Below the pieces are notes generated by a model, which saw nothing but the letters and a program-made list of their open reading frames with translations, did not search any database and was not told where the DNA came from. 64,000 bases of DNA, from positions 2,369,372 through 2,433,371 of the forward strand of contig NZ_JAJKFV010000029.1 of NCBI RefSeq assembly GCF_020966775.1, in the 5' to 3' direction. The first letter of the stretch is position 1, and every line of letters begins with the position of its first letter. Shown in pieces: positions 1 through 64,000 of this stretch. The DNA is from Rhodopirellula halodulae (GTDB taxonomy: Bacteria > Planctomycetota > Planctomycetia > Pirellulales > Pirellulaceae). A program made the translations under genes and the position numbers.

Positions 1-935
1 GGTTGCCGGAAGATTACCAACGCATCGTTCAAGAAATCCCGGGTGTTCGCGAAGTGATGCCCATTCAGGTTTGGACCAATAACTGTCGTGCGAGTTTGGA
101 CATTGTCGTTTTCAACGGAGCCGACCCAGAGCAAATTCGACGGATGCGTCCGTTGCGGCTTCTCAGCGGAAGCTGGCAGCAGTTTCAGTCCTCCACAGAT
201 GCGGCATTGGTCGGACGCAATGTGGCTCAGCGACGCGGGCTAAAAACCGGGGATCAATTCACGATCGGCGAATTGTCCGTTCGTGTCGCGGGAGTTTTCA
301 CCTCGAATGTTCCGTCAGAAGAAAACTTGATCTACACGAGTTTGCGATTCTTGCAGTACGCCCGAGGTCTCGACGCGGCGGGTTTGGTCACGCAGCATGA
401 GGTGTCTCTCACGAAAGAAGCCGACCCTGATCGCGTCGCGGCAGCAATTGACGAGAAGCTACGAGCGGCGGCGGTGGCGACAAAGACGCGGCGAAAGGGA
501 GCGTTCCAGGCAAGCACCCTCTCGGACTTGGTTGATTTGATCGGGTTCGCACACTGGTTAGGTTACGCCTGCGTCGGATTGGTGCTTTCGCTGGTGGCGA
601 CCACAACGGTGATGAGTGTCCAAGACAGGATCAAAGAATATGCAGTGCTTCAAACGGTCGGCGTCCGTCCGCTGCGAGCCATGCGATTGGTTTTGGCCGA
701 AAGTACGCTCCTGTGTCTGGTCGGCGGAGTCGGCGGGACATTGCTCGCATTGGTGGCATTGGGGCTTGGCGGATTCGCGATCGGAGCGGAGGGGGCGACG
801 ATTGCTTTTCGGCCTTCGATTCACCTGGCCATGATGGGAACCATGGTGTCGGTCATCGTGGGGATCTTGGCCGGAATCCTACCCGCGATTCAAGCCGCCA
901 CCGTTCCCATCGTCAACGCCTTGCGTCAGGACTGA
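1..935 (+). CDS. ABC transporter permease, FtsX/MacB type (5' partial)
   Basis: The reading frame is open from the left edge, so the N-terminus lies outside the window; about 310 C-terminal residues are visible. The first ~180 residues look like the periplasmic domain of MacB/LolC-type permeases. They are followed by three hydrophobic segments at about residues 185-215, 230-260 and 275-305 and a short tail (VNALRQD), which is the usual C-terminal arrangement of the FtsX family. Such permeases work with an ATPase to move lipoproteins or other substrates across or out of the inner membrane. The partner ATPase would be expected upstream, outside the window. The substrate cannot be told from sequence. 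Confidence 0.85.
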
Positions 936-969
936 TTTCGTCGCGCGAGATCAATCACCGTTGCAGTTG

Positions 970-2019
970 TCATTTCTTGGCGACCAAGCTGACGCCAACG
1001 ATGGCGATTCCCATGCCGGCGAAATGTTGCCACGACGATGGTTCGTGCAGAATGAGGATCGCCAGCAACATGGTCAGTACCGGGCCAACGGAACCGATGA
1101 CCGTCGTCCGCGTGGCACCGATGGTCAGGATCGCTTCGTTAATCATGAAGCTTGGAATGACCGTGCATACAAACGCCAAGATCAATCCGTACGCGTAAAC
1201 CACCGGTTGCACTGCGAAAAGATCTGACGCCGATCGAAACCAAAAGAAATGGGTCAACGCGAATGCGGTGGAGCCGATCATTGCCAAACTCGTGAATTCG
1301 CGACTGCCGATTTGTTGCATCACCGGTTTGGCAAAGAGAACGTAGAACGAATAGCTCAGTGCCGCCGCGAAAACCAGGAAAACTCCCCACGCCGTGTTGC
1401 CGTCGGTAGTGAACTGGCTTTCTTGTCCGTACATCAACCAAACGCCCGCGTAAGACAAACCAATCGCCGCCAAAATGCGACGGTTCAAGGTCTCGCCCAA
1501 AAACATCCAAGCGAGTGCCGCGACCATCGCTGGGTAGGTGAACAGCGTCAGGCGTTCGAGTTGTGCGGAGATGTACTGCAGCCCAGAAAGGTCCAAGTAA
1601 GAGGCCAAGTAGTAGCCCAAGAACCCAAGCGATAAAGCCCGCACCATGATCGGGATCGGCAAACCAGATTTCGGTGCCTGGTCCGACGCAACGCTATTCG
1701 GCAAAGACTTGTACCGACGTCGCATCAAGGTTGCAAAGACAGCGGCGTAGAAGGGCAATGCCATCAACATCCGCAGCGTCAACAACAAGGTCGCGTCTGC
1801 CCCGGCGGCAAAGGCGAGTTTGATAAAGATGGACTTCAACGCAAAGAGAAACGTGCCGACGATTGCGAGCGTCACGCCCCACGACAACTTGCTCGTGCCG
1901 GCGGGGCGGGTGACGGGTGATGCCTCGTTCGGGACGGTCGGGGAACTCACGAGTTCACTTTGTGATGGAGATTCAGCGGCGAAGATAGCCAGCGTGGCGA
2001 GCGAAAAGATTCGCCGCAA
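970..2019 (-). CDS. DMT-superfamily (EamA) transporter
   Basis: About 349 residues with roughly ten hydrophobic segments arranged as two EamA repeats, for example the first starting near GVTLAIVGTFLFALKSIF and the second near GNTAWGVFLVFAAALSYSF. Inner-membrane drug/metabolite transporters of this family export small molecules such as amino acids or nucleosides; the substrate is unknown here. The start is uncertain: the longest frame begins with TTG at 2019, and a GTG at 1950 would remove a 23-residue leader that is not typical of the family. It converges on the FtsX-type permease, with only 34 bp between the stops. Confidence 0.85.
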   Translation of the reverse strand: MRRIFSLATLAIFAAESPSQSELVSSPTVPNEASPVTRPAGTSKLSWGVTLAIVGTFLFALKSIFIKLAFAAGADATLLLTLRMLMALPFYAAVFATLMRRRYKSLPNSVASDQAPKSGLPIPIMVRALSLGFLGYYLASYLDLSGLQYISAQLERLTLFTYPAMVAALAWMFLGETLNRRILAAIGLSYAGVWLMYGQESQFTTDGNTAWGVFLVFAAALSYSFYVLFAKPVMQQIGSREFTSLAMIGSTAFALTHFFWFRSASDLFAVQPVVYAYGLILAFVCTVIPSFMINEAILTIGATRTTVIGSVGPVLTMLLAILILHEPSSWQHFAGMGIAIVGVSLVAKK

Positions 2020-2122
2020 CCGGGCTCACTGACAGCGTGGACACGCTTTGTCCGCCGCGGTTCGGGAATCGCTACCTAATTCCCGCTCTCGGTCGATCAT
2101 CACGCGAAAACAATCACAACGC

Positions 2123-3010
2123 TTAGGAGAGCTGTTGTTCGCTGTCGTAAGGAACCGGCGTGCCGTGCAACTCCGCAAGAGCATTCGCGGCGGCACGTTG
2201 CTCGGCGTCTTTTTTGTTGTTGCCCCAAGCCGGGGTGAACGTTCGGTCGTCCACCATGGCTCCCATCAAAAACATCTTGCGATGATCAGGACCCGTTTCG
2301 CGAATCAGTTTGTAGATTGGCGTCGCTGACAATTCGCGTTGGGCGTATTGCTGCAACACCGATTTGTGATTGCCAGAACCTTGCGTGTCGACCGCGGTGT
2401 TGACCTCATCGGCCAGCCAACGCTTCAACCGTTCACGCACCACCTCCGGTCCGCCATCCAAGTACAGCGCCGCGATGACCGCTTCGAAGACATCGCTCAC
2501 CAACGACTTGGGATAACTGCGATTGCGAGTGACGCCTCGGCCGACGATCAAGCATTGGTCCAGTCCCAATTTGCAAGCTACCTTTCCACAGGAACGCCGG
2601 CTCACAACAGCGGATTTGATCTTCGTCAGATCGCCTTCGCTGTATTCGGGGTACTCGTTGAAGAGCCATTCACAAACGGTCAGCCCCAAAACGGAGTCGC
2701 CCAAAAACTCCAACCGTTCATTGCTTGCCAAGCGATGTGAGGCGCCCGAGGCGTGCGTCAACGCCGAATGAAGCAGGTCGATGTTTTTGAAGCGATAGCC
2801 GAGGATCTCTTGGCAGCGTTCGATCTTGGCCGGCGAGTCCGCGTAGGGTTCGTCGTCGGAGGCGTCCACCAATCGGATCGTTTCTGAACGAAGCGATTCG
2901 TCGGTGGGTGGTGGCGACTCGTTGGGCTGCGTCGAGACCGTCGGTTCAGATTCCGACGTGAACGAAGCGTCTCGTGAACCTTCACGAGATGAATTGGATG
3001 AGGATGACAC
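2123..3010 (-). CDS. rnc: Ribonuclease III
   Basis: Cleaves double-stranded RNA during rRNA maturation and mRNA turnover. The RNase III signature NERLEFLGDSVLGL is present, followed by the acidic active-site region (EGDLTK) and a C-terminal dsRNA-binding domain with NNKKDAEQRAAANAL. At 295 residues it is longer than the ~226-residue E. coli enzyme. The extra length is an N-terminal Ser/Thr/Pro/Glu-rich stretch of about 55-60 residues, probably disordered, before the catalytic domain (EILGYRFKNIDLLHSALTHA). The longest start is GTG at 3010. A rho-independent terminator sits on the same strand about 130 nt upstream (see 3137-3172). Confidence 0.95.
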   Translation of the reverse strand: MSSSSNSSREGSRDASFTSESEPTVSTQPNESPPPTDESLRSETIRLVDASDDEPYADSPAKIERCQEILGYRFKNIDLLHSALTHASGASHRLASNERLEFLGDSVLGLTVCEWLFNEYPEYSEGDLTKIKSAVVSRRSCGKVACKLGLDQCLIVGRGVTRNRSYPKSLVSDVFEAVIAALYLDGGPEVVRERLKRWLADEVNTAVDTQGSGNHKSVLQQYAQRELSATPIYKLIRETGPDHRKMFLMGAMVDDRTFTPAWGNNKKDAEQRAAANALAELHGTPVPYDSEQQLS

Positions 3011-3136
3011 GCGCGGTCGGACCTTGGGCGAGTTGGATGAAGATGGACAATCTGTCAGTCTTCAGTCCCGCGCCGGTGACCGAAACCAAACGCAAAAATG
3101 CGGGGGATGTCTCGGCCACCGGTGAGCGACTGTTGG

Positions 3137-3172
3137 AAAAAATCGGAGAGTTTCAAAGCGGAATCTCTCCGA
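3137..3172 (-). terminator. Rho-independent terminator, minus strand, upstream of rnc
   Basis: A perfect 8-bp stem (TCGGAGAG at 3143-3150 with CTCTCCGA at 3165-3172) is followed, reading on the minus strand, by six U residues (A-run 3137-3142). It points toward rnc but lies upstream of its start, so it would end a transcript that starts between it and the peptidase gene. Confidence 0.65.
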
Positions 3173-3503
3173 TGCCGCCAATGATTCTATCTGGGGGAGT
3201 ATCATTTTGGCAACGCAATGACGCCCTTGCATCCAAGCAATTTCAATTGGCGCACCGCAAGCGGAATGTGCGGATTCCCTGGGCAGGATTTTTGGGCACC
3301 TCCCGAGGGGGCGGATCGCCAATGGGCAGGCTGGGTTGCGAACAACGGTCGGTCGGCGGGCGGTATGTTGTTTTGCCGTGGAACGGTTTCTGAGCGGGGC
3401 GATTCGTTGCCGTCACCCGAGACCGACCGATCGAGAGCCATGCGGTCAGCACGAGAACCAGCAAACCGTGAACCAGCAAACATTGCGGCACACGCCAATC
3501 AGT

Positions 3504-3510
3504 GGAAGGA
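3504..3510 (+). promoter_or_regulatory. Ribosome binding site of the M28 peptidase
   Basis: GGAAGGA lies 4 nt before ATG 3515. It selects this ATG, which opens directly into a signal peptide, over the in-frame start about 100 codons upstream. Confidence 0.7.
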
Positions 3511-3514
3511 AACC

Positions 3515-5713
3515 ATGACGCGAAGGAATTGGATCAGCTTGGGGCAAACAGGTCGGTGGAAAACGCTCGCTGGGGTGATCGTCATGGCCGCCGTTTTCCT
3601 TTTGGGGCGGATGCCGATCACGGAAGCGGAGGATTTGTCCAACAACGTCGCCGCCGCGACCGATGCGAATCTGCGTGCGGATCTGCGTTACCTCACCAGC
3701 GAAGAATTGGCAGGTCGCAACGCCGTGGGGAAGGAAATTCAGCTCGCTGCGGAGCATGTTGCGGAACGATTCCAGCAAATCGGCTTGGACACCCATCTCT
3801 ATGGCGACTCCGCGTTTCAGCCTGTCGAGATGGCGACCGGGTCCGAGCCAACGTCTCGCGACGACAATCGATTGACTTGGTGGACGGCCGAGTCGAACCC
3901 TTCTGCGATTGCATTGGACAGCCAGTTTTCGCCACTCGCGATTGGGGCCCTCTCGGGGGATGTGGAATCGGATCTGGTTTGGCTGGGCTACGGCATACGG
4001 GCACCAGAATACGGATACGACGATTACCAAGCTTTGGCCGACGCGATGAAGGCGTCTGGGAAATCCACCGATCGGCCTGCTGAGGGCAAGATCGTGATGA
4101 TGCTCCGCAAAGAACCCGGTTTCGCGAATCCGGACAGTCCGTTTGATGGTGTGAAGAACACGCGGCACGCTTTCTTCGACACCAAAATCGCGACGGCGAT
4201 CGCGGAAGGCGCGGCGGGTGTGCTGCTCATCAATGATCCGGCCAGCGTCCGGGAATCGGTCCAGCGGGTCGAAAACAATTACGCGGCGGAAGACCGTCGA
4301 GTGAAAGCGTTGCAGATGCAGCTCAACGCTCTGCCGGCGGAGGCCACTAAGTTGCGGTCTGTTGTTCAAGAGAAACTGGACGCAGCGAAGGAAATGTTCG
4401 GCATTCGAGATTTGGCCGTCGACAAAGCAGGGTGGGGTCTGTTGGGTGTCGCGGAGGCTGGCATGCGGCCTCGGTTGGGCGATCCGGTAAAGGACCCCAT
4501 CACCGGCGAAACGACTCAGCGTCCCGCGATTCCGGTGGCTTCGATCTCCCGAGACGCCGCGGATCGGATTTTGAAGCAGATGGCAGCCAACGCGGTTGAC
4601 GATGAGGCCGAAACGTTTGCCGGTGGATTGACCGTGGTGGAAGCCGCGATTGATTCGGATTTCCAGCCGCGCGGCATCGCGGCCGAATCGCTTCGAGCCC
4701 GATTGCAGGTTGGATTGACGAAAGGAACCGCCACCAGCCCGAACGTGCTGGGCGTGTTGGAGGGCAAAGGGGAGTTGGCCGATGAGACCATCGTGATCGG
4801 TGCCCACTACGACCATGTCGGGATGGGCGGGCAGGGATCCCTGGCACCGGGAACGATCGAGATTCACAACGGTGCGGACGACAACGCGTCTGGCACGGCG
4901 ACGATGTTAGCGGTCGCGAAGCGAGTCGTCGCTCATTTGGCAGATAAAGAAACTCATCGTCGCGTTTTGTTCATCGCCTTCACCGGAGAAGAACGTGGGC
5001 TGCTCGGCAGCAAGTACTATTGCCAGCAACCTCGTTTTCCCATTTCGAAAACGGTTGCGATGATCAACATGGACATGGTCGGGCGGCTTCGCGACAACGA
5101 GCTGACCGTCTACGGGACGGGGACGTCCGATGATTTTGAGAACCTCGTCAACGAACTCAACGACGGACTTCCTGAAACTGGCGCGGCCCCAGATTCGCGG
5201 CCGTTCAAGCTGAATTTGGTGGCCACCGGGTACGGGCCCAGCGACCATGCTTCGTTTTATGAAGCCGGCGTGCCGGTGCTGTTCTTCTTCACCGGTCTGC
5301 ACAGCGATTATCACCGTCCAAGTGATGATTTCGAGAAACTTAACATGGACGGGATGATCCGTATAACCGATATCGTTTCTCAGGCCGCCAATCGGATTGC
5401 CACGTCACCGCGACGGCCTTCATACACGCAGACGAACAAAGATTTTCAGATTCGACGTCAAATGACGGTCATGCTCGGTGTTCAATTGGACCCGACATCC
5501 AATCAAGTCATTGACGTGATGGATCCGAGTGCTGCGAAAGATGGGGGCGTTTTGGAAGGCGATCAATTGGTGAAGGCTGGAAGCAAACCGATTCAATCCA
5601 TCAACGATTTGCGGGAAGAACTTCGATCGAAGTCACCCGGGGACGTTCTGAACCTGACCGTATTGCGGGATGGTGAAACGGTGGAATTGAGCGTCAGGCT
5701 TCGAGCTCGATAA
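3515..5713 (+). CDS. Exported M28-family metallopeptidase with C-terminal PDZ domain
   Basis: About 732 residues from the ATG with a good ribosome-binding site. A basic N-terminus and hydrophobic segment (TLAGVIVMAAVFLLG) form a signal peptide or membrane anchor. The middle has a PA-like insert, and the catalytic M28 domain shows the zinc-ligand motifs HYDHVG, NGADDNASGTA, FTGEERGLLGS, INMDMVG and HSDYHRPSDD. The last ~90 residues form a PDZ domain (GVLEGDQLVKAGSKPI). Family members are zinc aminopeptidases of the periplasm or cell surface. The PDZ domain may position substrate C-termini. It is encoded alone, divergently from rnc. Confidence 0.9.
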   Translation: MTRRNWISLGQTGRWKTLAGVIVMAAVFLLGRMPITEAEDLSNNVAAATDANLRADLRYLTSEELAGRNAVGKEIQLAAEHVAERFQQIGLDTHLYGDSAFQPVEMATGSEPTSRDDNRLTWWTAESNPSAIALDSQFSPLAIGALSGDVESDLVWLGYGIRAPEYGYDDYQALADAMKASGKSTDRPAEGKIVMMLRKEPGFANPDSPFDGVKNTRHAFFDTKIATAIAEGAAGVLLINDPASVRESVQRVENNYAAEDRRVKALQMQLNALPAEATKLRSVVQEKLDAAKEMFGIRDLAVDKAGWGLLGVAEAGMRPRLGDPVKDPITGETTQRPAIPVASISRDAADRILKQMAANAVDDEAETFAGGLTVVEAAIDSDFQPRGIAAESLRARLQVGLTKGTATSPNVLGVLEGKGELADETIVIGAHYDHVGMGGQGSLAPGTIEIHNGADDNASGTATMLAVAKRVVAHLADKETHRRVLFIAFTGEERGLLGSKYYCQQPRFPISKTVAMINMDMVGRLRDNELTVYGTGTSDDFENLVNELNDGLPETGAAPDSRPFKLNLVATGYGPSDHASFYEAGVPVLFFFTGLHSDYHRPSDDFEKLNMDGMIRITDIVSQAANRIATSPRRPSYTQTNKDFQIRRQMTVMLGVQLDPTSNQVIDVMDPSAAKDGGVLEGDQLVKAGSKPIQSINDLREELRSKSPGDVLNLTVLRDGETVELSVRLRAR

Positions 5714-5870
5714 TCGCCAAGAAAAAGTCCAATCTGCTGTTGAAACCACCTCGATCCGTCTTGAACTGGTCGAACGGGATTGACAGAATGACCGGCAACA
5801 AAGCTTGATTTCGGTGAGGAAACCGAAGCCATTCAAGCGGGCTTGAATTAGACCATCGCATTCACCACGC

Positions 5871-5876
5871 AAGGAG
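5871..5876 (+). promoter_or_regulatory. Ribosome binding site that fixes a GTG start (OmpH-like gene)
   Basis: AAGGAG sits 8 nt before GTG 5885, supporting GTG as the start. A TTGACA box lies at 5780-5785, but no convincing -10 accompanies it. Confidence 0.65.
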
Positions 5877-5884
5877 TAGCGGAC

Positions 5885-6487
5885 GTGCGAACCATCGTTC
5901 TTTCGGCCATCGCCATGGCCATGACCACCGTCAGTGTTTTGGCACCGGCTTCGGTTTCTGCCCAAGACAGCGGTCACCGCATCGCCGTCGTCGACGTCGC
6001 TTACATCTTCAAAGAAAATGAAGGTATCAAAAAGCAAGTCAAGGCAGTTGAAGACAACCTGAAGGCCTTCGACGCGGAGTTGACCGCGAAACGCGAAGAG
6101 TTGAAGGCTGCTGCCGAGAAGCTGAAGACCTTCAACCCAAGTTCGGCTGAGTACACTGCTCAAGAAGAACGCGTCGCTGCCATGGAATCCAAGCTTCGTT
6201 TGGACATGGCTCGCAAACGCAAAGAGTTGGCCGATCGCGAAGCGAAGATCTACTACGACAACTACCAGCTCATCGCTGATGGCGTCCAACAGATTGCCGT
6301 GTACCACAAAATCAACCTGGTTCTTCGTTACAACAGCGAAAACATGGACCTCGAACGAGGTGAATCGGTCATCCGGGGCGTGATGCGAAACATCGTCTAT
6401 CACGACGACAAGTTGGACATGACCGGAGCTGTTATGCAGTTCCTGGACAAGAAGTTGATGGCCGGCGGCGCACCAAACCGTCAGTGA
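5885..6487 (+). CDS. OmpH/Skp-family periplasmic chaperone
   Basis: 200 residues with a signal peptide (TIVLSAIAMAMTTVSVLAPASVSA) ending before QDSGH. The mature part opens with IAVVDVAYIF, the beta-strand start typical of Skp/OmpH. It continues as a long charged Lys/Glu-rich helical region (about residues 45-120) that would form the coiled-coil tentacles. Skp holds unfolded outer-membrane proteins in the periplasm. The neighbours lpxC and lpxA parallel the skp-lpxD-fabZ-lpxA neighbourhood of proteobacteria and support a role in outer-membrane assembly. Translation starts at GTG after AAGGAG. Confidence 0.85.
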   Translation: MRTIVLSAIAMAMTTVSVLAPASVSAQDSGHRIAVVDVAYIFKENEGIKKQVKAVEDNLKAFDAELTAKREELKAAAEKLKTFNPSSAEYTAQEERVAAMESKLRLDMARKRKELADREAKIYYDNYQLIADGVQQIAVYHKINLVLRYNSENMDLERGESVIRGVMRNIVYHDDKLDMTGAVMQFLDKKLMAGGAPNRQ

Positions 6488-6633
6488 TCAAGGTCGTCTG
6501 ACGAAGACAATGAATTCGGTGGTTCAAGTGTTGCTTGGGCCACCACGCGGTGCAGCGAAGGATTCGCGGCACTTGATGACATGCAATGGGGCCATGGGCA
6601 CGGAGTGCCCGTGGGCAGGTTTCGCTCGCGTGC

Positions 6634-6640
6634 AAGGAGG
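6634..6640 (+). promoter_or_regulatory. Ribosome binding site of lpxC
   Basis: AAGGAGG lies 11 nt before ATG 6652. It decides against the in-frame ATG at 6586, whose extra 22 residues have no family counterpart. Confidence 0.7.
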
Positions 6641-6651
6641 CTCGCAGCGTG

Positions 6652-7557
6652 ATGGGGATTCGCAACGAACATACGATCGCGTCGTGCTGTGAAATCAGCG
6701 GGCGTGGTTACTGGAGCGGCAAAGACGTTCGCGTCACTTGCTGTCCCGCGCCTGCCGGAACCGGTGTTGTGCTGGTTCGGTCCGATTTGCCGGGCATGCC
6801 AGAATGCCCCGCTCACACCCAATTCGCCGACGGCGTTTCCTTCCGCACCAACTTGGTTCAGGGCGACGCTTCGTTCCAGATGGTCGAGCATCTGATGGCC
6901 GCGCTGGCCGGACTGGAAATTGACAACTGCCGAGTTGAGATCTCCGCCGAAGAACTACCCGGTTTGGACGGCAGTTCACTCGCCTATGTCGATGCCTTGC
7001 AAGAGGCCGGCTTGGTCATTCAAGCAGCAACGTCGCGGCCGCTTGTGATTCGCGATTCGTTCCGGATCGAACATGGTGGCGGCTATGTCGATGTTGCTCC
7101 AAGCACGAACCAGGAAACGGTCTACGAATATTCGCTGGACTATGGCGTCGACAGCCCGATTCGTCAGCAGTCGTATCGGTGCGTCCAAACACCTCACACG
7201 TTTTCTCGCCAAGTCGCCTCGGCACGCACTTTTGTCACGGCCGAACAAGCCGATCAATTGCGAAGCTCGGGCGTGGCGTCTCATGTAACCCACGACGACC
7301 TGCTGGTGATTGGTGAAGACGGGCCCGTCGGCAATGCCTACCGTTTTCGCAACGAATGTGCACGTCACAAGACACTGGATTTGATTGGCGATCTTTCGCT
7401 GGCTGGCGTGTCTTTGATAGGACAGTTCACTTCGGTTCGCGGTGGACATTCGCTCAACGCGATTGTCGCGAAACGGCTGGCGGAATTGGCCGCCGAGCAG
7501 TCTTTGGTTCGCCAGGATGAGTCGTCTGCCGTGCTAGTTCATCGCCGTGCAGCATGA
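6652..7557 (+). CDS. lpxC: UDP-3-O-acyl-N-acetylglucosamine deacetylase
   Basis: Catalyses the zinc-dependent, committed deacetylation step of lipid A synthesis in the cytoplasm. About 301 residues. The first zinc ligand is H80 in MVEHLMAALAG (H79 in E. coli). The other ligands lie in RHKTLDLIGDL. The catalytic-region motifs ELPGLDGSS and GGHSLN are present, as is ARTFV. No FabZ domain is fused, unlike some Bacteroidetes and planctomycete versions. It sits 164 nt after the OmpH-like gene and 75 nt before lpxA, so an outer-membrane/lipid A operon is likely. Confidence 0.93.
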   Translation: MGIRNEHTIASCCEISGRGYWSGKDVRVTCCPAPAGTGVVLVRSDLPGMPECPAHTQFADGVSFRTNLVQGDASFQMVEHLMAALAGLEIDNCRVEISAEELPGLDGSSLAYVDALQEAGLVIQAATSRPLVIRDSFRIEHGGGYVDVAPSTNQETVYEYSLDYGVDSPIRQQSYRCVQTPHTFSRQVASARTFVTAEQADQLRSSGVASHVTHDDLLVIGEDGPVGNAYRFRNECARHKTLDLIGDLSLAGVSLIGQFTSVRGGHSLNAIVAKRLAELAAEQSLVRQDESSAVLVHRRAA

Positions 7558-7632
7558 ACCGAACCAACTTGATTTATCAACTCACTTTGTTATCGCATCT
7601 CAAACTCAAGACAACGCACCAAGGATCCAAAC

Positions 7633-8442
7633 ATGAGTGCTAACATCGCTCGCACCGCCGTCGTTGATCCTCGTGCACAAATCGGTGATGGGGTCCAAAT
7701 CGGCCACTTCAGCGTCATCGGACCCAACGTGAAGTTGGGCGATCGGACTCGCGTGGGCGACCACGTGACGATCGACGGGGTCACTTCGATCGGTTGCGAT
7801 AACCAAATTTTTCCGCACGTTTCGATTGGCACGAACCCGCAAGACGTCAGCTATCGCAATACGCCCACTCGCGTTGAGATTGGCGATGGAAATGTTTTTC
7901 GTGAGCAGGTCACGATCAACCGTGCCAGTGAAAAAGAAGACGGTGTGACTCGCGTTGGCGATCACAACTATCTGATGACCGGTACACACATCGCTCATGA
8001 TTGCAGCATTGGGTCACGCATCGTGCTGGCCAACAATTGCATGATCGGTGGGCACGCTCACATCGCTGATGATGTAACCATTGCCGGTGGAGCCGGGGTG
8101 CACCAGTTCGTTTCGATCGGAACGCTGAGCTTCGTCGGTGCGATGACTCGTATTCTGCAAGACGTGCCACCGTACGTGATTGTCGACGGCGCGGACGCTC
8201 GTCCCCGTTGCATCAACACGGTGGGACTGAAACGTCACGATTACACGCAAGACGACATTGCTGTGTTGACGCAGGCGTTTCGTTTGCTGTATCGGAAGCG
8301 TGTCGGTGTGGAACCCGCTCGCGATCAAATGTTCGCGACCGGTCCAATCCGCCCCGTTTTGCGTCACCTGTTTGATTGTTTGGACAACAGTTGCCTTGGT
8401 CGTGCCGGCCGAGGACGAGATCGTAGAAAGAAAGCAGCATGA
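7633..8442 (+). CDS. lpxA: Acyl-ACP--UDP-N-acetylglucosamine O-acyltransferase
   Basis: First enzyme of lipid A synthesis, transferring a hydroxyacyl chain from ACP to the 3-position of UDP-GlcNAc. 269 residues of left-handed beta-helix hexapeptide repeats (VQIGHFSVIG, VKLGDRTRVGDHVTIDG). The catalytic histidine is H122 in THIAHDCSIG, equivalent to H125 of E. coli. The C-terminal helical domain starts near VGLKRHDYTQDDI. The stop overlaps the next gene by ATGA, so it is translationally coupled to the Gfo/Idh/MocA dehydrogenase. That coupling raises the question of whether the substrate is UDP-GlcNAc or its 3-amino analogue. Confidence 0.93.
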   Translation: MSANIARTAVVDPRAQIGDGVQIGHFSVIGPNVKLGDRTRVGDHVTIDGVTSIGCDNQIFPHVSIGTNPQDVSYRNTPTRVEIGDGNVFREQVTINRASEKEDGVTRVGDHNYLMTGTHIAHDCSIGSRIVLANNCMIGGHAHIADDVTIAGGAGVHQFVSIGTLSFVGAMTRILQDVPPYVIVDGADARPRCINTVGLKRHDYTQDDIAVLTQAFRLLYRKRVGVEPARDQMFATGPIRPVLRHLFDCLDNSCLGRAGRGRDRRKKAA

Positions 8443-9542
8443 ACCGGGAATTGCGAGTCGCCGTCATTGGAGCCGGTCACCTGGGCCGCATCCACGCGAA
8501 GCTGATTGCTCAAGTGGAAGGAGCCCGCTTGGTCGCCGTTTGCGATCCGGTGAAGGACGCATGCGATGCCTTGGCGGAAACTCATGGTGTCACCGCGTAC
8601 AGCGACTACCGCGATTCCATCGAACACATCGACGCAGCCATCATCGCGGCGCCGACGGACCTGCACTGCGACATCGCGTCGACTTTGATCAAGGCCGGCA
8701 AGCACCTGATGGTTGAAAAGCCACTGGCCGCTGATTCGGACGACGCACGCCGCCTGGCGTTGATGGCGTCCACTCGCAACTTGGTTTTGCAAGTTGGCCA
8801 TGTTGAACGATTCAATCCCGCGTTCACCGCGCTGGGTGATTTTGGTGTCGACGTGAAATACGTCGAGGCCACGCGAGCTTCACGCTTCCCCGGACGTTGT
8901 TTGGATGTTGGCGTGGTGATGGACTTGATGATTCACGATTTGGATTTGGTGCTGTCGCTGACTCAAGCGTCGGTGCGTTCCATTTCGGCCAGCGGGATTT
9001 CCGTGGTCAGCGATCACGAAGACATTGCCGAAGCTCGCTTGGAGTTCGAGTGTGGCTTGGTCGCGAATTTGAAGGCTTCGCGAGTCAGTCCACTGCCTTG
9101 TCGCGACATGACTTTGTTCAGTCCGGCCGGATTTGCACAGATCGATTTTGGGAAGCCATCGCTTTCGACCGTTCGTGCGAGTGAAACGTTGTCGACACGG
9201 CAGTTTGATTTGGATCAAGCTACCGACAATCCATTGGGATACGCCGATGATTTGTTCGGTGAGCACTTGCAGTGCGAAGTCAACGAGTTGGAGCCTCGCA
9301 ATGCGATCCTCGATGAGCTGCATGACTTTGTGATCAGCGTCGAGAGTCGCACTTCACCGATCGTTGATGGTTCCGCCGGTGCTCGCGCCGTCACCATCGC
9401 ATCCGCGATTCTGGATGCCATCGATGAGCGTGCTTGGTACTCGTACGCTGGTGCTGATGAGCGTGGTCCGTTGGCGATTCCACGTCGCCGCGTTGGCCAA
9501 CCCGCAACGCAAGATGTCGCGGCTTCTCGCCGGGCTGCCTAA
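8439..9542 (+). CDS. Gfo/Idh/MocA-family dehydrogenase coupled to lpxA (GnnA-like?)
   Basis: 367 residues with an N-terminal Rossmann fold (VAVIGAGHLGRIHAKL), the EKPLA motif after the nucleotide domain, and VGHVERFNPAF at the start of the substrate domain. The ATG overlaps the lpxA stop. In Acidithiobacillus and Leptospira a similar enzyme, GnnA, oxidises UDP-GlcNAc at C3 so that GnnB can aminate it, giving lipid A with 2,3-diamino sugars. The coupling to lpxA makes a UDP-sugar substrate likely. The GnnA assignment itself is inference, and no GnnB-type aminotransferase is in the window. Confidence 0.75.
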   Translation: MNRELRVAVIGAGHLGRIHAKLIAQVEGARLVAVCDPVKDACDALAETHGVTAYSDYRDSIEHIDAAIIAAPTDLHCDIASTLIKAGKHLMVEKPLAADSDDARRLALMASTRNLVLQVGHVERFNPAFTALGDFGVDVKYVEATRASRFPGRCLDVGVVMDLMIHDLDLVLSLTQASVRSISASGISVVSDHEDIAEARLEFECGLVANLKASRVSPLPCRDMTLFSPAGFAQIDFGKPSLSTVRASETLSTRQFDLDQATDNPLGYADDLFGEHLQCEVNELEPRNAILDELHDFVISVESRTSPIVDGSAGARAVTIASAILDAIDERAWYSYAGADERGPLAIPRRRVGQPATQDVAASRRAA

Positions 9543-9894
9543 CCGCGTGCTCTCGCCGGAGCGTTCGCCATTCGTTGCGAAATGCCCGGCTTCATCGACT
9601 GGGTGGGTTGCGAGCGAATCCAGCTGTCTTGTTCGCAGCAGGCCAGTGTGTCGGCGAATTGCTTGCAAATTGCTGGGTCTAAAGGTGCGACAGGCTGACG
9701 CATCCCTGTTCAGGATTCGCTCTCTGTCGCGTAGAACCGCTCAAAACCCGCAGGAATTTTGCCCCGCAAAGTCGTTTTGATCGTTTTTTCCGGTGTAATT
9801 GCACTGGTTGACGCAAGCTGCGTGACACCTAAACTCTGCCCAAATTGCCTCCGCGCGTGTTTGAGGCATTTCCACCTAGTCTAGGAGAGTTTAG
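9543..9894 (+). other. Intergenic region upstream of the Cys-rich gene
   Basis: About 350 bp with no supported gene. It holds one possible promoter (9808-9835) and the ribosome-binding site AGGAGAG at 9883-9889 for the Cys-rich gene. I saw no terminator after the dehydrogenase gene. Confidence 0.5.
9808..9835 (+). promoter_or_regulatory. Possible sigma70-type promoter of the Cys-rich gene
   Basis: TTGACG (9808-9813), a 16-nt spacer and TAAACT (9830-9835) would start transcription about 50 nt before ATG 9895. This is a match by eye only; planctomycete promoter consensus is poorly defined. Confidence 0.35.
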
Positions 9895-10332
9895 ATGATT
9901 CGATCGATCATGGTCGTCGCCCTGTTCGCTGTTAGCAGCGTTGCTGTGGCCCCACAAGCTGAAGCCGGTTTGTTCGGATGCTTCAAGAAGAAAAGCTGCT
10001 GCGAGCCAGCTCCAGTTTGCTGCGAAGCACCTGAGCCAGTTTGCTGCGAACCAGCTCCAGCACCAGTTTGCTGCCCAGAGCCAGCTCCAGCTCCTGTTTG
10101 CTGCGAGCCAGCACCTGCACCAGCTCCTTGCTGCGAACCAGCACCTGCTCCAGCTCCCGTTTGCTGCGAGCCAGAACCAGCACCAGTTTGCTGCGAACCA
10201 GCTCCTGTTTGCTGCCCAGAGCCAGCACCAGTTTGCTGCGACCCATGCGCAAAGCCAAAGTGTGGCTTGTTCGCAAAGATCAAGGCTCGCTTCGCAGCCA
10301 AAAAGTGCTGCCCAGATCCTTGCTGCAACTGA
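9895..10332 (+). CDS. Exported Cys-Cys/Pro/Ala-repeat protein
   Basis: 145 residues. A signal peptide (residues 1-24, ending AEAG) is followed by a low-complexity body of about twelve Cys-Cys pairs separated by short Glu/Pro/Ala linkers of the type VCCEPAPAP. The C-terminal part is basic (KIKARFAAKKCC) and ends PCCN. There is no enzyme-like core. The dense cysteine pairs suggest an extracellular disulfide-linked structural protein or a metal binder; planctomycetes are known for cysteine-rich cell-surface proteins. AGGAGAG lies just upstream, and a strong terminator follows, so it is a single-gene unit. The function is unknown. Confidence 0.75.
   Translation: MIRSIMVVALFAVSSVAVAPQAEAGLFGCFKKKSCCEPAPVCCEAPEPVCCEPAPAPVCCPEPAPAPVCCEPAPAPAPCCEPAPAPAPVCCEPEPAPVCCEPAPVCCPEPAPVCCDPCAKPKCGLFAKIKARFAAKKCCPDPCCN
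9997..10254 (+). repeat. Degenerate tandem repeat inside the Cys-rich gene
   Basis: Short imperfect units built from TGCTGCGAACCAGCTCCAG and variants repeat in frame, encoding CCEPAPAPV. Unit lengths vary from about 15 to 30 nt, as expected from slippage, while the reading frame is kept. Confidence 0.75.
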
Positions 10333-10675
10333 ATCACCGGCATTCGTCGGTAGTGGGTTTCGATCGCTGCCGCGAAACACCGTGCTAAGAGCGAGTGCTG
10401 TTCATGAACAGTGCTCGTTTTTTTATGCGCCGTCGTTTGGGCTTTGAAATCCATCGCGTGGTTGGATGTGCCCACGAAATTTTGTTGACGACGAACCGCT
10501 AATTCGCGTTACCGTCAGATTCTGCACCCAAGCCAGATTCGTATGCGAAAACCGAACGCCATGACGCGAGGCGTGTTGGCTTGTCCCGCCGGTTTGTCAA
10601 AATGGGCACTGGCCGTGACGGGATGATGCTACGGCCCGCCGTTTCTTCTTCGACCCAACTCATTGAAAATTCGCA
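10333..10675 (+). other. Intergenic region before ppc
   Basis: About 340 bp. It contains the terminator of the Cys-rich gene (10392-10424); beyond that I see no gene. The ppc promoter should lie in 10430-10670, but no clear box was found. Confidence 0.5.
10392..10424 (+). terminator. Rho-independent terminator of the Cys-rich gene
   Basis: A 12-bp stem with two G-U pairs (10392-10403 with 10406-10417) has a very tight loop and is followed by seven T residues. Confidence 0.85.
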
Positions 10676-13447
10676 ATGGTATCTGCCAGTATTCTCGCTC
10701 TCGACGTCGAACAACTGAACCGCGATTGGCAGTGGATGCTGTCGGTGTTGCAGACCGTGTTGCAGCGTGGAGGCGATGAACAGTTGGCTGAGTTGTTGCC
10801 GGTTCCCGGATCGAAGTTGGACATCGAAAAGACGCCGGCCGATTCGGTTCAACTGACGCAGGCCTATTCCATCGCGTTTCAATTGCTAAGCATGGCCGAG
10901 CAAAGTTCGGCGGCGCAGTTTCGCGATCGCATCGAATCGGAATCCGGCATGGCGGATCTGCCCGCGTTGTGGGGAGAGAGCCTGCAACAGTTGATCGATC
11001 GAGGTTGGTCGGCGGACATGATCGCGTCGGAGTTGCCTTCGATGCGGGTGGAATTGGTGCTGACGGCACACCCGACCGAGGCCAAACGTGCCACGGTGTT
11101 GGCTCATCACCGTCGATTGTTCCGCCGTTTTCAAATGCGACACCAAGCCGACCTTCCTCCGTGGCGACGTTCGGAAAACGAGCAAGCCATCGAATCGGTG
11201 CTGAACATTTTGTGGCGAACCGGTGAGATCTATTTGGACAAACCCGATCTGCAGTCCGAACGCCGCAACGTCATGGACTACTTGACCGTCGTGTTCCCCA
11301 AGGCATTGCAACCGCTGGATCAACGGCTTCGTCAGGCTTGGCGCGAGGTCGGGTTGAGCGAAGATGCGATTGCCGATCCGTTGGCACTGCCGCGCTTGAC
11401 GTTCGGGACGTGGGTCGGTGGTGACCGCGACGGACACCCTTTGGTCACTCCGGAGGTGACGGAAGAAACGCTGATGCAGCTTCGCCGTGGTGCGATTGAG
11501 CTGATGCGTGAGGAGCTGGTTCAGTTGGCTCGTTTGACCAGTGTCTCCGCTTACTGGTTGCCGCCGACCAGTGAGTTTCTCAATCGAATCGCCGAGCGGG
11601 CCCAAGCGATGGGCGACGTGGGGGCGAAGGCGATCGCTCGCAATCCGAATGAACCCTGGCGTCAATACATCAACTTGATGATGGCCAGTTTGCCAACCGT
11701 CAAAGCGAATGGTGGATTGCAGAATGACGCCGGGCAAACGTTCACCTATCAACGTTCGCGAGAATTGTTGGCCGATCTGCGTTGCCTGCATGAAAGTCTG
11801 GTCGCGGTCGACATGGCGGATGTGGCTGCCAATGCGGTCGCGCCGACCATGCGGATTGCTCAAACATTCGGGTTCCACTTGGCGGTTTTGGACATTCGTC
11901 AAAACAGTGCCAAGCACGACACGGCGATTGAACAGTTGCTTCGCGCGGCCGGTATGTCCGATTGGAAGTTCGCTAGCTGGGACGAAGCCAAGCGGATGAA
12001 ATTCCTGACTGAAGAGCTTGCCAGTTCACGTCCGCTGACGCACCCGGATTCGTCGGCCGGCGAAGAAGCCGACGCGGTCTTGGGAGCTTTGCGAGTGGTC
12101 ACCCAGTATCGATCCAAACACGGCGCGGATGGTTTGGGGGCTTTGATCGTCAGCATGACTCGCAACACGTCGGACTTGATGGCGGTCTATTTGTTGGCTC
12201 GCGAAGTTGGTCTGCTGCAACGAACCGAGAACGGACCGGTGTGTCCGCTGCCTGTCGTGCCGTTGTTTGAGACGATCGATGACTTGGAACGTTCGCCCGA
12301 GATCTACGACCGCTTCTTGCAACACCCCATCACGCGAAACAGTTTGGCGGCCATCGCGCAGCGAGAAGGATCTTCGGCACCGGTCGGACAAGTCATGATC
12401 GGATACAGCGACAGCAACAAGGACGGCGGAATCTTGGCCAGCCTCGTGGGGCTTCGACATGCGCAGCGCAAGCTAACTCATGTCGCTCGGTCACACGGCG
12501 TACGAGCACGTTTCTTCCACGGTCGAGGTGGCACGATCAGCCGTGGTGCCGGACCAACGCACCGCTTCATCAAGAGCTTGCCTGACCACACGATCGGCGG
12601 CGACATGCGTTTGACGGAACAAGGCGAGACCATTGCCCAGAAGTACGCCCATGAGCCGACGGCGATCTACAACCTGGAACTCTTTTTGGCCGGCGTGACT
12701 CGCAAGTCGCTCGCGGATTCACGGTCAAAGGAAGCGGAGCATCCGTTGGAGCCAACGTTGGTCAAGCTGGCCGCGTGGGCACGGTCGACTTATTGCGAGT
12801 TGCTTCACAGCGAAGGCTTTGTGGAGTTCTTCCGCGAAGCCACGCCGATCGACGCGATTGAACAAAGTCGCATTGGTTCTCGTCCCGCGCGACGGACCGG
12901 GCAACAAACTTTGGATGACTTGCGAGCGATCCCCTGGGTGTTCAGTTGGGGCCAAGCACGTTGTTATTTGTCGGGCTGGTACGGCGTTGGAAGTGCACTG
13001 AAGAAACTGCAAACGGAATGTCCTGACGAATTTGCCGCCGTCAAGAAATCGTTGCGTGATTGGGCACCGCTTCACTACTTGATCAGCAACGTCGCCACCA
13101 GCGTGACCGCGGTCGATATCGAAGTCATGAAGCAGTATGCCGCCTTGGTTGACAATGCAACGCTTCGGGAGCGGTTTGTCACGGACATTGAATCGCAGTG
13201 GAAGCTGGCATGCGAGATGGTGGAAGCTGTCTATGGCGGGCCAATGGAATCGCAGCGTCCCAATGTGCAACGCATGATCGCTTTGCGAAGCGAAGGTTTG
13301 CGATTGCTGCACCGTCAGCAAATTTCTTTGCTGCAGCGTTGGCGTAGCTACAACAAAATGGGCGAGCATGCTCAGGCGGATGCGTTGCTGCCCGCGTTGC
13401 TGCTGAGCGTCAACGCCATTGCATCCGGACTGGGAACCACCGGCTGA
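10676..13447 (+). CDS. ppc: Phosphoenolpyruvate carboxylase
   Basis: Carboxylates PEP to oxaloacetate to refill the TCA cycle. 923 residues, the normal length for the bacterial enzyme. The catalytic histidine motif is LTAHPTEAKR. The second active-site motif reads GYSDSNKDGG, and the mobile loop FHGRGGTISRGAGPTH keeps the RGGT core. The C-terminus ends NAIASGLGTTG, close to the canonical NGIAAGLRNTG that closes the active site. The ATG at 10676 is weakly supported by a ribosome-binding site but gives the expected N-terminus. It is monocistronic and converges on the O-antigen-ligase-like gene. Confidence 0.95.
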   Translation: MVSASILALDVEQLNRDWQWMLSVLQTVLQRGGDEQLAELLPVPGSKLDIEKTPADSVQLTQAYSIAFQLLSMAEQSSAAQFRDRIESESGMADLPALWGESLQQLIDRGWSADMIASELPSMRVELVLTAHPTEAKRATVLAHHRRLFRRFQMRHQADLPPWRRSENEQAIESVLNILWRTGEIYLDKPDLQSERRNVMDYLTVVFPKALQPLDQRLRQAWREVGLSEDAIADPLALPRLTFGTWVGGDRDGHPLVTPEVTEETLMQLRRGAIELMREELVQLARLTSVSAYWLPPTSEFLNRIAERAQAMGDVGAKAIARNPNEPWRQYINLMMASLPTVKANGGLQNDAGQTFTYQRSRELLADLRCLHESLVAVDMADVAANAVAPTMRIAQTFGFHLAVLDIRQNSAKHDTAIEQLLRAAGMSDWKFASWDEAKRMKFLTEELASSRPLTHPDSSAGEEADAVLGALRVVTQYRSKHGADGLGALIVSMTRNTSDLMAVYLLAREVGLLQRTENGPVCPLPVVPLFETIDDLERSPEIYDRFLQHPITRNSLAAIAQREGSSAPVGQVMIGYSDSNKDGGILASLVGLRHAQRKLTHVARSHGVRARFFHGRGGTISRGAGPTHRFIKSLPDHTIGGDMRLTEQGETIAQKYAHEPTAIYNLELFLAGVTRKSLADSRSKEAEHPLEPTLVKLAAWARSTYCELLHSEGFVEFFREATPIDAIEQSRIGSRPARRTGQQTLDDLRAIPWVFSWGQARCYLSGWYGVGSALKKLQTECPDEFAAVKKSLRDWAPLHYLISNVATSVTAVDIEVMKQYAALVDNATLRERFVTDIESQWKLACEMVEAVYGGPMESQRPNVQRMIALRSEGLRLLHRQQISLLQRWRSYNKMGEHAQADALLPALLLSVNAIASGLGTTG

Positions 13448-13492
13448 TTTAGCCGCTGCGGGGTTTGGCAAACTCGGGAACACATCACCGAG

Positions 13493-14857
13493 TCAGATGT
13501 CTTGCGGCGATCCCTGTTGATTGACGCCGATCAGTGCCGGCGTTAGCAGCGCCGCGAACCAGAGCATGGTGAGTGTGGTGGGGAATGATTCCAAGATGGT
13601 GTCTTCCACCAAACCAGACACCAACACATAAACCAACACCGCTCGGATCCATTCTTGCGGAGAGGTCGTTCCGAACACGAGCGACCAACCGAGCAGCAGG
13701 AGCATCAAGCCGCAAGCGATGACTCCGGCGGAGAACGTGACGTGCAGCAGCAGGTTGTGAGTGCCCGTCGCTTCGCGGCTCATCACGCTGGCGGCACTGT
13801 CCATGCCATAGCCGGTCAGCGGTCGCTGGACAATGAAGCTCAACGCTTCTTTCCAAATGGTGGTGCGTCCGGTGAGCGATGTGATCTCTTCCACATCACC
13901 GCTCTTGGTCACCGCACTGACGGCCGTTTCTGAAAAGGGGCCTTCGCCCGTGAACAAGGAAATACCAAGGACCAGCACAGCACCCGATGCGACGGCGAGG
14001 ATTCCCACCGCCATCCCGCCTCGGCCATAAAGGCGATCGATCAGAAGCACGCCGGCCGCCGCGAATCCGGCGAGCATTGCGGTTCGGCTGAGCGTTGCGA
14101 TCACGGTTGCCACCGCCAACGTGATCACGCCGATCAGAAACAATCGCTTCCATGATCCGCGGACGCCGACGGATGTGATGCTGTCCGTTCGGCCCAAATA
14201 CATTGCGACGCCGACCAAGACAATGGTGATGGCATTCTTGGCGATGTTGTTGGGGTGACCGGTGCCGCCCATGCGTTTGACAGTCTCGGTGGCACTGACG
14301 TATTCCTCGAACGTGCCGAGCTCTGGAACGAGAACGAACAATCCCCACGTCACCAACATGTACAGGCAACTTCCACAGACCACCGCCGCGACCAATTTGC
14401 GTGGGCCCAATGTCGCGAGAGCCATCGCGGTGAATAGGACGTAGCCCAGGTAGATTAGCGCGGAGGCTCGGCTGATCGTCGCATTTTGCTCAATAGCGAA
14501 CAGGCTGGTCAGCGTGAAAACGATGCCAAGGCAGAGCAGTCCCAATCCTGGCAGACTGAACAAAATGCCGCGTGTGCGTGGGCTTACCATAAAGGCCAGA
14601 CCGCCCCAAAAGGTCGCCAAGCCCGCCAAACCCAGTTTGGCCAAGGTCAGCACGTTGAGACTGCTTGTCGCGCGGTCGAACTCCGCACTGGTCTTGGGTT
14701 CGATCGGGTTGATGAACATCGCCAACATCACCACCACGAACACCGCCCACGCAATCCATCCGCTGAAGGAAGATGCTTGAGAGGAGAACTCGTGGGTGGA
14801 GTCAGCTTCGCGGTGTTCACCCGCGATTCGGGAAGAAGGCTCGGTGATCGTGGTCAA
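13493..14857 (-). CDS. O-antigen ligase/polymerase-family membrane protein
   Basis: 454 residues with about ten to twelve hydrophobic segments and a hydrophilic loop near the C-terminal third. A GYGMDSA motif and the nearby histidine in GTHNLLLHV match the pattern around the conserved H of WaaL/Wzy-like O-antigen ligases (Wzy_C). Such proteins join or polymerise polysaccharide on the periplasmic side of the inner membrane. The start overlaps the stop of the upstream gene by ATGA, so the two are translationally coupled. Polymerase versus ligase cannot be told from sequence. Confidence 0.8.
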   Translation of the reverse strand: MTTITEPSSRIAGEHREADSTHEFSSQASSFSGWIAWAVFVVVMLAMFINPIEPKTSAEFDRATSSLNVLTLAKLGLAGLATFWGGLAFMVSPRTRGILFSLPGLGLLCLGIVFTLTSLFAIEQNATISRASALIYLGYVLFTAMALATLGPRKLVAAVVCGSCLYMLVTWGLFVLVPELGTFEEYVSATETVKRMGGTGHPNNIAKNAITIVLVGVAMYLGRTDSITSVGVRGSWKRLFLIGVITLAVATVIATLSRTAMLAGFAAAGVLLIDRLYGRGGMAVGILAVASGAVLVLGISLFTGEGPFSETAVSAVTKSGDVEEITSLTGRTTIWKEALSFIVQRPLTGYGMDSAASVMSREATGTHNLLLHVTFSAGVIACGLMLLLLGWSLVFGTTSPQEWIRAVLVYVLVSGLVEDTILESFPTTLTMLWFAALLTPALIGVNQQGSPQDI

Positions 14858-15588
14858 GACAGTCTCGGCATGTACCAGTCGACTTGCTGTTCTTGATAGA
14901 TCCGAAACTTCACACCGTGCGACCAGAGATCAAAGTAAGGCTCAAAGGGTTCCTCCACGCGGACGTGATCCATGTAGAGCGGCCACATCAAATGATCGCG
15001 AACGCCGGCATCGCAGGAGATGAAGTAATAGGGTGCACGCAGTGCCTCCGCAAAAGGATCCTGCACGTCGACTTGGGTCACGAAGTTCTCAACCAGATCT
15101 TGGAACGTCTTCAGCAACTGCGTCTTGTGGTGATCCTCTTTGGGATGTTTGGGAGGAATGCCTTCCAACACACGGTGCTTTTCGATGCCTCGCAAACGGG
15201 ACGCGGCATCATCGTTCCCCAGTTCCTCTGCCAACTGGATCATGCGGTCGGTCCAATCGGCCGCCTTTGATTCCACCACCACAGGGTCGATGGGCTGTGG
15301 TGAGCGGACCAGGAAGAACGCGTCTCGTCCGCCTTGGGGCCGTCGATCGTCGCCGGCGATATCAAACAAGTTCGCCAGCCGTTGTTCCAGTTGCTGGCCG
15401 ACGTTCAGATTTTCAAAGACACCGTCGAGTCCACGACCATCGGGGCGAAAGGATTGGAAGAAGCCAACGAACTTGTCGTTTTCGAAAACGGAATCATCGT
15501 TGATGCCAACGGACTCGCCCATGCGGCGCAGCAAGGCGACGAGTTCCGGATGATCGGGAGGCGTGGCGGGTGGCGGTGGGAACTGCAT
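14854..15588 (-). CDS. Conserved protein of unknown function coupled to the O-antigen-ligase-like gene
   Basis: 244 residues, no signal peptide or membrane segment. It starts with a Pro-rich stretch (MQFPPPPATPPDHPE) and has an acidic, helix-rich middle. The last third is aromatic-rich (PYYFISCDAG, WPLYMDHVRVEEPFEPYFDLW, QVDWYMPRLS). I do not recognise the family. Its stop overlaps the start of the O-antigen-ligase-like gene, so it is made together with that membrane protein. A soluble role in surface polysaccharide synthesis is a guess from position only. Confidence 0.7.
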   Translation of the reverse strand: MQFPPPPATPPDHPELVALLRRMGESVGINDDSVFENDKFVGFFQSFRPDGRGLDGVFENLNVGQQLEQRLANLFDIAGDDRRPQGGRDAFFLVRSPQPIDPVVVESKAADWTDRMIQLAEELGNDDAASRLRGIEKHRVLEGIPPKHPKEDHHKTQLLKTFQDLVENFVTQVDVQDPFAEALRAPYYFISCDAGVRDHLMWPLYMDHVRVEEPFEPYFDLWSHGVKFRIYQEQQVDWYMPRLS

Positions 15589-16383
15589 GAGTGGGCGGAG
15601 ACGAATCGTGCGGAGTGGCGGAGATGTGTCGGGCGTGCGGTTTTTAGACGAACAAGTCAGAACTTGCCAACATTGTTGTTGGGGCTCAACCCTTTCGCGA
15701 GGTTGGACGGATCAGTGCGGCTGCATTTCGCGAGATTGTGCGAAAGACGACGAATTTTTCGTGTTCCGGCGGCGAAGTTTTGGGGCTGTTCTGAGCTCGA
15801 TCGGTCCAGCTACGACTGCCCCTGAACCCACCAAATTTTCGCGAGTGAACGGGCCAGATGTCCGATCGCCACCCGAAAGGTTTGCCTATCTTGCCAACTC
15901 AGCGGGGTGTGGTGGCCCTTTAGCCGGGTTTATCGGGGGATTGAGCCGCTTTTTTGCGAAATTTGCAAAACCGAGGTGCGGATACTTGCACGCATTTGCA
16001 CCAGTCCTAGAATCCCGCCCAGCCTGTCCGGTCGACGCGACCGGCACAGATTGGCCATTCCCCCACCGGGGGAGGCTGTCTGCGTCGCGGTGTTTCGCCC
16101 TTCAGGCCAAGGTCATTTCCGAGATCGATCAGGATGCTATCGGTCGGAGCCGACTTTCAGCGTTTATTCGGACTCATTGAGCCTTCGACAGGAATTCGAA
16201 AGCGGATCAGTGAGGTTCGTTGTACAAGCGTTTCGGCGGTACCACTCATCGAATCTTTTCTTGAGCTAGGACGTGGTTTGCGGATGATCTGCAGCCCTCA
16301 GGATTTCTTGAGGCGGTCAGTGAAACGGTCGCCCAGCTCGAATGCCGGCAAGGTGCCGCAACCGTCGACTCGTCACACGTTGT
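15589..16383. other. Long intergenic region with possible structured RNA
   Basis: About 800 bp between the unknown gene and the thioredoxin-like gene. Overlapping open frames exist on the plus strand, but none has a ribosome-binding site, a recognisable domain or normal composition. Notable structures are TTTTGC...GCAAAA near 15951-15970 and a nested double hairpin at 16021-16077. Promoters for both flanking genes should lie here. Confidence 0.45.
16021..16077 (+). other. Two hairpins enclosed by an outer stem (possible RNA element)
   Basis: A perfect 7-bp hairpin (16028-16034 with 16038-16044) and a 6-bp hairpin (16059-16064 with 16068-16073) are enclosed by the short complementary pair AGCC (16021-16024) and GGCT (16074-16077). 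This would be a three-way junction. No known riboswitch is recognised. Confidence 0.4.
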
Positions 16384-16839
16384 ATGAGGAAGCTTGGGAT
16401 GTTGTCACTGTTCTTGGGTCTTACGCTCGCCATGGCGACCAACGGCTCGATTTCGACCGAGGTCTCCCACGATGCGTCGACGCAGACGCCGGACCAGAAC
16501 TACACACTTGCCTACAAAAAGTCCGTTGAAGAGGACAAACCTTTGATGGTCGTCGTCGGTGCACCTTGGTGCCCCGCTTGCGAAACTCTGAAGAAGACGA
16601 CCATCGCGAACATGCAAAACAGCGGTGAGCTGGATGATGTCAGCGTCGCATTGGTGGATCGCGACGCAGAACCTGAATTGGCAAAGAGCCTGATGCAGGA
16701 CGAAAAGATGATCCCGCAAATCATCATGTTCAGCAAAACCGAAGACGGTCGTTGGAGCCGCCGCAAATTGATGGGGTATCAACCTGTTCAGCCTGTTCGC
16801 TCGTTGATCAAACGAGTCGTCAGCCTGGGCCAAGGTTGA
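16384..16839 (+). CDS. Exported thioredoxin-like protein
   Basis: About 151 residues from ATG 16384, with a signal peptide (LGMLSLFLGLTLAMA). The thioredoxin-fold core follows, with GAPWCPACETLKK carrying the redox pair in CPAC and the cis-proline region at MIPQIIMF. It probably acts as a thiol-disulfide oxidoreductase outside the cytoplasm. An ATG 14 codons upstream is less likely because it would push the signal peptide inward. No strong ribosome-binding site precedes either start. A bidirectional terminator lies downstream. Confidence 0.8.
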   Translation: MRKLGMLSLFLGLTLAMATNGSISTEVSHDASTQTPDQNYTLAYKKSVEEDKPLMVVVGAPWCPACETLKKTTIANMQNSGELDDVSVALVDRDAEPELAKSLMQDEKMIPQIIMFSKTEDGRWSRRKLMGYQPVQPVRSLIKRVVSLGQG

Positions 16840-16954
16840 GCCGCATCCCGTTCTGACGAGCAGCCGATTGGATGGAGAAATCGGCTCGCTGAAGGAATCG
16901 CTGAGCGAAGCCATGGAGTCCTTTCGCTCCAATCCGACCTGGTCAAACGACGAA

Positions 16955-16988
16955 AAAGGCACGTGCAAGTTTCCTTGCACGTGCCTTT
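16955..16988. terminator. Bidirectional rho-independent terminator
   Basis: A perfect 15-bp stem (16955-16969 with 16974-16988) closes a TTTC loop. On the minus strand it runs into a U tract, and it is weaker on the plus strand. It lies between two convergent genes, the thioredoxin-like and FHA genes, and can serve both. Confidence 0.88.
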
Positions 16989-17075
16989 CTGTTTGTTTGG
17001 CGAGCGAGTCAGTCTTGCGAGCGAGCACGTTTGCGGGTCGGCGGATTCGATCGTTCGCCGACCTAGCGTTTCAAA

Positions 17076-17564
17076 TCAGTCTTCGCTCTTGCGATTGAAG
17101 AACCGCTTTTTGGGATCGCGACGACTGATCCCCGCGCGATCCATCAGCGAACTCTTCATGACCTCTTCGATGTAGTCATCGTCGGCTGGTGGCGGACCAT
17201 AGGCACCCAACAACTGCGGTTCATATTCCAGCGTGTAGTGGTGCTTGGCGATCGAGATCTTGCAGTTTGGATCGGCGCGTTTTCGCATGATGGATCGGCC
17301 GTCGACCTTGGTGCCATTGCGGCTGTTGAGATCGCGAATGAACCAATAACCTTGTTCCAAGGTCATTTTGCAATGTTGGCTGGACACGTTCGAGAAATCC
17401 AAACAAATGTCACAGTGGCGTCGCCGGCCGATCAAGAGCTTGTCTTTGATCAAGGGGATCGGATCGCCGCCGCCCAATGGCGTCAGCTGTCCGAAAGCAC
17501 CAGCGAATTCTGGGGCGTCTTCAGCGCTCATGGTACTTGGGGCTTCAAAGATGGAGGATGACAA
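17076..17564 (-). CDS. FHA-domain protein
   Basis: Up to 162 residues; a second ATG at 17531 would give 151. A forkhead-associated domain covers about residues 40-110, with the phosphothreonine-binding signature LIGRRRHCDICL, NVSSQHCKM and NSRNGTKVDG. Its short C-terminal tail is acidic then basic. FHA domains bind phosphothreonine peptides made by Hanks-type Ser/Thr kinases, which are abundant in planctomycetes; one lies about 20 kb away, but no direct link is shown. No membrane segment, so it is cytoplasmic. Confidence 0.88.
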   Translation of the reverse strand: MSSSIFEAPSTMSAEDAPEFAGAFGQLTPLGGGDPIPLIKDKLLIGRRRHCDICLDFSNVSSQHCKMTLEQGYWFIRDLNSRNGTKVDGRSIMRKRADPNCKISIAKHHYTLEYEPQLLGAYGPPPADDDYIEEVMKSSLMDRAGISRRDPKKRFFNRKSED

Positions 17565-17745
17565 CTAGAAACGCTCCATTCTATTCTCGTGGTGAAACTC
17601 AGGCTAGCGTTGGTGCCCCCCGAAAGAGCCGCTTCTGCATTTCGCGAGCGTAGAATTTGACGATTAAGACGATCGCGGCGGGTGGCAGGTTCACTTGGAG
17701 TCAGGCGGCGGTTGGTTTCGCCACGCACGTCGATACAATTCGCCC

Positions 17746-18921
17746 ATGCAATCGCCCAACGATCCCGCGTGCTCAACGCAGCACCCTTCCGATGCCACCA
17801 ATCGCTCGAGCCGCGGTTTCGACGTTCACTCGCTGAACGCAAAGTCAGCGTCGACCGTGAATCCGGAGATCGACTCCCGGTTGGTTTGGCAAACGCAAGG
17901 AGAACGCTTCAACGCATTCGGGAAATGGTTGCGACGTCGACATGGCGGCCGTATTCAACGCGTCAGCATCGACGCCGGCTTCACTTGTCCCAACGTGGAC
18001 GGTGCCGTCACGCGAGGAGGCTGCAACTTTTGCGACAATCGTTCGTTCAGTCCTTCTCGCCGGGTTCGGTTGCAACGCGTGGCGGATCAGCTCCGTGAAC
18101 AGATCGGACGGGTTCAAGATCGCTACAAAGACGTCCAAGGCTTCATCGCTTACTTTCAGCCAGCGACCAACACCTACGCTCCCATCGATCAGTTGCGAGA
18201 GATCTACGAGCTGGCATTGAACGCGGATCCGCGAGTGGTGGGATTGGCGGTTGGAACGCGTCCTGACTGCGTGCCCGACAGCGTTTTAGATCTGCTGCAA
18301 GAACTGGCCGTGGACCACGAAGTTTCGCTCGAATTTGGGATGCAATCGGTTCACGACGAAACATTGGACTGGATGAACCGAGCTCACACGCACGCGGACA
18401 TGGTCAATGCGATTGATCGTTCTCGTGATCGCGGCTTTGAATGTTGTTCGCATGTGATCTTGGGTGTGCCGCGCGAAGATCATTCGATGATGATGAAGTC
18501 GGCGGAAGAGATCGGTCGTTTGGGTTTCGACGCGATCAAGCTGCACAACCTTTACAGCGTTCGCGGAACTCCGTTGGGCGAAGAAGTGTTGAGCGGCAAG
18601 GTGCAGATGATGGCACGTGATGACTACGTGCGAACGGTGGTGGATTTCCTCGAACTCATCCCGCCCGAAGTCATCGTCGAACGTGTCAGTGGTGATGCAC
18701 CGCCAGAGTTCTTGATCGAACCCAAATGGTGTGCCGACAAACAAGGCATCCGTCGAGAGATCGAAGCGGAGTTTCAGCGACGTGGTTCGCGGCAAGGCGA
18801 CCGCTATGTGGCACCGGAGTTACTGCCCAGCGAGCGACCGCGACCGGACGATGCGACTCCGGAATCCATTCGCAAACAAATCGATGTTCGCGGGCGTCTG
18901 CCGGTTCTGAAAATTCAGTGA
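17746..18921 (+). CDS. Radical SAM protein, YhcC/TIGR01212 type
   Basis: About 391 residues from ATG 17746. The core starts RFNAFGKWLRRRHGG. The 4Fe-4S cluster cysteines lie in FTCPNVDGAVTRGGCNFC, with the unusual C-x10-C-x2-C spacing that separates this family from the CxxxCxxC radical SAM proteins. Later motifs such as LEFGMQSVHDETL and LHNLYSVRGTPL follow the YhcC pattern. It is about 80 residues longer than E. coli YhcC, mostly at the ends. The family's exact substrate was not known to me. It converges on the DUF4332-like gene. Confidence 0.85.
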   Translation: MQSPNDPACSTQHPSDATNRSSRGFDVHSLNAKSASTVNPEIDSRLVWQTQGERFNAFGKWLRRRHGGRIQRVSIDAGFTCPNVDGAVTRGGCNFCDNRSFSPSRRVRLQRVADQLREQIGRVQDRYKDVQGFIAYFQPATNTYAPIDQLREIYELALNADPRVVGLAVGTRPDCVPDSVLDLLQELAVDHEVSLEFGMQSVHDETLDWMNRAHTHADMVNAIDRSRDRGFECCSHVILGVPREDHSMMMKSAEEIGRLGFDAIKLHNLYSVRGTPLGEEVLSGKVQMMARDDYVRTVVDFLELIPPEVIVERVSGDAPPEFLIEPKWCADKQGIRREIEAEFQRRGSRQGDRYVAPELLPSERPRPDDATPESIRKQIDVRGRLPVLKIQ

Positions 18922-18986
18922 CGGGCTTGGACGCGGCGTGCTTGCACGCTCGCCGACGGCCGCGGAATGCTCAGTCGTGAATGACT

Positions 18987-19772
18987 TCAAGCGGCCAAGC
19001 GGGCTTCGCTCGGTTGCGACTGAATCCAATGAGCCACCAATTGCTCGCACTGTCCGACCCAGCTTTTGACACGTCGCAGGCTGGGAACTCCGCGGTTGCC
19101 AACCAAACGTTGGCCTTGGCTGCTGAGCGAGAACCGTTCCAGATCTCGATGCAGTGTGGCGGCGGATTCACGAGCGAGCGAGGCCACGCTGCGGCGATGT
19201 ATGGCGACCAAGATCAACGCATCGCGAGGCATCATGCCATCAACGGCGACCGCCAATCGGATCGCGGCTCGCAAACGTTTGATTGATCGCAATGCTCGTT
19301 GTGGATTCTTGTAGGTGCGTGCAATTTGCTCCGGTGCACAGCATGCCAAATCGCCCGCCGTGATGATGCCGGCCTTCGCTAGCAGTCGGCAACGTTTTTC
19401 GTTGCAGATTTGCAAGTGTTCGATTCGCATCGAAAAGATGCGTTCACGGTGACTGCTGCGAACACGGCGTGCAGGCTGCTGGATTTGGCAGGTTGCAGGA
19501 TTCGATGTGGCGGTGACTTTCGCGGCCACGGCGGTTTGGATCGAAAGAGTCGCCGGTTGCGTGACCTCTTCGCGGTGCTGGCTGGTTTGTGATCTCAGCG
19601 TGGGGGCTGAATCGGCCGCGGCAAGCTTTGGCGCGGAACGTCGAACGTCGTCGGCAGGTTGTGGGAGTCGCACGCGAAGCACAACGTCCGATGGTTGACT
19701 GACCTCGGTGGGAACGGGCGACAGGATTCCGCTGGGGCGCCGTCGTACCAAACGTTTGAATAGCTCGAACAT
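18987..19772 (-). CDS. DUF4332-like helix-hairpin-helix protein
   Basis: 261 residues. The first ~110 are Ser/Ala/Thr/Gln-rich and probably disordered. The C-terminal ~140 residues read like two helix-hairpin-helix units: LLAKAGIITAGDLACCAPEQIA and, later, VASLARESAATLHRDLE then VPSLRRVKSWVGQ. This is the pattern of DUF4332, which resembles DNA-binding HhH repeats. A nucleic-acid-related role is inference. CAGGAGTC lies just before the start on the minus strand. Confidence 0.6.
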   Translation of the reverse strand: MFELFKRLVRRRPSGILSPVPTEVSQPSDVVLRVRLPQPADDVRRSAPKLAAADSAPTLRSQTSQHREEVTQPATLSIQTAVAAKVTATSNPATCQIQQPARRVRSSHRERIFSMRIEHLQICNEKRCRLLAKAGIITAGDLACCAPEQIARTYKNPQRALRSIKRLRAAIRLAVAVDGMMPRDALILVAIHRRSVASLARESAATLHRDLERFSLSSQGQRLVGNRGVPSLRRVKSWVGQCEQLVAHWIQSQPSEARLAA

Positions 19773-20089
19773 GAGACAAGACTCCTGGGAGGAAGCGATT
19801 CGAGAGAGTTGCCGATAGCAGAGCGTCTAGCCGACCGGCTAGGCCAGTTATGGTTTCGTTTTTCCGCAGCGGATTGTCCGCCATTCCACGGTCCAGCCTC
19901 AGTTGTGCCAGAACCCGGCTGAAAAACGGCGGGATGCCAGCAATTGCCGTCTTTCAGATGACTCCGGTTTGAGTTGAGGAAAAACAAAAAGAATGCTGAA
20001 GAAACTTCAGGGGCAGGCCGATAAAGTTCCCAGACGATCCAAGTTTCGCGACCCGCACGGTCCTTCTTCGCCTGACGAAGCCTCCCCCC
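19773..20089. other. Divergent intergenic region
   Basis: About 320 bp between the divergent DUF4332-like and lipoprotein genes. A small palindrome, CTAGCCGACCGGCTAG, lies near 19829-19844 and could be an operator or a weak hairpin. No gene seen. Confidence 0.45.
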
Positions 20090-20707
20090 ATGACACGTCC
20101 CACTCACCAACTTTCGCTCGGTCCTGGCTTTCTTTTGGGGATGCTAGCGGCAATGTCGATTTGGTCCGTTGGTTGCGCACCGCTGCAACTGAGCTCGCTG
20201 AAGATGCCTGCGATGAACACGCCAAAGCTCAGTCAACTGAGCGGCCTGGCACCGGGAGCCAACGGCGAAAGTCCACGCTACGACACGATGGGATCCGGCG
20301 TCGCATTGCCGACCGGATCCTTCACGGAAGAGGTCTACCACAAAGTTCGCGAAGCCAAAGCGAACGATTCGATTGTTCTGCAGGTGGTCGGCGATCGCGT
20401 TCCCGTTCGGGTCTTGCCTTTGCCACCGGCCACCGGATCTGGTGCTCAGGGACGTTCGGTGTTCCTCAGCACCCTGCTCAAGCAAACCGGCATCGGCGAT
20501 CGTTTCGGACGCATGGAAGCCGCTTTGTATCGGCATTCGGCGGACTCGATGGAAGGCATCCGCATGGACGTGCAATTTGCTGACCGTGGTACGGGCGAGG
20601 TACGACCGGAATCGGACTACGCCTTGCGTGCCGGAGACCGTTTGGTCATCCGAGAAGCACCGGGGGGCGGATTGGGGTCGCTCGTTGATATGGCGCTGCA
20701 ACGCTAG
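20090..20707 (+). CDS. Lipoprotein of unknown function
   Basis: 205 residues. A type II signal peptide ends MSIWSVGCAP, with a lipobox cysteine for lipid attachment. The mature protein starts with a Met/Ser/Leu-rich spacer. It contains VLQVVGDRVPVRVLPLPP and ends with DYALRAGDRLVIRE, which resembles the strand-rich ends of polysaccharide export proteins without a clear SLBB domain. No enzyme motif seen. Export and lipidation are well supported; the function is unknown. It is followed by the tmRNA gene on the same strand. Confidence 0.7.
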   Translation: MTRPTHQLSLGPGFLLGMLAAMSIWSVGCAPLQLSSLKMPAMNTPKLSQLSGLAPGANGESPRYDTMGSGVALPTGSFTEEVYHKVREAKANDSIVLQVVGDRVPVRVLPLPPATGSGAQGRSVFLSTLLKQTGIGDRFGRMEAALYRHSADSMEGIRMDVQFADRGTGEVRPESDYALRAGDRLVIREAPGGGLGSLVDMALQR

Positions 20708-20930
20708 GCACTTCACCCAGTTTGAGAGCGTTCTGGCTCGATGCTCTGTGAAGCGTTTATCAAGAATTATTGAAAGAACCCCGCGACGCAACGCGAACCC
20801 ATCGGGTAGAATGTGCGTCTAACAAGAGTCCGCGAGACGGGTTTTCAAACACGCGATTGAACGTGTTTGGAATGACGCCAAAGCAACTGCCTTGGCGGCC
20901 GATTGCGGATGATTCCTGAAAAGGAAGCAA

Positions 20931-21301
20931 GGGGGCGACTTGGAATCGACCGGATGACAAGAAGCGACGACTTGCGTGTCGTGGTTGATCAGAAGGCCAC
21001 GTAAAAATCTGATCAAAACTTTTAGTTGCAGAAGAAAACTTTGCACTCGCCGCCTAAGAACAGGTAGCGCGGACTGATGGGGATCGCCGGAGTCGCCTGA
21101 ATGTCCGTCACAATTCCGGATCGTCGATCGTCCTACTCGAGACGCGATCGGCTAAATTTGATTCGAGTTAGTTGATTGGGGAGCCTGTCAGGTAGCGCCT
21201 CATGATGCGAAATGCTCGCAAGAGCACAAATAGTCTGACTACACACGTAGATGGTTGCGTGGATGCATCGCGGGACGGGAGTTCAATCCTCCCCGCCTCC
21301 A
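20931..21301 (+). ncRNA. ssrA: Transfer-messenger RNA
   Basis: Rescues stalled ribosomes by trans-translation. The tRNA-like ends are clear: 5' GGGGGCG pairs with CGCCTCC (21294-21300) in a 7-bp acceptor stem with one G-U pair. The T arm has stem GGGAG/CTCCC around TTCAATC (21277-21293). The discriminator A is at 21301. CCA is not encoded, so it would be added after processing. The tag frame at 21028-21057 reads A-E-E-N-F-A-L-A-A-stop. The gene is one continuous piece of 371 nt, not permuted, with its own terminator. It lies outside any protein gene. Confidence 0.95.
21028..21057 (+). other. tmRNA tag-peptide reading frame
   Basis: GCA GAA GAA AAC TTT GCA CTC GCC GCC TAA encodes AEENFALAA and stop. 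The ALAA end is the usual proteolysis signal recognised by ClpXP-type proteases in other bacteria. Confidence 0.93.
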
Positions 21302-21309
21302 CTTTCAAA

Positions 21310-21344
21310 AACGAGGCCCGGTGAATTCCGGGGCTCGTTTTTTT
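21310..21344 (+). terminator. Rho-independent terminator of ssrA
   Basis: An 11-of-12-pair stem (21310-21321 with 21328-21339) carries one G-G mismatch. It is followed by a T tract (21338-21344) and starts 9 nt after the tmRNA 3' end. Confidence 0.88.
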
Positions 21345-21674
21345 GTGCGCACGCGAAGGCTTTCCCTCGGCGACGCCTGTTTGGCGAATTCTTCTCCCGA
21401 ATAAATCGCGGTCTTGGAAAGCGATGCGGTTTCCAAAGAGTGGTGCGGTCTTGAAAGAGATGCAGCGTGGTGCTGATTCGCACTAACGCGGGCTAGTGTG
21501 GCGGAGGTCGCGCTAATCATTTGGGTGCCATCCGGGCGGCTTTCGCACGAGAAAAATGCTCGCGAATCTCGCAAAAGGGGGCTGAACGAACCGCGTCATT
21601 TTCGCGTATGCTGACCGAAGTCTTTGGTCGGACCCTGCCCTCAATCGATGCTCCCTGTGCCCCGCGGCTGATTC
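21345..21674 (+). other. Intergenic region between ssrA and the His-rich gene
   Basis: About 330 bp with no supported gene. The promoter of the His-rich gene should lie here. I looked for a Zur-like palindrome and saw none. Confidence 0.4.
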
Positions 21675-22139
21675 GTGGTTTCGGTAGTCCAATCCCTCAC
21701 GACTGTCTTGCTCTGCGTCACGCTGACGCTGGGACATGCGTTGGCATGGTTGCACATCGCAACGTGTTCGCACGAGTCGTGTGAGCATGGCCAGTGTTTG
21801 CCGCACGAACATGGGACGCATTCGCACTCGGATCATTCGCACGAACACACGCATGCCTGCGGTCATTGCGATGTTGATCCGAATGTGAACCACGATGAGT
21901 CCGATACATCGTGCACGCAGGGTTCTCACACCAGCGAGACCGACCAGGGCTCGCATGATTCGCATGCGTGTTGGATCTGCCAATCGTTGGCGTCGCCATC
22001 CGGTGTGCTTCTTGCGTGGCAAATCGACGAGACCAGCGCTCCGATCGAGTTTGCGTGTCTTGCGAAGTTAGTTTCGGCGGATGCCAGTCCGTCGTCTTCT
22101 TGGCCACCTCTGCGTGGCCCACCTTCGCGGATTTCTTGA
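21675..22139 (+). CDS. Histidine- and cysteine-rich exported protein
   Basis: 154 residues from a GTG start. A signal peptide or membrane anchor (VLLCVTLTLGHALAW) is followed by a His-rich block (THSHSDHSHEHTHACGHC, about residues 48-65) and a Cys pair in HACWICQSLASPSG. The latter resembles short planctomycete and proteobacterial heavy-metal-associated proteins. Binding of zinc or another soft metal is the likely role. The next gene is 280 nt downstream on the same strand. With the AztD-like gene at 23.9 kb it suggests a metal-handling neighbourhood. The exact start is uncertain. Confidence 0.6.
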   Translation: MVSVVQSLTTVLLCVTLTLGHALAWLHIATCSHESCEHGQCLPHEHGTHSHSDHSHEHTHACGHCDVDPNVNHDESDTSCTQGSHTSETDQGSHDSHACWICQSLASPSGVLLAWQIDETSAPIEFACLAKLVSADASPSSSWPPLRGPPSRIS

Positions 22140-22419
22140 AGTCCGATAGCAGATGGTTTTTCGGCTCGCACGCTCTCTGTGCGCGCTTACCTGGAACCTA
22201 GATGCGTTCGTGAAGTGACCCGTTTGATGGCAATTGCCCTGAGACGACGGCTTCATCGAATCAGCAACGCTTCGGCCCAACCTGAAAACAACAACGTCCA
22301 AGCTCCGCGCGCGTGAAGCGTGTCAGCGACGTTCGGTCCGACCAAACCCGTGTCGAGGATCGTTTCGCCGCGCGGGGCTGCTGCATTCTGTACGCACCCA
22401 CATCTCTCCAAAATCTCTG

Positions 22420-23490
22420 ATGAAAAAACGTTTCTTACATACCCATTGTTCTCACGCTCCGTTTCGCAAGGAACGGCACGCATTCACGTTGGTGGAGCTG
22501 CTGGTCGTCATTGCGATCATTGGCATCCTGGTTGGTTTGTTGTTGCCGGCGGTCCAAGCCGCTCGCGAAGCCGCACGCCGCATGTCGTGCAGCAACAACA
22601 TGAAGCAAATTGCGTTGGCGACGCACAACTACGAAAGCACCTTCAAATGCATTCCCGCGATGACGGGATCAAGTAGCTTTTCCGTTCAAGCACGCACGCT
22701 GCCGTTCATCGAACAGGCCGGTCTCAGCGAATTGATCGATTTCGAGCAGCCTTTGTTGGTCGGGCCTCCATGGGCAGCGCAGTTCAACCCGCTGCTTCGT
22801 GATGCCGTGCAAACGATCGTGCCAACTTTTCTCTGCCCCAGCGATGTGGGTGATCCGCGTTTCTCCACCACGTTTGCCGACGGTGTTGAAGGACACTCCG
22901 GTGGTTTGAGCTACATGTTCAGCTACGGGAGTGGCACCGACACCAACTACGACGATCGTTATCGCACCGATGGCATGGTGTGGACCGATTCCTGGGCAGA
23001 GTTTCGTGACTGCTTGGACGGCACCAGCCAAACCGTTTTGTTGGCGGAGTCCGTCATGGGGGATCAGACCTCGGGGGTCAGCGAACCAACTCCCGCTGGT
23101 CCGCACCGCCGAATTGCGAACTGGAGTGGTACCACCGGCAACACCGCACCCAACCCAGGCTTTCTAGAAGGCGGAGCGTTGATTCAGAACCCTGACCTGG
23201 AAACAGTGTTTCCTGCCAAGATCAGTTCCTACTCCGGCACCCGTGGCCAGTCTTGGATCCGCGGCGTGCCTTACGCCACCGTGATCAACGGGTACATGAC
23301 GCCGAACTCACGCATTCCGGACATTGGGATTCACGGTCGAGGATTCTATTCGTCGCGTTCGTATCACACCGGCGGAACGACGCATGCGATGTTGGACGGC
23401 AGTGTTCACTTCATCACCGATTCGATTGATCGAACCATCTATCACGCGTTGCACTCGCGCGATGGACGTGAGGTGGTGGAATGGCCATGA
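22420..23490 (+). CDS. DUF1559 prepilin-type (pseudopilin-like) protein
   Basis: 356 residues. A prepilin N-terminus with the cleavage/methylation motif RHAFTLVELLVVIAIIGILVGLLLP is followed by AVQAAREAARRMSCSNN and the C-terminal DUF1559 body. The C-terminus shows DGSVHFI, a mark of this large planctomycete family. Such proteins are exported like pseudopilins. Their individual functions are mostly unknown, and families are numerous per genome. The N-terminal leader here is unusually His-rich (FLHTHCSHAPF). It overlaps the next gene by 10 bp. Confidence 0.85.
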   Translation: MKKRFLHTHCSHAPFRKERHAFTLVELLVVIAIIGILVGLLLPAVQAAREAARRMSCSNNMKQIALATHNYESTFKCIPAMTGSSSFSVQARTLPFIEQAGLSELIDFEQPLLVGPPWAAQFNPLLRDAVQTIVPTFLCPSDVGDPRFSTTFADGVEGHSGGLSYMFSYGSGTDTNYDDRYRTDGMVWTDSWAEFRDCLDGTSQTVLLAESVMGDQTSGVSEPTPAGPHRRIANWSGTTGNTAPNPGFLEGGALIQNPDLETVFPAKISSYSGTRGQSWIRGVPYATVINGYMTPNSRIPDIGIHGRGFYSSRSYHTGGTTHAMLDGSVHFITDSIDRTIYHALHSRDGREVVEWP

Positions 23491-23921
23491 GCGGGCGGCT
23501 CCTTCAATCATTTGGATACGGGTGGGGGCTCTTGGCTGTTTTGCTGGCGGGCTGCGGTGGTTCATCGACTGGTCCGCAAGCTTCCACCATTGCCGAAGGC
23601 ACGCCGGTCGTTCAGGTGCTCTACGAAGGCAAACCCCTGGCAGATGTGCAGGTGTTGCTGAAGCCTTCCAAGGACGCTGCGGTGTTGACGCGAGGTGTTT
23701 CTAATCGAAACGGAAACGCTGCGTTGGCGGATCTGCCAAGTCCTGAACCGGAGACCTATCACGTTGCATTGGAATCCATCAGCGATGGTGGATGGATCTT
23801 GAACTCGAAGGTGGTTTCCAAATTTTGTGACTCCCTTCGTTTGAAACCTTTTGAACAACAAACTCAACAAGTCATCGAGCTGCCGGCACGCGCTGTCCAG
23901 CCGCTCGGTCAATCGCATTGA
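23481..23921 (+). CDS. Small lipoprotein downstream of DUF1559
   Basis: 146 residues. A lipoprotein signal peptide ends in VLLAGCGGSS. The mature part has a compact beta-rich region (PVVQVLYEGKPLADVQVLL, GNAALADLP), like the carboxypeptidase-regulatory-like or transthyretin-like folds often found beside DUF1559 genes. It overlaps the DUF1559 gene and sits 14 nt before the AztD-like gene, so the three form one operon. Function unknown; the extracellular or periplasmic location is well supported. Confidence 0.65.
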   Translation: MAMSGRLLQSFGYGWGLLAVLLAGCGGSSTGPQASTIAEGTPVVQVLYEGKPLADVQVLLKPSKDAAVLTRGVSNRNGNAALADLPSPEPETYHVALESISDGGWILNSKVVSKFCDSLRLKPFEQQTQQVIELPARAVQPLGQSH

Positions 23922-23935
23922 AAGAAATCAAGAAC

Positions 23936-25294
23936 ATGAAAATCATTCACAACACTTTCGCAATGCTGCTGATTGCAGTGTGCAGTGCCTCATCGGTGCA
24001 GGCACAGGGGCGAACCGTCGCTCGTTTGTTTTGGCAAGATTACGCCAATGCTGATTTGAAATGGGGCGATCTGAAGAAATCGAAGGACGGGTATTCCCTC
24101 GACGAACAATCCATCAGCAACTTCCCCAAGTTGGATGTCGACGAGCAGACCCTGGTCCAGATGCAAACCGACGATGGCTTGCTTGTCGTCGGCGTACGAG
24201 ATGAAGCCGGTGGCGACATCGGTAGCGGATGGATCGCAATCGAAACCGGCACCGAGAAGGAAGCCCACGGCGATCATTTCCATTGGCGTTTCAATGAGTC
24301 GCCTTCCGTGCTGACTCAGTTGGTCGACGAGAACCAGGGCAATCCAGCGCACCTGTATCTCTACGGCAAAACTTTCGCAATGGCCAACGATCAGCGAAAT
24401 GGTGTGACGCTGATGTCAGCCAAATCGATTCGCGAAGGAAAGACGCCAAGTGAGTGCGGTCGATTCGTCGAAGCTGGTGGCGGGCACATCACGCTGGCGG
24501 TTGCCGAAGACCGAGTGCTGTATAGCACCTGGATCCAGCGTGAGGGTGAACAAGCAGGACAAGTCGACGTGGTCTCGCTCGCGAAAACGGTGGGCGATTC
24601 CAACGCAGGCGCCGGCCGATACTCCATCCATTGCCCCACCGGTGGACTGCACGGTGCAACATACAATCGCGGCAAAGTCTTCTTGGCACCGACCGATGGC
24701 GTCTGTTGGGTCAATGCCGATCTGGACGCGAGCCAATCAGCCGAATCCGTCACCGTCAACCACATCAGCCTCGGCAAAGACTCGGAAGACAAACCTTTGC
24801 GGACCGGTGCGTTCACAAATCTGGGAGATTACGTGGTGTTCTCGACCGGCAAGGCCGGCGAATCGCGATTGTGCTGGTTGAACGCTTCGGCGGATCGTCC
24901 TGAGTTGCAGTCGCTCGGCATTCAAATTGCCGACGATCAATCGTTGCGAACACCGATCGTTGGCTTTGGGCCGGGGAACTCCCACGTCGCACTTTGCTTT
25001 GCTGAATCGAAGGAGTCACCCGATACCGATCAGCTTTACGTCGTTTCGTTGGACCCCAACGGCGACGGCGATTTCGCTGACGCGAAAGCCGGCGAGCCGA
25101 TGCAGGTTGGGCCGAGTCAATTGGAGGGGCACTTCGGGCACCACGACGCGGTGTTTCTGCCTCGCGGTCGACAGATCGCTGTGACCAACCCCGGTGATTC
25201 CAGTATTTGGGTGATCTCGCTGCGTGATCAGACCGTGGAAGCCAAGCTCGAATGCAAAGGCACACCCACCAGTCTGATTTCGATTTCTGATTGA
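23936..25294 (+). CDS. AztD-like exported beta-propeller protein (possible zinc metallochaperone)
   Basis: About 452 residues from ATG 23936; a TTG six codons earlier is less likely. The signal peptide ends SSVQAQGR. The mature protein reads as repeating propeller blades. Three histidine sites stand out: HGDHFHW near the N-terminal blades, CPTGGLHGA in the middle and GHHDAVF near the end. This pattern fits AztD-like zinc metallochaperones, which hold zinc in the propeller centre and hand it to an ABC transporter's binding protein. The assignment rests on motif pattern. The genomic partners are a lipoprotein and a DUF1559 protein, with a His-rich protein upstream. Confidence 0.5.
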   Translation: MKIIHNTFAMLLIAVCSASSVQAQGRTVARLFWQDYANADLKWGDLKKSKDGYSLDEQSISNFPKLDVDEQTLVQMQTDDGLLVVGVRDEAGGDIGSGWIAIETGTEKEAHGDHFHWRFNESPSVLTQLVDENQGNPAHLYLYGKTFAMANDQRNGVTLMSAKSIREGKTPSECGRFVEAGGGHITLAVAEDRVLYSTWIQREGEQAGQVDVVSLAKTVGDSNAGAGRYSIHCPTGGLHGATYNRGKVFLAPTDGVCWVNADLDASQSAESVTVNHISLGKDSEDKPLRTGAFTNLGDYVVFSTGKAGESRLCWLNASADRPELQSLGIQIADDQSLRTPIVGFGPGNSHVALCFAESKESPDTDQLYVVSLDPNGDGDFADAKAGEPMQVGPSQLEGHFGHHDAVFLPRGRQIAVTNPGDSSIWVISLRDQTVEAKLECKGTPTSLISISD

Positions 25295-25326
25295 GTTTGC
25301 AAATCGATCCATGACGCTGAAACGCG

Positions 25327-25360
25327 AAACGCATCGTCGGTTGAACCGGCGATGCGTTTT
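25327..25360 (+). terminator. Rho-independent terminator of the AztD-like operon
   Basis: A stem of up to 16 pairs with one G-U pair (25327-25342 with 25344-25359) runs into a T tract. It follows the stop at 25294 and faces the convergent isomerase gene. Confidence 0.8.
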
Positions 25361-25392
25361 GTTCTGCACGGGTTGAATGAAGCCGCGGGGAC

Positions 25393-26316
25393 TCACATTT
25401 TCGGCAGATATTGTCGCAAGTAGTTGTGACTCTGCTTCAGGGCACGCAACCGGTTTTCGAGCGTTCCTTCGTAGGCGCGATCTTCGACCTCCACACAAAC
25501 CGGCCCGTTGTACCCCACGTCATTCAGCACGCTGAAGAACTGGCTCCAATCGACTTGCCCCAGTCCGGGGATCTTCGGGGTGTGCCACTCGTTTGGGTTC
25601 GCAAACACTCCGACTTGATCCAGCAAGACCTGATCGACACGGACATCTTTCGCATGCACATGCACCAAACGATCCGCGAAAGCTCGGATGGGGGTGAGGT
25701 AGTCCATGTGCATAAACACGGGATGCGACGGGTCGTAGTTCAACCCGAATTGTTCGGTGGGAAACGTTTCGAACATCCGGCGCCAAATCGCGGGACTGAT
25801 TGCTAAGTTCTTGCCGCCGGGCCATTCTTCGTCCGTAAAAAGCATCGGGCAGTTTTCGATTCCAATGCGAACGTCAGCCTTGTTGGCGGCATCCAAAATG
25901 GGCCCCCAGACCCGTTCAAATTGGGGCCAGTTTTCGTCGATGGTTTTCTTCCAGTCACGGCCCACGAACGTCGTGACGCGACCGATGTTCAGATGAGCTG
26001 CCGCATCGATCATTTTCAACAAGTGATCGATGGCCGTTTGAGCTTCGTCCTGGTCCGGTGAGAGTGGGTTGGGATAGTATCCCAGGGCGCTGATCGAAAC
26101 ATCGTATTTTTTGCAGAGAGCATGGATCTCTGAAATCCGATCGTCGCTCAAATCGGTCACGTCAATGTGTGTCACTCCCGCGTAGCGACGTTCCGCCTTT
26201 CCCGGTGGCCAGCACATCACCTCGACGCAGTCGTAGCCGCACTGGCTCGCCACTGCGAACACCTGTTCCAGGTCGTATTCGGGCAAGATCGCACTGACAA
26301 AGCCAAGTTGCATCAT
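25393..26316 (-). CDS. Sugar phosphate isomerase/epimerase (TIM barrel)
   Basis: About 307 residues from ATG 26316; a TTG at 26331 is a possible alternative. The AP-endonuclease/xylose-isomerase-like TIM barrel shows [13 protein letters not shown] at the start, [11 protein letters not shown] in the middle and HVHAKDV and VEVEDR toward the end. Conserved Glu, Asp and His residues on the strands would bind a divalent metal. The family isomerises or epimerises sugars and inositols; the exact substrate is not evident. It is divergent from the YpdA-like gene, and the shared 220-bp region carries a 10-bp palindrome. Confidence 0.85.
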
Positions 26317-26351
26317 TGATCGAGGTTCCAATTGATCAGGGAAGGCGAAGG

Positions 26352-26377
26352 CGTCGAACGAGGCCGTTCGTTCGACG
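26352..26377. promoter_or_regulatory. Palindrome in a divergent promoter region (candidate operator)
   Basis: Perfect 10-bp inverted repeat, CGTCGAACGA and TCGTTCGACG, separated by 6 bp and sitting between two divergent genes. It has no following T run, so it is more likely a regulator site than a terminator. Confidence 0.5.
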
Positions 26378-26538
26378 GCTGAAATTTTGATAAGTTATAA
26401 CGCAACAAAACCACTCGTTTGCCCGACCCTGGATCGTGACGGCGGCCTTTTTTTTGCGGGTTCTTGAACGGTGTTTTGTCTTTGAATTGCATGCTTTGGT
26501 GCTTGCAGATCATTCCCGTTTGTTGAGTTTGTGTTGTC

Positions 26539-27669
26539 GTGAAACCATCTGCCCAAATCGAAGCTGAATCGCACGAGCCCAATCGTGTTTGCGATGTGGT
26601 GATCGTTGGCGGTGGACCGATCGGGATCGAAACCGCGATCGAGATGCGGCGTCATGGGATTGATGCTCAAGTTTTTGAAGCGGGGCCGTTGGGGCACACC
26701 ATATCGTGGTGGGCACCGCAGACCCGATGGTTCAGCAGCAATGATCGAATCGCCATTGCCGGCGTGCCGCTGTACACCGTGGACCAGGCCAAGGCCAGCC
26801 GCGAAGAATACTTGACGTATTTGCGTTCCGTCGTGGATCTGTTTCAGGTTCCCGTGCAAACCTTTTCGAAGGTTCAAACGATCGAGTCACGACCGGATGA
26901 TCCGCGACGTTGGCAGGTCCAAGTTCAATCGAATTGGATCGAGGCGTCGGCGGTGGTGTTGGCGATCGGCGGCACCGACCACGCGGCGAAGCTGAAGGTC
27001 CCTGGTGAAAATCTCCCGCACGTGGACGGTTATCTACGCGAGGTTCACCAATACCACAATCGTCGCGTGTTGATTGTGGGTGGTCGCAACAGCGCGGTCG
27101 AAGCGGCGATTCGTTTGCATCGCGTGGGTGCCAAAGTCACGCTGAGTTATCGTGGCGAGGAACTGCCGACCGCCAGCATCAAGTATTGGCTACGGCCCGA
27201 AATCGACGGGCTGATCCGGAGCAAAGCGATCGAGACGCTGTTCCAAAGTCGTGTGACGCAAATCACGGCCGAGCGAGTTGATTTGGAGCAGACGTTGCCC
27301 GACGGGCGGACTCATTCGTTGCACATGCCGTTTGATGATGTTCTGACGCTCATCGGGTACGACCAGGACAAAACGCTCTTCAAACAGTTGGGTATCCAAA
27401 TGGAGGATCCAGGCGACAAACCGGTCTTCAACGAAGAGACGATGGAAACAGAACGACCCGGAATCTACGTTGCTGGAACGGCTGTGGGTGGAACCCAAAG
27501 CAGCAAGTACCAAGTGTTTTTAGAGAATTGCCACGTCCACGCGAAGAAGATTACACGCCACCTGCTGGACGGTGGCTTGGGCAAGAGTGACGCGGAACTC
27601 AAACCGGAAAAAAAACAATCCGCTCCGAAATCACTTTCGAAGCAGATTGAAATGAATCCTGAAAGCTAG
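26539..27669 (+). CDS. YpdA-like FAD/NAD(P)H-dependent oxidoreductase
   Basis: 376 residues from a GTG start. The FAD-binding motif is IVGGGPIGIETAIEM at the N-terminus and the NADPH-binding motif VLIVGGRNSAVEAAI lies mid-protein. The end GIYVAGTAVGGTQSSKYQVFLEN is characteristic of the YpdA family, the bacillithiol disulfide reductases. No redox CxxC is present between the two domains, as in YpdA and unlike thioredoxin reductase. Whether this organism makes bacillithiol is unknown, so the substrate stays open. It converges on purF with 28 bp between stops. Confidence 0.75.
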   Translation: MKPSAQIEAESHEPNRVCDVVIVGGGPIGIETAIEMRRHGIDAQVFEAGPLGHTISWWAPQTRWFSSNDRIAIAGVPLYTVDQAKASREEYLTYLRSVVDLFQVPVQTFSKVQTIESRPDDPRRWQVQVQSNWIEASAVVLAIGGTDHAAKLKVPGENLPHVDGYLREVHQYHNRRVLIVGGRNSAVEAAIRLHRVGAKVTLSYRGEELPTASIKYWLRPEIDGLIRSKAIETLFQSRVTQITAERVDLEQTLPDGRTHSLHMPFDDVLTLIGYDQDKTLFKQLGIQMEDPGDKPVFNEETMETERPGIYVAGTAVGGTQSSKYQVFLENCHVHAKKITRHLLDGGLGKSDAELKPEKKQSAPKSLSKQIEMNPES

Positions 27670-27697
27670 CGGTCGATCGCCGACCTGCTGCAATGAC

Positions 27698-29311
27698 CTA
27701 CTCGCCCGCGACGGCGGCGGCGAGCTGTTCGTAGGTGCGTTGGTTGTTGACTCGAGCCCCGCGATTGTCGCAAGCGATCTGGTACAGGTGCTGGCCAATC
27801 GGGGTGGGATACTTGCCCGTCACACAAGCTTGGCAAAGTTGATCTTCGGGAAGATCAATCGCTCGCGAAATGGCGGAAACCGGCAGGTAACGCAGCGAGT
27901 CAGCACCTAAGTCGTCGGCCATGCGTTGTTGCGACTCTTCGTCCAACTCGCCGGTCAGCGAGAAGTACTTCGGTGCAATCAACTGATCGATCGTGCTCAT
28001 GTCGATCCCGTAGAAACACGGTGCGACGATCGGTGGGCACGCCACACGAACGTGAATTTCCTTCGCCCCGCCGACATCGCGAATGCGGTCCAGCAACGCG
28101 TTCATGGTCGTGCTTCGAACGATTGAATCTTCAACCAGAATGACACGTTTGCCCTGTAAGACTTCTCGCAGTGGCGTGTACTTCGCGGCGGCTTTGGCTT
28201 TGCGTGCCCGGCCACCTTCGATGAAGGTCCGGCCCGCGTAGCGATTGCGAATCAATCCTTCGCGACACGGAATCGACAGCTCGTACGCCATCGAATCGGC
28301 AGCGGCTTTGCTGGTGTCCGGAACCGGCACGATGATTGTGTCGGGATCGTCCAGCGGAACACGGCCAAACTCGCGTTCGGCCGTCGCTAGTTCGCGACCA
28401 AGGTTGGTTCGCGAAAGATAAACGCTGCGGTCATCCAGCGTGCTGGCGACGTTGGCGAAGTAGATCCATTCGAAGAAGCAATGTTTCGGCGTTTGCGGTT
28501 CGGCAAATTTTTCGATGCGAAGACCTTCATTCGGATCGATCAAAATCGCATGTCCAGGCGGCAGCGAACGAATTTGATCCGGTTCAAAGCCCAGGTTGAG
28601 CAGCGCGACGCTCTCGCTGGCACACGCGAACAAGGGGCCTTCGTGGATGTAGCACATCGGTTTGATGCCAAGCGGATCGCGGGCGACCAGCATCTCACCT
28701 TCCGCCGTCAACAACGCCATCGAGTAGGCTCCATCGAAGCCTTCGGTGACCTGTTTCAGAACATCGATCCAATCCAAACGCTCCTGCGATTGCGAAAGCA
28801 AACGAGCGATCTCATGCAGGATGATTTCGGTATCGGTGTCGAGAGCCAGGTGGTGATCACCGTCCGCGAGCAACCGTTGTTTCAACAGCGTGTAATTTGC
28901 GAGCTGGCCGTTGAAACAAAAGCTGAACCATTTCCGTTTGTGAATGTGCCGGCGTTCGAATGGTTGAGCGTAATTGCGATCGTCGGCGCCACAGGTGGCG
29001 TAGCGGACGTGCCCAATCGCGGCTCGTCCCGCCAGAGATTTCATCAGCGATTCGGCTTTCGCGCGATGATTCAGTCGAAAAACCTCCGTGACCGTGCCGA
29101 CGTCCCGACGGGTTTTCAGGAGCGTTGGACGATCGGGATCGAAGGTAGTCATCCCGGCGGCGAGCTGCCCGCGATTTTGGATATCAAGCAACATCCGAGG
29201 CAGCAATCGCGAAATTTGCCGCGGCCCGTCGTCGGTGCACACGGGGCTTCGCCCGCGACCAGAGAGGTGATAGATCGCGGCAACGCCGCATTCGTGATTC
29301 AATTCAGCCAT
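27698..29311 (-). CDS. purF: Amidophosphoribosyltransferase
   Basis: First committed step of purine synthesis (PRPP + glutamine to phosphoribosylamine). 537 residues. The N-terminus [10 protein letters not shown] implies a 7-residue propeptide cleaved to expose Cys8 as the Ntn nucleophile. The PRPP-binding region reads [13 protein letters not shown]. Cysteines in [15 protein letters not shown] and [12 protein letters not shown] follow the pattern of the [4Fe-4S]-containing Bacillus-type enzyme, not the cluster-free E. coli type. No other purine gene is adjacent. Confidence 0.95.
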
Positions 29312-29446
29312 GAAATCTGCAATGAAGTGATCGCTGGAGCGAGGAAGCTACAGTCTACCGATGAGAGCCTAGAACGCAATTCGCTGAACTGCCCCGTTTG
29401 CCAACTCCACCGCCAATCGGGCGGGGGAAAAGGCCGTTTCGAACGG

Positions 29447-30988
29447 TCAGTGGGACCTTCGGGATCGCACGCCGATCACGATCAAACCGACCAGTAAACT
29501 TGCCAACACGATCGCGGGCCACGCGATCGAAACGCGTGAAAGCACCAGCAACGGCAAGGCAACGGTGATCATGCCCCCGCCAATGAACGGTGCGGAGAGC
29601 GGTGCGGCCAATGCGTAGTCCTCGGCCGCTCCCGATTCCAATTTGGGGTCGACCACCCGCAGCAACACAAAACCGGTCGCCGTGGTTCCAGTCGACATGC
29701 CAAAATTGATGAGACCCAGAGGAAACCACTTCTCAGCCGGTAAAATCTTTCGCGATAAAACGAGCAAACAAAACGTGGACCAGACAGCTCCGGCCACAAA
29801 CAGAATGGTCAAAGGCACCCATAAAGACGCCACGGCCGCCAAATTCAAAGTGGTCACAGCCGCGACGACTAACAGATCCATCGACGTCGCAGAGATGCGT
29901 TGAACCGTGACGGGATCGATCCACTCGAGTTTTCCGGCAAATCGAAGGCACGCACGAACCAATGCCCCGCCAAACAAGGTGTAGATAAACAAAGGAAACG
30001 AGCCGACGATGTTCGCCAGTGTCAATCGAGACCGAAGCTGTGATTCGCCGGCGCTTTCAACGCTCTCAGCGGGTTCCGCAACTGGATTAGCGGCCGATGG
30101 CTCCTCCGCGGCGCTAACCGACTCAGCGGCCGGACCTCGAAACAACGTTTCAACCGATTCCGCTGCCCAGCCGACGGACGTTTGCATCAAGACGCCGATT
30201 CCCATCGCGAGGGAAAGCCAAATGACTTGCAGCAGCAACGGATCCAAAACGCTGCTGTCGATCCTTTCCCGGCCCAGCGAAGTGGACGATGCCAGCGAAG
30301 TCTTTGTCATTCGCGAGGCTGGCACATTCGCCGGGGCGTTGGATTGAGCCGGAGCCTTTTTCGCTGACAACTCAGCTTGACTCTCGTCGGGAAGCTGAAT
30401 CCATCCGAAGTAGGCCGCCACTTGAATCCAAAGAATTCCGGAGACCAGTCCGTAGACCAGCCCGCCGGTGGCCATCATCACGGCGAGGTCGAAGCCTGCC
30501 TCCCACTGGATCGTCGGGTGTTGGAAAACGTCTCCCATTGCCGCGGCGGTGCCGTGACCTCCGGCGAATCCCGTTTCGATCAACATGCCCGCCGACGACG
30601 GCAAATCAAATTGAGGCCCGATCCACCACCACGTCATCCACAGCCCCACCACCGTCTGACCGATCACGATGATCCAAACCATCAGGCCTTGCTGCATGAC
30701 GTCGCGAACCAAATGGCGACTGGACTGGTTCGCGGCTGTTTCGCTTTTTCCCAACAACATGGCGGCGAAGACCACGGCGATCAGCGTGGACGGCCAGGGA
30801 CCCAGCGTTTGCAGCACCGGTTCTTGCCAATGGGCATTTTGAAATTGAGCGAACTGAACTACCAGCAATCCCAGTCCACCGGCGATCAGCGAAGCCGGGA
30901 TTCGGCCCATTTGGAACCATGCGACCCTTTGCCGCAAAACGACTCCGGCGAGCAGCAACAGACTGACGAAGCAGATGGCAAACAACAT
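29447..30988 (-). CDS. Sodium/glutamate symporter-like transporter
   Basis: About 513 residues from ATG 30988, with roughly ten to twelve membrane segments. The motif ETGFAGGHGTAAAMG is diagnostic of GltS-type sodium:glutamate symporters. A long hydrophilic middle (about residues 220-320) rich in Ser/Ala/Glu separates the two halves. The open frame extends to 31183, but the extra ~65 residues are polar, have no counterpart and lie opposite the metallo-hydrolase promoter region. Substrate by family: glutamate; not proved here. Confidence 0.75.
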   Translation of the reverse strand: MLFAICFVSLLLLAGVVLRQRVAWFQMGRIPASLIAGGLGLLVVQFAQFQNAHWQEPVLQTLGPWPSTLIAVVFAAMLLGKSETAANQSSRHLVRDVMQQGLMVWIIVIGQTVVGLWMTWWWIGPQFDLPSSAGMLIETGFAGGHGTAAAMGDVFQHPTIQWEAGFDLAVMMATGGLVYGLVSGILWIQVAAYFGWIQLPDESQAELSAKKAPAQSNAPANVPASRMTKTSLASSTSLGRERIDSSVLDPLLLQVIWLSLAMGIGVLMQTSVGWAAESVETLFRGPAAESVSAAEEPSAANPVAEPAESVESAGESQLRSRLTLANIVGSFPLFIYTLFGGALVRACLRFAGKLEWIDPVTVQRISATSMDLLVVAAVTTLNLAAVASLWVPLTILFVAGAVWSTFCLLVLSRKILPAEKWFPLGLINFGMSTGTTATGFVLLRVVDPKLESGAAEDYALAAPLSAPFIGGGMITVALPLLVLSRVSIAWPAIVLASLLVGLIVIGVRSRRSH

Positions 30989-31286
30989 GAAGGTCAATCG
31001 AAGCGGTGCGGAGAGCGAGACCGGGCGAGAGCCGTAGTGTCGCGGGACTGCAGGCGGGTGCAACCCAACGTGTGCACCCTGAAGCCGGAGTGTGGCGATC
31101 GCCCTTGTGAATTGCAGCGTGTTTTGTCGGTTGGCATTCCGTCGGTGGTCAATTCGGTCGTCGAAAAATCCCGGCAGTGACAAATTCCGATTTGCGGCCT
31201 AAAACATGGGCCTTCGGAGTTGCCATGGCACCCGCTCTTCTCGGTTCGTTCTCGTCTTCTCGCAACACACGTTCGCACAACACACG

Positions 31287-32090
31287 ATGCTCGCAAGAAA
31301 ACCACTTTTTCCCGGCGTCATTGAATTGAATTTCCAAGCCGGCGAAGTCTTGGGGTGCAATGTCTATTTGGTGCACGACGCTGACGAGTGGATCCTGATT
31401 GATATCGGTTACGAAGAAACCGTCGACGAATTCATCGAAATCATTCGCGGTTTGGACTTCCCGCTGTCGAAGTGCAAAACCTTGGTCGCCACCCATGCCG
31501 ACGTGGATCACATTCAGGGGCTGGCGAAGACGAAACAGATTTTGAAGACCAGTATTTCGGCGCACCCCAATGCGGTCGAACCACTGACCTCAGGCGACAC
31601 GCTGAAGACGTTGGCGGTGATCGAGGCGCAAGATTTGATGATGTCGATGCCGCCTGTCCAGATCGAACACGAGATCAATGACGGTGACATTCTGACCGTT
31701 GGCGAAAAGCAGATCGAAGTTTGGCACACACCCGGGCACACGGACAGTCAACTCGCGTTTCGAATCGGCGACGTGTTGCTGTCAGGCGACAACCTGTACC
31801 GCGACGGATGCATCGGTGCGATTGATGCTCATCATGGCAGTGACATCAAGGCCTTCGTCAAATCGCTGACTCGGATCCGCGAAAGCGACGTGAAGTGGTT
31901 GGCACCGAGCCACGGTCCAATCTTCGCCAAAGACAACGACATGTTGGATCGAGTAATCGATCGAGTCAGTGGCTACCTGCACATGGCCGACTTTGGAACG
32001 CTTGCGGAAGACTGGCCGCTGATGAACGAGTGGGATGACGAAGTTGCACAAGGCATCCTGCCCGAAGGACTCAAGACACCTCAGTCATAA
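31287..32090 (+). CDS. MBL-fold metallo-hydrolase
   Basis: About 267 residues from ATG 31287. The metal motif is THADVDHIQG, with Asp in place of the usual second His of THxHxDH. Further ligands come in HTPGHTDSQLAF, LSGDNLY and SHGP. The domain fits glyoxalase II-like or lactonase-type hydrolases. The Asp substitution could change metal preference. The neighbours are unrelated metabolic genes, so the substrate is unknown. The in-frame start at 31206 has a weak context. Confidence 0.85.
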   Translation: MLARKPLFPGVIELNFQAGEVLGCNVYLVHDADEWILIDIGYEETVDEFIEIIRGLDFPLSKCKTLVATHADVDHIQGLAKTKQILKTSISAHPNAVEPLTSGDTLKTLAVIEAQDLMMSMPPVQIEHEINDGDILTVGEKQIEVWHTPGHTDSQLAFRIGDVLLSGDNLYRDGCIGAIDAHHGSDIKAFVKSLTRIRESDVKWLAPSHGPIFAKDNDMLDRVIDRVSGYLHMADFGTLAEDWPLMNEWDDEVAQGILPEGLKTPQS

Positions 32091-32185
32091 GCTCTCGCCG
32101 GTGGGGCAACGCGTCGGCGACCGCTTCGCTTCGTTCCGTTTCTCTCGTCCAAGCCTTGGCCTCATCGGATTGGAACAGTTCATCG

Positions 32186-33634
32186 ATGGAAGTCAAACGG
32201 CCTAAGCAATTCACGAACGCCGATGTGATCTTGGGCGGTGGCTTGTGCGGCTTGTTGTTGGCTGTTGAGCTTGCCACAAGACTTCGTCAGTCCGATCGAA
32301 AGATCATCGTTGTGGAAGCCACCGGCGGTGAAGTTCCGCGTCGCAATTTCGAACGCCCGTTTCGCTGGTTGCGTTTGCTTGGATCCGAAGCCGATTACAA
32401 CCATCCAACCCAACCCTGTGAAGCGTTGGCGGGACGGCAAATCACGTGGCCTCGCGGTCGTGGTTGGGGCGGCAGTGGGCGGATCAATTCGATGATCTGG
32501 TTTCCGCCCACCGAGACCGACATCGCGAATTTGGTCGATGTTCTGCGGGAGCACGATGGCGATGTGCCGTCGAAGCTGAACAGCGCATTGGAACAGGCCA
32601 AATCATGGATCCGTCCAGAGCCGGCTCGTTGGCTGAGTGGCAGCGGGCGGTTGTTTCTGGACGCCATGAAAGACGCGGACCAATGTCACTTCGCGGCCTA
32701 TGCTCGATTGAATCGAGGCGGCAGACGTTGGACCGCGTGGCAGGCCGTGAGTGAACTGCTCCAACGAGATCCGCAGGCTGGCCAGCGATTGTCTTTTGTG
32801 CGAGCGGATGTCCATTCACTTCGCATCCAAGACGGGCAAGCAACCGATTTGGTTTGGGACGATCGTTCGACCAGCCGTTTCGATGACGATTGCCAAGTCA
32901 TCTCGTGTCTGGGCACCATTGGCTCGCCCACTTTGCTGCAGCGCAGCGGTCATCAGGTCACTGGATTGGGCGAAAACTTGCACGATCATTTGATCATGCC
33001 GGTGATTCACGGCACCGACAGCGACATTCTCACCGATGATGTGACCGACGCACGCTCTTTGGCGAACTGGCAACATTCAGGTGCAGGTCGCATTGCGTGC
33101 AACGTGGCCGAATGCGGCGGCTTGGATCCCGACCAACGTTGGCAGTTGCACGTGACGCCGACGGATTACCTTCGGTTCCCAAACTCTCAACGCCGTGGTG
33201 CCATGACCATCGGTGTGAATGTGACTCAACCGAGTTCGCGTGGGCGCATCCGATGGACAGCGGATGAGATGTCGATCGAAACCGGCTACTGGAACGATTC
33301 AAAGGATCGAGACCAGTTGTTGGCGGGCGTGCACTGGGGTCGTGAACTGGTTTCGCGATCACGATTGGCGACTGTTCTCGGTGCAGAAACCATTCCCGGT
33401 GCCAAACGCACTTCCGATGAGGCGTTGATTGCGGCGATGCAGCGATACACTCAAACGCTTTATCACCCCGCCGGGACATGTGCACTCGGAAACGTAGTGG
33501 ATTCACAGTTCCGAGTCCGCGGGCTCAACAACGTGCGGATGGTGGATGCTTCTCTGCTGCCCAAGCCAACCGTCGGCAATCCCACAGCAACGCTTGCGAT
33601 GCTCACCTGCTACGCTGCGAACCGAATCACGTAA
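32186..33634 (+). CDS. GMC-family FAD oxidoreductase
   Basis: About 482 residues. The N-terminal dinucleotide motif is VILGGGLCGLLLAVE, and the GMC active-site/FAD region includes GRGWGGSGRINSM. The C-terminus has YHPAGTCALG and VGNPTATLAMLTCYAANRI, typical of the family (choline dehydrogenase/glucose oxidase). The active-site His pair is partly visible (H in YHPAG; the second position reads N in PTVGNPT). The natural substrate, probably an alcohol or sugar, is unknown. An earlier TTG at 32156 is less likely than ATG 32186. Confidence 0.85.
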   Translation: MEVKRPKQFTNADVILGGGLCGLLLAVELATRLRQSDRKIIVVEATGGEVPRRNFERPFRWLRLLGSEADYNHPTQPCEALAGRQITWPRGRGWGGSGRINSMIWFPPTETDIANLVDVLREHDGDVPSKLNSALEQAKSWIRPEPARWLSGSGRLFLDAMKDADQCHFAAYARLNRGGRRWTAWQAVSELLQRDPQAGQRLSFVRADVHSLRIQDGQATDLVWDDRSTSRFDDDCQVISCLGTIGSPTLLQRSGHQVTGLGENLHDHLIMPVIHGTDSDILTDDVTDARSLANWQHSGAGRIACNVAECGGLDPDQRWQLHVTPTDYLRFPNSQRRGAMTIGVNVTQPSSRGRIRWTADEMSIETGYWNDSKDRDQLLAGVHWGRELVSRSRLATVLGAETIPGAKRTSDEALIAAMQRYTQTLYHPAGTCALGNVVDSQFRVRGLNNVRMVDASLLPKPTVGNPTATLAMLTCYAANRIT

Positions 33635-33668
33635 TTCCGAGGCTCAGAGTCTTGGTAGCAAACGAACA

Positions 33669-34232
33669 TCACTTCGGCTGACGAAGATAACGCTTGTTCG
33701 ATGCCACCAACGTGACGAACTTGCCTTGTTGCAAGGTGCGGCCATCGTCGCTGATCAATTGCCGGTGCCAAGTGATCTTGGCCGCGCGACGTCCATGTGG
33801 TTCGGATGACTCGACGGTGGTTCGCACGCGGACTCGTTCACCGAAGAACACTGGATTCTCGAAGTTCCAATCACTGACGCTGACCAGAGCCAGCGTGGCG
33901 GCTCGCGGGTGTTCGGTCGACAAACCCGCTAAAACGCTGAGTCCCAATAGTCCGTGTGCAACGGGGCGTCCGAACGGGGATCTTGGCAACGGGCTTTCTT
34001 TGCCGTTTTCATTGTGCAAGGGATCGTAGTCGCCGGTCAGTTCCGAGAACGCTCGCACGTCATCGGCACTGATTGTTCGCCAAGGACTCAGCCACTGCAT
34101 TCCGATTTCGAGGTCTTCGCAGTAAAGCAGATCGGTTGGCTCCGCGACGTCTTTCGCGATGACAACGGTTTCCGGACGAGTCACGTCTTCAGGCGAGACA
34201 ATCGGATTCTGGGTTGGCATCGAGTCGGACAT
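33669..34232 (-). CDS. MaoC-like hydratase/dehydratase family protein
   Basis: 187 residues. The hot-dog fold is announced by VRAFSELTGDYDPLHNE and GRPVAHGLLGLSVLAGL, which match the hydratase-2 motif carrying the catalytic Asp and His (D in GDYDPLH). Such enzymes hydrate or dehydrate acyl-CoA thioesters. A good ribosome-binding site (AAGGAAAG) precedes the ATG. It converges on the GMC gene with 34 bp between stops. The first ~40 residues are a polar extension of unknown role. Confidence 0.85.
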   Translation of the reverse strand: MSDSMPTQNPIVSPEDVTRPETVVIAKDVAEPTDLLYCEDLEIGMQWLSPWRTISADDVRAFSELTGDYDPLHNENGKESPLPRSPFGRPVAHGLLGLSVLAGLSTEHPRAATLALVSVSDWNFENPVFFGERVRVRTTVESSEPHGRRAAKITWHRQLISDDGRTLQQGKFVTLVASNKRYLRQPK

Positions 34233-34785
34233 TCACGTCTTTCCTTGTTGAGTCAACTTTGCCGTGACCATTCAGCACCCGTTTTTCGCGGGGATTGGAA
34301 CGGTAGACGCGGCTTCATTTCGCGTCCGGCAAAGCCTGTTCGGGGCTCGCGACCGTGCGAGTCGAACCCATGGGACGACATCCCGGCACTGTGGCCAATC
34401 AAAATGACCAAAGCAATTCATTGCCGAGCATTTGCCTCATTTCACCCCAAACAGTGTACACAAGATTCCATCTGCGGCGATTGGGCGACTTGTACGGCCG
34501 AGTGACAATCGGCAACCAGACGCGGAGGACGACGATGCACGATTCGTGCCAGATTCCGATCGGTGGAATGGGGGCCAACTTGAGATGGAGTCATTCTTTC
34601 GTCGTGAGAGGACTGGGGATGCGACACCGTGGCGGTTGATCTGCCGGTTCATCTTTCTGATCGCTTGGATTTGCTTGCGACTGCTTGGATTTGCCCGAGC
34701 GGTCAACCATAATTCACTTTCGAAAGCGTCGACTCTCCTAGTCTTCGCAATTCCCACCGTTGGCCCTCCTTTGGATCCCACCTCG
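34233..34785. other. Divergent intergenic region MaoC / DUF1080
   Basis: About 550 bp. Plus-strand frames run through it in-frame with the DUF1080 gene, but they lack a ribosome-binding site and the composition of a real protein. No terminator or promoter stood out. Confidence 0.45.
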
Positions 34786-35550
34786 ATGAAACTGCTTTTG
34801 AATCTGTCCTCGCCAATGACCCACCTGATCGCCGCGATTGCATTGGTGGCTTGCACCAGCAACTCGGTCTCTGCTGAATCGCCCGTGAAGCTTCCCGCGG
34901 AAACGGGAATGACCGAAATCTTCAACGGCAAGGATTTGACCGGATGGAGCGGCGATGAGCGATTGTGGTCAGTTCGTGATGGCGTCATCCATGGCGAAAC
35001 CACGCCGGAGCAAAAAGCCAACGGCAACACGTTCTTGATCTGGCAAGACGGCAACACCAAAAACTTCGAAGTGCGATTGGAGTTCCGCTGCAACGCCGTC
35101 AATAACTCCGGCATTCAATACCGTTCGAAGCACATCACGGACAAATCCGCTCGCAACGATTGGGTGGTTCGCGGGTATCAGCATGAACTTCGAAATGAGA
35201 TGAAGTTCCCAAACATCGCCGGTTTCATCTACGACGAAGGTGGACGCCGCGGTCGCATTTGCATGGTTGGCGAAAAGGCGGTTTGGAAAGACGGCAAGAA
35301 ACAAGTATTGGAAAACTTCCTCAACGAAGAAGAGTTCCAAGCCTTGTTCAATTTGGACGATTGGAATGAAGTCGTGATCATTGGGCGTGGCAACCACATC
35401 CAGCACTTCATGAACGGCAAGCTGATCTTGGACTTCACCGACGAGCAGCCTGAGCTTCAGTTGCTGGATGGAAAGTTGGCTCTGCAGTTGCACGCAGGCA
35501 AACCCATGTGGGCTGAGTTCAAAAACATTCGTTTCAAGTCTTTGGATTGA
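34786..35550 (+). CDS. Exported DUF1080 (3-keto-disaccharide hydrolase-type) protein
   Basis: About 254 residues with a signal peptide (TSNSVSAES). The DUF1080 signature appears as MTEIFNGKDLTGWSGD, FLIWQDG, FEVRLEFRC and ALQLHAGKPMWAEFKNIRFK. The fold is a concanavalin-like sandwich found in hundreds of copies in planctomycete and Verrucomicrobia genomes. Some members hydrolyse 3-keto-disaccharides; activity here is unproved. It is followed at 4 bp by the methyltransferase gene. Confidence 0.88.
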   Translation: MKLLLNLSSPMTHLIAAIALVACTSNSVSAESPVKLPAETGMTEIFNGKDLTGWSGDERLWSVRDGVIHGETTPEQKANGNTFLIWQDGNTKNFEVRLEFRCNAVNNSGIQYRSKHITDKSARNDWVVRGYQHELRNEMKFPNIAGFIYDEGGRRGRICMVGEKAVWKDGKKQVLENFLNEEEFQALFNLDDWNEVVIIGRGNHIQHFMNGKLILDFTDEQPELQLLDGKLALQLHAGKPMWAEFKNIRFKSLD

Positions 35551-35554
35551 TCCG

Positions 35555-36286
35555 ATGCGATCCGCATTCCTCGTTGCTATCTGTATCGTTGCGTTGTTGC
35601 AAACGTCGCCTGCGTTCACACAAGACGCGGGCACCAAAGATTTGGCACGCCCTGCTCAGAACCAATCGGTGAATCCAGGAATCAATGATTCGTTCCTGGA
35701 TCCCGAGCTGGACGTGGATGCTTGGCTGCAACGTTTCGAAGTCGAAAGCCGAGAGGTTTATGCGGCCAAGGATGAGATTGTGGCGGCGTTTGGGCTGCAG
35801 TCTGGCGACCGTGTCGCCGATATCGGCACGGGGACGGGGCTGTATGTGGAACCTTTTTGCGATGCAGTCGGCAAGGACGGTTGGGTGTATGCAATTGATA
35901 TCGCACCGAAGTTTGTGCAGCGAGTCAGCCAGATTGCCGAGCACAAACGGTTGGACAACGTCACTCCCGTTCTCGGATCAGGAAACGACATCTGTTTGCC
36001 ACCCGCGAGCATCGACGCCGCGTTTGTGTGTGATGTCTATCACCATTTCGAATTCCCATCGCAATCGCTTCGGTCGATTCACCGAGCGATGAAACCCGGT
36101 GGGCAGTTGGTGGTGATTGATTTTGAACGCATCGAAGGCGTTTCGCGGGAATGGACAATGGGCCATGTGCGAGCTGGTAAAGACGTCTTTCGCAAAGAGA
36201 TCGAAGCCGCCGGCTTTGAGTTTGTGGAAGAGGTGAAGCTGGAACGTTTCAAAGAAAATTACTTTCTGCGTTTCCGTCGCCCCTAA
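35555..36286 (+). CDS. Exported SAM-dependent methyltransferase-like protein
   Basis: About 243 residues from ATG 35555. An N-terminal signal peptide (VAICIVALLQTSPAFTQ) is followed by a class I methyltransferase fold: motif I VADIGTGTGLYVEP, then WVYAIDIAP, FVCDVYHHFEFP and GGQLVVIDFE. The export signal in front of a SAM-dependent fold is unusual, since SAM is cytoplasmic, but it is a recurring planctomycete feature. It is close to the DUF1080 gene (4 bp) and ends with a clear terminator. Confidence 0.8.
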   Translation: MRSAFLVAICIVALLQTSPAFTQDAGTKDLARPAQNQSVNPGINDSFLDPELDVDAWLQRFEVESREVYAAKDEIVAAFGLQSGDRVADIGTGTGLYVEPFCDAVGKDGWVYAIDIAPKFVQRVSQIAEHKRLDNVTPVLGSGNDICLPPASIDAAFVCDVYHHFEFPSQSLRSIHRAMKPGGQLVVIDFERIEGVSREWTMGHVRAGKDVFRKEIEAAGFEFVEEVKLERFKENYFLRFRRP

Positions 36287-36326
36287 GCTGCCACTCGTTT
36301 GGCTAAGCTAGCCATTACCTCAACAG

Positions 36327-36360
36327 AACGTCTGCCTACGACGCGAGGCAGGCGTTTTTT
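36327..36360 (+). terminator. Rho-independent terminator after the methyltransferase gene
   Basis: An 11-bp stem with one G-U pair (36327-36337 with 36346-36356) is followed by a run of T residues through 36360. Confidence 0.85.
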
Positions 36361-36458
36361 CATTGGCGAACGCAGCTTCGTCCACGAGGTGAATCGAAGC
36401 AGCTTGGCATCCTATCTGGTTGATAGGAATTCAATCTCGATAGCGATGGGCAGATAGC

Positions 36459-39400
36459 GTGGCATCGGATCGCGACCCACCAACAAAAAAACAACAGACC
36501 CAATCGGATCTGCCTTCGACCAAGTCGTTGTTCGATGCCACGGTTGCATCGGAAGACGGGGAGCGTTTGATCGAAACTCCCGATTGGATTGGTCGCTACC
36601 GAATCGTGCGGCGGATCGGGAGTGGTGGTTTTGGATCGGTCTTCCAAGGCAAAGATGAATCGCTCAACCGTGATGTCGCCATCAAAGTCCCGATTCGTTT
36701 GCTCGATGACGCCAGCGACGAATATCAGTGGACATCCGAAGCTCGGATGGTTGCTCAACTGGACCATCCCAACATCGTTCCGGTGTACGATATTGGTCAA
36801 TCCAAGGCGTTGCCGTTTTACGTCGTGTCGAGGTACATCGAGGGAGCCGATCTTTGCGAGCGAATGCAGGCATCCAAACCTGCGTTGGACGAGACCGTTC
36901 GATGGGTCACCGAGATCGCGGACGCTCTGCATCACGCGCATCAACAAGGGCTCGTTCATCGCGATGTCAAACCGAGCAACATTCTGATCGATCAGCAGAA
37001 TCGAGCTTGGCTGACGGATTTCGGTTTGGCCATCAGCGACGATGTTCCACGACCTGTTCGCGGTGGCAGATTGATTGGGACCTATTCGTACATGAGTCCC
37101 GAGCAGGCGCGTGGGGAAGGACACTTGGTGGATGGTCGTGCCGACCTCTTCGCACTGGGCATTGTGTTGTACGAGCTTCTGGTTGGACGGCGCCCCTTCG
37201 AAGGAGGTTCCAGCCGACAATTGCTGCAGAACATCATGCACGCCGCCCCAAAGCGTCTTTGCCAAGTTAATCCGGAAGTGCCGTTGGAGCTGGAACGCAT
37301 TTGTTTAAAAGCGTTGGCGTTGCGAGTCTCTGATCGCTACGTCGATGGATTGGCGATGGCGAACGATCTTCGCGGCTTTCAGATGCTTGGATCGACCGCT
37401 GATGCAAGTGTTGACCTTTCCGGCGAGTTTTTGCCTTCGTCGGGTAGCGGATCACGGCGATCATCGGGGATGTCGGCCACTGCTACGAGGGCGAATGCAC
37501 CTCGGGGTGAAGGCGAGCCACGCGTGGTTCCGAAAGGGCTTCGAGCGTTTGATCGTCACGACCAAGATTTCTTTTTGCAATTGGTACCGGGAGCGCGAGA
37601 CGCCAGAGGCGTTCCGGAGGTGTTGCGGCAGCTTAAGATCCGAGTGGATTCCCGCGAATCGCAAGACACGTTTCGGGTTGGGTTGATCTACGGGCCGTCG
37701 GGTTCGGGAAAGTCTTCGTTGATGCACGCGGGTTTGGTGCCGTTGCTATCTCGGTCTGTCGAAGTGGTCTCGGTCGAAGCGAATGCCAAGCACACCGAGT
37801 CTCGAATTTTGTCTGAGCTTCAGAAGCTGGATTCCAGTGTTGCTCAGCAGACGACGCTGATTGGTGCGATGGCGCAGATACGCAAGAACAGCGTCAGTGG
37901 CGGCAAGAAAGTTCTGTTGGTGATCGACCAATTCGAGCAGTGGTTGCACGCTCATCCAACCATTCGTGACGAAGTCTTGCTGGATGCCATTCGGCAGTGC
38001 GATGGAAAAAATCTGCAGTGTTTATTGCTGATCCGAGACGATTTCTGGATGCCCGCAACGCAGTTCTTTCATGAGTTGGATTTGCGTTTGGTGCAAGATT
38101 TCAACTGCGTTGCTGTCGATCGATTCGATGTCAAACATGCCGAGTTTGTGCTGAAAGAGTTTGGACGTGCCTACGGTTGTCTGCCAGAGAATCTGGATGG
38201 GATGACAGAGGAACAACGCAAGTTTGTCCAGCAAATTGTTCGAGGCGTGCAAGAAAACGGCAAGGTGATTTCCATCCACCTGGCTGTGTTGGCACAGATG
38301 TTGAAAGGCCAACAGTGGGATTTGAAAACGTTGGCCGAGTTCGGCGGCGCGGAGGGTGTCGACACGGGCTACTTACGAATGACATTCGAAGGCATCCACG
38401 CACCTCCACACCACCGACGATTTCGCGAACCGGCCAAAGCCGTGCTGGCGGCGTTGTTGCCGGAACGCGCGGCAAACATCAAAGGGCAGATGGTTGCGAG
38501 TGATCAGCTACAACGGATCGCTGGTTTGGACGATGAGACGTTCGATGAATTCGTTGAGATGATGGACGGCGAACTTCGTTTGATCACGCCGACCGCCGCC
38601 ACGGAATCAAGCGATTCCGACATTACGAATCGAAGCTATCAGTTGACCCACGATTTTCTCGTGCAGCCCATCCGACAGTGGCTGACCGAAATGGATCAGC
38701 AGACGGTTCGAGGCAGAACCAAACTTCGTCTGGCGGAACTGACCGAATATTGGAAACGCAACCGCGACAATCGGTTTCTACCCAGCGGTCTGGAGTATCT
38801 GCGTTTCCTCGCCCTGACCGATTCCGGCCAACGCTCTGACGAGCAGCAGCAATTAATGGCGGCGGCGTCAAAACATCACGGTACTCGATGGGCGATCGCG
38901 GTGCTGATGATGCTGATGTTGGGAGTGACGGCAGGCATCTTGTCACAGAGTGTGCGTCGTCGGTTGGCGGACCAACAGACCGATTCGAATGTCGCTCGGT
39001 TGCTGACCGCCGACATCGCGATGATTCCCGATGCGATCAACTCCATCGCAGACCTGAACGAGGATCCTCCTCAGCAATTGATTGACTTGCTGCAGGAACA
39101 AGACGTCTCCGATCGTCAAAAATTCGCGGCGCGATTGGCATTGGTGCAATCTGATCCGGGGCAAGTTGTCCCGCTGATCGAAATGATCCCGCAGTTCAAT
39201 CCGGATGGTCTTTCGTTGATCGCCGAACGCTTGAAACCTCACCAAACGATCGCGACGCCTGAGCTCTGGTCGCGTTTTGAATCGAGCCGATCCGACGAAA
39301 CGAATCAGTTGAGATTCGCTTGGGTCTTGGCGCAGCTCGACGCGGCAAGTGGGAAGTGGCAGCGGCACGCATCAACCGTTGTTCGAAGCATCGTCAATCA

Positions 39401-41981
39401 AAACCCAACACAAGTTGGTGAATTCATTCCCGGGTTGGTTCCGATTGCCAAAGTTCTGATCGAACCCGCCAGTCGCTATTTCGCGGAGTCAGGTTTGGCG
39501 GACAATTCTGCCGCGGAAAGCAGCGACATCATCAACCGTGATACGCGTTTGAACGCGGCGTTTCTACTCTCGAAGTGCATCGGGCCCGAGGATGCGGTGC
39601 TGGCGGAGTTGCTCGCCGTCGCCGTGGACGATGAGTTTGAGCTGTTGATGTCAGTCGCGGAGCGTGACCCGGATGCGGTTGCAAGTCGTTTGCGAGAAGA
39701 ATTGCGGCAACACGCCGAACCTGAATGGTCCGATGAACAGGAGTTGTCCGAATTCTCATCCCCCGACGCGGCGCTGGTGCAACGCGTGCAAGCGTTTGGC
39801 GGTTTGGTCACAAACACTTTCGCATTGATCCAGAAGTGTCCGTTGGCAAAGTTTTTGGCGGTAGCAGAATCGCTCTCGGAATTCGGCTATCGACCCGAGT
39901 GTGTTCGTGTTTACGAGAGTTCCACCGACCCTTGGGTGGCGTCCGTTTTGGTGCGAGACGGCTTGGATTGGGAGTTCACGTTCCCAGCCGATCGCAACGA
40001 AGTCGGTGAGTTGCAAACGCAAATGCGGTCTCGAGGAATGTACCCGTGTGACGTTACCGCCATCCCCGCCAATGCAGTTGGGATGGCTGCTGGTGGCGAA
40101 GCAATGGACGCGGACGACGTGCCGACCGGGCAAAGATACGGAGTCCTTTGGACTCGGCTTCCTTCCGGAACCTTGGACGCGAAAATTTATGTTGGTCTGA
40201 ATGAGTCCGAGCATCAGCCCAAGGGGTGGGGGCCGCTTCTCAGCGGTGGGTTTGTTCCAAAAGCGAATTTGAAACAACGCGATTCAAAGGGAACGGACCA
40301 CTACAGTTCCGTGCGTTTCCGAATGGTCGCGTCTCCGATCACTGATGATACCTGGAACGACAGCCCATTCAGTTTTCGGTCTCGAAACGTGGTGGGCAAG
40401 TATCAAACCGATGTCCGTTTGAATCCGCCAGGAGAGTTCGATGAGGAAAGCGTGAGCTACTCCGCGATTTGGTGGAACGGCGGTGACTTTGAATCGAAAA
40501 CTCTGACGCAGCTACCGATCGACGAGCACCTTGCAAAGGCGAACGAATTGTCGGCGGATAATTATCGAGCCGTCAGTTTGTCGGTGGTTCAAGATGGCGA
40601 CCAGCTTGTCGCGGCTTCGGTGTGGCATCGGCCCGTGGTGACCGATACGCAGAAAGACCATGTTGCCAGTCGGCAAGCCAATGCAATCATTGCCTTGGCT
40701 CGATTGGGAGTTGTTCAGCCGTTGTGGGAGGCATTGCAACTGGAGCCGGATCCTCGTCTACGATCGTTTCTGGTCGATCGTATGGCACGCCTCGAAATGC
40801 CTGTTCAGACGCTGCTGGCACGTTTAGAAGACGAGCAAGATGAGTCCACCAAGTTCGCGGTGTTGGCTGCAATTTCCAAGTACCGACCGGATCAATTGTC
40901 CAACAGCCAATTGCGGGGACTTCGGGAGCTCACGACCAACTGGGGAACAACGGATCCTCGAGCCTCGATTCATGCAATCTGTCGGTATTTGGCCAACCGT
41001 TGGGGATGGGGCGAGACGGTTGCCGCCATCGATGACGCGGAATCGCCCAATGGCAGCAGCACAATTGACTCCGCGAAGGTTGGCTCTGATGGATCGCCCG
41101 GATGGATTCGAAACGGGCAAGGACAGACTCTCGTCACGATTTCAGGGCCGGTATCATTTCAAATGGGATCGCCGGCTCACGAGGCTTTTCGCGATCATGG
41201 GTTGGAGGCACCGGTCCAAGCCAAGATCCCACGCTCGTTTGCAATCGCGGATTCCGAAGTCACCTTGGAACAATACCAGCGATTTGATCCCGAAGCCGAT
41301 TACGCCACCCAGTACGCGCTGCATCCGGATTGTCCAATGACATCCGTGCGTTGGTTCCATGCAATCAAATACTGTCGATGGTTGAGCGAGCAAGAAGGCG
41401 TTCCTGAATCGCAGATGTGTTATCCGTCGATCGAGGAAATTGAACGCGACTTCGATAGCCCGGATGGGATTCGTCGTCCCAAGGACTTCCTGAAGCGAAC
41501 CGGGTATCGGCTGCCAACGGAAGCGGAATGGGAATATGCCTGCCGTGGTGGCACCACGACGCCACGTTCCTTCGGCCATTCACCCGAGTTGCTTTCGCAA
41601 TACGCTTGGACAACCGAGAATTCAGCACGCAACTCGCAGGTGCTGTTTCATCCTGTCAAGCAATTGATGCCCAATCCATTTGGTTTGTTTGATACGCTCG
41701 GCAACGTGATGGAATGGTGTGAGACACATGATTTCTCACTTCGCGGCAAACAGACAACGATGGTTGATTCCGAACTTGGTTTGCTCGACACGCGTTCCAT
41801 TGACCGAGTCGCGCGGGGAAGTGCGGTGTTCTATGTGCCAACAACCATGCGAAGTGCCAAACGCGAACAGGAAAAGGTTTACACGACTCATCCTTATCTT
41901 GGTTTCCGAATCGCACGAACGATTCGATCGGAATCGGACGCAAACGACGAATCAACGGCGACGGTCATCGAGACCAATTGA
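36459..41981 (+). CDS. Hanks-type Ser/Thr kinase fused to a STAND-type ATPase and an FGE-like (SUMF1) domain
   Basis: 1,840 residues from a GTG start. Residues ~45-310 are a protein kinase with IGSGGFGSVF, K76 in AIKVP, HRDVKPSN and DFG, all catalytic residues present. Residues ~370-760 resemble an nSTAND/AAA+ signalling ATPase, with the P-loop GPSGSGKSS near 410 and Walker B LLVIDQFEQW near 485-498. A transmembrane helix lies near 810-830. About 700 residues follow with HEAT-like helices and a beta-rich stretch. The C-terminus (~1560-1830) is an FGE-sulfatase-type fold. It lacks the catalytic cysteine pair of true formylglycine-generating enzymes, so it is probably a binding domain. Confidence 0.85.
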   Translation: MASDRDPPTKKQQTQSDLPSTKSLFDATVASEDGERLIETPDWIGRYRIVRRIGSGGFGSVFQGKDESLNRDVAIKVPIRLLDDASDEYQWTSEARMVAQLDHPNIVPVYDIGQSKALPFYVVSRYIEGADLCERMQASKPALDETVRWVTEIADALHHAHQQGLVHRDVKPSNILIDQQNRAWLTDFGLAISDDVPRPVRGGRLIGTYSYMSPEQARGEGHLVDGRADLFALGIVLYELLVGRRPFEGGSSRQLLQNIMHAAPKRLCQVNPEVPLELERICLKALALRVSDRYVDGLAMANDLRGFQMLGSTADASVDLSGEFLPSSGSGSRRSSGMSATATRANAPRGEGEPRVVPKGLRAFDRHDQDFFLQLVPGARDARGVPEVLRQLKIRVDSRESQDTFRVGLIYGPSGSGKSSLMHAGLVPLLSRSVEVVSVEANAKHTESRILSELQKLDSSVAQQTTLIGAMAQIRKNSVSGGKKVLLVIDQFEQWLHAHPTIRDEVLLDAIRQCDGKNLQCLLLIRDDFWMPATQFFHELDLRLVQDFNCVAVDRFDVKHAEFVLKEFGRAYGCLPENLDGMTEEQRKFVQQIVRGVQENGKVISIHLAVLAQMLKGQQWDLKTLAEFGGAEGVDTGYLRMTFEGIHAPPHHRRFREPAKAVLAALLPERAANIKGQMVASDQLQRIAGLDDETFDEFVEMMDGELRLITPTAATESSDSDITNRSYQLTHDFLVQPIRQWLTEMDQQTVRGRTKLRLAELTEYWKRNRDNRFLPSGLEYLRFLALTDSGQRSDEQQQLMAAASKHHGTRWAIAVLMMLMLGVTAGILSQSVRRRLADQQTDSNVARLLTADIAMIPDAINSIADLNEDPPQQLIDLLQEQDVSDRQKFAARLALVQSDPGQVVPLIEMIPQFNPDGLSLIAERLKPHQTIATPELWSRFESSRSDETNQLRFAWVLAQLDAASGKWQRHASTVVRSIVNQNPTQVGEFIPGLVPIAKVLIEPASRYFAESGLADNSAAESSDIINRDTRLNAAFLLSKCIGPEDAVLAELLAVAVDDEFELLMSVAERDPDAVASRLREELRQHAEPEWSDEQELSEFSSPDAALVQRVQAFGGLVTNTFALIQKCPLAKFLAVAESLSEFGYRPECVRVYESSTDPWVASVLVRDGLDWEFTFPADRNEVGELQTQMRSRGMYPCDVTAIPANAVGMAAGGEAMDADDVPTGQRYGVLWTRLPSGTLDAKIYVGLNESEHQPKGWGPLLSGGFVPKANLKQRDSKGTDHYSSVRFRMVASPITDDTWNDSPFSFRSRNVVGKYQTDVRLNPPGEFDEESVSYSAIWWNGGDFESKTLTQLPIDEHLAKANELSADNYRAVSLSVVQDGDQLVAASVWHRPVVTDTQKDHVASRQANAIIALARLGVVQPLWEALQLEPDPRLRSFLVDRMARLEMPVQTLLARLEDEQDESTKFAVLAAISKYRPDQLSNSQLRGLRELTTNWGTTDPRASIHAICRYLANRWGWGETVAAIDDAESPNGSSTIDSAKVGSDGSPGWIRNGQGQTLVTISGPVSFQMGSPAHEAFRDHGLEAPVQAKIPRSFAIADSEVTLEQYQRFDPEADYATQYALHPDCPMTSVRWFHAIKYCRWLSEQEGVPESQMCYPSIEEIERDFDSPDGIRRPKDFLKRTGYRLPTEAEWEYACRGGTTTPRSFGHSPELLSQYAWTTENSARNSQVLFHPVKQLMPNPFGLFDTLGNVMEWCETHDFSLRGKQTTMVDSELGLLDTRSIDRVARGSAVFYVPTTMRSAKREQEKVYTTHPYLGFRIARTIRSESDANDESTATVIETN

Positions 41982-42105
41982 TTGCGTGAATCACGGGATG
42001 AATTTCCGGCCGAATCTTGCGTGCGGCCTCGAAAACGAATAGCTTTTGCTTGTGAGGTGGGTGCCGGCCCACCCGGTTGTGTCCAGCCAACTCGAATCGC
42101 AATCC

Positions 42106-42567
42106 ATGAGCACGCACCCTGAGAAACTTCGTTGCATGGCTTTGTCGGGCACGATTTCCATCCCGCCGCGGTTCCCTGACATCGCGACCATCTCTTTCGA
42201 GAAAGGCGATGCTCCCAGTGACCCGGTGTTGATTGTGGCGACTCAAAGATTGTCGCCCAAGTTGACCCTTCGACGATCATTCCGTGCCGAAGACGTTTGT
42301 TCGGTTTTTGTTCCCGCTAGCGAAACTCAGGTCGACTACGAAAAGGGAGCTTGGCTGCACGATGTGGAGTTGGCGGACAAGGTTCAATCCATGACCAACA
42401 AAGGAGCGATTCGCGGAATCCTTTATGTTCGCGAGCATGCACAATCTCTCTTGGAGATGGATGCCGGCATGACAGCCGCGGAGAGCGCGGAATTTTATCC
42501 TCCGCTTCCCGAAGATCGGTCGGTCAATCACTACAACATGGAACCGATTGCGATCCCTTGCCAGTGA
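42106..42567 (+). CDS. Protein of unknown function next to the kinase fusion
   Basis: About 153 residues from ATG 42106; a start at 42046 is possible. It is mainly beta-strand-like (CMALSGTISIPPRFPDIATISF, DPVLIVATQRLSP) with an acidic tail. No signal peptide or known motif. Its stop overlaps the GTG of the next glycosyltransferase gene by GTGA, so the two are coupled. The function is unknown. Confidence 0.6.
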   Translation: MSTHPEKLRCMALSGTISIPPRFPDIATISFEKGDAPSDPVLIVATQRLSPKLTLRRSFRAEDVCSVFVPASETQVDYEKGAWLHDVELADKVQSMTNKGAIRGILYVREHAQSLLEMDAGMTAAESAEFYPPLPEDRSVNHYNMEPIAIPCQ

Positions 42568-43934
42568 CTTTCGCTGTTCGGGATGTTCCTGAGATCGATG
42601 TGGTGATTCTGTCTCGGGACGAGTCGGCCATCAACGCTACGGTTGTCAGCGCGTTGCGGTCGCAAGTCGGTGTCAATCTGTCCGTCCATCGTATCGTGGG
42701 GGCTCCGCGATCGACGGATTCAGGACGTATCGCCACCATCGTGCGAGCACGAAACGAAGGCGTGCACTGTGGGAACTCCGCACTGGTGATGTTTCTCGAC
42801 GACGACGTGGTTCTCGCGAGTGACTGCATCGCCAGGCTACATCACGCGCTAATGTCGCGACGCGATCAGGCTGGAGTCGCCGCGGATTATCTCGGCGAGT
42901 CGAGCGGCGTTTCTCCAAGCAAGCACGTCGCGATGGGGGCAACGTTGTTCTGGAGATCGGTGCTGCAGCAACAGCCGTTTCGCTATGAACCGGGGCGTTG
43001 CGAATGTCTGTGCAAGTGTGAAGATGTCCGTCGGCTAGGTTTGCGGATTGACTATGTCGCAGGTGCCCGGGCGGAGCATCGGAAACAAAACCTGCCTTGC
43101 CAGAGCCATTCTCATGCCGTCGCAGGAGAGGAGTTCAAAGCAAAAGAGGAACACCCGGCCAAAATATTGGTCGCATTCAATCGGCGAGATGTTCCTCGAT
43201 TTCGAAATGGCTTTTTGCGAACATTGAGGAGTTGTGGCAACGACGAGCAAGTGATCGCTGTCGGCTATGGTCTTTATCCCAGCGAAATCACACGTCTCGC
43301 GAGTGAGCCGAATCTGCGTTTGATTTCCAAACCGTACAACGGCCAGTTGCCGCCAGTGCGTCGGTTGTCTGACTTCGCGAGCGTTGCCGCCGAGTTGCCG
43401 GAACAGACTCCGTTGGCTTATTGGGATGCGGGCGATGTCTTGTTCCAGGGAAAACTCTTGCCGTTGTGGGCTCTCGCGCGATCCAATCCGACGAAGATCC
43501 TGGCGGTACGAGAACCCAGTGGATATCCAGAAAATCCCGCGATTCGCGGTTGGACTCAAACGATCTCAGATATGTCGATGAGGCGACAGGTGTTCGAGCG
43601 ATTCGCGACGAACCCGTTCCTCAACAGCGGATTCGCGGCGGGATCGGCCCGTGCGATGCGAGGCTATTTCGAAGAGGCCGTTCGGCTGCGCGCATCGTCT
43701 TCGCTGCGAGGGACGACGGATTGGGGCGACCAAACAGCATTGAATTTGTTTTGTCACAGCGATCCAGAACGCTGGGCGGAGGTTCCTCAGGAATGGAACT
43801 ACTGCGTGCACGATCGCGTCCGCGGTGAAGTTCGAATTTCACCCGAGGGAATCGTGTTCGATCGAAATGGGAAAGTTCCAACAGTCGTCCACGGCAACGC
43901 CAGGTCATTGCGGCAGTTTGCCATCCTTCGATGA
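42564..43934 (+). CDS. Two-domain glycosyltransferase-like protein
   Basis: About 456 residues starting at the GTG that overlaps the previous stop. The N-terminal ~190 residues are a GT2-like fold with IDVVILSRDESAI and the DDD cluster LVMFLDDDVVLASD. A second domain from about residue 195 shows AKILVAFNRRDVPRF, DWGDQTALNLF and NYCVHDRV, a pattern seen in GT8-like or other small sugar transferases. Two transfer steps in one polypeptide are likely. It is close to the GT25 gene (13 nt downstream), so it belongs to glycan synthesis, perhaps for a surface polymer. Confidence 0.75.
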   Translation: MTFAVRDVPEIDVVILSRDESAINATVVSALRSQVGVNLSVHRIVGAPRSTDSGRIATIVRARNEGVHCGNSALVMFLDDDVVLASDCIARLHHALMSRRDQAGVAADYLGESSGVSPSKHVAMGATLFWRSVLQQQPFRYEPGRCECLCKCEDVRRLGLRIDYVAGARAEHRKQNLPCQSHSHAVAGEEFKAKEEHPAKILVAFNRRDVPRFRNGFLRTLRSCGNDEQVIAVGYGLYPSEITRLASEPNLRLISKPYNGQLPPVRRLSDFASVAAELPEQTPLAYWDAGDVLFQGKLLPLWALARSNPTKILAVREPSGYPENPAIRGWTQTISDMSMRRQVFERFATNPFLNSGFAAGSARAMRGYFEEAVRLRASSSLRGTTDWGDQTALNLFCHSDPERWAEVPQEWNYCVHDRVRGEVRISPEGIVFDRNGKVPTVVHGNARSLRQFAILR

Positions 43935-43947
43935 GCGAGAAATTGGG

Positions 43948-44637
43948 ATGCAATCGATTGACGAAGACACACCGACATTCGTCATCAGTTTGTTGGACGA
44001 AGCATCCGAACATCGTCGACGGCAAGTCAAACGTCACTTGGATCGAGCAGGCTTTCGGAATGCGACCTTCGTCCGTGCCAAGTCACCAGACAGCGAGCAA
44101 TTTGCTCAGCGAGGCTATCCCAGCGAACTACAAGGACGTTGGCGCACTGATTTGCGGCATTTGTGGGGAAGCGCGGCGTGCACCTTGTCGCATTTACAGT
44201 TCTACGGACGTGGCACGGATGAATTGCCGGTGATCATTCTGGAAGACGATGTCACGATTCATCCAGACTTCTTTCACTACATGCAGCGAATTGAATTCCC
44301 TTGCGAAGTGGATTGGGACATTTGTCATTTGGGGCTGACCAACCCGAAAATCTCCGCGATTGAAAATCCAGAACGCGTGGTGACGCCACAATTGGTTCGT
44401 TGTCCGCCGAATGAGGTCGCCTGCACCCACAGCTACATCCTTCGACGTCCAATCTTGGATCGTCTGCTGCCCATGCGAGAGGAGGTGGATTGGCAATTGT
44501 CTCGCTGCACCGAGTCAATCCGCAGTTTCGTGATCGATCATGATCCGAAATTGGTTCAGCCTGACTTCCAAATGCCCAGTGTTCGCACGGCGATCGATCA
44601 TGTTGCGTGGCACCGCAATAATCCAGAAACCGCGTGA
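43948..44637 (+). CDS. Glycosyltransferase family 25-like protein
   Basis: About 229 residues. It shows FVISLLDEASEHRR at the start, ALVSHLxF-like ACTLSHLQFYG in the middle and VIILEDDVTIHPDF, whose EDD acid cluster matches the GT25 catalytic region. C-terminal DPKLVQPDF is also family-like. GT25 enzymes add galactose or glucose to lipopolysaccharide or collagen-like acceptors. The gene follows the two-domain glycosyltransferase by 13 nt and was probably co-transcribed with it. An upstream in-frame ATG at 43825 would overlap the previous gene and is not favoured. Confidence 0.8.
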   Translation: MQSIDEDTPTFVISLLDEASEHRRRQVKRHLDRAGFRNATFVRAKSPDSEQFAQRGYPSELQGRWRTDLRHLWGSAACTLSHLQFYGRGTDELPVIILEDDVTIHPDFFHYMQRIEFPCEVDWDICHLGLTNPKISAIENPERVVTPQLVRCPPNEVACTHSYILRRPILDRLLPMREEVDWQLSRCTESIRSFVIDHDPKLVQPDFQMPSVRTAIDHVAWHRNNPETA

Positions 44638-44815
44638 AACGCGACGTTTTGTATCGCTGAACCTGTGTCCCAAGTTGCCTGGTTTTCCCGTTTTGTTGCA
44701 TCGAAAGACGCATGAATTTCTGTCTTGGTGTGGTCAAACTGTTCTGCTAATTTCCCCTCCATCGCCGGTGAGCCAGGATGGCCCCCGCAAACGGCGATGC
44801 GAACTTTTCAGAACC

Positions 44816-44824
44816 GGAAGGGAG
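44816..44824 (+). promoter_or_regulatory. Ribosome binding site selecting the GTG start of the RimI-like gene
   Basis: GGAAGGGAG lies 6 nt before GTG 44831. It selects this start over an earlier in-frame one 97 codons upstream that would overlap unrelated sequence. Confidence 0.7.
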
Positions 44825-44830
44825 TCCGAC

Positions 44831-45367
44831 GTGGAAAACACGCAAAAAACTGGCCCAAATTCGACCGGACAAGCCGCTCATATTCGCTGGATGATTCGTC
44901 GCGATATGCCGGATGTCTTGGGCATTGAGAACAACTGTTTTGAGTTCGCATGGTCCGAAGACGATTTCATTCGTTGCCTCCGTCAACGCAATTGCATCGG
45001 CATGGTGGCTGAATGTGACGAGCGTGTGGCAGGCTTCATGATCTATGAACTGCATAAGAACCGATTGCACATTTTGAACTTCGCCGTGCACAGCGATTAC
45101 CGACGACGCGGGATCGGCAACACGATGATGCAAAAGCTGCTCGGCAAACTTTCGCAAGAGCGTCGCAATCGCATCATGTTGGAAGTGCGTGAGACAAATT
45201 TGGAGGCTCAGTTGTTCTTCAAGTCGCTCGGATTCAAGGCGATCTCGGTTCTACGAGATTTCTATGATGACGCGACGGAAGACGCCTACCTGATGCAATT
45301 CCGTTATCAGCCAACCGCCGAAGAATTGGCGGCTCCTCACAACCGAATTTCGCGGATGGCTGGTTGA
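44831..45367 (+). CDS. GNAT acetyltransferase, RimI-like
   Basis: About 178 residues. A GNAT fold begins RWMIRRDMPDVLGIENNCF. The acetyl-CoA-binding motif is VHSDYRRRGIGNTMMQKLL, and the later motif LEVRETNLEAQLFFKSLGF matches RimI, the N-alpha-acetyltransferase of ribosomal protein S18. The tail after VLRDFYDDATEDAYLMQF is longer than in E. coli RimI. Substrate specificity cannot be proved from sequence. A terminator follows. Confidence 0.8.
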   Translation: MENTQKTGPNSTGQAAHIRWMIRRDMPDVLGIENNCFEFAWSEDDFIRCLRQRNCIGMVAECDERVAGFMIYELHKNRLHILNFAVHSDYRRRGIGNTMMQKLLGKLSQERRNRIMLEVRETNLEAQLFFKSLGFKAISVLRDFYDDATEDAYLMQFRYQPTAEELAAPHNRISRMAG

Positions 45368-45396
45368 AAGCCTTTCCGCAAACAGTCAAAGCAAAC

Positions 45397-45425
45397 AAAA
45401 GCCGGCTTCATGAGTCGGCTTTTTT
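45397..45425 (+). terminator. Rho-independent terminator after the RimI-like gene
   Basis: An 11-bp stem with one G-U pair (45397-45407 with 45413-45423), loop TCATG, then a T tract. Confidence 0.85.
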
Positions 45426-45458
45426 CATAGGTCACAAAGCTGTTTCGAAAGAGTTTCG

Positions 45459-45857
45459 ATGGAGCCGTACAACTTTCAAACGCTCGACTCGAAAGGCCGC
45501 CGGGCCCAGGTCATTTCCCGATCGGAGTGGGGATCTTCATCCGATCAGTGGAACGGGGCGTTGGATGGCAAAACGCTCGGGACCAAGCTGACCGTCTTGT
45601 TCTACTGCACCGAAACCGTTGGCGAGGGCCCGCGTTGGCACGTGCATCCCTACGACGAGGTCTTCATTGTTCGCCGTGGCCGTGCGCTGTTCACAATCGG
45701 TGATCAAAAGGTCGAGGCCAGCGAAGGAGATGTCTTGATGGGACCGGCCGACGTCCCTCACAAATACCACAACCTCGGTCCAGGCAAACTGGAGACAACC
45801 GACATCCATCTGTCAGATCGTTGGATTCAAGCCAACCTGGATGATCCCGAGTTGTGA
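45459..45857 (+). CDS. Cupin-domain protein
   Basis: 132 residues forming one small beta-barrel. The first cupin motif is GPRWHVHPYDEVFIVRRGRALFTIG, with His residues and Glu placed to bind a metal. The second is GPADVPHKYHNLGPGKLE, with His. Single-domain cupins of this type act as dioxygenases, isomerases or small-molecule binders; no substrate is suggested by neighbours. AAAGAG lies just upstream. Confidence 0.85.
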   Translation: MEPYNFQTLDSKGRRAQVISRSEWGSSSDQWNGALDGKTLGTKLTVLFYCTETVGEGPRWHVHPYDEVFIVRRGRALFTIGDQKVEASEGDVLMGPADVPHKYHNLGPGKLETTDIHLSDRWIQANLDDPEL

Positions 45858-45922
45858 ATGCAATTGCTTGAGCTGAGCACTTGCTGACAATTCGCGTTGA
45901 TTGCGTTCACGACCGTTCAGCC

Positions 45923-46777
45923 TCAATCGTCGTTCGTCAGTTCCTGATAGGTGGTCCAGTAGCGGCGGCCGAATTCTCGGGCAGCTTCGGCGGAGAAGTG
46001 TGTTTGGTCGCCTTTGTGGCCGAGTCCGTCCGATGCGACGAAGGCTGTGTTTTCAATGCGATCGGGCAGTGTCTTGTGTGCCTCGTTCACCAGGAGCCGA
46101 TGCTTGTTCCAAGGGCGTTCTTCGAATTGCCCCAGTTGCCCGGCGATGAACGGGATCTTGGGCGTCTTAAATTCTGTTCGGAATCGCTCGATCAATTCAT
46201 CCAACTTGGCTTGGTAGTCGCCAGCGTTCTTTGGGTTGGAATCGGACTCGCCTTGATGCCAAAGAATGCCTTTGAGTTCACCGAACTGAAGTGCCCATCG
46301 GACGCGCTGGACGCAATCGTCATAGGGATGCAGTTGGGTAGGCTCGTGGAATCCATCGGGCACCCAGGTTGTGATGGATGAACCACCGACCGCGCAGGGG
46401 ATCAATCCGACGTGGGCATCCGGGTGAGCCTCGGCGTAGAGCACGCCGAATGTTTTGCCTGGTCCAACACCGACCAGCGAAGGTTTGTCAAAGTGAATCG
46501 GGTCAGCGGCGGGGACCCACGTCTGGTCGGGGCTGACCGTCCAAACTCGAGGATGCGGTTGCTGGTCTTCGGCCGAGGGGTTGCCGCGACCCGCCATGTT
46601 GGATTGTCCGGCGAGCAGGAATAAATGCAGGTTTGGCGGAGGGGACGCGGTGGCGTTGGCTTGGGCTAAGTCAGCCTTCGAGGCTTCATCCGCGGCGGAG
46701 TGATTGAGCCATGTGACCGCCAGCATCAAAGCGGCAAAGCAAATCGCCTCGCGGCGTTGTTTCTTCGTTGTGGACAT
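45923..46777 (-). CDS. SASA/CE6-family carbohydrate esterase
   Basis: 284 residues. A signal peptide or anchor (EAICFAALMLAVTWLNHSAA) is followed by the sialate O-acetylesterase-type domain with LLAGQSNMAGRG carrying the catalytic Ser. GILWHQGESD lies in the middle. The C-terminal DGLGHKGDQTHFSAEAAREFG has Asp and His residues completing the triad. Such enzymes remove acetyl groups from sugars of the cell wall or polysaccharides. AAAGGAA precedes the start. It converges on the cupin gene. Confidence 0.88.
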   Translation of the reverse strand: MSTTKKQRREAICFAALMLAVTWLNHSAADEASKADLAQANATASPPPNLHLFLLAGQSNMAGRGNPSAEDQQPHPRVWTVSPDQTWVPAADPIHFDKPSLVGVGPGKTFGVLYAEAHPDAHVGLIPCAVGGSSITTWVPDGFHEPTQLHPYDDCVQRVRWALQFGELKGILWHQGESDSNPKNAGDYQAKLDELIERFRTEFKTPKIPFIAGQLGQFEERPWNKHRLLVNEAHKTLPDRIENTAFVASDGLGHKGDQTHFSAEAAREFGRRYWTTYQELTNDD

Positions 46778-46853
46778 TGGATTTCCTTTCGTGGGGAAGG
46801 GGAATCATATCATCGAACGCCGGCGAAGTTGGTTGACGTGGCATCGAGGATGC

Positions 46854-47201
46854 TCAGATGGCTTCGCCACCACGCTCGCCGGTGCGGATTCGGACACAGT
46901 CGTCCATGGGCAGGACAAAGATTTTGCCGTCACCGATTTCGCCGCTGTCTCCGCTGCGTCCGCCTTCCAAGATGGCGTCGATGGTGGGTTGGACGAATTC
47001 TTCGTTGACGCCAATTTGCAACTGGACTTTCCGAAGCAAGTTGACGCCGTAATCACGGCCTCGCATTGATCCGGTCTGTCCGCGTTGTCGGCCGAATCCC
47101 TGGCAATCCACCACTGTCAGCCGGTGCACCTCCACACGTGTCAGCGCCTCTTTGATGGCGTCGAGTTTGGAAGGCTGGACGATGGCAATGATCAATTTCA
47201 T
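46854..47201 (-). CDS. PII nitrogen-regulatory protein (GlnB/GlnK type)
   Basis: About 115 residues from ATG 47201; the longer open frame to 47543 is an artefact. The protein starts MKLIIAIVQPSKLDAIKEAL and carries the T-loop GFGRQRGQTGSMRGRDYGVN, with the uridylylatable Tyr51 conserved and Tyr46 replaced by Met. The C-terminal signature is EIGDGKIFVLPMDDCVRIRTGERG. PII trimers sense 2-oxoglutarate and ATP/ADP and control ammonium transport and assimilation. It lies downstream of amt on the same strand, separated by 356 bp that include a terminator. Confidence 0.95.
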   Translation of the reverse strand: MKLIIAIVQPSKLDAIKEALTRVEVHRLTVVDCQGFGRQRGQTGSMRGRDYGVNLLRKVQLQIGVNEEFVQPTIDAILEGGRSGDSGEIGDGKIFVLPMDDCVRIRTGERGGEAI

Positions 47202-47557
47202 GGACGGTTCAAATTCAATTCGCGAGCGGGCGACTTTCAGCGGGCCGATCGTGCGGGCTTTGAAAAAGCAGTGCCCGGTTCCCCGCTCAGGTCCGCTCCT
47301 GACGTGGATCGATGGCCGGTTGCCGTGGTCGCCAAGGAGGAATTTAGACGATCCGATGTGCTTCGCGTAGACCCGTTGGGAAACAGTGTCGGCGCATAAA
47401 AAAAGACCCCGATCCGCGACAGGTGAGGCGGACACCCATCGCGGACCATTGGGGCTTCTTCTGGCCCAGGCAAGAGCCGAGAAGTTCAAATCACCGCGCG
47501 GCGACGCCGCCGGATGAGGTAACGGCACATCCGGCGGCATCACTGCGGTGGGTAGAA
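47202..47557. other. Intergenic region between amt and PII
   Basis: About 356 bp carrying a strong minus-strand terminator (47398-47456) close to the amt stop, followed by about 200 bp before the PII start. The latter part should hold a PII promoter if transcription is separate. No small gene is supported. Confidence 0.5.
47398..47456 (-). terminator. Rho-independent terminator downstream of amt
   Basis: A long hairpin, paired between 47405-47419 and 47439-47455 on the minus strand with some internal mismatches, runs into seven U residues (A-run 47398-47404). It separates amt from the PII gene. Confidence 0.8.
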
Positions 47558-49057
47558 CTAGATCACCGACCCGCCAGCGACGGCGTCCGATGGGTAAGCG
47601 TGCATGCCGTGCTCGCTGATGTCCAAACCGGCTTGCTCCTCTTGAGGGCTAACTCGAAGCATTCCAACAGCTTTGAGGACACCGAAGACGACCGACATGG
47701 TGATGAAGGCCCATGCACAGATCGAAACGGTACCGATCAACTGAATCATGAAGCTGGTCGAGCCTGATTCCAGGTGAGCGTTTGGCAGGATGCCGAGAGC
47801 CATGCAGCCCCAGACGCCACAGATGCCGTGGACAGGGAAGGCACCGACAGGGTCGTCGATTTTCATCTTGTCCAAAGCAACAATCGAGAGAACAACCAAA
47901 GCACCGGCGACGGCACCGACAACGATGGACATTGTGTTGCTCATGGCGTCACAGCAAGCGGTGATGCCGACCAATCCACCCAGTGCACCGTTGAGACCCA
48001 TGGTCAGATCTGGTTTGCCGAACAGGCCCCAGGAAACGATGGTGGCAACGATCACACCAGCAGCAGCGGCGAGGGTTGTGTTCACAGCGATGAAGACAGT
48101 CGCGTCGATGTCAGCACCCGACTGGAAAGCCAATTGGCTACCAGGGTTGAATCCGTACCAACCCACCCACAGGATAAACACACCCAGAGCGGCGAAAGCA
48201 ACATTGTGACCTGGCAATGGAACGCTCTTGCCTTCGGCGGTGTAACGACCCAGGCGAGGGCCGAGAAAGATGGCACCGGCCAAGCCAGCGAAACCACCGA
48301 CTGCGTGAACCACAGCCGAACCAGCAAAGTCCTGAAAGCCCATGGTGTATTCGCCGTCGACCAATTCGCCGAACTGCATCAACCATCCTCCACCCCATTT
48401 CCAGTAACCACTGATGGGATAGATCAAACCGGTCAAGATTGCGCTGTAGATCAAGTAAGCGTTGAATTTCATACGGCCAGCAACAGCACCCGAGACGATG
48501 GTTGCGGCGGTGGCGGCGAAGACGGCTTGGAAGAACCAATCGACTTGCGGCGAGAATGTTTGGTCAGGACTTGGGTCGTAGATGCCCGAGCCACCGAAGG
48601 CGAAGTAGCCGTTGGTCACGTCACCGTAGCTGCCGGGATACATCAACCCGAACCCAATGACAAAGAACAGCAGTGCTCCCACTGACAAGTCCATCAAGTT
48701 CTTAGAAAGAATGTTGATGGTGTTCTTGGAGGAGTTGAGCCCGACTTCGACCATGGCGAAGCCAGCCTGCATGAAGAGGACCAAAACCGCACAAAGGAAC
48801 AAGAACCCGTTGTCAAAGGCGTACCCTACACCTGGATCAGCGGCGGCTTCTTCCTCGACGATTTCAGCGTCACCCGCGTCGGCAACCTCTGCAGTTTCCG
48901 TTGCAGCCGCTGGCTCATCCTGAGCCGAAGCTACCGACGCGAGTGAACCGCCGATCCCCATCATCCCCACAAGGAGAGCGATAGTGAGCCCGGCGAGGCG
49001 GATACCCGTCCATCCGCCGCCAGGCTGGTGTGTTGTTGATACTGAGATCGAACTCAT
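47558..49057 (-). CDS. amt: Ammonium transporter
   Basis: About 499 residues. A signal peptide (TIALLVGMMGIGGSLASVASAQ) and an acidic linker (residues ~40-70) precede the 11-segment transporter. Conserved Amt motifs include NTINILSKNLMD, GFQDFAGSAVVHAVGG with the pore His, and GALGGLVGITACCD. The final region VHGICGVWGCMALGILP is also typical. It imports ammonium; regulation by PII is expected. AAGGAAGA lies before the ATG 49057, which is preferred to the in-frame start at 49117. Confidence 0.95.
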   Translation of the reverse strand: MSSISVSTTHQPGGGWTGIRLAGLTIALLVGMMGIGGSLASVASAQDEPAAATETAEVADAGDAEIVEEEAAADPGVGYAFDNGFLFLCAVLVLFMQAGFAMVEVGLNSSKNTINILSKNLMDLSVGALLFFVIGFGLMYPGSYGDVTNGYFAFGGSGIYDPSPDQTFSPQVDWFFQAVFAATAATIVSGAVAGRMKFNAYLIYSAILTGLIYPISGYWKWGGGWLMQFGELVDGEYTMGFQDFAGSAVVHAVGGFAGLAGAIFLGPRLGRYTAEGKSVPLPGHNVAFAALGVFILWVGWYGFNPGSQLAFQSGADIDATVFIAVNTTLAAAAGVIVATIVSWGLFGKPDLTMGLNGALGGLVGITACCDAMSNTMSIVVGAVAGALVVLSIVALDKMKIDDPVGAFPVHGICGVWGCMALGILPNAHLESGSTSFMIQLIGTVSICAWAFITMSVVFGVLKAVGMLRVSPQEEQAGLDISEHGMHAYPSDAVAGGSVI

Positions 49058-49433
49058 GTGGTCTTCCTTCTCGTAAAGACAGTTGATGTGTCGTGACGCT
49101 GTTGCCTGGGCACCCATTGCCGAGACGAATCATTCACCGCGCCAACTTTTGCGAACTGAGTGCTACTCCTCCGTCCACCGTCCAACTCCTGCCCGGGCCA
49201 TCCGTAATCGCTCGTGAGTCGTGCGTTGTCCTTTTGGGAAGCACTTCTTTTCGGAGGAGGGCTATTGGCACACAGTGGGCCAAATGCAAAAGCTGGTTTT
49301 TGTTTCGGTTTGTAAGTGGCTTGTGGGAAAGGGTTTCGGGGTTTGAGAAAGTTTTTGTTGGTGATCGTTCGCCTTCTGTTGATGAGTTGGGTGCTTAACC
49401 CTTGTGCAGGCGAGGAATGGCGGAGCTTAAAAA
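49058..49433. other. Divergent intergenic region amt / HhH glycosylase
   Basis: About 376 bp, relatively T-rich in its right half. It should hold promoters for both genes. A TGGCAC...GGGCC sequence at 49266-49281 weakly resembles a sigma54 site but points away from amt. No gene seen. Confidence 0.45.
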
Positions 49434-50072
49434 ATGGGCATGAGCCACCGTCAGTCGCGGGGGGATCAATCTGAGGCCTTGTTACGCCTCACAAGAAGCG
49501 ATCCGGCGTTGCGTTTGGTTTGGCAACGTTTGGGTGATCCGCCGAGCTGGAGTCGGCCCGCGGGCTTGGAAACCCTGGTCCGAATCATCCTGGAGCAAAA
49601 GGTTTCGCTGAGATCCGCGGAGGCTGTCTTCTTGCGACTGCGGGAAGCGTCCGGCGGGCGAATCACCGGGCGAAGTCTGTCTTCGGTCCGATCTGAAACG
49701 ATGGTGCGGTGCGGTGTCAGTCGACAGAAGCAACGCTATCTGCAAGCGATCGCATCCGAGGTGGTCGAGAATCGGTTGCGTCTGGACGAGCTGAAGCTGC
49801 AGAGCGATGAGGCTGTCCGAGAACGACTCACCAATTTGCTGGGAGTCGGCAATTGGAGTGCTGATGTCTATCTGATGAGTGCACTGGATCGGCGGGACAT
49901 TCTCCCAACGGGCGATTTGGGATTGCTCAAAGGGATTGAGGAACTGGACGGAGGCAACTATCCCGATTTTGATGCGGTGATCGAGCGTGCAGAAGTTTGG
50001 CGTCCCTATCGTTCGACAGCGACTCGACTGATTTGGGCGTTGTACTTGGACAATCGAGGCTGGGGTGGTTGA
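49434..50072 (+). CDS. DNA glycosylase, HhH-GPD family (AlkA/MutY/Nth-like)
   Basis: 212 residues. An HhH-GPD fold is visible with LVRIILEQKVSLRSAEAVFLRL, then the helix-hairpin-helix LLGVGNWSADVYLM and the catalytic Asp in ILPTGDLGLLKG. No 4Fe-4S cysteines follow, which suggests AlkA-type alkylation glycosylase over Nth. It excises damaged bases in base-excision repair. It is small compared with AlkA (282 residues) because it lacks the N-terminal domain. Confidence 0.8.
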   Translation: MGMSHRQSRGDQSEALLRLTRSDPALRLVWQRLGDPPSWSRPAGLETLVRIILEQKVSLRSAEAVFLRLREASGGRITGRSLSSVRSETMVRCGVSRQKQRYLQAIASEVVENRLRLDELKLQSDEAVRERLTNLLGVGNWSADVYLMSALDRRDILPTGDLGLLKGIEELDGGNYPDFDAVIERAEVWRPYRSTATRLIWALYLDNRGWGG

Positions 50073-50431
50073 GGCTGGGGCCATCGAAATGGAAACGGCT
50101 GGATGAGTTTCTTTCCCCCATCTGAAATCAACGTGCCTCAACCTGTTCGACACGAATCGCCGTTGCCGCAAATGCCGCAGCGGTCGCCAAAATCAGTCAG
50201 AGCCGTTTGCGTGTCCCCCGGGCAAATTGCCTAAGGCGTGCAGCTGTCCGAAACGTCCGTTCTGCGGCATTTGGCACGCCATCTTCATCGCCCCCTCACA
50301 TTTCCGCCTGACAGGGGGCAGGCGTTGGTTTAAGATAAGTTGGTGACGTGAAAGCTTTTGCGTCGCCCCCACCCGGATGTCTCGCATCCGTCTCTCCTCT
50401 CTTTTCGTCCTACCGATTTGGTTCTCTCCTC
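50073..50431 (+). other. Intergenic region with inverted repeats upstream of rho
   Basis: About 360 bp before the rho ATG. It contains a perfect 12-bp inverted repeat (50169-50180 with 50262-50273), a second hairpin (GCCCCCT 50290-50296 with AGGGGGC 50313-50319) and a promoter-like pair (50308-50336). No gene is supported. Confidence 0.5.
50308..50336 (+). promoter_or_regulatory. Candidate sigma70-type promoter of rho
   Basis: CTGACA (50308-50313), 17-nt spacer, TAAGAT (50331-50336). Five of six and four of six bases match the E. coli consensus. It would place the rho start of transcription about 90 nt before ATG 50432. Confidence 0.5.
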
Positions 50432-51907
50432 ATGGAACCTTCCTCCACGCCGGGTCCGGCGCGCAATGGTCGTCGCAGCAATCGCCGCATGCGCCACCCC
50501 GATAAAGAAGTCGACAAACGTGTTCGCGAATTGGATGCGGAACGTGATCCGCTGTCGTTACCGGAAGAAATCGTCAGTGAAGTGACGAAGGCCGGTGGAC
50601 GAGTGGGCATCCCATCCAAGGACAAGTCGCCTCAGCAAGCGTTGAATATCAACGATCTGCAAAAGCTCGAACACGATGAATTGCTGGCTCTGGCTGATAC
50701 CGAAGGTCTGAAGGAATACGCCGGGCTGCCTCGACAGGAATTGGTGTTCCGGCTGTTGAAGGCTCGGATGAGCGCCAACGGTCTGATGTACGGCGAGGGC
50801 ACGTTGGAAATTCTGCCCGATGGGTTCGGGTTTCTTCGCAGCGCTCAATACCACTATCTGTCATGTCCTGATGACATTTACGTGTCGCCCAGTCAGATCC
50901 GTCGATTTGGGTTGCATACCGGTTCGCACGTGGCAGGGCAAATTCGGCCACCCAAAGAGAACGAACGCTACTTTGCGATGTTGCGGATCGAAGCGATCAA
51001 CCATGCCGATCCAATGCAGCGTCAGCGATTGACCCCGTTTGACGATCTGACGCCGCTGCATCCTCGCACCCGGATCGTCACCGAGCATCAAGCTCAGGAA
51101 CTCAGCACCCGAGTGGTGGACTTGTTCACTCCGATTGGGTTTGGTCAACGTGGATTGATCGTCAGTCCGCCTCGTGCCGGCAAAACCATGTTGATGCAGA
51201 GCCTGGCTCGTGGTGTGCTCAGCAACTACCCGAACGCTTACGTTGTGGTGTTGCTCATCGATGAGCGGCCAGAAGAAGTCACCGACATGGAACGCGAAAT
51301 TCAATCGCCGCAGTGTGAGGTGATCAGCAGCACGTTTGATGAACCGCCAGCACGCCACATCCAGGTCGCTCAGATGGTGATCGAAAAAGCGAAGCGGATG
51401 GTGGAGTCGGGGACGGACGTGGTCATCTTCTTGGATTCCATCACGCGATTGGCTCGCGCGTTCAACAGTGATACCGAATCAGCCACCGGCAAGCTTTTGA
51501 CCGGTGGTTTGGACGCGGGTGCGATGCAGAAACCCAAATCGATTTTTGGTTCGGCTCGCAAAGTGGAAGAAGGCGGATCGTTGACGATCCTGGCGACTGC
51601 ATTGGTCGACACGGGAAGCCGCATGGACGATGTGATCTTCGAAGAATTCAAAGGCACGGGCAACCTCGAGATCGTTCTCGACCAAGACCTTGTTTCGCGA
51701 CGCGTTTGGCCGGCGATCGATCTGACCCGCAGCGGCACCCGTCGCGAAGAAATGCTGTTGGATCAGGAGGAGCATCGTCGGATCGAATCGTTGCGTCGCA
51801 ATTTGGCGGAACATTCGCCAGTCGATTCGATGGTGGAGTTGACGAAACGGCTGCGGAAAACGCAAAACAATGCGGAGTTTCTGATGAGCGTTCCCGTCGA
51901 CGATTGA
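50432..51907 (+). CDS. rho: Transcription termination factor Rho
   Basis: About 491 residues, longer than the 419 of E. coli Rho because of a ~75-residue basic, disordered N-terminal extension ([20 protein letters not shown]). Then come the Rho N-terminal RNA-binding helices ([17 protein letters not shown]), the cold-shock-like RNA-binding domain ([22 protein letters not shown]) and the ATPase with P-loop [12 protein letters not shown]. Walker B and the R- and Q-loops follow. It is a hexameric RNA helicase that ends transcription. An in-frame GTG at 50348 would add 28 more residues. Confidence 0.97.
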
Positions 51908-51976
51908 TCGTGTCGCGTGGAACGCTTTCGCAGATTAAGTTTTGCCTTTCTTTCATCCCTCCACCTTGAGTCTTCC

Positions 51977-52444
51977 ATGCCAACCATCGACGGAACAACT
52001 GGTTCCTTGCCCAGCGGTCGCGTGGCGATCATTGCCAGTCGCTACAACGCCAACATTTGTGACGCAATGGTTGAGGGATCCATTCGTACGTTGAAAGAAG
52101 CGGGCGTTTCGGAGGAACACTTGTGGATCATTCGAGTTCCCGGAGCGTGGGAATTGTGCTGGGCGGTGGAGCAAGCGTTTCAGCATCCCAATGTTGTCGG
52201 TGCCGTGGCACTCGGTTGTGTCATTCGAGGCGAGACGACTCACGATGAACACATCAATCGCGCAGTCAGCGACACTTTGATGGAGCAAACCGTGCGTACC
52301 GGTCGCCCCGTCGGATTTGGGCTGCTGACTTGCAACAACGTCGAACAAGCCATCCAGCGAAGCGGCGGCACGGTGGGCAACAAAGGGGAAGAAGCCGCCG
52401 AGGCGATGCTGGAGATGCTGCGACTGCAAGCCAAAATGCGATAG
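51977..52444 (+). CDS. ribH: 6,7-dimethyl-8-ribityllumazine synthase
   Basis: Penultimate step of riboflavin synthesis. About 155 residues from ATG 51977. Motifs: VAIIASRYNANICDAM, VPGAWELCWAVEQAF, GCVIRGETTHDEHIN with the catalytic His, and GFGLLTCNNVEQAIQR. It forms a 60-mer or pentamer in other bacteria. It lies 69 nt after rho on the same strand, close to a histidine kinase gene downstream. No other rib gene is in the window. Confidence 0.95.
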   Translation: MPTIDGTTGSLPSGRVAIIASRYNANICDAMVEGSIRTLKEAGVSEEHLWIIRVPGAWELCWAVEQAFQHPNVVGAVALGCVIRGETTHDEHINRAVSDTLMEQTVRTGRPVGFGLLTCNNVEQAIQRSGGTVGNKGEEAAEAMLEMLRLQAKMR

Positions 52445-52501
52445 CCCGCTTCGCAATTGGTCCCGGCGAATGAAGCGAGCGGTGCCTGAAAGGAACCATG
52501 A

Positions 52502-53821
52502 ATGACACGCCTTTTCATTCAATTCTTTTGCGGTGTGTTATTGATCTTGTTCATCGCTTGGGGCATTCAAGCGTACGTGTTCCGCGGCACGACCGAGGCT
52601 CAAAACATTGCGGTGATTGAGACCGCGCTGAGCGGTGGGGCGTTGCTCGCGCGAGACACCGTTCTGGCAGGTGGTTCAGACCGGATGGATGAGAGTGTGG
52701 CGGAGGTTCAGACTCGCTTTCGTTACCCGGTCAAGATTGTTCAGCGATCCGATCGGAACCTGTCGGACGTTCATCACCAACGTCTGAACGATGGCGAAGC
52801 GATCTTGCATGGCAGCTACATTTTGGTGGCGTTGCCGGAGTCGTCTGAATTGGTGCGTCTTGGGCCGTTGCCTCAATTCGCAGGACCCCGGCGCAGTGAT
52901 GTGTTGATCGGTCTGGGAAGTGTGTTGCTATTGGCGGCGACGGCGATCGCGATTTTGCTTCGTCCGATTGCTCGTCAATTTCGCAGCGTCGAACGGACCG
53001 CGCTGGCGATCGCCGAAGGTGACTTTTCGGCTCGGATCGACGAATCGGGCCACCGCCGAGGTTTGCCAATCGTCGCGGCGTTCAACACGATGGCCGACCG
53101 CGTTGAATCGTTGTTGCGATCTCAAAAGGAATTGTTGCAGGCGGTCTCGCATGAACTCAGAACTCCGCTTGCAAGAATTAAATTCGCGACGGAGTTGGTG
53201 CGTTCGGCGGACACGGAGGCCAAACGCAATCAGAGGATTGATTCGATTGACGAAGCCACGGACAAACTCGATGACTTGGTGGCGGAGTTGTTGAACTACA
53301 CGCGAGTGGATGAGCAATCGCAGGTGGCACCACGCGAGCGAGTGTTGGCCTACGAAATCGCGTGCGAAGCGATGGGGCAATACGATCAGTTGCACCCGAA
53401 CGTGCAGTTTGTTGTTATCCAACCCGACCGTGACATCGAGTTGGTGACCTATCCGGCGGGGTTGGTCCGCGCCCTAGGAAACCTGATTGGCAACGCGGGG
53501 AAATACGCCAAGACGCAGGTGCGGGTATCCATCGAACAGCGAGCCAACCTCGTGTGTTTTCAGGTGGAAGATGACGGCGTGGGAGTTCCGGAGGAACAGC
53601 GACGGTACATCTTCGAACCGTTTTTGCGTTTGTCTGGCGACTCGCAACCGGGCACGGGGTTGGGTCTGGCGTTGGTGCGTCGGATCTGTCGCCGGTTGGG
53701 AGGCAAGGTCACCGTCGCCGATAGTGAATTGGGCGGAGCTTCGTTTGAAATCGAACTTCGTCAATCGCTTTTGCCCATGCCAGCGACGTCACCCATCAAC
53801 GGCGATGATGAGACGCAATGA
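52502..53821 (+). CDS. Membrane sensor histidine kinase (orphan)
   Basis: 439 residues. An N-terminal membrane helix (IQFFCGVLLILFIAW), a ~110-residue periplasmic sensor region, a second helix near 140-160 (VLLLAATAIAILL), and a HAMP linker precede the phosphoacceptor motif SHELRTPLARIKF. The HATPase domain shows NLIGNAGKYAK (N box), DDGVGVP (G1) and GTGLGLAL (G2), so all kinase motifs are intact. The H-box sequence resembles RstB/CpxA-type kinases. No response regulator is adjacent, so its partner must be encoded elsewhere. Confidence 0.9.
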   Translation: MTRLFIQFFCGVLLILFIAWGIQAYVFRGTTEAQNIAVIETALSGGALLARDTVLAGGSDRMDESVAEVQTRFRYPVKIVQRSDRNLSDVHHQRLNDGEAILHGSYILVALPESSELVRLGPLPQFAGPRRSDVLIGLGSVLLLAATAIAILLRPIARQFRSVERTALAIAEGDFSARIDESGHRRGLPIVAAFNTMADRVESLLRSQKELLQAVSHELRTPLARIKFATELVRSADTEAKRNQRIDSIDEATDKLDDLVAELLNYTRVDEQSQVAPRERVLAYEIACEAMGQYDQLHPNVQFVVIQPDRDIELVTYPAGLVRALGNLIGNAGKYAKTQVRVSIEQRANLVCFQVEDDGVGVPEEQRRYIFEPFLRLSGDSQPGTGLGLALVRRICRRLGGKVTVADSELGGASFEIELRQSLLPMPATSPINGDDETQ

Positions 53822-53930
53822 TTCTCTGAATTACATCACGCCATGATGTCGTTGGGCAACGTTCATGTGACCATTGGCGATGATTGGATGAGGTAGAATA
53901 CAAGACCTCGTCCAACGGAGAGCCTGTTTC

Positions 53931-54872
53931 ATGACAACAACATCAATGCTTCGAAAGCCAAGGACATGGCTGTTCATCATCGCAACCGTTGTTTTCGTTG
54001 GTGTGCCCGCTTATATCGAATTCAAACTGCGACGCCCGGTGGGTGAAGGCCCGGCAGGGCCATCGGTTGCACGGGAACCATTCGATGAGGTTTGGACCAG
54101 CAGGCAAGTGCATTTGTTGGGCATCGGTGACAGCGTCACGCGAGGTCTTGGTGCAAAGTCCAAAAAGCATTCGTACTTCGAACGCTTACGACAGAATCCC
54201 GAGGACGAGTTTGAGGGCATGAAGGGCAAGCACCTGTCGGCTGTTTTGCCCAATCTGCAGGCCACCAATGTTGCCGTTTCCGGTTCGACTTCGTTGGACC
54301 ACGAGCGAGTGGTGTTTGAAGAGTTGGTGCCATTCGCAGAAGACGAATTCGGGTTGATCGTGGTGACGACCGGCGGGAACGATTTGATTCACAGCTACGG
54401 TCGACGACCTCCGAAAGAAGGGGCGATGTACGGAGCAAGCTTGGAGCAAGCTCAGCCTTGGATCGAGGCGTTCGAAGATCGTCTGCAGCGGATGGTCACG
54501 CGGATCACCGAGTTGTTCCCCGGTGGATGTTTGATCTTTGTGGGTGACATTTACGATCCGACCGATGGCGTTGGCGACGCCCCCAGCATCTTCTTGCCGG
54601 ATTGGCCCGACGGTTTGGCCATTCACGCTCAGTACAACCAAGTCATTCGCCGAGTCGCGGGGAGGCACGAGCATGTGCACGTCGTTCCGCTTCACGAGAC
54701 GTTCTTAGGACACGGATCCCACTGCCGACAATTTTGGCGTTCACACTACGATTCCGCGGACCCCACGTACTGGTTTTACAGCAACATCGAAGACCCGAAC
54801 GATCGCGGCTACGATGCGATTCGTCGTGTGTTTTTGAATGAGATCATTACGCAGCGAGACGCGTTTCGTTGA
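53931..54872 (+). CDS. Membrane-anchored SGNH/GDSL-hydrolase-like protein with degenerate catalytic site
   Basis: 313 residues. An N-terminal membrane anchor (WLFIIATVVFVGVPAYI) is followed by the SGNH fold: nucleophile block LGIGDSVTRGLG, oxyanion-hole Asn in TTGGNDLIH, and the usual helix. At the block that normally reads DxxHPN, the sequence is IEDPNDRGYDAI: Asp replaces the catalytic His. If this alignment is right, the hydrolase is either inactive or uses another base. Family members deacetylate or cleave lipids and sugars. It lies 109 nt after the histidine kinase gene. Confidence 0.7.
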   Translation: MTTTSMLRKPRTWLFIIATVVFVGVPAYIEFKLRRPVGEGPAGPSVAREPFDEVWTSRQVHLLGIGDSVTRGLGAKSKKHSYFERLRQNPEDEFEGMKGKHLSAVLPNLQATNVAVSGSTSLDHERVVFEELVPFAEDEFGLIVVTTGGNDLIHSYGRRPPKEGAMYGASLEQAQPWIEAFEDRLQRMVTRITELFPGGCLIFVGDIYDPTDGVGDAPSIFLPDWPDGLAIHAQYNQVIRRVAGRHEHVHVVPLHETFLGHGSHCRQFWRSHYDSADPTYWFYSNIEDPNDRGYDAIRRVFLNEIITQRDAFR

Positions 54873-56747
54873 TCAGGATCGTGCTTCCAGCATTTCCCAA
54901 CGCTCGTATGCCACGGCCAATTCCGACTCTTTCTCTTTCAACGCGTTGGATTTTGCCGCAATGGCATCGCCTCCGGACTGATAGAACTCCGGCGCGGCCA
55001 TCTCTTCATGAATCGTCGCGATTTCCGTTTCCAACTTTTCAATCTTGGTCGGCAATTGCTTCAGTTCACGCTGTTCGTTGTACGACAACTTCGCGGGGCG
55101 GTCCGCGGATTCGGTCTGTTTCGGCTTGGCCGCTACCGAGTTTGCTTTCTTCTGAGCTTCTTGCTGGGCGGCGAGTTCATCACGGCGGCGCTGATGAGCG
55201 GCTTCCCATTCGTCGTAGCCTCCGACATATTCGTTGACAATGCCAGGATGGGACTCATCGTCAAACGCCAGCGTGCTGGTGACCACGTTGTTCAGAAACG
55301 TCCGGTCGTGGCTGACCATCAACAACGTGCCATTGAAGTTGACCAGTTGTTCTTCCAGTAGTTCCAAGGTTTCTGCATCCAAGTCGTTTGTTGGTTCGTC
55401 CAACACAATGACATTGGCCGGTTGAGTCATCAACTTTGCCAACAAGGCTCGGTTGCGTTCGCCCCCGGAGAGAAACTTGACTTGGGTTCGGGCACGTTCG
55501 GGCGTGAAAAGGTAATCCTGCAAATAACCCAAGATGTGTTTGGTCGTGTCACCGACTTGCACCTTGTCCGCGCCTTCGCCCACGTTTTCTTGGACCGTCA
55601 ATTCGGGGTCCAGAGTATCACGCAGTTGATCAAAGTAAGCGATTTTGGAATTGGTACCCAATCGAACAGAACCTTCGGTGGGTTCGAGTTTGCCGAGGAT
55701 CAATTTCAGCAGCGTCGATTTGCCGGCACCGTTGGGTCCGATGATCCCGATCTTATCACCACGCATGATCAAGGCTGAAAAATCGCGGACGATCGTTCGG
55801 TCGGTGTCTGGGTAAGCAAACGAAACGTCGTCAATCTTGGCGACCAATGCACCACTGCGTTCGGCGACTTGCAAGTTGAGTTTCGCCTTGCCCTCCAAAC
55901 TTCGTCGCTCGCGGGCTTCGTTGCGCATCGATTTCAACGCCCGCACTCGGCCCTCGTTTCGCGTGCGGCGAGCTTTGATGCCCTGGCGGATCCAGGCTTC
56001 TTCTTCGGCCAATCGTTTGTCGAACAGTGCGTTTTGCTTTTCTTCCGCTTCTAAGGCGGCGGCTTTGCGTTGCAAAAAGGTTTGGTAGTCGCAGGTCCAA
56101 TCGAACAGTCGCCCGCGATCAATTTCCCAGATGCGATTCGCGAGGGATTGCAGGAAGGATCGGTCGTGAGTGATGAACATCAACGTGCCCGACCAACGCT
56201 GCAGAAAGTCCTCCAACCAAACGATCGATGGAATGTCCAAGTGGTTGGTGGGTTCGTCCAGCAGCAGCATGTCCGGTTCGCTGGCGATGGCTCGAGCCAG
56301 CAACACACGTCGGCGCATGCCGCTGCTGAGGCTGTCGAACGGGACGTCGGGATCCAGATTCATGCGGGTGAGCGTTTCTTCAATCTTCTGTTCGATCTCC
56401 CAGCTTTCCCAGGTCTCGTGATCGGACGGACCGAGTGAAGTGCCGAGACGGAACGTGGTGCCGAGTTCCGCAAATTGTTCGGCGGGCATGGTGACCAATT
56501 CGCGGACGCTGCCCTGAACGTTTTGAGGAACGTCTTGGGTCAAACGAGCCAAACGCACTTTGCCGTCCAGCAAGACCTGTCCGTTGTCCGGAGTCACATC
56601 GCCTGACAGAATCTTCAACAGCGTTGTTTTGCCGGCTCCGTTGCGACCGAGCAAACCGATGCGTTGGCCTCGTTCAATCCGAGCCGACACGCCATCAAAC
56701 AAGGCGGGGCCACGGAAACCAATGGTCAAATCGTCCAAAGTGATCAT
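54873..56747 (-). CDS. uup: ABC-F family ATPase, Uup type
   Basis: 624 residues with two nucleotide-binding domains in one chain: P-loops GLLGRNGAGKTTLL and GIIGPNGAGKSTLL, and signatures LSSGMRRRVLLARA and LSGGERNRALLAKL. The ABC-F linker between domains is present, and the C-terminal ~90 residues form a Uup-type coiled coil (PTKIEKLETEIATIHEEM). No membrane domain exists; ABC-F proteins act on ribosomes or, for Uup, on branched DNA. Start and stop overlap with the upstream ABC gene by ATGA, suggesting coupling. Confidence 0.93.
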   Translation of the reverse strand: MITLDDLTIGFRGPALFDGVSARIERGQRIGLLGRNGAGKTTLLKILSGDVTPDNGQVLLDGKVRLARLTQDVPQNVQGSVRELVTMPAEQFAELGTTFRLGTSLGPSDHETWESWEIEQKIEETLTRMNLDPDVPFDSLSSGMRRRVLLARAIASEPDMLLLDEPTNHLDIPSIVWLEDFLQRWSGTLMFITHDRSFLQSLANRIWEIDRGRLFDWTCDYQTFLQRKAAALEAEEKQNALFDKRLAEEEAWIRQGIKARRTRNEGRVRALKSMRNEARERRSLEGKAKLNLQVAERSGALVAKIDDVSFAYPDTDRTIVRDFSALIMRGDKIGIIGPNGAGKSTLLKLILGKLEPTEGSVRLGTNSKIAYFDQLRDTLDPELTVQENVGEGADKVQVGDTTKHILGYLQDYLFTPERARTQVKFLSGGERNRALLAKLMTQPANVIVLDEPTNDLDAETLELLEEQLVNFNGTLLMVSHDRTFLNNVVTSTLAFDDESHPGIVNEYVGGYDEWEAAHQRRRDELAAQQEAQKKANSVAAKPKQTESADRPAKLSYNEQRELKQLPTKIEKLETEIATIHEEMAAPEFYQSGGDAIAAKSNALKEKESELAVAYERWEMLEARS

Positions 56748-57748
56748 ACGGTGGCTGTGCTTTCGGCTTCGTCCATGGATTCGCGAAACAGGTCGGCGAT
56801 GACGTCTTCGAGCGGTGGGTCTTCCACGACGACATCCTCGATCGCATGATCACGCAACGTTTCGGCAAGCAGTTTGGGAACGTCACTGCGAGGTACGCGG
56901 TAGGTGAGTTTTGGCCAGTTCTCATCAACGACTTCACCCAACCGTTCGGGGCGAGTGAGGTTTTCGGACGCTGCGAATTGCAGCGTGACCAATTTGTAAC
57001 CGCTGAATTTGTCGACAATGCCCGACAGCGATCCGTCGTACTGGATGGTGCCTTGAGCGATCACGACGACTCGCCGGCAAAGCGCCGCGACGTCCTTCAT
57101 GTAGTGACTGGTCAGTAGAATCGTGATCTTGCGTTTCTCTTGGTAGTAACGCAGGAACTGTTGAATGTTGTGTTGTGCGATGACGTCCAAGCCGATCGTC
57201 GGTTCATCCAGAAACAGCACTTCGGGGCTGTGTAGCAGAGCCGCGATCAGCTCCATCTTCATGCGTTCGCCCAGCGACAATTCGCGAACGGGTTGATCCA
57301 GCAGACGCGTCACATCGAGCAGGTCACTGATCTCGTCCAAACGAGACTTGAACTCCGTTTCGGGGATGCCATAGATGTGTTGATGCAATCGATAGGATTC
57401 GCGAGCGGGCAAGTCCCACCACAATTGGTTCTTCTGCCCCATTACCAACGCGAACCGACGGCGGTAACCGTCTTTGCGTTCCCAAGGCACAAAACCCATC
57501 ACCGTCGCCGAGCCGGAGGTGGGCTGGATCACACCGCTGAGGAGTTTCAACGTTGTTGTTTTTCCCGCGCCGTTGGGGCCGAGGAAAGCGACAAACTCGC
57601 CCTGGTCCACTTGCAGATCGATCCCACGGACCGCCGTGACCTCGCGAAATTCACGTCGAAACAAGCCGCGGATACTGCCGCCGATGCCTTCGCGTTTTTG
57701 ATAAACGCGGTAGTTTTTCGTCAGGTCACGGACTTCGATGATCGACAT
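56744..57748 (-). CDS. ABC-2-type transporter ATP-binding protein
   Basis: About 334 residues from ATG 57748; the open frame extends to 57817 with an unlikely leader. The ATPase has P-loop FLGPNGAGKTTTL, signature LSLGERMKMELIAALLHSPEVLFLDEPT and the switch HYMKDVAAL. It resembles the ATPase of planctomycete and actinobacterial ABC-2 systems that move lipids, polysaccharides or drugs. The membrane partner (usually two ABC-2 permeases) is not adjacent in this window. The C-terminal ~80 residues are a regulatory tail. Confidence 0.9.
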   Translation of the reverse strand: MSIIEVRDLTKNYRVYQKREGIGGSIRGLFRREFREVTAVRGIDLQVDQGEFVAFLGPNGAGKTTTLKLLSGVIQPTSGSATVMGFVPWERKDGYRRRFALVMGQKNQLWWDLPARESYRLHQHIYGIPETEFKSRLDEISDLLDVTRLLDQPVRELSLGERMKMELIAALLHSPEVLFLDEPTIGLDVIAQHNIQQFLRYYQEKRKITILLTSHYMKDVAALCRRVVVIAQGTIQYDGSLSGIVDKFSGYKLVTLQFAASENLTRPERLGEVVDENWPKLTYRVPRSDVPKLLAETLRDHAIEDVVVEDPPLEDVIADLFRESMDEAESTATV

Positions 57749-57960
57749 GGGCGATTGGTGCTGAGGCAAGACGCGATCTCGGGTCGCAAAAGCGAACATT
57801 GTAGGGACAGATGACAATCCCGCGAGACCGTACCCTGCCGAGATTTGATTGTCTGTCTGATTGCCCTTTTGCTTGTTGGCCCGTCAGTCGCCAACCTGGC
57901 CACCGGGACGAATGACGTTGTGGAAGCGAAGCGGACCTGAGAGGCTGACTTGCTCGACGA

Positions 57961-59628
57961 TCAATCCCACACCATTTCGATTTGGGACGTCTTCTGCGTC
58001 AGTCGTCGAAACTGAGCGTCGGCAACGTCGTGCGACAACATCGGCAAGCGGTACACATGATTGGCGGGGCCCGCCGCGGCGGTGTCGATCCGAACCGTTC
58101 GCATCTTCCAGCGTCGATCAAACGGAGTTTCTTCGCAGCTGATGGACTGAATGCGATCGTAGAAGGTGCAGCTTGTTTTCCGAGTCCAAACACCTTCGCG
58201 AATGACAATCCCGTCCTTGGTCGGCAGTTCTGCGAACTGGAAGTGCCGGTGCCGCCGTGAGTTCAGCCAAAGACTGAAAGGTGCAAGACAAATCGCAACG
58301 GTCAGCCCACACATTGCCGCGAAAAGCAGCACGCCCCAGGTCGATGAAATTGGTAACCAAGAGGGCGATTGATCCGTCACGAGAAAGGTGAACAACGCCA
58401 CCAGCAAACCAACACCTTGTATTCGCAACAGCCCTTTGCGGCGGCGGCGTCGAAGTGCACGGTCGTCCAAACCACGCCAATGGAAGGTGTCTTCGTCAAA
58501 TTGCAAGCCGGGTCGCAATTGCTTCATCAAGCTCGGGACTTCGGATTGAGGCACGATGGGAATGAACCAGCGTCGAGTCACCGTGGTCGCCGCGTTTTCG
58601 TTTTGTTGGCCCGCGCCGCCAGCCGTCTCGATGCGGATCGAACACAGCTTCATCCAGCGTTCCAGCGGAGAGGCTTGGATGCTGATCCACTGAATCCGTC
58701 GACGAGGCACGGTTGCCGAAACCTTGGTCAGCAAACCGCACGACAGATGAAAATTCTCGTCACGCAGTTCCAAACGGTAACCGTGAAATCGCAAAACGTA
58801 CCAAGCGATCCCAAGAAGACGAATCGCGAACACCGCAATCACAAGTGCGCCCACCCACAGCAACCAGGAGGACCACCACGAACCCGATAGTTCATCCGGA
58901 TTGATGTTCCGCGTTGTCAACTCATTGGCAAGCTTGCGAGCCAGTTGGTCGTTGTTGCCGAATTGCTGCGAGATCAAACCCAAAACGATCCCGACCATCA
59001 CGAATCCGCGATTGCTCGCCAGGCCCGCTTGGACAAGCCACTTCAAAGGGATCTGCAGTAGCGTCGTGGATGCTGCGATGGGCGTGCTGTCTGTCACCGC
59101 CGCATCAAGCATCGCGGTTGCTTGGCTATCGGTGAACTGCGGTGGATCGGTTGATGGAGAGTCCGTTGCCGAGCGTGCGGAGACTCTTGCGGCTTCGATT
59201 TGTGAACGCAGGGAGTCGACATCTTTTAATGCGAGGACTTTCAAAACGGCTTCGGGTTCGGTGCCGCTGGCAGTTTCCACGCGGACTTCGGCGACTTTCA
59301 AAATGCGATGAACGACGTTCTGAACCAAGTCAACGTTTTGGATGCGGCTGACCGGAACCACTCGTTTCGAACGAAAGATCAACCCCGAGGTGACGATCAG
59401 TTCTTCACCCAGAAGTTGGTAGCGATACGTCCAATAGTGGAGAAAAGCGAAACCGCCAAACAGAAGCAACAGGACCAGCAACATTCCAACGGCGCCCATC
59501 ATGCCGAACCAACTGTTGCGAGCCATGTTCCAAGCCACAAACGCGATGGGAAGGAAGACATGCTTGCCGATCGCGAAGGTTTGAAACAGCATCGATACCG
59601 GATGCAGCGGACGAGGTGCCAAGTTCAT
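57961..59628 (-). CDS. Membrane protein with bacterial PH domains (YdbT-like)
   Basis: 555 residues. At least three PH-like (bPH2) units alternate with paired membrane helices. The first follows LFGGFAFLHYWTYRYQLLGEELIVTSGLI, with further units near RFHGYRLELRDENFHLSCGL and QFAELPTKDGIVIREGVW. It resembles YdbT of Bacillus. The function of the family is poorly known; a link with resistance to membrane stress is reported in Bacillus. It is translationally coupled to the shorter PH protein by an ATGA overlap. Confidence 0.82.
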   Translation of the reverse strand: MNLAPRPLHPVSMLFQTFAIGKHVFLPIAFVAWNMARNSWFGMMGAVGMLLVLLLLFGGFAFLHYWTYRYQLLGEELIVTSGLIFRSKRVVPVSRIQNVDLVQNVVHRILKVAEVRVETASGTEPEAVLKVLALKDVDSLRSQIEAARVSARSATDSPSTDPPQFTDSQATAMLDAAVTDSTPIAASTTLLQIPLKWLVQAGLASNRGFVMVGIVLGLISQQFGNNDQLARKLANELTTRNINPDELSGSWWSSWLLWVGALVIAVFAIRLLGIAWYVLRFHGYRLELRDENFHLSCGLLTKVSATVPRRRIQWISIQASPLERWMKLCSIRIETAGGAGQQNENAATTVTRRWFIPIVPQSEVPSLMKQLRPGLQFDEDTFHWRGLDDRALRRRRRKGLLRIQGVGLLVALFTFLVTDQSPSWLPISSTWGVLLFAAMCGLTVAICLAPFSLWLNSRRHRHFQFAELPTKDGIVIREGVWTRKTSCTFYDRIQSISCEETPFDRRWKMRTVRIDTAAAGPANHVYRLPMLSHDVADAQFRRLTQKTSQIEMVWD

Positions 59629-60398
59629 GACGCATCCGTTGCGGGGGCATCGCTGGCCGGATCGGCGGACAGCGGTATTTCCGATGGCGGCATTGAGGAC
59701 GGCGTTTGGTCGGTTGGCTCGACGGCTTGCTCAACGGGTGGAGCGATGACCGACTGTTCGGATTGCGTTTCGAGACGACCGTTGATCAACGCGTCTCGCA
59801 AACGTTCGGCCATCTCGCTGTTCAAGTTCTCCAGTTGCACGGAAGAGTTTTTGGTTCCAGCGGTATGGACGACCAACGTTGACAACCCGTGCATGCGTTG
59901 CAGTGGGCCTTGAGCAATGTCGCTATGTTGCATTCGCGAATGAGGCACCGAGATTCGATGTCGCCACCAAACGCCACTGCGGATCTCGAGACCTTCGTTG
60001 CTGATTCGCCAAGCGGCGGCTTCATAGGCAGCAGATGGATAGAACCATCCGAAGTAAATTGCCAAACCGAGCAACACGAGGTTGGCGGCACCCGCCCAAA
60101 TTGTGAGATCGAAATTGAGCATTCGCATCCATGTTGCCAGCCCCCATCCGATCACGCTGGCGAGAAGCAAGCCGACGACCAAGACGGTTCCAATCATGTG
60201 GTCGAGTTTCAGCGCCTCGATCGGAAGCGACTGAAATTCTCGCGAATCAAGGTCGACGCCGAGTTCCGCGGTGTTGACATCTTCCGCATGAGCCGACGCT
60301 GTTGTGTTCGCGACCGGTCCAACCTCCGGTTTTAGCTCAGCGGCGCTGTGCTCTATAGGCTGGTCGCTCGTGTCGGTCGTTTGGGGGTCAAAGGTCAT
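59625..60398 (-). CDS. Membrane protein with one PH-like domain (YdbS-like)
   Basis: About 257 residues from ATG 60398. An N-terminal acidic, Thr/Ala-rich tail (residues 1-60), then two membrane helices (MIGTVLVVGLLLASVIGWGL and IWAGAANLVLLGLAIYFGWFY) and a PH-like domain (AAAWRISNEGLEIRSGVWWRHRISVPHSRMQHSD). The C-terminal ~60 residues are Pro/Ser/Glu-rich. The open frame continues to 61178, but that part runs antisense to the DUF1592 gene. It pairs with the larger PH protein, as ydbS-ydbT do in Bacillus. Confidence 0.8.
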   Translation of the reverse strand: MTFDPQTTDTSDQPIEHSAAELKPEVGPVANTTASAHAEDVNTAELGVDLDSREFQSLPIEALKLDHMIGTVLVVGLLLASVIGWGLATWMRMLNFDLTIWAGAANLVLLGLAIYFGWFYPSAAYEAAAWRISNEGLEIRSGVWWRHRISVPHSRMQHSDIAQGPLQRMHGLSTLVVHTAGTKNSSVQLENLNSEMAERLRDALINGRLETQSEQSVIAPPVEQAVEPTDQTPSSMPPSEIPLSADPASDAPATDAS

Positions 60399-60548
60399 GC
60401 ACGCTTCATTGAAAAGAGAAGTCTGATTCGATGGGGCTTTTCGAAGTTGGAGGATATTGGGGGATGAGCTAGACTGTTTGTCCCTCCTGCGGACAATTCC
60501 ACTTTGTCTGCGAACTTCCCCACCGAAGTGCTTTCCTAGCATTCTTTC

Positions 60549-62519
60549 ATGTCCCGAGCCCAAAAGTCTCCTCGCGTCGCGATCGGTTTTTTGACCGGTT
60601 GGGCGTTCTGCAGCGCATTGCCCAGCGTCGCTCAATCGGCGGATGATCCGATGGTTGCTTGGCAGAAGCAATACGACGAAGCAATTTATCCGATTTTGGA
60701 AGAGGCTTGTTCGGAGTGCCATTGGGGCGCGGACGCTCAAGGTTTCGACCTCGAGAAATACGTGGAGTCCGACCGTCTGAAAAAGGGGGCCGCGGTTTGG
60801 GAAGAGGTGGCCAAACGAGTTCGATTGAACGAGATGCCACCGGAAGGCAGTCCCCAACTGAACGACCAACAAAAGGCACTGGTGCATCGTTGGTTTGATT
60901 CGCGTCCGCAACAAGACGAATGCTCTCAGCTCGCCAATGAGGAAACGCAGTCGTGGTACCGCGGCGTGGTGATGAGCCGTCGTTTGACGCGGACGGAGTA
61001 CCTGAATGCCATCGATGAACTGGTCGGGTTTCCCGTCGACGAAAATCTGGAGATCCCGTCGGATGGGTCTGGTGGAGAAGGATTCGACACGGCGGGGGAT
61101 GCGCTCTTCACGTCGCCGCTGCACATCGAACAATATTTGGCGGTTGCCAACCAAGTGATCGGCGACGCGATGAAGCACGGAGGTGAATCTTCGTTGGCGG
61201 TGCGTCTGTTAGGCACCGTCGATGAGGACGGACCTGGAAGCAACGCATCCGCCCGGTCGGCACTACGAAGGTTTGCTCGCCGAGCTTGGCGACGCCCGAT
61301 CGAATCGGCGGAACTGGATCGTTTGATGAGCTTGGTGGAACATGCCAAGGCATCGGGCCGCAACATGCCGGAAGCAACCGCGGAGGCTTTCAAGGCCATT
61401 CTGGTTTCACCCAACTTCTTGTTCGTGGTGGAAACTGAATCAGAAGCGGGCGGCGTTCAACCTTTGACACCGCATCAGTTGGCGACTCGATTGGCTCTGT
61501 TTATTTGGTCATCTGTTCCTGACGAAGCGTTGTTGGATGCTGCGGACGCGAACGAGTTGCAGGCCGACGATCAAATCCTTGCTCAGTTGCGACGGATGCT
61601 GGCGGACGAACGCTCTCGGGCACTGGGGGAGAACTTTGGTTTGCAGTGGTTGGGACTTTCGCAGTTCGAAGGCGAGGCGAAGCCGGATGCCAAAATGTTT
61701 CCGAACTTCGATGCGAAGCTCGCCGCGGATATGCGGGAAGAAGCCATTCGAACGGTGTGGAATGTCTTTCGCGACGATCGTCCGCTGATGGAACTGATCG
61801 ACGCCGATTCGATCCACGCCAATGAAACGCTGGCGTCTTACTACGGGTTGGATGTCGCGGAGGAGACTTGGGCAAACGCCGATCCAGAGTTTGGGGATGT
61901 GTGGCAACGATTGCCGTTGTCCGATCGCCGACGTGGTGGCGTGATCACCCTGGCCGCTGTGCTGACACGCTCGTCCTACGGTCATCGAACCAGCCCCGTG
62001 TTGCGTGGACGATGGGTATTGGAAGAAGTCTTGGGTGGTCGTGTTCCGCCACCACCACCGGGCGTGCCCGCGTTGGAAGAAGCCGAAGCCAACCACGCGA
62101 CAACATTGCGTGAGCAATTGGAATTGCATCGCAAAGATCCTCAATGTGCGGCATGCCACAATCGAATGGATCCGATCGGTTTTGGTTTGGAAAACTTTGA
62201 CGCGATCGGACGTTGGCGTGTTGAGCAAGACGGGCTGGCGATTGATTCCAGCGGCAAGCTTCCGTCCGGCGAAACGTTTTCAGGTCCGGAGGAATTGAAA
62301 CAGTTGTTGTTGAAACGCAGCGGCGAATTCAAGAAACACTTCGTGAAGAAGCTGTTCGGTTTCGCATTGGGGCGTTCACTCAATAAGTTTGACCGTTGTG
62401 TGGTCGATGATTCGCTCAAAGCGTTGGATCAAAACGACCAGCGTGCGGTGGTGGTCTTGGAAACCATCGTCACCAGTTATCCGTTTCGGCATCGCTATTT
62501 CAAACCGGCTCAAGATTGA
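60549..62519 (+). CDS. DUF1592/DUF1588-family c-type cytochrome-like protein
   Basis: 656 residues with a signal peptide (FCSALPSVAQSAD). An N-terminal heme motif, CSECH, is followed by the DUF1587/1592/1588/1585 series: TRTEYLNAIDELVG, RRFARRAWRRPIESAELDRL, RRGGVITLAAVLTRSSYGHRTSPVLRG and PSGETFSGPEELKQLL. A second CAACH lies near residue 538. This architecture is typical of planctomycetes, where such genes are paired with DUF1552 genes. It probably carries electrons outside the cytoplasm, but the pathway is unknown. The next gene starts 17 nt after the stop. Confidence 0.88.
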   Translation: MSRAQKSPRVAIGFLTGWAFCSALPSVAQSADDPMVAWQKQYDEAIYPILEEACSECHWGADAQGFDLEKYVESDRLKKGAAVWEEVAKRVRLNEMPPEGSPQLNDQQKALVHRWFDSRPQQDECSQLANEETQSWYRGVVMSRRLTRTEYLNAIDELVGFPVDENLEIPSDGSGGEGFDTAGDALFTSPLHIEQYLAVANQVIGDAMKHGGESSLAVRLLGTVDEDGPGSNASARSALRRFARRAWRRPIESAELDRLMSLVEHAKASGRNMPEATAEAFKAILVSPNFLFVVETESEAGGVQPLTPHQLATRLALFIWSSVPDEALLDAADANELQADDQILAQLRRMLADERSRALGENFGLQWLGLSQFEGEAKPDAKMFPNFDAKLAADMREEAIRTVWNVFRDDRPLMELIDADSIHANETLASYYGLDVAEETWANADPEFGDVWQRLPLSDRRRGGVITLAAVLTRSSYGHRTSPVLRGRWVLEEVLGGRVPPPPPGVPALEEAEANHATTLREQLELHRKDPQCAACHNRMDPIGFGLENFDAIGRWRVEQDGLAIDSSGKLPSGETFSGPEELKQLLLKRSGEFKKHFVKKLFGFALGRSLNKFDRCVVDDSLKALDQNDQRAVVVLETIVTSYPFRHRYFKPAQD

Positions 62520-62536
62520 GTTCCGATAGGTACATC

Positions 62537-63922
62537 ATGAAAACCAGTATTCCTCGGCGTCGTTTTCTTCGCGGCAGCGGTGTGTTGTTGGGATTGCCCT
62601 GGATGGCATCGATGGCGGAAACGCTGCGGGCATCCGAGACTCCGTCCGCGAAAGATTCGTCGGAGTCACCGAAGCCTCCGTTGCGGACCGCGTTTTTATA
62701 TTTCCCCAATGGTGTTTGGGAGAATGATTGGGTGCCGACGAAGGAGGGCACGGACTACGAGTTGTCGCCGTCGTTGCAGCCGCTATCTGATCTGAAGGAT
62801 GAGTTTTTGGTACTGTCCGGTTTGGACAAGAAACACTCGCATGGTGGCGACGGTCACTACGCCAAAACCGCCAACTTCCTTACCGGAATGCCCGTCGCGA
62901 AGACGACCGGAAAAGACATTAGCAGTGGCGGCGTGTCGATCGACCAATTGATTGCCGCGAAGGTTGGTGCCGAGACACCCCTGCCTTCGTTGGAGCTGGG
63001 GATCGATCCCGTGATCAGTGGAATCGATAGCAACGTCGGTTACACGCGGTTGTATGGTTCGCACATCTCATGGCAGTCGCCAACACGTCCCATTGCCAAA
63101 GCCATCAATCCTCGAGTGGTTTACGAGCGTTTGTTTGGCAAGCGGTTGCAAGCCAGTGCGCCCGAGGCACAGTCCTATCGCAACTTGTTGGACTTTGTGT
63201 TGGAGGATGCTCGTCAAATCCGCCGCGGACTCAGCCGCGATGATCAGTTCAAGATGGATGAGTACCTGGATTCAGTTCGCGAGGTCGAAAAACGAATCGA
63301 ATTCGCGTCACGCGACCAGAGTCACCGAGCACGTTACGAAGCCGAACGTGAGCGTATCGTGGACGGTCATGCGTTGGAGATTCCCGATCGTGGCACGCCG
63401 CACGACTTTCGTCAGCACATCAATCTGATGTTGGACATGATGGTTTTGGCGTTTCAAACGGACTCCACTCGCGTCGCAACGTTCATGTTCGCCAACGATG
63501 TTTCCGGACGTTCGTTCCGGTTTCTGGACGGCGTGCATGGTGGCCATCACGAGTTGTCGCACCACGAAAACAAAGAGGAAAAGATCAAGCAGTACCAATT
63601 GATCAACCGTTGGCACGTTGAACAATTCGCCCGCTTGCTTCGCAAGATGCAAAGCGTGAAGGAAGGCGACTCGACATTGCTGGACAACAGCATGGTGATG
63701 TTTGGAAGTAGCTTTTCCGACGGTAACCGGCACGATCCAGACAACCTGCCGTTGTTGCTGGCGGGACGTGGGGGAGGGACGATTCAGCCCGGCCGTCACT
63801 TGGCTGCGAAGGGGCAAGTCCCGGTTTGCAATTTGTATCTGTCAATGGCCAAACGCTATGGAATCGACCTCGAACGATTCGGTGACAGCGAAAAGGAAAT
63901 GACGGAGCTGTCAGACGCCTGA
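62537..63922 (+). CDS. DUF1552 protein with Tat signal
   Basis: About 461 residues from ATG 62537. A twin-arginine signal peptide (RRRFLRGSGVLLGLPW) precedes a DUF1552 domain with FYFPNGVWEND-like FLYFPNGVWEND, DGHYAKTANFLTG and MVMFGSSFSDGNRHDPDNLPLLLAGRGGG. The latter resembles alkaline-phosphatase-superfamily sulfatases. Tat export suggests a folded cofactor or multimeric enzyme. Paired with the DUF1592 gene 17 nt upstream, it forms the classic planctomycete pair. The function is unknown. Confidence 0.88.
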   Translation: MKTSIPRRRFLRGSGVLLGLPWMASMAETLRASETPSAKDSSESPKPPLRTAFLYFPNGVWENDWVPTKEGTDYELSPSLQPLSDLKDEFLVLSGLDKKHSHGGDGHYAKTANFLTGMPVAKTTGKDISSGGVSIDQLIAAKVGAETPLPSLELGIDPVISGIDSNVGYTRLYGSHISWQSPTRPIAKAINPRVVYERLFGKRLQASAPEAQSYRNLLDFVLEDARQIRRGLSRDDQFKMDEYLDSVREVEKRIEFASRDQSHRARYEAERERIVDGHALEIPDRGTPHDFRQHINLMLDMMVLAFQTDSTRVATFMFANDVSGRSFRFLDGVHGGHHELSHHENKEEKIKQYQLINRWHVEQFARLLRKMQSVKEGDSTLLDNSMVMFGSSFSDGNRHDPDNLPLLLAGRGGGTIQPGRHLAAKGQVPVCNLYLSMAKRYGIDLERFGDSEKEMTELSDA

Positions 63923-64000
63923 TTCGGCGTCTGGCTCGGTGTCTTCCACATCACGCCGCACGCATCCGCCGGCTTCGCGTCGAACTCGGTCGCGCGGCCA

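Follow-up and report, generated by a model that had tools for sequence, protein, structure and literature searches.

The window analysed here, a stretch of 64,000 nucleotides from Rhodopirellula halodulae, carries on its plus strand a long gene (36459-41981) that we call the receptor gene. Its ORF has a GTG start and encodes 1,840 residues; the start codon is not certain, since the R. europaea homologue begins differently. An earlier note, made from the letters alone, had described in this protein a fully equipped kinase, a STAND ATPase with intact Walker motifs, a membrane helix and an outer part ending in an FGE-like domain, and had read their arrangement as a receptor-like layout with the STAND domain between sensor and kinase. 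This description held up, the layout being backed by conserved motifs and by a domain order found in many genomes, and the outer part could be refined into HEAT-like, BTRD-like, helical and FGE regions.

A Hanks-type Ser/Thr kinase domain occupies residues 47-280 (36597-37298; Pfam PF00069, E=3.2e-43). The sequence features of this kinase type are all in place, namely the Gly-loop (G54, G56, V61), the VAIK lysine (K76), the glutamate (E94), the HRDxKxxN motif (H167, D169, K171, N174) and DFG (D187-F188-G189), and the catalytic residues are without variation across 18 aligned sequences, the window's included. When a model of the kinase-STAND part was compared with the PDB (Foldseek), Stk1/PknB-type kinases stood at the top for the kinase part. 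The receptor thus shares with the PASTA kinases (PknB/Stk1) its closest kinase domain by structure and a receptor layout, but Pfam matched no PASTA repeats in it, the match to the PknB_PASTA model is below cut-off and confined to residues 45-311, and a STAND domain and an FGE sensor are present instead. Kinase models and relatives of the FGE fold also appear, below cut-off, among the best 25 of 27 NCBIfam matches to the protein.

The kinase is followed by an nSTAND1 NTPase domain (residues 359-770; 37533-38768), which scores far above the Pfam cut-off (PF20703, 76.1 bits against 27.1, E=5e-21). Its Walker A motif, GPSGSGKS (residues 412-419; 37692-37715; G412, S414, G415, G417, K418), and its Walker B motif, VLLVIDQFEQW (residues 485-495; 37911-37943; D490, F492, E493), are intact, and the key residues of both are invariant in 18/18 aligned sequences. 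The receptor is by far the strongest nSTAND1 match of its genome (E 4e-22), where the three others, at E 5e-6 to 1e-3, are weak and one just exceeds the cut-off. Structure prediction, which the earlier note had recommended for the full protein, was run in parts, and the kinase-STAND model (pLDDT 87.1) reached a pTM of only 0.62, so that the relative placement of the two domains is not settled.

Hydropathy places a single membrane helix at residues 811-829 (38889-38945). A hydrophobic stretch (mean of at least 1.3) lies past the STAND domain in all 77 sequences that are long enough, out of 80; at a stricter threshold of 1.6, L041 and L043 fail. Charges around the helix show a weak positive-inside bias across the family (mean of 3.77 K/R versus 2.82) and none in the window receptor itself (2 versus 3). 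We infer an orientation with the kinase inside and the outer part outside, since a kinase needs cytoplasmic ATP.

The ectodomain and its FGE/C-type-lectin fold

The outer part was modelled with high confidence (residues 831-1840, from an alignment with 60 relatives; mean pLDDT 90.9, pTM 0.90). In the model, helical repeats are followed by alpha/beta repeats, further helices and the FGE fold. The AlphaFold2 model gives a HEAT-like helical region at residues 832-1082 (38952-39704); a BTRD-like alpha/beta repeat region at 1121-1392 (39819-40634) is supported both by the model and by a Pfam BTRD1 match at 1353-1391 (E=4e-6); and a second HEAT-like helical region, again from the model, spans 1396-1525 (40644-41033). 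The FGE/C-type-lectin-fold domain at the far end (residues 1566-1820; 41154-41918) is identified by profile (Pfam PF03781, FGE-sulfatase, E=5e-36) as well as by fold. Across the family the outer parts vary in what they carry besides the FGE domain, with HEAT_2 matched somewhere in 19/61 members, Laminin_G_3 in 3/61 and PA14 in 1/61.

In the Foldseek ranking of the ectodomain model against the PDB, Treponema denticola TvpA (2y3c, E 6.6e-12) comes first, followed by PvdO, PorK and only then by FGE enzymes; TvpA is also the best solved relative of the FGE domain by sequence. We take TvpA, whose PDB entry is titled 'variable protein 1', to be a DGR variable protein. Further down, at rank 20, stands the fungal chitinase-modifying protein 7tpu (E=1.2e-4), presumably a polyglycine hydrolase, and this match would agree with that to BTRD1.

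Several observations bear on whether the FGE domain is a catalyst. The stretches that align with true FGE enzymes end ahead of the active-site position. The catalytic cysteine pair of these enzymes, as we assume, sits near the C-terminus, at the equivalent of window residues 1783-1822, and that stretch holds no cysteine in the window protein; among 61 family members, the aligned stretch contains at least one cysteine in 20 and at least two in 8. Because the cysteines are missing, the domain probably binds rather than catalyses, and we rejected its being an enzyme in the window protein as unlikely.

Relatives and DGR targeting of the putative sensor

The outer part was searched against 119 whole genomes of the family, and with up to 6 candidates per genome scored the counts are lower bounds. 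A full-length match, starting no later than residue 5 of the query and reaching at least to residue 1014, was found in at least 8/119 genomes (G000, G087, G045, G091, G101, G083, G106, G013). Long ORFs with a Walker A match are present in 18 of the 20 loci retrieved, the exceptions being L059 and L060. With the STAND alignment as query, 375 relatives were found in named GTDB genomes, and we kept the best 79 loci. Planctomycete taxa appear in the titles of all of these but L080, which is called just 'bacterium'. Across the phylum, the same kind of search found matches at E<=1e-40 in at least 7/246 genomes, with up to 7 candidates scored in each.

Nine of the 79 loci are open at the C-terminus and 70 have the ORF end inside the contig. 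The order kinase-STAND-FGE is kept in 60 of these 70 C-terminally complete ORFs, drawn from loci that were picked by their STAND domain. The earlier note had held that loss of the Walker motifs in relatives, or a domain order specific to one strain, would speak against its reading, and we found the motifs retained and the order shared by these 60. The remaining 10 have no FGE match; by eye some of them resemble frameshifts, and L123 and L132 may be true alternatives. The latter, from Rhodopirellula sp. JC639 (L132:6954-9923), is a kinase-STAND protein whose ORF ends near the limit of the stretch examined and whose C-terminus, by eye, has a putative sensor of another kind together with a further membrane helix, the second of the protein. 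Another locus (L049:3943-15046) carries a pair of adjacent kinase-STAND-FGE receptor genes on one strand, encoding 2,007 and 1,591 aa.

Pfam named kinase and nSTAND1 in 62/62 inner parts and FGE in 61/61 outer parts, in sets selected for having them; the inner alignment (A5) comprised the window and 61 of 68 eligible loci. Column identity averages 60% for the inner alignment versus 17% for the outer, in a set selected by the inner part. Compared pair by pair, the five closest proteins (window, L061, L062, L063, L042) have an average identity of 69% in the kinase, 68% in the STAND domain, 63% in the FGE domain and 49% in the ectodomain ahead of it. A third point that the earlier note had set against itself, relatives lacking the STAND ATPase, applies in part: more distant kinase-FGE proteins occur without it (L059 and L060, which have no Walker A motif, and L226, L228 and L174, in which Pfam finds no STAND family), so that STAND is not needed in every kinase-FGE protein.

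In one relative, the far end of the receptor is a DGR target. A single Planctomycetaceae MAG contig (L139/L223) encodes a bAvd protein and a reverse transcriptase together with a template repeat and two target genes (L223:1538-16473), and both targets are full kinase-nSTAND1-FGE genes, 2,078 and 1,437 aa long as stop-free frames, whose ends are formed by variable copies of the template (FNNNAQNLRSANRNNNNPDNRNNNNGFR). Over the 121-bp comparison, 14/15 and 16/17 differences (30/32 in total) fall at template A, although A makes up 27% of the template (p 1e-7 and 1e-8). By alignment with these genes, the window equivalent of the variable region is residues 1783-1819 (41805-41915), and its sequence corresponding to the template is VFYVPTTMRSAKREQEKVYTTHPYLGFR. 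That two full-length relatives are targeted suggests that, in evolutionary terms, the FGE surface is the site of recognition.

Such targeting was rarely seen within the loci themselves: of 60 C-terminally complete FGE genes, only that of L139 had a template/variable repeat inside its locus (flanks of up to 8 kb). Sequences similar to the L139 reverse transcriptase (E<=1e-30) occur in 19/49 family-carrying genomes (from 50 of the 79 loci) and in 45/392 sampled genomes of the phylum, counts of similarity alone and not proof of a DGR. Around 53 L139-like reverse transcriptases, scripted detection found template/variable pairs at 36 loci, and at 7 of the 53 (L174, L181, L223, L226, L227, L228, L238) an ORF with kinase and FGE matches contains the variable region; since the loci were chosen by reverse transcriptase similarity, these counts are not rates. 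Among these seven, only the ORF of L223 also has an nSTAND1 match; the Pfam scan for other STAND families covered L174, L226, L227 and L228. The target at L227:11094-14825 (minus strand) combines kinase, NACHT and FGE, a second STAND type in the same layout. A BLAST of the 60 FGE gene ends against the 53 DGR loci as remote templates returned many ordinary homology matches and is not used for counting.

The window genome itself has no RVT_1 match and no match to the L139 reverse transcriptase, and on this search for the enzyme we reject a DGR of its own. Over the 34 positions of the variable-region equivalent, average identity among the five closest sequences is 69%, against 63% for the whole FGE domain, and the window is 91% identical to R. 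europaea. The ligand of the window receptor is probably fixed, because this five-member clade conserves the equivalent of the variable region and no reverse transcriptase was matched.

Linked glycosyltransferase genes

Behind the receptor, on the same strand, lies a gene for an unknown conserved protein of 153 aa (42106-42567), followed by one for a glycosyltransferase of 456 aa with a GTG start (42564-43934) and, 13 nt further on, by one for a glycosyltransferase family 25 (GT25) protein of 229 aa (43948-44637; Pfam PF01755, E=2.7e-8). The 153-aa protein has no Pfam match at E<=0.1; it ends in a conserved tail of the type LEMxAGMTAAESAxxYPPLPxDRSxxHY. The 456-aa glycosyltransferase has weak GT2-like and GT8-like matches below cut-off and two matches in the PDB (E 0.06 and 0.07). 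The earlier note had placed the receptor beside glycosyltransferases and a coupled gene. The neighbours are as described, and they are moreover conserved partners, which goes beyond what had been claimed; the coupling of the 153-aa gene is to the transferase, which it overlaps by 4 nt, as opposed to a gap of 124 nt to the receptor gene. Operon signals were uninformative, with 3 promoter-like sites versus 3.6 expected and 16 terminator-like sites versus 10.7 +/- 3.5.

Homologues of the 153-aa protein and the 456-aa transferase lie behind the receptor in seven relatives, R. europaea (L061), R. solitaria (L062), CA13 (L063), L042, L045, L046 and L047, and a GT25 gene does so in four (L061, L062, L063, L042). 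None of the three genes was found in L044, a full-length relative with no transferase within the 15 kb examined, or in the remaining loci searched (L041-L139, L223), among which L041 and L043 come from the same genomes as L063 and L062, respectively. In four of the relatives, a gene for a papain-like (C1A) protease lies on the opposite strand between the receptor and the 153-aa gene (L061:12393-13910 (-), L062, L063, L042); the window has no match to it.

Among the 119 family genomes, the transferase occurs in 9 and the 153-aa protein in 8, seven of these being receptor genomes. Both genes are close to the receptor in 7/8 receptor genomes, and the transferase occurs in 2/111 others: G063 has the transferase with an ORF resembling the 153-aa protein ahead of it, G082 has partial matches to both genes, and on neither contig was a receptor seen. 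Fisher's test for the linkage gave p=5e-9 and 1e-9 uncorrected for kinship, values that overstate it because the genomes are related. In a tree of the kinase and STAND domains (FastTree, midpoint-rooted, N-truncated ORFs excluded), a single clade (support 0.87) unites the 8 linked receptors among the 77 tips. The linked genes suggest that glycan synthesis is either the output of the receptor or the thing it senses, and this is the least secure step of our interpretation.

A probable receptor kinase with a putative STAND switch

Our preferred reading, which we hold somewhat better than evenly probable, is that the protein acts as a receptor kinase which crosses the membrane once and contains a STAND switch, and in which ligand sensing tunes a linked glycan or glycosylation output. 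The outer part, with its helical repeats, BTRD-like repeats and FGE/C-type-lectin fold, would bind a ligand in the periplasm or outside, and binding would be relayed through the one membrane helix to the nSTAND1 NTPase. By analogy with other STAND proteins, this domain may work as a switch that lies between membrane and kinase and depends on ATP; with ATP bound it should change state and oligomerise, which would bring the PknB-like kinase domains together to activate each other in trans. The activated kinases would then phosphorylate cytoplasmic targets. In the window clade, the linked 153-aa protein and the glycosyltransferases are candidate substrates and the likeliest outputs, and through them the ligand may regulate a surface glycan or the glycosylation of proteins. 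The ligand and the targets in this scheme are deduced, as are the topology, the oligomerisation and the activation of the kinase. It fits because the signalling core is conserved, the outer part changes, the far end is of lectin type and a DGR rewrites that end in a relative.

The alternative that survives best, though we regard it as doubtful, is an NLR-like defence or conflict receptor, whose FGE domain would sense a phage, predator or non-kin surface and whose kinase would start a protective or suicidal response. The earlier note had raised a defence role, and the gene neighbours lend this little: 14 PADLOC families (E<=1e-10; TIR, mad3 and DNA-methylase types) were matched by one ORF each in the 119 of 198 ORFs scanned next to the receptors of relatives, a set from which ORFs over 600 aa, many short ones and loci after L122 had been left out and which has no random control, and Pfam added one bpMoxR protein of a described ternary conflict system. 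The receptor's own PADLOC matches (best 25 of 36 families) fall within residues 37-353, the kinase part, and were given no weight. Against defence, too, the five closest sequences conserve the variable-region equivalent, and the window clade keeps its glycosyltransferase neighbours. The idea nevertheless stays alive because L223 is DGR-diversified, and because STAND+FGE proteins are, in the accessible parts of two papers (PMC10907252, PMC8195603), putative conflict sensors and DGR targets; the kinase-NACHT-FGE target of L227 points the same way.

We think it unlikely that the protein instead serves in environmental sensing or in development (responding to algal polysaccharides or contact with a surface, for example, or controlling a life-cycle switch) with an output unrelated to the linked glycosyltransferases. 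FGE-bearing kinases do occur beyond the window clade, and, as far as the accessible text of PMC11032199 goes, SUMF1-type domains rank third in abundance among the accessory domains of planctomycete kinases and lie mostly in the periplasm in single-helix kinases; however, such a receptor would leave the conserved linkage to the 153-aa gene and the glycosyltransferase unexplained. It is highly improbable that the protein serves to modify sulfatases, with regulatory domains joined to an active formylglycine-generating domain, since the Pfam name, the clear homology and the many sulfatases of planctomycetes are outweighed by the cysteine counts, by the ranking of TvpA, PvdO and PorK above FGE enzymes by fold and by the position of the domain across the membrane helix from the kinase.

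The receptor kinase with a STAND switch that we favour has partial counterparts in print, compared here with the accessible portions of each paper. The single-helix planctomycete kinases with a periplasmic SUMF1/FGE-type domain (PMC11032199) have the kinase inside and one helix, the layout predicted here; the window protein adds a STAND domain between kinase and helix, a HEAT/BTRD region, linked genes and, in a relative, a DGR. The EAD-nSTAND1/NACHT-FGS conflict proteins (PMC8195603, PMC10907252), some of them DGR targets, share the STAND NTPase and FGE/C-type-lectin sensor, whereas the window protein has an N-terminal kinase with all catalytic residues, an FGE domain across a membrane helix and no adaptor domain named by Pfam. 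Cyanobacterial DGR targets (PMC7517822) join a kinase to a C-terminal lectin-fold sensor, as do the diversified proteins of L223, but they are mostly predicted to be cytosolic, with no STAND domain mentioned in the accessible text, and in the window genome no reverse transcriptase was matched. The antiphage Avs and bacterial NACHT proteins (PMC10907252) have the same effector-STAND-sensor order; the window receptor would differ in spanning the membrane, with a kinase as effector and a lectin-fold sensor outside.

What we consider new is the close linkage of the receptor with the 153-aa gene and the glycosyltransferase. We found no description of this receptor and gene pair, or of the order kinase-nSTAND1-membrane-FGE, in the accessible parts of a mostly non-subscription literature without supplements (including PMC11032199, PMC8195603, PMC10907252, PMC7159879, PMC8144416 and PMC7517822), which is weak evidence of absence. 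Single kinase-nSTAND1 proteins may already be in the figures of PMC10907252, since a legend there names both domains among DGR target proteins.

More tentatively, the family may be a planctomycete class of transmembrane pattern receptors whose kinase-STAND core stays constant while the lectin-fold sensor can change, being diversified by DGRs in some members; the window clade would have frozen its sensor and tied it to a pathway of the 153-aa protein and the glycosyltransferase. If our reading of the window protein is right, a bacterial receptor kinase would here have an NLR-type STAND switch placed between an external lectin-fold sensor and the kinase. The candidate binding surface, a mutable Walker motif and the linked genes as candidate outputs would offer handles on it in cultured Rhodopirellula-type bacteria.
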